A stretch of DNA of 24,002 nt, taken from Ectocarpus siliculosus (Eukaryota > Sar > Phaeophyceae > Ectocarpales > Ectocarpaceae). The stretch is from NCBI GenBank assembly GCA_000310025.1, contig FN648505.1, positions 165,193 through 189,194 of the forward strand, read 5' to 3'. The position numbers and the translations under genes are program-made. This document shows, piece after piece, positions 1-24,002 of this stretch. Positions within the stretch are counted from its first letter, which is position 1; each line of letters opens with the position of its first letter. Below the pieces are notes generated by a model. The model ran no database searches. It was given only the letters and a program-made list of their open reading frames with translations, and was not told where the DNA came from.

Positions 1-19
1 GGGGGGGGGGGGGGGGGGG
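1..19. repeat. poly-G run at window edge
   Basis: An uninterrupted run of 19 G residues opens the window and passes into a G-rich stretch. It may be a genuine homopolymer or an assembly or sequencing edge effect. Nothing in the sequence separates these options. Confidence 0.9.
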
Positions 20-231
20 TGGAGGGGCCAAGAAAAACCATCCAGCTGGCATGAACGCGAACAATGGTGAGGGTTGTTCGGCACTAAAGAGCACAGAAAT
101 TTTCATCCGGTTGGTCCATGGCACACGGAGGAGGCTGGGTAACCCCACGACGCTCGGGAAACACTCGGCAATCAACACTCACTAAAGGCAACATACGTTC
201 ATCGGCGAAGCAAACGACAAACATTACGCAC

Positions 232-441
232 CATGGCGAGGGCGATGGCGCTACCCACGGGGTCCGAGTTATCGGCGCTTGCCGATGTGGACCATAGCCT
301 CTGCCTGCGGGTTGTGGGAGAACTGCGCGCGCTGCGCTTGCTGCGGCCGCGGACAGCGTTGGAGCCCGCGTTGCCGAGGTCCCCGAGCGGCAAGCGGGCA
401 CGCCCCGAGCTGCTGCTGCCACCGCCCATCGAATGAGACAT
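232..441 (-). CDS. First exon of a protein with a destruction-box-like motif (cyclin-like N-terminus possible)
   Basis: The minus strand has an ATG (441-439) preceded by a pyrimidine-rich leader, followed by exactly 70 codons up to a donor that reads ATG|GTGCGT. Codon third positions are strongly G/C. The product starts MSHSMGGGSSSSGRARLPLGDLGN and then becomes rich in Ser, Arg and Lys, like a disordered nuclear N-terminus. RLPLGDLGN fits the RxxLxxxxN destruction box recognised by the anaphase-promoting complex, and 'LGDLGN' recalls the N-termini of mitotic cyclins. No cyclin box is visible, because the gene would continue through an intron beyond the left edge. If the donor is not used, the frame stops ten codons later at 199. 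The exon is seen; the cyclin link is inference from one short motif. A plus-strand frame at 233-436 overlaps and is the main competitor. Confidence 0.42.
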
Positions 442-790
442 ACCGAAAAGGAAAGGTGAGGAATTCGGAGGTGATCGGTTGAGGGAAAGGAGAGAGAATG
501 TTGTGTGGAGGTGAGGCGTCGAGGGTGGGGCGAGCGATTGCACGACGCTGAGAAAAAAATAACGCACCGATCATGGAAAATGTGGATTTTTGTTACAACA
601 AACACAATAGTCCAGTTACAAGAAAAGAAGAAAATGTACCAATGCATCTATCGCTTAAGTGTACTTTACCAATGCCCATTGCAAAGTTGAAGTTCGTGTT
701 AGGGACTACTGCTGTACATAGCATGGAGACGCCAGAACGATGCCCGTCTGTTCCGAAAGCATGGGAAACTGCAGGTGAGGGTCCGCACGC
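442..790. other. Putative upstream/leader region of the 232-441 gene, no other gene seen
   Basis: Reading leftward this lies just 5' of the putative first exon. The minus strand is pyrimidine-rich next to the ATG (CT-rich tract around 442-490), as expected for a leader. I see no clear TATA box or other core promoter motif, and no convincing exon on either strand. Confidence 0.3.
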
Positions 791-1102
791 TCAAGATCCA
801 TCGTGTAATATGAATGCCATACGAATGGCTATGGATTGCCCGAGGTGGTCTGTGGAACGTTGATAATCGGGGATATTTCTGTCTAAGGCCATCTGCGCAA
901 CATTGGTAGTAGGTGTCTGTTCGTCCGAGGCGACCTCTGGGACAGAAATGACCGATATTGTTTGCCAGCGGTGTTTTTCTGGCAGGTCTCCTCCGTCGGT
1001 ATTTGGCGTCACTTTTGTTTCATGGCAAACAAAGAGCAAAGCGTTTGTTTTCTGGACGGAGTTTGGCGGACGCATTTGAAAAGGGGCACCGCAGACACAC
1101 AC
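791..1102 (-). CDS. Unidentified open frame, possible terminal exon
   Basis: About 100 codons are open on the minus strand and end in TGA at 791-793. The C-terminal half (…TTNVAQMALDRNIPDY…, ending AFILHDGS) has a balanced, protein-like composition. Codon use is only weakly biased and no domain is recognisable. The start is unclear and is more likely a splice acceptor than an initiator. It could be a terminal exon, a decayed mobile-element fragment or chance. Confidence 0.2.
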   Translation of the reverse strand: MCVCGAPFQMRPPNSVQKTNALLFVCHETKVTPNTDGGDLPEKHRWQTISVISVPEVASDEQTPTTNVAQMALDRNIPDYQRSTDHLGQSIAIRMAFILHDGS

Positions 1103-2753
1103 ACATCATTCACGGTCTCGGCAACACACAATACACATGTTTTATTAATATAATTTTCTTAACATATGTGATACTAGGGTTAAGGATTGGCCCCCCGCCC
1201 CCCAATGGGGCTGGGGGCCAACATCCAGGACGGATGGTGGTGAGTGTCCAGGAGGAAGGGAAAACGAAGAAGAAGGGGAGAGGATTTGTAGGGGCGGGAA
1301 GAAGGGACGGTGTTGGGAGAGGCAAGGAAGTGGTGAAGAATTTAGGCACTCGACGAGCGCGCGGTCCCGTCGGGGGTGAACGGGACATGTCAGTCCGTAG
1401 TCTTGTCTTCTATCGGAATCGAAAAGCCGAAAAATCGACGTATACATTTTTTACATAACGATAGAGAAGGCCGACGAGGAAGGTACGACGAGAGGAAACT
1501 GCACCCCACGTTCGAAGTCGGTGTGAAAACCGCGGCAAGGAAGGAGTGCGAAGGAAAAAAAAGAAAAAAGGAGACGTCGACGTTTGCGTCGTGGAACGAC
1601 CCTTCCGTATAACGCAAGTACTCACCAGTGCAAGACGGGGAGGAGGTAAAATACCCATCGTGAAAGTCAAAGCGCAGGTCATAACTGCACATGACTCATG
1701 CGCGGAGAAGTTTCCACGGAGACTTAGGGGCGTTTTATACATTCCAAATATTTGTTCAAATGTACAAATTTTCCGAAAATCCGGAACTTGTACAGAGGCG
1801 TTTGTCCAAATATATTCCAAAAATCCGGAACGAACCTGGGCCCGAAAATTTGTACCCACTAGCTTCCAAATTTCTAAATTTTCCAGCATACTGGCGGCAT
1901 CGGTCCTACAACCCCCTGTCAAGGGTGCCACAGGCCGTACCACAAGGGCTAGACAACAGCAGATCTATAGCTGAGATGTTGTCTGAGCCATGGCGGACGG
2001 CAGCAAACGCGGTGAGACTCCTGTTGCGGTGTTTTTTTCTCGACGGGGCAGCGCGCGCCTGCCTATGTCCGATCGAGAGGAAATGCTCCTGACGAGGTGC
2101 ACGTAGCAGCTATCTCACCACGACAGCAGGGCTGAGCACAGGGGTGGTCATGTCGATGCTCGTTCATGGCCTTGTTCCCAAGACGCAGCAGACTGCTGTC
2201 GTGCCGCGGCGCCTAAATGGGGACGAGCAAATACTTCCGTGCTTCCTTGCGGACATCTGCAGGCGGCGACACTCTCGAGGATGGTAGGTACGCATCGATG
2301 AACGAGTACGCGTTCAACTGGAGCCGCTGGCACATACCCTGAGCACAAGGACGAGTCTACCAGGCAAGTGGGAAGAGAGATGGAGGCAGACGGGCATGCC
2401 CTGTTCGTCTCCAGTAACCCGTTTGCGCTTTGGTTTCCCGCCCTCTGCTATTATTCTACTGCTGCAGTGACCCGCTCTTTTTCCTGTCTTGTGCTGTGGT
2501 GAACCGATGCGCATATCAGCTCCTGTTTATGCATACAGCATGCGTCCATCCTTTGAATATCCGCCCGCTGTCACGCTGGCTGGAAATTGCAACCTCTTCT
2601 ACTAAGGTGCAACCTTTGTACAAGTACCTGGGTCCATCAGTTTTTCGGTGTCTTACTGCTGTAGTTCTTTTAGAATCCATGTATTTCTGTATTCGGTGTT
2701 GTTGGTCATCGAACACGGCTGGCTGCTGTGCTGTGGCATCGCATCATGTGCAG
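1103..2753. other. No supported gene; low-complexity patches
   Basis: The stretch holds an AC-dinucleotide patch near 1091-1102, a C/G-rich patch near 1190-1215, a purine-rich stretch around 1255-1345 and A-rich runs near 1545-1570. Around 1742-1835 the words CAAATAT and ATCCGGAAC occur twice about 80 bases apart, which suggests a small degenerate repeat. Frames of up to 177 codons exist here (for example minus 1410-1943), but they contain homopolymer-derived Phe or Lys runs and no domain. Confidence 0.4.
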
Positions 2754-2951
2754 GAACATGCGACGGCATTGGCGCGCTGTCGAAGATTCGTTCGCCTTGC
2801 CTACTTGTGGCGGATATGGTCGAGAGCTTCATACTTCGACCTCACCGTGCGATTGGTGTTGCGGAGGAGCTGACCTTCGTGTCCCGTGGCACCAACGACG
2901 AAGCGGTTCTATGCACGCTAGCCGGCGGACCTACTTCTGCTTGCTGTGGAG
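2754..2951 (+). CDS. Candidate internal exon, unidentified product
   Basis: The segment starts after an acceptor ending TGTGCAG and stops at a strong donor reading GGAG|GTATGT. It is 198 bases long and phase 1 at both ends. The frame encodes a mixed hydrophobic/charged sequence including GIGALSKIRSPCLLVADMVE and ending in a Cys/Gly-rich TSACCG. I recognise no family. A second frame through the same bases is also open, so the frame choice rests on composition. No phase-matched neighbouring exon was found at a reasonable distance. The next CAG lies only about 40 bases on, too close for a normal intron. Confidence 0.25.
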
Positions 2952-3095
2952 GTATGTGCGGCATCTACACACACTGATGTGACACCTCTTCAGCCAACTG
3001 CTGTCAGCGTTGCTGTAAACGAACGCGTGAAATTGCCCGCAACAGCAGCAAAAGGGTCAGTTGGGTCTGTATTGGCGTGGGCACAGCACCAGCAG

Positions 3096-3295
3096 TACAC
3101 CTGTAGCCATTCGGCTACCCTGCCAGGGTGGGGAAATTTCACCCTGTCAAGGTCACCCTGGAACTACGCTGTAGACTTGACCCAAACGCAGGGTGACGCA
3201 GGGTGGGTACCCTGCCAGGGTACTGATCCCACACCCTGTACGTACCCTGCCACTCAGGGACCCTGGCGGGGTGCACACCCTGGGAAAACCCTGTA
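3096..3295 (+). repeat. ACCCTG/CAGGGT word cluster, left copy
   Basis: About thirteen copies of ACCCTG or its reverse complement CAGGGT fall within 180 bases, in both orientations and at irregular spacing. Many are joined as ACCCTG-C-CAGGGT, which is an inverted pair. The cluster begins with a 25-base tip (3096-3120) containing the hairpin GTAGCC-ATTC-GGCTAC. The same tip occurs exactly, in opposite orientation, at 8320-8344. Confidence 0.85.
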
Positions 3296-3920
3296 GAGAT
3301 CGTGTCAGTCAGTGGTACTAACGGGGCCGAAAAAATGGAGATTTTCCTTTCCTTTCGATATTTGTTTGGTTATTTTCTTGTCGCGTCCCTCGCAGCAGCA
3401 TTTGGTGTTCCTACACGTACAGCAACGCTCAAGCTCATCCACGCCATTTACAGTAGAATGCATCCCAAAACCCAAACTTCGACGACCACTTTCGACATTG
3501 CAAAACGTAGTCACGACGTGCATCAACCAACTCAGGACGCATCGTGAACCACACAATTTATTAACATAAATACAATAAAAAATCCAAAACAAAATGTATC
3601 AACCCATTCCTTCACTACCGAAAAATCGCACCCCTTGCCTTCAGGTTCACGCAACTTGCATGTACCCGCTCAAGCCCACATTCTTGTGCATACGGAGACT
3701 CAACTCAACGAAATAAAGGTCCGACCAAACCTACTTGCCCCATGCCCGTAGCACCGCCATACTTGGGTGCCCCTCCCCCCGGCGACACGCAAAATAACCT
3801 CTGCGTTGTGTGTATCACGTCCAAGGTACGCACGCACTTGTCAAAATGCAGGCGTATGACGCGTGCCTCGATAACACACGTGACAAAATAAAAGTTTCAC
3901 CGGTTCACGATATAGACTGC
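3296..3920. other. No supported gene; candidate 3' region of minus-strand gene
   Basis: The minus strand carries an AATAAA hexamer at about 3557-3562, roughly 360 bases past the last recognisable minus-strand exon (3988-4266). The plus strand carries AATAAA near 3574, 3709 and 3887. Any of these could be a polyadenylation signal, but none is tied to a transcript. Short open frames at 3302-3592 have no recognisable features. Confidence 0.3.
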
Positions 3921-3987
3921 CTATAGACTATTGCCGAACGCTATGTACAAGCAACCTGCTCCCTCCCACTCCCACCAAACACCATAC

Positions 3988-4266
3988 CAAGCGCTAAGGC
4001 CGAGAACACTGCCAGCAATTTCGCGACCCAGGCGGATGTTGAGTGCTGATCCGTCCATCTCGTCGAGAAATGCGCCGAGCTCGGCATCGTCGACGTGCAC
4101 GTTTGCGGCCGGGGTGTCTTCCACGATGCGATTGTCGTCCCCGCAGGCGCACGGGGACAGGAAGCGCATGATCTTGGGGTTGCCGCAGTGCGACTTGGCG
4201 ATGGTCAGGAGTCCGGAGGCTATGCGACGCGGGCCCGTTATGAACTGCAGCATGGAGTACCAGAAA
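3988..4266 (-). CDS. Exon C of an unidentified minus-strand gene
   Basis: The exon begins after a pyrimidine-rich tract ending GGAACAG and runs 92 whole codons with strong G/C preference at third positions. It reaches a possible donor TTG|GTATGG at 3988/3987. If that donor is not used, the frame continues to TAG at 3921-3923. The protein opens FWYSMLQFITGPRRIAS, then has a Cys-containing patch (CGNPKIMRFLSPCACGDDN) and an acidic stretch (VHVDDAELGAFLDEMDGS). I do not recognise the family. The opposite-strand and shifted frames are Arg/Pro-rich shadows. The frame is also open upstream to about 4420, so an earlier acceptor at 4355/4356 is possible. It is the best-supported exon of the 4-6.7 kb gene. 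Confidence 0.5.
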
Positions 4267-4673
4267 CTGTTCCAAAGCACGTAGGGAAAGGGAAGGCATG
4301 GATGCGCAACGACATGAAACAAAAAGTTCACGTTTGATTCCAGAGCGGGCGTAAACTCGATTAGGTGGGGTGACAAGCAAAATGCGCGACGAGCATAAAG
4401 AGCATGAGAATATTACTGTTTTATTCCGTGACGTACAGCATGGAGGTGAACGATTGTGTTGGTAACAGCGCAAGAGTAGGAGGTGGGGGGGGGGGTCTGA
4501 AAAAATGAAAATATCACCCCCGGGGCGACTCTAATCGGGGAATTCCGAAACGTACAGAAGAAAACGGAACACGTCTGGCCGAAACTGCATCTGCACGAAG
4601 CGATACTTTGGAGTAAACAGATCAAGAGGGACGGGGGGCAGTCACTGCATGCGTGATGTCACGCATACCTTAC

Positions 4674-4743
4674 CTGCTCCTTCAAACCAGCAGGACCGCC
4701 GGCTCTCGACGTGCACGAAATCGTTGACAACTCCAAACGATCG
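4674..4743 (-). CDS. Possible small exon of the same minus-strand gene
   Basis: A textbook donor (GAGCAG|GTAAGG at 4674/4673) closes a short frame containing VVNDFVHVESRRSCWFEGA. The upstream acceptor could be CTAG at 4744 or GGAG at 4731. Only the latter (exon 4674-4730) is phase-compatible with exon B. The far end is not phase-compatible with exon C at 3988-4266, so either another exon lies between them or this is a decoy. Confidence 0.25.
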
Positions 4744-4988
4744 CTAGTTAAAACCGGGAACAACCGTGCGACAACGCAATGGAGAAAACCACACCCAGAT
4801 TCGGCAACGACGACCAGCAAACAGCGAGTACGCTGTGCTTGACTTATGCTCAACCGGAGAGAAAAAGCTCATTCCACCACGTGTCCAATTTGGAAACAGC
4901 AGGAACCGCCCGCCATGTAGCTCACGAGGAGACATACTCCCCCTTCTTGCAGTTGAGGTTGTGGAAAAGTCGGTTCCGGAAAGCTCAC

Positions 4989-5160
4989 CTCTCTTGGAAT
5001 ATGCCCTGGCGTTGGTGGTGCTGAATCCACCGTTGCAAAGCCTGCCACACGCCCTCGCCTTCCTCGTGCACTTGCACACGATACTCTCGTGTTTGCCAAC
5101 CTCGTTGACCGGGTGGGCGGCGATGTTGTTCGCGGTGTGCAGTAGAGCCGACGTGACGAC
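4989..5160 (-). CDS. Exon B of the unidentified minus-strand gene
   Basis: The exon is 172 bases, from an acceptor GTACGCCAG (intron side 5161) to a donor GAGAG|GTGAGC (4989/4988). It is phase 0 at its start and phase 1 at its end. It encodes SALLHTANNIAAHPVNEVGK followed by a Cys/Arg/Lys-rich segment (VCKCTRKARACGRLCNGG). Third positions favour G/C. The phase-0 start matches the phase-0 end of exon A at 6610-6718, about 1.45 kb upstream on this strand. The four closely spaced Cys residues could bind metal, but no known pattern fits. Two other frames are open here and were judged less likely by composition. Confidence 0.38.
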
Positions 5161-5355
5161 CTGGCGTACAACATGACGTCAGCAGGCAGCGGGGGAGAAA
5201 AAGGTGCTGCTGAACGTGTGCATGTGGAGACATGTGAAGCGGTGCAGTGCGTGTACCGTGTTGCTGCTTCCTACCGGCAATCGAAATGTTGTGTACATGC
5301 TCCGGCGTTCGTATATTCCTATCGTCTCAATATTTTCAAGGGTTTACTCGGTACG

Positions 5356-5705
5356 TGTTTTTTAGGCGGACACGTTTTCGGCGGTATTGCTATTTGGCGG
5401 TATGTGTTTTGGCGGTATCGGCTTTGGCGGTGGCGGTACGAAAAAAATCGGCGGCATTTTTTCGGCTGTTTTGCTGGCGGTACCTGTTTCAGCGGTCGGC
5501 GGTGATGCGTTTTTCGGCGGTATCGACTTTGGCGGTGGCGGTAAAACAATAAAACGGCGGTATTAATTCGGCGGTAATGCCATACGGCGGTGTCGTGTTG
5601 GCGGTTGGCGGTATTCGCGTTTTTCGGCGGTATCGACTTTGGCGGTGGCGGTAAACCCGAAAAACGGCGGTAAAACGGCGCCCACCACGGCGGTATTTTG
5701 ACGGC
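5356..5705 (+). repeat. GGCGGTA word array 1
   Basis: About twenty copies of GGCGGT, mostly GGCGGTA, are all on the plus strand and spaced irregularly, with T-rich linkers often reading TTTTCGGCGGT or GACTTTGGCGGT. An identical 37-base core occurs at 5507-5543 and 5617-5653, which are 110 bases apart. It recurs in array 2 at 6303-6339. The array ends with GCCCACCACGGCGGTATT, as array 2 also does. Confidence 0.9.
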
Positions 5706-5749
5706 GGCAATGATTGCAAATGGTCACAACTTCAAGCGACACCAAACAA

Positions 5750-6186
5750 CGGCGCCCGAACAGACGGCAACCGTCTTTTCCGAAGATTGACCACGTTCTT
5801 CCATGGTTTTGTCGTTTTCACCGGTGACTTTCACATTTCAACAAAAAACATGAGACGGATGTCTCCAGGTTTGTTTACGTGTGGACAAGTTACCCTTGGG
5901 ATGTGTGGTGTGGGTACACACCGGTTCAACCTCTGGTGGAGAGGCTGAAGAGCACGGATAGTTGTGTTCTGAGTCAGGGGGGAATTGAGCCTACTGCAGC
6001 AGGTTCAGCGTCCAGCATACGCTGACTCTATCTGTGGCAACACCCCTAAGGTAGATCTCCGACAGGTCATCTGGCGTGACAATCTACGACAGTCTGGCAT
6101 TCACAACATAAAACACACTCGAATGCTTGACATTCGCTTTGACTGTACTTTGGATGAGACAAGGTCTCTACCCACTCACCCGTTGG
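5750..6186 (+). other. Unique block between the two GGCGGTA arrays
   Basis: This 437-base block lacks the GGCGGT word. It contains an open frame from about 5985 onward (…RPAYADSICGNTPKVDLRQV…) that runs on into array 2, so its end is not natural. No terminal inverted repeat or target duplication is evident. It may be unique sequence between two repeat copies or an insertion into a formerly continuous array. Confidence 0.3.
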
Positions 6187-6395
6187 TAGGCGGTAATGCA
6201 CCTATGGGCGGTAATTTTTCGGCGGTATTGCCATAGACTATGGCGGTATTTTTTCGGCGATGTTGTCATAAGGCGGTAACAGTTTTGGCGGTCGGCGGTA
6301 TTGCGTTTTTCGGCGGTATCGACTTTGGCGGTGGCGGTACAATCGAGAAACGGCGGTAAGACGTATACCGGTACCGCCCACCACGGCGGTATTAA
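6187..6395 (+). repeat. GGCGGTA word array 2
   Basis: About twelve GGCGGT words lie in the same orientation as array 1. The array holds the third exact copy of the 37-base core at 6303-6339 and the same closing CGCCCACCACGGCGGTATT. The shared order of core and closing motif suggests that the two arrays are copies of one repeat element and not independent simple repeats. Confidence 0.9.
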
Positions 6396-6609
6396 TATTT
6401 TCCTGCTGCGCGCTGGAGTGTTCTCTTACAACATCAGGAGGGCGAATCTCTGTATTTCCTCACATGTGCTAATACACGACTTCGTCTCGGGGGGACGCGG
6501 AACAAGCGATGGGTTTGAACTGCGATCGTGAATATAGGTGTGAAAATGAAAATAAGTCACGGGGGGACACCAGTCGTTGAGGGCAAATCAGATGGAATCA
6601 AATTATCAC

Positions 6610-6718
6610 CTGCGCCACGAAGTCCTCGTGTAGCCGATCCTCTTCCAGCAGTTGCCTCTCGGATAGGTCCTGACGTGTCGACGCAATGTGCGCCTTGGTG
6701 ACTCGCAAGACCATGTCC
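6610..6718 (-). CDS. Exon A of the unidentified minus-strand gene
   Basis: The exon is 109 bases, flanked by an excellent acceptor (a T-rich tract then GTGCTAG, intron side 6719) and a donor GCGCAG|GTGATA. It encodes 36 codons plus one leading base, starting DMVLRVTKAHIASTRQDL and ending in an acidic/amphipathic LLEEDRLHEDFVAQ that looks helical. It ends in phase 0, which fits exon B. No family is recognised, and the gene's 5' part has not been located upstream. Confidence 0.42.
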
Positions 6719-8225
6719 CTAGCACGCAATAAAAAAGACAACCAAAAGGCACGCATCAGACCGAGAACAATAGAGACGTTGGATGGGTAAGACCACATCT
6801 GCACTCCCTACAGGGCACAGATATCTCATCATCCGCACCGCTCTTGTTACAACACACATATTTAGTTGAACAGAGTTCGAACAGGCAATACCACCTAGCG
6901 GCACCACCCACTTCTTCCATCGAAATTACACAAGGTAACAGCGGGTACAATCCATGGGAGAAATCTGATCTACATGTAAGACGAGGTTGCTGTAGGATAT
7001 TAGGGGGTGTAAAACACAACGCCGGATCATCAGCAGTCATGCTATACAAACAGCAAAGATCACGGTCATAACGGTCGTGGTGCCATACACGTAGGTTGAA
7101 CTAGACAAATACAGGCAGGGGATACATGGTACGACTGCACAAACGCGTCGCACATGGTAGTACAGAGACTCGGGGGTTCATATTGTACACCATAGATACC
7201 ACACCCGTGGTATCTTACGCGACCTACAGAAACTATAATTTCTCTTCGTACGAGCTTTGCGCTAACCCGCCAAGAAAAGCACGCGTTCGCGAAGCGATGT
7301 GAGAGACGCCTATGTGTGGAACCGTGCAAGCATGCGAGCGTGACGTATGCTACACGCACCAACAGAGGCTGACTGCTGTTCTGTTGCCATGCGAGTCTCT
7401 CGTTGCCGTTGGACAATTTTGTACATCTGAATATAGACTGTAGGCTGCTGCTGTACTCCTTGCGTCTGGGTGGGGGTGCGCCGGTGAATGTCTATACGAG
7501 GCAGCTTTCACCTGAGATTGCGATGCCGAGGAAAGGTTGTGCCCGATTGCTCCTGAGTGTGTGCCTTGACCTGCTGTCCTGTTGAGGTCCACTTTACCCT
7601 CCAGCGGCGGGCTGAGTCAAAGCGGTTTGTTGGTTGGGGTGGCCTCCACATGCTTTCCCGCCAATCCGAACCGCATCAAAGCATCGATTCCCGTCGGCGG
7701 GAAGGCAAGCTGTGGCATACAGTGCTAAACATCGACATTACACGGCACTTACGGTGCGTGGTACGTGGTGGGTGGCGCGTGTGGTCGTGTCCCTCGTGTT
7801 TCGTGTCCATCTCCCGTCTACCATCATGCCATGCGTCTGTTTGTGCGGCCGAGGGGCGCCGCGGCTAAGATATGAAGCGTACGGGGGCTCCGTTGATGAA
7901 GATGGATAACGGTCTACATCATCACCCGCACACACCTCTGTCCTGCCGCACCGCATGCAGTCACTCTGTCATGAACAAATGTCATTATAGCACGCGCCTC
8001 TGTGGAGCTGCCCGTAGTGTGATGATTTGTGCGTAAGAAGACGTGAAATGTCGTCACCAAGGCGGCAAATGTCAACATCGCAATGCGGCAATAGTTTCAG
8101 TCTTACATGTATGTATGTACAGCAGAGCACTTGGTGTGTGCATGTGAAGGATCTTCCTGGCGGTTTTGCCTTTCACGGTCCACAGATCTCCTTATTTACA
8201 ATCCTGGCAGCGTCGACATCCTGAC
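6719..8225. other. No supported gene
   Basis: Several short frames are open on both strands (for example minus 7066-7416 and plus 7634-7909). None has flanking splice sites with consistent phase, biased codons over its whole length or a recognisable motif. A Cys-rich minus-strand patch (VCCNKSGADDE…CRECRCG, about 6800-6860) just upstream of exon A could be part of that gene but lacks a clear donor. Confidence 0.35.
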
Positions 8226-8344
8226 AGGGTTCCGGCCCATGGACCTTGTGGGGACCAATTACCTTCCCAGGGTGTCACAGTGTCCGTGCAGGGTCTATTT
8301 GCCTGCAGGGTTCACACAGGGGTAGCCGAATGGCTACAGGTGTA
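8226..8344 (-). repeat. ACCCTG/CAGGGT word cluster, right (inverted) copy
   Basis: Read on the minus strand this cluster begins with the 25-base tip (8344-8320) identical to 3096-3120, followed by several ACCCTG words. The remaining sequence has diverged from the left copy. Together the two copies face each other 5.2 kb apart. Confidence 0.8.
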
Positions 8345-10149
8345 TCGTAGCGTTCGTTTACGGCGATGAACTGTACATTCGAACCACGCCACTGGTTGTA
8401 GATCTAGATCGCTCCTGGACTGCTTGTAGCCCGTTGAGTCGACTCCAGAGGCGGAGCTTGCGCTGGAGCTGCAACCTAGGTAGGGGTGAAAGTATTGCGT
8501 ATTTCGGCAAACCCTGTGGAGCATTGTCGGAAGGAAGGGGTTTGAAGCAGACAACCAACTTGAGGCAACCGCCCTCTTTAGCAACGCCGTTTTAGCGCTG
8601 ACTCTATTGGACATGAAACGCTTTTTTGGACGCGGGTTTCCCACTCATTTTCTTTCTGTGCGTGTATATATTTTTCCTTGATATCCTACCTGAATACACA
8701 TTTCAGGGACAGCGTGCATGTTGGCGATCTGATCGATGGTTGGGACTGCCTGAAGCAACTGCCAACAAATCCGCAACTTGGACCAAACGAAATGTCCTGG
8801 CCGTGGTGTCTGTGGAAGCGAGTACATGAGTGACACAGGTTGACTAAAGTACCCCGTCCGGAATCCAATTTGTTACGCGGTGTTTCGGTACTGGTTTGTG
8901 CTGTTTAATTTGACTCGTGGGTTATCTTTCGACCTGAGTCACAAACCCAAAGAAGTTGAGAATTCAATATTGTCTGCAAGGGCTTCAACCCTTCCCTTCC
9001 AACACCCTAGACCCACCTACAACAACAGATACCGGCTATTCCCGCGTGTGCCTCCCGAAACCGTCTTTCGAAAAAAGCCGAAAACACCGCGGGGTTTCCA
9101 TTCGGGATTTGGTATAAGTACCTGGTACTACTTCGAGTAACGTATGGTGCAGGACATGAAGTGGGACGAGGGGTGCTTCCCGAGACGCTACGCTAACTGA
9201 AGAGAAACAGTAACAACGAGGCGTCGCCGTCATCCCCCCAACCCTCTTCACCCACCCCTTACCCCAGCCGTGGGCCTCCTGCGAGTATTCATTTTGTTAT
9301 TGCGACATTAATTTGTTCGAGACAAATATTGACAATGCTCCTTTCGTGCGGTGGGTCCTGGGTTGTGGGCTGGATGCATGGCATCAGCTAACCGGAACCC
9401 AACTGTTGTGTTGTTATCTTGCCCCTGCGAATTTCGTCTTCATCTAATGCTTAAGGCGAGCATCCAACGATGCGTTGCCGACTAAACATCAAGAACACTG
9501 GCATGGATAAGCGAGCGGGGTCCGGCGAAGTCGACACGCGCATGATGATGACGATACTGCTTGACGAACAGCGTGGATACCGTCCGGACACAACCTGGTC
9601 CGGACTAGGAAATGATTTGGTCGGGCGGGCGGGGAATGTTGCGTGGACGTGCTGCCTCGAGGAGACTGTAGATTTGGGATCGTGGGCAGGGGTTAGAGGA
9701 GCCCTGGCTTGGGCTGGGTCGGTGACGGCGGAGGGCGACAGGTGCTTGTGTAATTGCTGTGCGGGGGGGGGTGCTGTTGTCTAGGTTGGGACCAAGGGGG
9801 TCATCAGCGAGAGGGAGACGGTGGACGAACGAGGGATTGTCGGGTTGGGTTGCGCCATTTCGACAAGCACACACTGGCCGCTACACGGACAAGGGCAGCG
9901 ATAACGTTTCGGTAGGCGGTCTTCCATTTGGAGTTGATTTTTATTTGCTGTCTTCTTCATGGAGAGGTGCTGTGTAAGGTTTTCTTATGTCTAACACCAG
10001 CCCTTAATACAAAAGGCTGAAGGAGTACGTGGCAGACAAATATCCCCCTGCGATGTGCGCTCGCAGCCTTTGCGTTGGTGTCTTTGTTTGGTTTTTTGTT
10101 GTTCCTGTTCTCAGTGTGCTGCTGCAAAGCACCCGGGCTCCCACACAAT
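8345..10149. other. No supported gene; overlapping weak frames at 9.47-9.87 kb
   Basis: At 9470-9784 (plus) and 9605-9874 (minus) two frames of about 90-100 codons overlap antisense. The minus one starts MCACRNGATQPDNPSF and is Pro/Ser/Arg-rich, while the plus one is Gly/Trp-rich. Both are shaped by a strand composition skew (a C-rich minus strand), so neither can be trusted. The rest shows no exon-like segments. Confidence 0.35.
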
Positions 10150-10545
10150 CTTGTATATGGATTCACTGTTATAAAAGTGAATATTTGACTGTTATAAGTC
10201 GGCTCACCCCTACAACAGTCATCGATATTTCACTGTTATGACAGTCAGTTCATTCACTTTCATAAGAGTCAGCTGACTCTTATGAAAGTGAGGTGTCAGT
10301 TCACACACTGTTATAACAGTCAGCTGACTCCTATGAAAGTGAGGTGGGTGCACATTACTAACAGTCAGTTTGGGGACTTTTATAAAAGTGAAACAACTGT
10401 CAGCTGACCATTATGAAAGTGAGGTGTCAGTCCAAACACTGTTGTTACAGTCAGCTGACTGTTATGAAAGTGACGGTGGGTGCACATACACTAACAGTCA
10501 GTTTGGGGGCTTTTATAAAAGTAAAACGACTGTCGTGCAAGTCAC
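10150..10545. repeat. Palindrome cluster with 131-bp tandem duplication
   Basis: Blocks such as ACTGTTATAACAGT (10307-10320), ACTTTTATAAAAGT (10376-10389) and GTCAGCTGAC recur in alternation. One perfect palindrome of 38 bases spans 10254-10291 (centre CAGCTG). A 131-base unit starting at 10284 is repeated at 10415, with mismatches falling mostly inside the palindromic arms. An open plus-strand frame through this region is a by-product of the repeats. Confidence 0.9.
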
Positions 10546-11459
10546 CTCTAACAGCCAGGCGGTAAAAATGACTTTGATTTTGGAGCAGTTCTGCAGCTCT
10601 CATCAAGAAACGGAACGATGGGACGAGCACATACTTGCCCAAGCGCATCATTGAATCATAGAAATATGCAACTTCAGTTACAGGTTCCAGGCGCATGACG
10701 TGACGAAGGTAATTGCGATATGGCGATCCTCGAGCAGGAAAGCCCGTACGTGTTGTGCACCGCATAAATAAGACGAACCCCCTGCGCAGCTAGAACGATT
10801 CTCACGGGTGTGTACGGCTGGTTCACCTAGGTTCGCACATACCGCGAGCAAGACGTAAAGGGATAAAGGCACACTACACCCGCCGACAACACCTTTGATA
10901 CCACCGCGGGCCTTCCTCCGACGACGCAAATGAACCCCACGGCAGATGAACAACCTCGACGAAGGTCGTTGAGTGAACCACTCAACCTGTGACAGTAACC
11001 ACTCAACCCGTGACAGTATGTCTCTGTCGGGGGTCCTATCCGACGATCGGTGAATGCCAATCTAGACCCGCAAAAACAGCGGTGAAGTGCTGACCAAACG
11101 CAAAGGCTACACCACAACCAGAACATGTACAGCATCGCTCCACCACCGTTCTCCCCCTTCGTGGAGCCCCCCTGTGCGTGGACTCTCTTCTGAAGAGTAG
11201 AATTTTGATCCTCCAGGCAGGCGTTTGGTGCCGCTTGTGGCACTGACCCACGGGGGCAACATTTCGCGAACGACATACAGCACAAAGGAACGAATGCGAC
11301 TGCGTGTAAGGCGTGCTACCTTGCGTGTAACGTGGTTTGATTGAATAATGTGGGAACCCCTAAGCACCGGGTAGAGGTGCTTGCCTATACGACGGTTTTG
11401 TGGCTTGGTGTGCTCTTTCAATAAATAAAAGCGAATAGGTTGTGCGGATCGCATGCAGA
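10546..11459. other. No supported gene; small hairpin and 21-bp tandem repeat
   Basis: At 10968-10986 an eight-base stem (GTTGAGTG/CACTCAAC) encloses a three-base loop. A 21-base unit (10977-10997) is repeated at 10998-11018 with one mismatch. Minus-strand frames across 10827-11463 are open but mutually overlapping and have no recognisable motif. Confidence 0.45.
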
Positions 11460-11792
11460 TCACGAGCGTTCTTGGTGATGTCGTGATAGCACACCCCCCA
11501 CACTAATTTTATGTTTGAAGGGGTTATTGTTGCGGAATGAGGACTGCCACTCTACGGAGGTGAATGAAACGATGAAGATGCCGGGAGAAATGCCTCGGGC
11601 ATTGCCCAACCGCGTAAGAAAAAAACTATAATGCCCCAGGGCGAACTCAAAGTTTTGAGCTTCGGCGAGTTTTTGGGGGGGGAGATTATCATGGAGGGGG
11701 GTGTTCTGTACGGCAAGTGACGTGCTAGACCGCACGAAATAGCTCAAGCTCCTGTGGGGAGGTGGCGTTTGTAGTTTACACACCACGAACAA
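11460..11792 (-). CDS. Unidentified open frame
   Basis: About 110 codons are open on the minus strand, ending in TGA at 11460. The part from roughly codon 40 onward (AEAQNFEFALGHYSFFLTRL…, …ISPGIFIVSFTSVEW…) has moderate codon bias and a protein-like balance of residues. No domain is identified, the initiator is uncertain and no splice sites anchor it. A lone terminal exon or chance are both possible. Confidence 0.22.
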   Translation of the reverse strand: MFVVCKLQTPPPHRSLSYFVRSSTSLAVQNTPLHDNLPPQKLAEAQNFEFALGHYSFFLTRLGNARGISPGIFIVSFTSVEWQSSFRNNNPFKHKISVGGVLSRHHQERS

Positions 11793-12793
11793 CTAAATGT
11801 TGGGGATCTTATTCACGTGGAAGAATGCGTTTGACTCTTCAAGCAAAGTGCAGCATACGCAGCATGACTAGTGCGATCTCCATTCTCTTCCTGAAGATCA
11901 CGCACGTGGCAGATCGCCCCAAAGAAGGGCCCACGTGAAAACGACATACACAAGGAACCAAACACGTCGCCACGCTGACTGGCCCTTCGTCAAGCGTGCT
12001 ACTACACGAAAAAAAAAAAATGCCGGGCATGGGGTGTCAGGCCGAAGTGTATTTTGGAGCATCGGCTCAGCTCTCTTTCCTGTTACCCCCAGTACGAACG
12101 TATGCCACAAAAATATTTGCACCTATGTCAGCAAGGTGCCACTCAATTCTCACGCAATGCTTGGTTCCTGAAGAGAACCTTTGCCTACAAATATTTATTG
12201 CGTATAGCACGACAACGCAAATTACGAATGCTTTGCTTCGTCTTTGAAAACAAGTACACACGCTACCATTTTACGAGTGGCGAGGGACAAGAAAAAAAAA
12301 GGCGTAGCTGCCACCGTACCGTCCCCGCCGTCCTTTCAAACCAGCAATGGCCATGTGCGTGGGCCTTCCAGGAACCACACCGACATGCATAACCAAGTAA
12401 GAATGCGAGGGACGCCAGAAGAACCCGAACGTATCAAAACCACGTTGAAGTTGTGCTAAACAAATTCGTCCCAGAAAATATTTCGCCATCATGCAGGCAC
12501 GCCATCTGGATCACCCCTAGAACAACAACCCCCCTTGTATCCCCCCACGCAATTCCTGCTCGCTCTCATCCCTCCCTCATGCTGCGAGATATCCCCCCAC
12601 CGCTCCGTCAACCTGCGGCATTTTTTACCATCGCAAAAATATGTGAGAAGGGCGATCGCGGGAGGTCAGCTGGGTTAAAAAAGGCACGGCAACTTTGCTG
12701 CTGTACAACTTTGTGTTTCTTTCTGGTGCCCCGATCTGCCACTTCGTTTCGCAAGCACTAATGGGACAGCTCAGAAAAGGCGTTCCTTCTTAC
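11793..12793. other. No supported gene
   Basis: Only short, overlapping frames are present. A-runs near 12008-12021 and 12292-12300 and a C-run near 12525-12545 mark low-complexity spots. I see no phase-consistent exon. Confidence 0.4.
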
Positions 12794-13048
12794 CGATATA
12801 AGCGGAGAATGACACTAAGATGTGATCGTGCAACCTCGTTCTGTTGCAGGAAGGAAATCAAAGGGGTTGCCTGAATCGATTTTGGCTTTCGGGGAGAGGT
12901 TTGGTTACCCTTTGATAGTTGGGGCATCACCTTCACTATTTCGTTCTTGAAAGTAGTAGTCGGTGACCCATTTCTCCGCGCTGTATCCTGGTTGCCGAGC
13001 TCTGCTTTCGCGCCAGCTGCGTCCCTTGCTCTCGGCAAGGTCTTTCTT
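12794..13048 (-). CDS. Candidate internal exon, basic unidentified product
   Basis: The exon is 255 bases from an acceptor ACTGGTAG (intron side 13049) to a strong donor TATCG|GTAAGA. It is phase 2 at both ends and has 84 whole codons. The product is rich in Arg, Lys, Gln and Thr (for example FKNEIVKVMPQLSKGNQT and ISFLQQNEVARSHLSVIL). No family is recognised. A second frame from the same acceptor is open for about 50 codons and then stops, so it is less likely. A short Cys-containing minus-strand frame just upstream (about 13060-13150) may belong to a different transcript. Confidence 0.3.
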
Positions 13049-13440
13049 CTACCAGTCGTCTACTCCGTCACGCGAGGAACGTAATTTTGTTCATCTTCTT
13101 CTAGCTTTATGAGGTGCGGTCGCCGACTGCAGCGGCATTTCGCCTTGATGGCGCAAAAAAGAAGAGGCAACGGTGCGGGACGCTCAGTCAAATATTGCAT
13201 TGTAGCAGAGTCGCACCCCAGAAATCTGGCGAGTGCAGGCGAGCAGAGAACGGTAGGTCTAGGTAAACACGTACCAGTTTTTTCTCGCGTCCTGGTCAGG
13301 CATATTCGGTGTCGGCAACGCCGGAGGGGTGATGGGGCGTATTCCGACAAAAGCGCTGTACTCGTACAATAGACCGCTTCGGAAGTTTTTTTTTGGGTCA
13401 GACAAACTGGGGGTTTGACATTTTTGTGTAACGCCGTGAG
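13049..13440. other. Ambiguous region, weak frames on both strands
   Basis: The plus strand has an ATG at 13109 opening a basic frame (MRCGRRLQRHFALMAQKRR…) with a possible donor near 13255. The minus strand has a frame ending in a stop near 13060. They are antisense to each other, so at most one is real. I cannot choose between them. Confidence 0.25.
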
Positions 13441-13446
13441 ATATCT

Positions 13447-14272
13447 CATGGGCGCCCATGGGCCCCCATGGAACCCCATGAGGTCGATATTATGTTAATC
13501 CATGGGGGTCCATGGGTCCCATGGGCCCCCATGAGAACAATCTCATGGGAACCCATGGGCCCCCATGGGTCCTCATGAGGTCCAATGAGAATCTCATGGG
13601 ACCCCATGAGAAATCTCATGTATTGTCATGGGGGTCCATGGGAGCCATGGGTCCCCATGGACCACGATAAAAATCGATAGTCTCATGAGATATCTCATGG
13701 GGTACCATGGAAAACCACCCCATGGTGTCCCATGAGATTTGCCATGGGGTCCGTAAATATAATTTTTTATCGTTCGCCATGAGCCCTCATGGCGTGCTAT
13801 GGCGCACCATGAGATCCCACGAGAAACAAAACCGAAAAAGCGAAAAAAGTGGAATTCAAATCAAAGCTATGGGTCTCATGAGGCCTGATGGCGCCCCATG
13901 AGGCCCCATGGGGCACCATGGGTCACCATGGAGTCTACCAGTTTATTTGGTTAATTTCAATAAAATTGGTAGCCCATGGGGGTCCATGAGGAAGTCGTGT
14001 CTCCCCATGGCGCCTCATGAGAACCCACGGGGCATAATTAAATTACTAACTATTTTATTTATTTCCTAATATTACGCGTTTCCCTGTCGGATATTTTTTT
14101 TTTTCAAATTTATCTTCGAAACCCCATGGGGTACCGTGGGATACCGAGGGTCACCATGGGTGACGACGAAGTGCACTATGGGTGGCCATGGGTCCCAATT
14201 TTATGCTGGCCATGGGGCACCATGAGAAACCTCACGCATGTACCACGGTGGGGCACCATGAGCTACCATGAG
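13447..14272. repeat. CATG word array with 10-bp phasing
   Basis: About 45 CATG tetranucleotides fall in 826 bases, where about three would be expected by chance. They are embedded mainly as CCATGG, CCATGA, TCATGA and TCATGG. Starts at 13447, 13457, 13467 and 13477 are exactly 10 apart, as are 13544, 13554, 13564 and 13574 and several later pairs. Because CATG is self-complementary the array reads alike on both strands. Linkers are mostly G/C-rich, broken by short AT-rich patches (for example 13755-13775 and 14030-14120). Decayed words (CACGAG, CCACGG, CTATGG) increase toward the right. Confidence 0.95.
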
Positions 14273-14277
14273 AAACG

Positions 14278-14580
14278 TATTATGATATTATGTAATAATA
14301 ATGTTGTTTTTTCCTGAAAACAATAATATTATTATAAATATATATAAATAATATATTATATTATTATATAATATATATCTTATATATTATATATATCTTA
14401 TATATTATTATATATTATTATATATTATATAATAAATAATAATATATATATAAAGTATAAATATTATCAATTATTATATTATTATATTATTTAATGTAGT
14501 TTTCTGAAAACAATAAAATTATTAAAATATATGTATTAATATTATTATGATAAATATATATTCATCGTTATTATTATAAT
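14278..14580. repeat. AT-rich island with internal direct repeat
   Basis: About 300 bases are almost purely A and T, built from TAT, ATT and TATATA words. Two direct copies of a TTTTC(C)TGAAAACAATA motif followed by A/T words start near 14311 and 14501, about 190 bases apart. There is no coding potential. It abuts the CATG array and contrasts sharply with the surrounding composition. Confidence 0.92.
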
Positions 14581-14871
14581 ACGAAGGAAGTACGTGTATT
14601 CTAATAAAGAAGAACTGCGGAAAATAAAGTTAGTTATAGTTTATGTTATTCTTTTCGATGTACAAAATAAATGTAGATGCCTCGCTTAGTTCTGTACTAA
14701 TATTCGCCTTAGTTGGGTTGATTTTAACTTAGTTTCTGCTTTGCATTATATCACGGAGAATGTTCAGAGTTCGTGTGGAGTAACGGACTCCGTTCCGAAG
14801 AACGGTCCGGAACTACTGTAACCAACCGTGATAATTAATTCCGAGAATAACGGAAAGACAATCAACACGGC
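14581..14871. other. Moderately AT-rich flank of the island
   Basis: No gene is seen. The word CTTAGTT recurs several times between about 14685 and 14735. Near 14780-14820 there are partly inverted words around AACGGACTCCGTTCCG. Confidence 0.4.
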
Positions 14872-14957
14872 ATGGCATTATCGGAGACACCGCACACCGC
14901 ACGTCGAAGCTCCCAAAGAATCGACTGTCCGCGTCGGCGCTCCTACCGGGCGCAGGT
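14872..14957 (+). CDS. Possible first exon (weak)
   Basis: An ATG at 14872 opens 28 codons (MALSETPHTARRSSQRID…) and ends at a perfect donor GCGCAG|GTAAGT. The donor is the main evidence, and one such octamer is expected about once by chance in a window this size. The minus strand holds a competing complete 64-codon frame at 14813-15007 containing SRFFGSFDVRCAVSP. I cannot decide between them. Confidence 0.2.
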
Positions 14958-15235
14958 AAGTCCCTACCTTTGCCGTGTGCATGCTGTGGTACCTGGCTGG
15001 CAGACATGCTGCCGTTGTTTTAGAGTGAGCAGCAGCACCGCACCCCCCATGGGAGGAACAAACGTACCTGAATCCTTGCGTCGCCGTATTTAGAACGAGC
15101 CCTTATTTGGTACACGTGCACAACACGAAGCCGGAACGGGTGTGTGTGACGTCCTACACGGCGTGGACGTCGGAGACTATATCTCGCCTCCTCACACACG
15201 CCCCAAACGAATCACATACACACGCAGCACGTCGG

Positions 15236-15529
15236 TTAGTCTAAAGACGGACACGCAGCAGCAGTAGGGATGGAAGAGAGAAGAAGGAAGAAGGATAACG
15301 GTATGTAGGCGCGACAGGCGGTGCGGTCCACAACAAAGTCAGGAAAATAGCAGGATGGCCGCGCAACGTAGAATACTCCATAGTCCAGAGGGAGGTGGGT
15401 GACGTCCACTACTGCTGTACATGTGAACGCCACCAGCAGCAAGACGTTACCGCCCGTCTTACTTGTGGCCCTGCCGGAACCCTCTCTTTCTGTAAAATAT
15501 GGGATATGGCGGTCTACAGTACACATCAA
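15236..15529 (-). CDS. Unidentified open frame, possibly membrane-associated
   Basis: About 97 codons are open on the minus strand, ending in TAA at 15236. The sequence contains hydrophobic stretches (NVLLLVAFTCTAVVDV and YIPLSFFLLLSSIPTAAA) that could span a membrane. A splice acceptor (ATTTTACAG) lies near 15490. Two plus-strand frames overlap and also look plausible, including one in which the CTG microsatellite yields a Leu run. Confidence 0.22.
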   Translation of the reverse strand: MMCTVDRHIPYFTEREGSGRATSKTGGNVLLLVAFTCTAVVDVTHLPLDYGVFYVARPSCYFPDFVVDRTACRAYIPLSFFLLLSSIPTAAACPSLD

Positions 15530-15556
15530 AAATTTTTATTCCCGCCTGCTCTCGGG

Positions 15557-15577
15557 TGCTGCTGCTGCTGCTGCTGC
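15557..15577 (+). repeat. CTG trinucleotide repeat
   Basis: Seven tandem copies of a GCT/CTG unit form a simple microsatellite. Depending on frame it gives a Cys, Ala or Leu run in overlapping open frames, which makes those frames look more protein-like than they are. Confidence 0.9.
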
Positions 15578-15581
15578 TCTC

Positions 15582-15884
15582 TCAACAACAGCGAGTACAC
15601 GCGGGGAAGCGTGACCTTGAAGTGCATGCAGCAGCTGAGAGGCCCGCCGCTAGCTCCTCCTGGTGCGCACTCTGTAGATCCGCTTGCGTTTCAGGCTTTG
15701 ATGTGTGGAGCTTAATGTCATCGACGGCGTTCGAGGTTCGAGAGTGTATACGGAGCGCCGGATGACCGACGGTGTTGCCGGGTTGGCTACCTCGCACCTT
15801 GAACGTAAACGGACAGGTGTGACCGTGTGTCAGCGTGAGAAAAGCTCGCTGAGTGATGAGGGTCTTTCCTGGGTAGTCCCGCAT
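15582..15884 (-). CDS. Unidentified open frame, possible exon
   Basis: The part after a possible acceptor (TTCAAG at about 15805) has fairly strong codon bias and a hydrophilic composition (RIHSRTSNAVDDIKLHTSKP and ETQADLQSAHQEELAAGLSA). The stop is TGA at 15582. A good donor is lacking. A plus-strand frame across 15705-15905 is a rival. I recognise no family. Confidence 0.22.
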   Translation of the reverse strand: MRDYPGKTLITQRAFLTLTHGHTCPFTFKVRGSQPGNTVGHPALRIHSRTSNAVDDIKLHTSKPETQADLQSAHQEELAAGLSAAACTSRSRFPACTRCC

Positions 15885-15905
15885 CGTGATCCTGCTTTGC
15901 GCTAA

Positions 15906-17020
15906 TGTCTTTTGTCTGTGCTTTCACTATTATTTGCACCGTCCCTGTTCTGATCATTCTGAATATATATATGTGTCTTGCGGCGTCCTCCATGGCCAGG
16001 GGTGCCGCCGCTTGGAACACAGGGGTTGGGAGAGAAAATGGAAAGAGGCGGCGCCTGGCGAAACCTTGAGCCCGGGTCCGCGACCGCCTCTGGTCGAATT
16101 GGGCAAGTCGAGGTGGTATTAATAGATGTTTTGGCTACCCTCGGATGGAAGACCGCTTGGTTGAAGTCCACTACTTCCTCTATCTATAGTTTTCGGTTAG
16201 CAGGAGTAGGCGAGGCATTGATTGTCAACCTTTGCATGGGGGCTTGAAGGGTGGAGCTCACGCACGAGGGCGGACCCCTGCTCCACGTGCGAGTTGGACG
16301 TATGGATAAATAGTGGTTTCAACAGCAAGCTGGCAGAAGGTTCCGGGGTTGGCGTTTTGGTAGCGCCCTCAAGGTTGCTGTAATAGCGACAGGTTGGAAA
16401 GCGGCGGCATTATTATGTAAAAAAGGTCGACATGCAGCGAAATTATTGAAAGTTCAATGCACGTTGATCGTGTCTAGGCGAGGGTTGGTGTCTGTAGGTC
16501 GCATGAGGTAAGTACGGATCTGAATTATTGTCGGTCGTCTTTCGCGAACAGCTTCCGTAGGTCAAGACTTCATGCAGGTATAGTCGCGTGCTCGGTTTCC
16601 ACGCCTGCCGCTTGGTGGTGGTGCGGTAGGTCCACGTCGTCTTCCGTGGAGTTCTGTTCGTCCCCAACACAACAAAGGCCCCTCTTTTTTACATATATAT
16701 TAATGTGGTTATCGAGCATGGGGTGAGGGTCCAACTCTCGACGTTTGGAGATATGGCAAAGGTATCAGGTATCAACAATCGAGGCAATGCCAACGCATCG
16801 AAGCCGCACAGGAAACTTCGACGTAAAACGTGTGTGTGTGTTGGGGTGTATGCATCTGTATTGAAATAAGACTCTCCCCCCGCATTTGGGAGTTCTGCTG
16901 CCCTCGCATGTCGAAAGCCGTAGTTTTGAGGACGGCAGTCCTGGAGAGGGTGAACCCTGCGCTCGTACAATTATATGCATGGGGTTAGGTTCGTATTTCT
17001 CCTCACTATTTGCCAGCAGA
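15906..17020. other. Weak frames only
   Basis: Minus-strand frames at 16443-16670 (…TTWTYRTTTKRQAWKPSTRL…) and 16765-17127 (…DLLANSEEKYEPNPMH…) and a plus-strand frame at 15978-16247 have protein-like stretches but no consistent splice-site support. The 16765-17127 frame lies one base out of register with the 17021-17370 exon, so it could be a continuation after a frameshift. There is a TATATATATG patch at about 15963-15972 and a GT-rich patch near 16829-16840. Confidence 0.3.
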
Positions 17021-17370
17021 TCAGAATGAGAAGATCCCTTTGGCTCGTTTTGGTCGAATTGGGTGGCACTTTGGGCTTGTCTGTTGGCTGGGCATGGACC
17101 ACTTGAGCTTAGCAAAGAAGGAAACAAGAGAAACCGGTGCCACGGTGACTTCGTCGGGGCCGTCGTTCGAAGGGGGGAGGGGGGCTTTCTGTACTGTTAG
17201 GTTTTGCATGAGCTTGAAAAGGGGTGCATCGCCACAGCTTCGGTGCAAGCCCTGTGGATGGTTTGTGGGAGGAAGGAGATCAAGGTCCGTGAACTCTTTA
17301 CTTGGGGGTATGGCATTTCCCATAACTATACAACCCCCACTCTTCAGCAAGCTCATGATATTTGCACACG
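17021..17370 (-). CDS. Candidate terminal exon of a small two-exon gene
   Basis: A T-rich tract ending GTTCCAG (intron side 17371) is a strong acceptor. After it, 115 codons run to TGA at 17021-17023. The product includes NIMSLLKSGGCIVMGNAIPP and NDGPDEVTVAPVSLVSFFAK, with a basic tail ending KRAKGIFSF. Codon use is moderately biased. It joins in phase to the 17466-17547 exon to give a protein of about 143 residues with no family I know. A longer plus-strand frame (17010-17558) covers the same bases and is His/Arg-rich at its end, which is typical of a shadow. Confidence 0.3.
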
Positions 17371-17465
17371 CTGGAACAAAAAAAAATATCCTCACGTTGG
17401 GAGGAACATGTCCCCAGTCACCAGTTCAGACGATACACCGTAGACATTTCCACCGCCATCATCAC

Positions 17466-17547
17466 CTACGATATGGTGACCGTTTCGTATTTGTCGTGAG
17501 GAGTGTGTCCCAGCAGGATCACCACACGTCGTTTCCTCATCAACCAT
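17466..17547 (-). CDS. Candidate first exon of the small two-exon gene
   Basis: An ATG (17547-17545) opens 27 codons plus one base, starting MVDEETTCGDPAGTHSSRQI. They end at a donor ATCGTAG|GTGATG. The resulting 95-base intron (17371-17465) is short but ends in a strong acceptor, and phases agree (1 plus 2 bases). Function is unknown. Confidence 0.28.
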
Positions 17548-17753
17548 TCTTCCAGTAAACCCCAACGAGTAGATAGTGTGACGAGCACGAAAGGCTCTTT
17601 ACTTGATAATGTGTGACACATGTAGCTGTATTGATAATACACTAGGGTAAGGCAGTGCCGGCGCCCTCGCCTTAACGTAGAAATCGAAGCGCCACTCGCA
17701 TCAGACTTATCTCAATCTGCACCCCTGTCCAACTGCGAACAAAACCGCTAAAG

Positions 17754-17884
17754 TCAGAGGCGGAACCGAGGCTCCTCCCGGAGCAATTTCTCCCTCAGGA
17801 GTAGCTCGTTATGTGTGAACATGTTGACCATCAGGGTGAATCTGTTCATGGTGCTTGACATCTTGGAGACGCACGGTCCCAGGC
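17754..17884 (-). CDS. KDZ transposase, last exon
   Basis: The exon begins after a pyrimidine-rich tract ending CCCTCCAG (intron side 17885) and encodes 42 codons, ending PRFRL and TGA at 17754-17756. The stretch VSKMSSTMNRFTLMVNMFTH aligns without gaps to the segment that follows the catalytic Glu in KDZ transposases, where a conserved Met, an aromatic or basic residue and a long helix with a terminal Asn recur. A Glu/Arg/Leu-rich helix (ELLLREKLLREEPRF) closes the protein, close to the usual family C-terminus. The phase (1 plus GC) fits exon 18622-18776 directly. An apparently phase-compatible exon at 18172-18279 was rejected because it breaks this alignment. Confidence 0.78.
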
Positions 17885-18621
17885 CTGGAGGGTACACAAC
17901 AATGGAAACGCGTCGACGGTTCGAAGTAGAGAATAAGCATAGAGTCAGGAGGCGACGTCAACTCCCCCGACATTTGATCAAACGTCGATTAGCAACGGAC
18001 ATCGGATAGAGCGCACAAACCTACAAGGTTGGAGGTGGGTTGATGCATGACGAAGTCTTACACATAAAGAGCAATTTTACGGACGTATAATTCGGCAATA
18101 AACACCTCGATACTTTTTTGTTGACGTTTGGGTGCATGTATAGACGGGGGAACTGCTGTGTACGACCTTACCCAAAACGTACAAGTTGTCTTGTTGTCGC
18201 AGGACAAAGTTAGCGTAATTATTAGGTCGCCGTTGTTGGACTGGACCCTCAAATCGAAATAACCCCGTATTCAGCACCCCTGCGTAACGCCTTCGAGTCC
18301 GACAAGCGCAAGAATTTCTGAGCGCAAGGTTCAAATTGAATCTGTAGGAGGTTTTCTTACGAATTGACGGTCCGTGATACCGTCAAGACCACGTCTCGGA
18401 GCTCGCGGTTAAGATCGCTCGCTGTTGATTTCATATAGGTATATGGTGTCCACCTACAGCAAACAAACGCCCTCATTTCACGACAAGACCTATTCGCCAG
18501 TGTACTTCCGTTCATTCCGCGAATCTGGGTTTAATGCGAATCCCACCCCGCCGGCGCAACCATCGTGTCAGTCAACAAGAGCCCCCACAATAGTTCGTCC
18601 CCGTGCCAAGAACTGCTTTAC

Positions 18622-18776
18622 CGTGGAGGATGGAGTTCGAAGATTCTGCCCGTGATGAATTCCAGCGAAAGGTCGGCTCGTCCACCCCGTTGTTGATCCA
18701 TAACAGGGGGTCGTCTTTTCTGTTGGGCGAGCAAAACTCGTAGCAGTCGGGTTCGTCATGATGAAGCGCGTGAAAG
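18622..18776 (-). CDS. KDZ transposase, catalytic exon with FH…H…C…C and AE motifs
   Basis: The acceptor is CCGCAAG (intron side 18777) and the donor is CCACG|GTAAAG. There are 51 whole codons. With the preceding exon it forms VDRFHALHHDEPDCYEFCSPN, written here as VDRFHALHH then DEPDCYEFCSPN. This is the family's VDxFH…H…D…C…C..N block, a histidine/cysteine pattern expected to bind metal. Further on, FRWNSSRAESSNS corresponds to the family's N-S/T-x-x-A-E-x-x-N motif, whose Glu is taken as the third acidic catalytic residue. Codon bias is strong. An ATG at 18790 just before the acceptor could mislead a gene finder into starting here. Confidence 0.85.
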
Positions 18777-19114
18777 CTTGCGGCAGTCATTAACGACGAT
18801 GTACCATCAACAAACGGCGATGGGGGGGCGTGTAGACGTTTCAATTAGTGAGCATGAATATGCAATCGAAGGTTGAACAAAATCCGGAGAAGGTCGCGGT
18901 GGCGTGAGCCACAACAGATATGAGTACCTCAAACGATAGCAGCTCCAACGGCAGGAGCGGTCCTAATGTTCTACATTATGTGGATTTGTTGGGTAGTTGA
19001 TTCCTAGACGATTCAAAATTGCGCGTACTTCCGGCTACGACCTCATCGTGGTATGATTTGCGTCGGCTTGCTTTTAAAGTTCTGGCAACGGGTAAAATCA
19101 GACGTTCATCTCAC

Positions 19115-19432
19115 CGGTCGACAATGTTGATTGTCATGGCCCATGTGGGGTCGGGGTGGCACAGTAGGAATCTGCGCCTTTTGCATCCCCGGTCGTAGAA
19201 CAGGATCCCTGGGCGGTGAGCAGGATCTTGTCAGATGTCGTCGAGAGCAGACGCCACCTCTGTATCCCCTTCGAACTCGATGATAGGAGACATCCCGGCC
19301 ATAATCCCGCAGCTCCACGTGCATATCAGGTATCCGAACGTGTGCCGTGGGCCGAGCATGCTGCGTAGGTACCTGATGCGGCGCGGCTGTTCAAGATTGA
19401 CGCACGCCGGGGTCAGCGAGATCGGTACGTTG
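19115..19432 (-). pseudogene. KDZ transposase, exon with FYDRGC motif and an in-frame TGA
   Basis: The acceptor is ACATTCAG (intron side 19433) and the donor is GACCG|GTGAGA. The exon has 105 codon positions, one of them TGA at 19231-19233. Before the stop, GPRHTFGYLICTWSCGIMAG matches the conserved Cys-Gly strand segment ahead of the first catalytic region. After it, ILFYDRGCKRRRFLLCHPDP carries the family's YDxxC motif, with a candidate first catalytic Asp, and a DP motif. The exon ends in NIVD, whose Asp continues into VDRFH of the next exon. The TGA sits in the variable spacer (…SALDDI–stop–QDPAHRPG…). A single C-to-T change in a CGA codon would explain it. Readthrough or a base-call error are alternatives. 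Confidence 0.85.
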
Positions 19433-19570
19433 CTGAATGTAGACCTCCGAATTACAGACATGACAACGTTTTGCACTGAGGTTCCGTAAGTTAGAACACC
19501 CAACTACTTGCTTGAACACGCTGACGCACACAAGACATGGACTGCAACACTCCACAACAAGAACATGTAC

Positions 19571-19798
19571 CTATTCATGTAGTTGGTACGCATCGGGACG
19601 CCCACCTCTCGAGCATCTCCTGCTGCCCTCGCAGCGCTTGTGGCATGCCACCCTCCTCTTCTTATCCATTGGAGGTAGTACCTTTCCCATGGTCTGTGGA
19701 AGGCGCAAACCAGACTGTCCTCCTCCGGCAGTCTAGGGCAGGGTGGGTCTGTGATGTTGCACATGTGGCCTCTCTTTTCCTCGTGATAAGTGCAAAAC
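19571..19798 (-). CDS. KDZ transposase, exon with second half of CxC6-like cluster
   Basis: The acceptor is ATGTTTCAG (intron side 19799) and the donor is GAATAG|GTACAT. There are 75 whole codons. It opens FCTYHEEKRGHMCNITDPPC and continues to VCAFHRPWERYY, with Cys and His spaced as in the second half of the CxC6-type cluster of KDZ proteins (…RFC..H……C……C…C…H). A basic linker follows (WIRRGGWHATSAARAAGDAR). If the 138-base intron (19433-19570) were retained, a TAG would stop the frame at 19504. Its T-rich middle and intact GT/AG support splicing. The cluster is presumed to bind zinc and to contact DNA or chromatin. Confidence 0.82.
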
Positions 19799-20147
19799 CT
19801 GAAACATGGTGTGCACCGAACGCCCAAGTGTCAGACAGTTTTAAACGTCCAGCTACAGCGGCGTTAGTCGTCAGGGGTAGGGCCTGTCTACGGCAGCAGG
19901 GTCGGGAACGTTGTCCCGCTCGAGATGATTTGGGTTATCGTTCGTAGACGACCATCATCGTACTATTGGTCAGACTTGGATGGTGACACGCCTGGATGAC
20001 TTGGTAAAGCACACATGAATTGGTAATTCAACAAGTCGTAACGAACGATGATTATCACCCAAGACCCCAAACAACCCACCCACCCACCCCCATGTTCTAC
20101 CCAGAGCCCGGTCCGTGGCGAGAGGCCTGTCAGGTCAAAAAGCTCAC

Positions 20148-20472
20148 CTTGACCCCCGTGTACCGCATAGGTCATCGGCGCAGCCGTACGTCGCACACTT
20201 AGGCCTCCTCACTGCCGTCAACCCGTCGCATACTGCGCCTCGTACGTGGACCTCGGTTCCGTCAACTTCGATCCGCTGACAGCACAACCTGCATTCGTGC
20301 CTTGTGTACAGCCCCTCTCTCTGGATGTCTTCCAACAAGATGTCTAGTTCCGTTAGTAAACCTTTCCAGTTGTTAGCTCCCGATAGGTTCCCGCGTTCGT
20401 CGAGAATTGAAACCTCGACTGGTCTATCGGCACGGATAGACTGGCCGGCTGGGGGTGCGTGCCAAAAGGGTC
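20148..20472 (-). CDS. KDZ transposase, exon with first half of CxC6-like cluster
   Basis: The acceptor is TTGAACAG (intron side 20473) and the donor is GTCAAG|GTGAGC. There are 107 whole codons. It runs PFWHAPPAGQSIRADRPVEV… through a helical segment (NNWKGLLTELDILLEDIQRE) into HECRLCCQRIEVDG, then GAVCDGLTAVRRPKCATYGC and ADDLCGTRGS. The 'A-V-x-D-G-x-T … C.…C' arrangement, followed in the next exon by 'RFC..H', is characteristic of the CxC6-like cluster that precedes KDZ transposase domains. Codon use is strongly biased. The exon would be easy to miss, because no ATG occurs in its 5' half. Confidence 0.82.
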
Positions 20473-20868
20473 CTGTTCAAGTGGGGCCGCACACATCGAC
20501 TTAGATTGCAAACGATTCACGCCACTGGCGTACGCCGACTTTCATATCTAGTTCGTCGTGACCAAGTCTAATGTTAGTTTGGTCGTTCGTGTAGTGAGCT
20601 CATTTCTGAACGGAGTTCGACTTAAGGTGCACGAGCGCGCGCGGTCTGCCACTGCGCGTATACGGGGTGGTAGGGACTACACTTAGAAGGGGGGATCCCG
20701 AATTGAGGATGCCCCCGCGCGATTGCTTTGGAAGTTGCCTTCTGCGGAGTGCGGACATGGGTATCCAACAATTGTCCTTGCTGTACGGTGTTCTGCAAGG
20801 ACCCGGCGTCTGGAGGGAGCGTCTCTACCGTCACTTGCGTTTAAAAAAGCGACAATCCAGAAGCGCAC

Positions 20869-21087
20869 CCCCGGAAACGAGCCATGACAAAACTGAGGGT
20901 GCATCGAGAGGAACTTGTGCCAAAACACGACACTCTCTCGTCGAAATGGTGCGTTTACATTTGTGTAGATACACAAAGGAACGCCCGTCCAGAATGACAC
21001 GCATGTTGCATAAATAACCGCCCCCTCGCGATGCAGCACGACCTTCAGTAATCCTGTCGTTACACAACACACACGTTGTGGGAACCT
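20869..21087 (-). CDS. Possible KDZ CxC5-like exon
   Basis: A possible exon lies between an acceptor CCTGCAG (intron side 21088) and a donor TCCGGGG|GTGCGC. It has 72 whole codons and phases that fit the 20148-20472 exon. It contains PTTCVLCNDRITEG, then VILDGRSFVYLHKC and a later REC. This resembles the C..C…(strand)…H..C pattern of the CxC5-like cluster found ahead of CxC6 in this class. The alignment is loose, a second frame is open alongside, and the expected closing Cys pair is imperfect, so the exon may be decayed or its limits wrong. Confidence 0.35.
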
Positions 21088-22049
21088 CTGCAGGACGACG
21101 ACCGCCGGGTAATGCATGCGAGGGTTCAGTTGGAGGCCGTACGGGGGGGCGTGTGGACGCCAAGGGTTAGAACAAGTAGCGATCTGGCATACCTTTGCAT
21201 TGGCGGTGTTTTAACAACGTCCAAATGGCCGAGCCCTCCAACAGGACACGTCCTGATAGCCGTGAAGTTCCACTGCCCCGTTCACGCGGGACGGTGCGGT
21301 GGTGGACGTCCGCTTGAGTCTGGAACCCTGCCCTGCATGATTGAACAATTGTACAGAGATGATAGTCAACCATCTGTGTCTTGGCTGGTAGTACCATGAA
21401 GAAATTAACGCGCGTCAGGCTGTACTTTGCTCTTGTTCTAAAGCCTTGAAGGTACATCCCCGTACAGTACCACACTAATGATGTGCACCAAGTACAGTCT
21501 GCCGGATTCTTATCTCCGAGAGAAAGTATTACAGGGTGGGTTCCATGTGTGTTTTATAATTCCGGTCGTCCCTCCGTCCTGCTGACCATGATTGCCACGA
21601 GACGCGAGGCCGTACTTGGAGGCGTCATAGTGCTGCACAGGTGGCCAGTGGGGCACGTTATGGGAGGTTATGCCCGCGCATAACCTGCCCAGGTTGGATA
21701 TACTCGGTATAACGTCTTCATCCTGGGTTACCAACCGCCGGTTTTCTATCGGATTAGGAAATCAATTTTAACCTTGCCTTGTCGGGCTGGCAACCTCAAT
21801 CCCAAACAAATGGGTGCAAGCTCGCCCGCGGCTGGGTGCCAATACAGCGACGCGAGGCTTCGCGTCGAGGCCACAGGAACAATCCCACACAAGGATTACG
21901 AAGCACACACACACGGAGTATACCACACGAGGATGATGATTGGGCCAAAAATAAAAAAAAAATGGTACTCCCTCACGTCCGAAACGTGAGCTCGATCACG
22001 TAAGCCGGGGGATCCCGCACATATTTAAAGTACGCCGGGGAGAGGGGCG
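21088..22049. other. No supported gene; expected location of KDZ 5' end
   Basis: The transposase start codon and promoter should lie here if the element is complete. Frames on the minus strand (21167-21475 and 21510-21734) have no recognisable family feature. No inverted repeat matching the sequence left of 17.75 kb was found by eye. An A-run occurs at about 21953-21961. Confidence 0.35.
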
Positions 22050-22610
22050 AAATTATCTCGAAGGCGAATGACATACATACGCGTAGTAAGGAGGAGGTCG
22101 GGGGTTCGATCGCCGCAAAATATATATATATTTTTCCCCCAAACCAACAAATTATACGCGAAATTTCGAAATTTCTCGCGAGGGCATAGGCATATGATAT
22201 GCGTAGTACGGAGGAGGTCGGTACTTCCTTCCCCGGGAAACATTTTTTTTCTTCCCGAAACCAAAAAAGTAAGCGCGAAATTAATCGCGAAGGCGTATGA
22301 CAAGCGTAGTACTTGTAAGGAGGAGGTCGCGAGTTCGATCCCCGCAAAACATGTTTTTTGTTTTTCCCAAAACCAACAAATTATGCGCGAAATTTCGAAA
22401 TTTCTCGCGAAGGTGTAGGCATATGATATGCGTAGTATGGAGGAGGTCGATACTTCGGTCCCCGCGAAAAAAAAAATTCTTCCCAAAACCAAAAAAAGTA
22501 AGCGCAAAATTTATCGCGAAGGCGTATGATACGCGTAGTAAGGAGGAGGTCGGGAGTTCGATCCCCGCAAAACATGTTTTTTTTTCCCCAAAACCAAAAA
22601 AATACTCCAA
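22050..22610 (+). repeat. Five tandem units with tRNA-3'-half-like blocks
   Basis: Five related units of roughly 110-120 bases alternate in two types, giving a higher-order period near 226 bases. Each has GCGTAGTA, GGAGGAGGTCG and, in the three A-type units, GTTCGATC (about 22104, 22333 and 22557) followed by CCGC and A/T runs. In tRNAs GGTTCGATCC is the T-arm and internal B-box, and T runs end Pol III transcripts. One unit has ACAAG-CGTAGTA-CTTGT (22300-22316), which has the geometry of an anticodon arm. No 5' tRNA half is present. Units are separated by palindromic AAATTTCGAAATTT or its relatives. Long minus-strand frames here are by-products. Confidence 0.85.
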
Positions 22611-22692
22611 GAGCATCTATTTACATAAAAACACACACACACGTTTAGGCCTCTCCGAATGATTCATTTTTCCAACCTGACGCTTTGCTTAC

Positions 22693-22871
22693 GGTCAACA
22701 CCAAAGACAACCACGACAATCGAAAATGGGCGTCTACAGCCATACCGTAGTGGCTGTGCCCTTCCTGCCATGACCTTCCTCGCGAAAACATCCCGACCCG
22801 CCTGTCCCCCAAAGAGGCTCTGGTGGGCCCGGAAGTGCTTTTTGCAGAGGCTGCCCCCGACAATACACGTC
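22693..22871 (-). CDS. Candidate internal exon, unidentified product
   Basis: An excellent acceptor (pyrimidine-rich TTCTCCTTGCTTTTAG, intron side 22872) opens 59 whole codons, ending at a donor GACC|GTAAGC. It is phase 2 at the start and phase 1 at the end. The product contains TCIVGGSLCKKHFRAHQSLF, a basic GRDVFARKVMAGRAQPLRY and a hydrophobic FSIVVVVFGVD end. C…C..H…H spacing is present, but the order and spacing do not match a standard zinc finger. Codon bias is good. No phase-matched partner exon was found; a possible upstream start (about 23060) has the wrong phase. Confidence 0.4.
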
Positions 22872-23106
22872 CTAAAAGCAAGGAGAATCATTTTCCACCG
22901 CAGCTCAGCCCCGCGGCGTGGCCTTCCGCCCTCATCCCGCGCTCATCCCGCACCTCTTGCGCTTCCCCCGCCCTCCCGCTTGACTCCGCCCAACGAGACC
23001 CGCGACTCGAGAAGTCGATAAAAAACAGGGGGAAAATCTGTAGAGCACCGGAATGTCATCTACGTGTATCCCCATCCTGAGACCTGATTGATTACAGAGT
23101 AGGAGC
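22872..23106. other. GC-rich stretch, no supported gene
   Basis: A C/T-rich plus strand (about 22900-22990) has repeated CTCATCCCGC words (two copies near 22932-22950). It could be the promoter/leader of the minus-strand gene to its left, but no core promoter motif is clear. Confidence 0.3.
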
Positions 23107-23487
23107 GTGGAATTGCGCGACGGAAGTGGAGGGAGGGGTACCTCGTCAGTAGGGTCCGGGAATCAAAGAGCGGGTCATAGCCTCCGGAATGTTGTTGTTG
23201 CTGCCTGCCTCCAACATGAAGCAATCCCTACGAGTACAGATAGCGCGGACGACTCCGTGGTCACAGCTTGGAAGCTACCTATATACCCAAAGAGGGCACA
23301 CTCTAGGACAAACCAAAGAGAACAACCAAGGACCCAGAAACAAACAGCACGAATGCGAAACAGCCCGTCGGGCGTAGATGGCAACACATCCACGCCGGCG
23401 ATGCAACTAAAAAACAGAGCAAATACAACATGTTTTTATATTATCGGATTACGGTACTCCATGCATGTACATCGAATGCCCTGGTAG
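23107..23487 (+). CDS. Unidentified hydrophilic open frame
   Basis: The plus strand is open for about 126 codons, beginning at GTG with an upstream stop and ending TAG at 23485. The middle part is rich in Ser, Thr, Asn, Gln and Arg (EAIPTSTDSADDSVVTAWKL and RAHSRTNQREQPRTQKQTAR), as in disordered regions. The last 25 codons are less convincing, so an exon ending near 23410 is possible. No domain is recognised. A minus-strand frame with hydrophobic stretches (23175-23393) competes. Confidence 0.27.
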   Translation: MELRDGSGGRGTSSVGSGNQRAGHSLRNVVVAACLQHEAIPTSTDSADDSVVTAWKLPIYPKRAHSRTNQREQPRTQKQTARMRNSPSGVDGNTSTPAMQLKNRANTTCFYIIGLRYSMHVHRMPW

Positions 23488-24002
23488 TCGCGGAAAACGA
23501 GAGTAAAATACCAGACCAAGGCGAAACCTAGGACTCCATGTTTCCCACCGAGAATTTTCGAGTACATGGCGGGGGATCAGGCTCATTGCAAGCGGCAACT
23601 GGTGCATGTGTGCGTGTGTCAGAGAGGCAAAACAGTTTCCATAGTTGTAGGCACGACCCTTTGCCATTCTCCCCCCCGTAGCCCAACTACTTCCGATGAA
23701 GAACCTAAACGTACGGTGGTATCCATTCCTTGGCTTACTCGATGCGAGACAAAAGGCCATTCAATTGCAGATTCGAGACCAGCAAACCACAAAACATCGA
23801 TCGTCCGCGGTGCAGGAGGGAAATGAAACTAAATCACTAGATTGCCGTATGGCTCTAGGTTGCTCTAGGTTCCCATCTCAGACAACTTGCGGAGGCAGGG
23901 GAGACAGAAAGGGTATGCATACGGTCACTCGCATACAACGAACCCGTCGTCAATGTAGCGAGCAAAGTGTGCGCATACATCTCGTCGTCACTCACGGCTC
24001 AG
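23488..24002. other. No supported gene
   Basis: Overlapping frames on both strands (23449-23826) carry no recognisable motif. TTGCTCTAGGT/GGCTCTAGGT words lie next to each other near 23850-23870. Confidence 0.35.

Follow-up and report, generated by a model that had tools for sequence, protein, structure and literature searches.

The stretch of Ectocarpus siliculosus DNA analysed here, 24,002 nucleotides long and referred to as the window (C91:165193-189194), very probably contains one copy of a giant KDZ DNA transposon, decayed and non-autonomous, in a genome resembling that of a brown alga; on the evidence of its sequence, we put the probability of this reading at about 0.88. The assembly that was searched comprises 189 Mb in 492 contigs; labels such as C333 or C57 denote its contigs, and the end of contig C91 coincides with the end of the window. 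Light-harvesting protein genes are numerous in it (87 matches), and one of them agrees in 187 of 198 residues with FCP17 of PDB 9YGV, a protein of the giant kelp Macrocystis pyrifera (PMC13219633), the next best PDB chain reaching about half the bit score; judged by this one gene, the host is a brown alga near giant kelp. The RuBisCO large subunit, searched for as a host marker, gave no match. Close copies are the window itself and the copies on C130, C333, C362 and C365 (n = 5, window included), of which those on C362 and C365 share 99.96% identity across 14,002 bases and possibly represent one locus.

The initial annotation had proposed that a KDZ-class transposase gene between positions 17754 and 21087 could be joined from five minus-strand exons, and it gave no exon list, so that all exon coordinates stem from the present analysis. 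Five exons do indeed join in frame on the minus strand, with phases 2, 0, 2 and 1 at the A/B, B/C, C/D and D/E junctions, an AG ahead of each exon and a GT behind each of the first four, while the joined frame of the window copy itself is broken by a TGA codon:

20148..20472, minus strand: exon A, with the first half of the CxC6 cluster and a VCDGLT motif, part of the joined frame; 80% amino acid identity to C237 and C123; dN 0.155 and dS 1.34 against C237
19606..19798, minus strand: exon B, with the second half of the CxC6 cluster; junction A/B in phase 2; dN 0.20 and dS 1.04 against C237
19115..19386, minus strand: exon C, with the SCG strand, FYDRGC and VDR of the KDZ core; junction B/C in phase 0
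18622..18776, minus strand: exon D, with FH..HH..C..C and NSSRAESSN; junction C/D in phase 2; dN 0.18 and dS 1.99 against C237
17754..17884, minus strand: exon E, the C-terminal end with the stop codon; junction D/E in phase 1; dN 0.11 and dS 1.45 against C237
19690..20233, minus strand: projected CxC6 cluster (20233-20148 and 19798-19690, with intron A/B between), transferred by alignment from the PF18721 match of C57 residues 80-145
19231..19233, minus strand: in-frame TGA in exon C of the window, which breaks the joined frame
20683-21210, minus strand: stop-to-stop frame of 175 amino acids, overlapping the interval, no verified exon
19525-19947, plus strand: stop-to-stop frame of 140 amino acids, overlapping the interval, no verified exon
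20610-21017, plus strand: stop-to-stop frame of 135 amino acids, overlapping the interval, no verified exon

The joined protein runs from PFWHAPP to EEPRFRL followed by the stop, and all motifs named beforehand (the C/H cluster, SCG, FYDRGC, VDRFH..H..C, NSSRAESSN and the M/N-rich end) are present in the joined exons. The statement that no frame in the interval exceeds about 110 codons was inexact, as five stop-to-stop frames of 111-175 amino acids, three of which are given above, overlap it; none of them corresponds to a verified exon. An expression for the ordered motifs (D..GC/AC, then DRFH..H..C, then N-S-..-E-S-.-N), which is loose and was composed after the sequence had been seen, fits both the window and C57 and matched none of 200,000 shuffled versions of the C-D-E part. 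In the A1 alignment of six family members, D82, D262 and E307 are invariant and the YD residue is variable; we assume that the residues of the ordered motifs have the catalytic roles of the KDZ motifs.

A genome search with positions 17700-21200 returned 14 matches, namely the five close copies (window included), of which the other four are 96-98% identical to the window, and nine short blocks on C237, C123 and C151 with 70-79% identity. These blocks coincide with exons A-E, the intervening sequence is unmatched, and the better-aligned pieces show 65-88% identity when translated, in a single frame. Between the window and C237, dN ranges from 0.11 to 0.20 and dS from 1.04 to 1.99 for exons A, B, D and E (a value for exon C is lacking because of its in-frame stop), and these ratios indicate that purifying selection acts between paralogs. 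The same splice sites are present in C237 and in the diverged paralogs C57 (A/B, B/C, C/D) and C113 (A/B, B/C, D/E), with equal phases wherever both sides are readable. Exceptions are the missing start of exon D in C113, an uncertain acceptor of exon C in C57, and an acceptor of exon B that is one base out in C237 and fits in C123. The comparison copies carry lesions of their own: C237 shows one additional base close to the exon B acceptor and has lost part of exon C, the frame of C123 changes in exon B, and in the C151 copy a piece of exon C lies in reverse orientation. The D/E junction is confirmed independently, because exons D and E form one uninterrupted exon in four of the 14 fetched paralog loci (C455, C57, C95 and C296). 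Judged by exon-only conservation, low dN relative to dS and intron positions kept in divergent paralogs, the five predicted exons are real.

Could the window then hold an intact, expressed multi-intron KDZ gene that starts near 21087, as the initial annotation implied? The exons are otherwise open and the splice sites intact, but we regard this as highly improbable, since the stop at 19233-19231 (standard code) interrupts the frame, the N-terminal exon is absent from the window, and the frame at 21087 is unconserved in every diverged paralog. That N-terminal exon, which encodes 212 amino acids, is found upstream in C130, C333 and C365; C91 carries none of its 36 genomic matches. An exon running from 21087 onward was considered as the 5' limit of the gene and rejected: it is open over the full query in the window and one other copy, and, apart from two marginal places (E 0.22 and 0.33; seven matches in all), it was matched only in the five close copies, window included. 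The close copies may also have a middle exon between their N-terminal exon and exon A; its likeliest frame, judged by eye, mismatches the upstream donor phase. With a stop in exon C and without its 5' part, the window copy is, by its predicted reading frame, dead and cannot make a transposase; no complete open transposase is present in it, and the claim of a whole gene falls. Lesions other than that of the window occur in three of the four further close copies: the GT after exon A is lost in C130, and exon A is ten bases longer and out of frame in C365 and C362. C333 is open through all five exons, a reading of the sequence that says nothing about activity.

When the joined C333 protein was compared with the genome, at least 119 exon matches were obtained, a lower bound because scoring covered 114 of 288 candidates; several groups can be told apart among them, with identities from about 80% down to about 35%, and the paralogs were sorted into six groups by eye. 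A profile search for KDZ and CxC domains had been set beforehand as the test of the class assignment. Its outcome is divided, in that the family matches CxC6 clearly and KDZ weakly and this copy alone yields nothing: Pfam returned nothing meaningful for the frames of six individual exons from the window region, and no KDZ or CxC match at E 10 for the joined C333 protein or for its N-terminal exon. CxC6 (PF18721) was matched in C57 (36.2 bits, E 7.2e-9, cut-off 27.5) and in three of the six members of the A1 alignment (best E 2.3e-11), with no match in member 1, a close copy. The CxC6 match spans the A/B splice junction and therefore depends on the splice. CxC5 (PF18718) was found just below its cut-off of 26.9 in the N-terminal plus middle exon of the C9 paralog (C9/C113 type; 25.2 bits, E 1.9e-5); the N-terminal exon of C333 gave no match, and the cluster is absent from the window copy. 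KDZ (PF18758) was matched below its cut-off of 26.6 in C455, C57 and C95 (14.7-15.5 bits, E 0.014-0.025), that is, in three of ten joined paralog proteins, with C57 counted twice in a longer form without a match and a shorter one; the other scanned paralogs had no KDZ match. These sub-threshold matches share one register, from YD.AC to FH..H..C (profile positions 76-161). A search of the genome with the PF18758 profile gave no match, and its controls were likewise silent.

The gene family is thus likely a CxC5-CxC6-KDZ transposase, an assignment made likely by three KDZ-associated models that follow the expected order within a single gene family, with no KDZ core match significant alone. The KDZ-class identity, the CxC6-like cluster and the multi-exon structure proposed for the window are supported in this way, the Pfam evidence being that of paralogs within this genome rather than of the window copy; the close-copy protein of the window's own group is too diverged and goes unmatched by these three models, which same-family paralogs do match. 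The weakness of the Pfam KDZ matches could also point away from KDZ, to another superfamily whose transposases carry C/H motifs (EnSpm or Plavaka, for example). We consider this very unlikely, given that the H pair here precedes the C pair and that the models matched by the paralogs, CxC6, CxC5 and KDZ, are those associated with KDZ elements. Further searches with the transposase gave no result in NCBIfam, one PDB match at E 0.45 in one search and none in another, and no confirmed case among 40 pattern matches in viral contigs and 34 in prokaryote genomes. A search against Rfam was also negative.

The gene lies within a repeat whose limits in the window are as follows:

13409..21636, minus strand: body of the KDZ element within the window, common to C130, C333, C362 and C365
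13409..13429, plus strand: 3' terminus of the element, GGGGGTTTGACATTTTTGTG..., found exactly at 13 places and with a mismatch at one
21637..22060, strand not assigned: start of another dispersed repeat, which adjoins the element and marks the loss of its 5' part

As expected for a DNA transposon, copies occur in different places (five close copies, and the terminus exactly at 13 places), and one end is defined. The genome search that had been suggested for finding copies and both ends thus succeeded in part: four further copies and a 3' end at 13409 were obtained, and neither a second terminus nor a target-site duplication was found. The end at 13409 (GGGGGTTTGACATTTTTGTG) is sharp, and the flanks at 12 of its places (window included) all differ, except for C362 and C365. 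An inverted partner of the terminus was sought and not found, either when up to two mismatches in 11 bases were allowed across 23,419 bases of C333 or with up to one mismatch in 19 bases at the loci that were fetched. At the other side, a query across 21636/21637 revealed a clean junction: the match of the four KDZ copies was confined to bases 1-100, and that of 23 other places set in at base 96-100. Beyond 21636 the other close copies, unlike the window, run on upstream; C333 and C365 align over 12,981 columns in total, to the end of the C365 contig. The 5' part is absent from the window and may lie beyond the end of contig C91, 2.4 kb past 21636. A nested insertion at 21636/21637 is the simplest reading of this boundary, and a rearrangement may also have produced it. 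The segment 13409-21636 was also considered as a 5'-truncated LINE-like element; this was rejected, several apparent truncations of related loci being assembly gaps (N runs at C21, C3 and C172).

The many dispersed loci and the purifying selection between paralogs would suit a cysteine-rich host gene family as well, derived from a transposase and now immobile. Against such a family, which we hold to be quite improbable, speak the different surroundings of the close copies, the repeat in which they lie, at least 8 kb long and sharing one end, and the lesions in three of the four close copies besides that of the window. That chance frames merely resemble a gene, as short exons and motif-guided joining might suggest, can practically be dismissed in view of the exon-only conservation, dN far below dS and the fused D/E exons of paralogs.

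For the decayed KDZ transposon copy, the following picture can be drawn. In KDZ elements, cysteine clusters bind the element ends and a DDE-type core carries out cut-and-paste transposition. The minus-strand gene would once have encoded the C-terminal part of a multi-exon transposase with the CxC5 cluster that this copy now lacks, a CxC6 cluster and a KDZ catalytic core. By analogy with the family, the host would splice the transcript, the Cys/His clusters would bind DNA or the element ends, and the DDE/RNase H-type core would cut and paste the element. The window copy may at most have been moved in trans, prior to the loss of its 5' part.

Giant KDZ elements have already been described in Ectocarpus. 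A study of Ectocarpus sp. 7 reports eight KDZ families with 6403 copies, 148 of them intact, that make up 1.80% of the genome; the elements are generally larger than 10 kb and reach 30.3 kb, contain nested insertions, and frequently have broken transposase genes that are thought to be mobilised in trans (Dinatale et al. 2025; PMC12477816). The window copy resembles these elements in its brown algal host, large size, probable nested insertions, broken transposase and many copies, and it fits the published picture in every testable respect, the comparison being one of descriptions, between a 200.2 Mb assembly in that account and the 189 Mb assembly in 492 contigs used here. The novelty implied in the initial annotation accordingly does not hold in view of that account (PMC12477816): the find is sound and for the most part ordinary. 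A second study describes how Zisupton, Dileera and Kyakuja end, with inverted repeats and 8-bp duplications for Zisupton and, for Kyakuja, CA..TG termini that lack inverted repeats and are accompanied by 7-bp duplications (Kojima 2025; PMC12730594). Common to these elements of fungi and fish (PMC12730594) and the present family are the KDZ core motifs and, in Pfam naming, CxC-type clusters; the single end available here, ...TGTCAAACCCCC on the gene strand, cannot decide among them. It is conceivable, if rather doubtful, that brown algae hold a deeply diverged, intron-rich CxC5-CxC6-KDZ clade of their own, comprising at least six families with three or four common intron positions, lying mostly below the present KDZ model cut-offs and having ends without ordinary inverted repeats.

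Knowledge of KDZ elements is unchanged in kind by these results. They do illustrate that plain open-frame calling and even Pfam overlook multi-exon KDZ genes in algal genomes. The exon coordinates and paralogs form a basis from which better models could be built, and through the conserved introns it becomes possible to test how old these giant elements are and how they are inherited.

Several observations concern the surroundings of the element and of its relatives. The 3' end of the element (13409-14300) occurs at eight more places than the transposase gene (C24:1944850-1945742, C4:3246541-3247434, C21, C3, C172, C176, C57 and C367). The loci on C24 and C4 have about 2.8 kb in common with the element and, past this shared part, continue with a different sequence common to both; they perhaps represent a non-autonomous relative. 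Within the window, a 229-bp unit is repeated 2.5 times in tandem at 22047-22601; one stretch in this array resembles, by eye, a tRNA T-loop, and ARAGORN detected no tRNA in it. GGCGGTA-rich tandem repeats lie at 5374-5672 and 6202-6270, portions of 5379-7095 are found again on C237 and C123, upstream of the paralogous KDZ exons there, and 10134-11161 is a dispersed repeat that is 89% identical to a C151 stretch beside another KDZ relic. At the start of C130 (L009:1-600), upstream of the N-terminal exon missing from the window, a block of about 565 bp belonging to full-length copies matches about 30 other places at 67-77% identity. Just beyond the 3' end of the C333 copy (C333:12000-17000, L028; C333:1-1300), there is a frame with a CCHC-like knuckle (CTYCKKKGHTMEQC) that, judged by eye, is probably a Copia-type gag.
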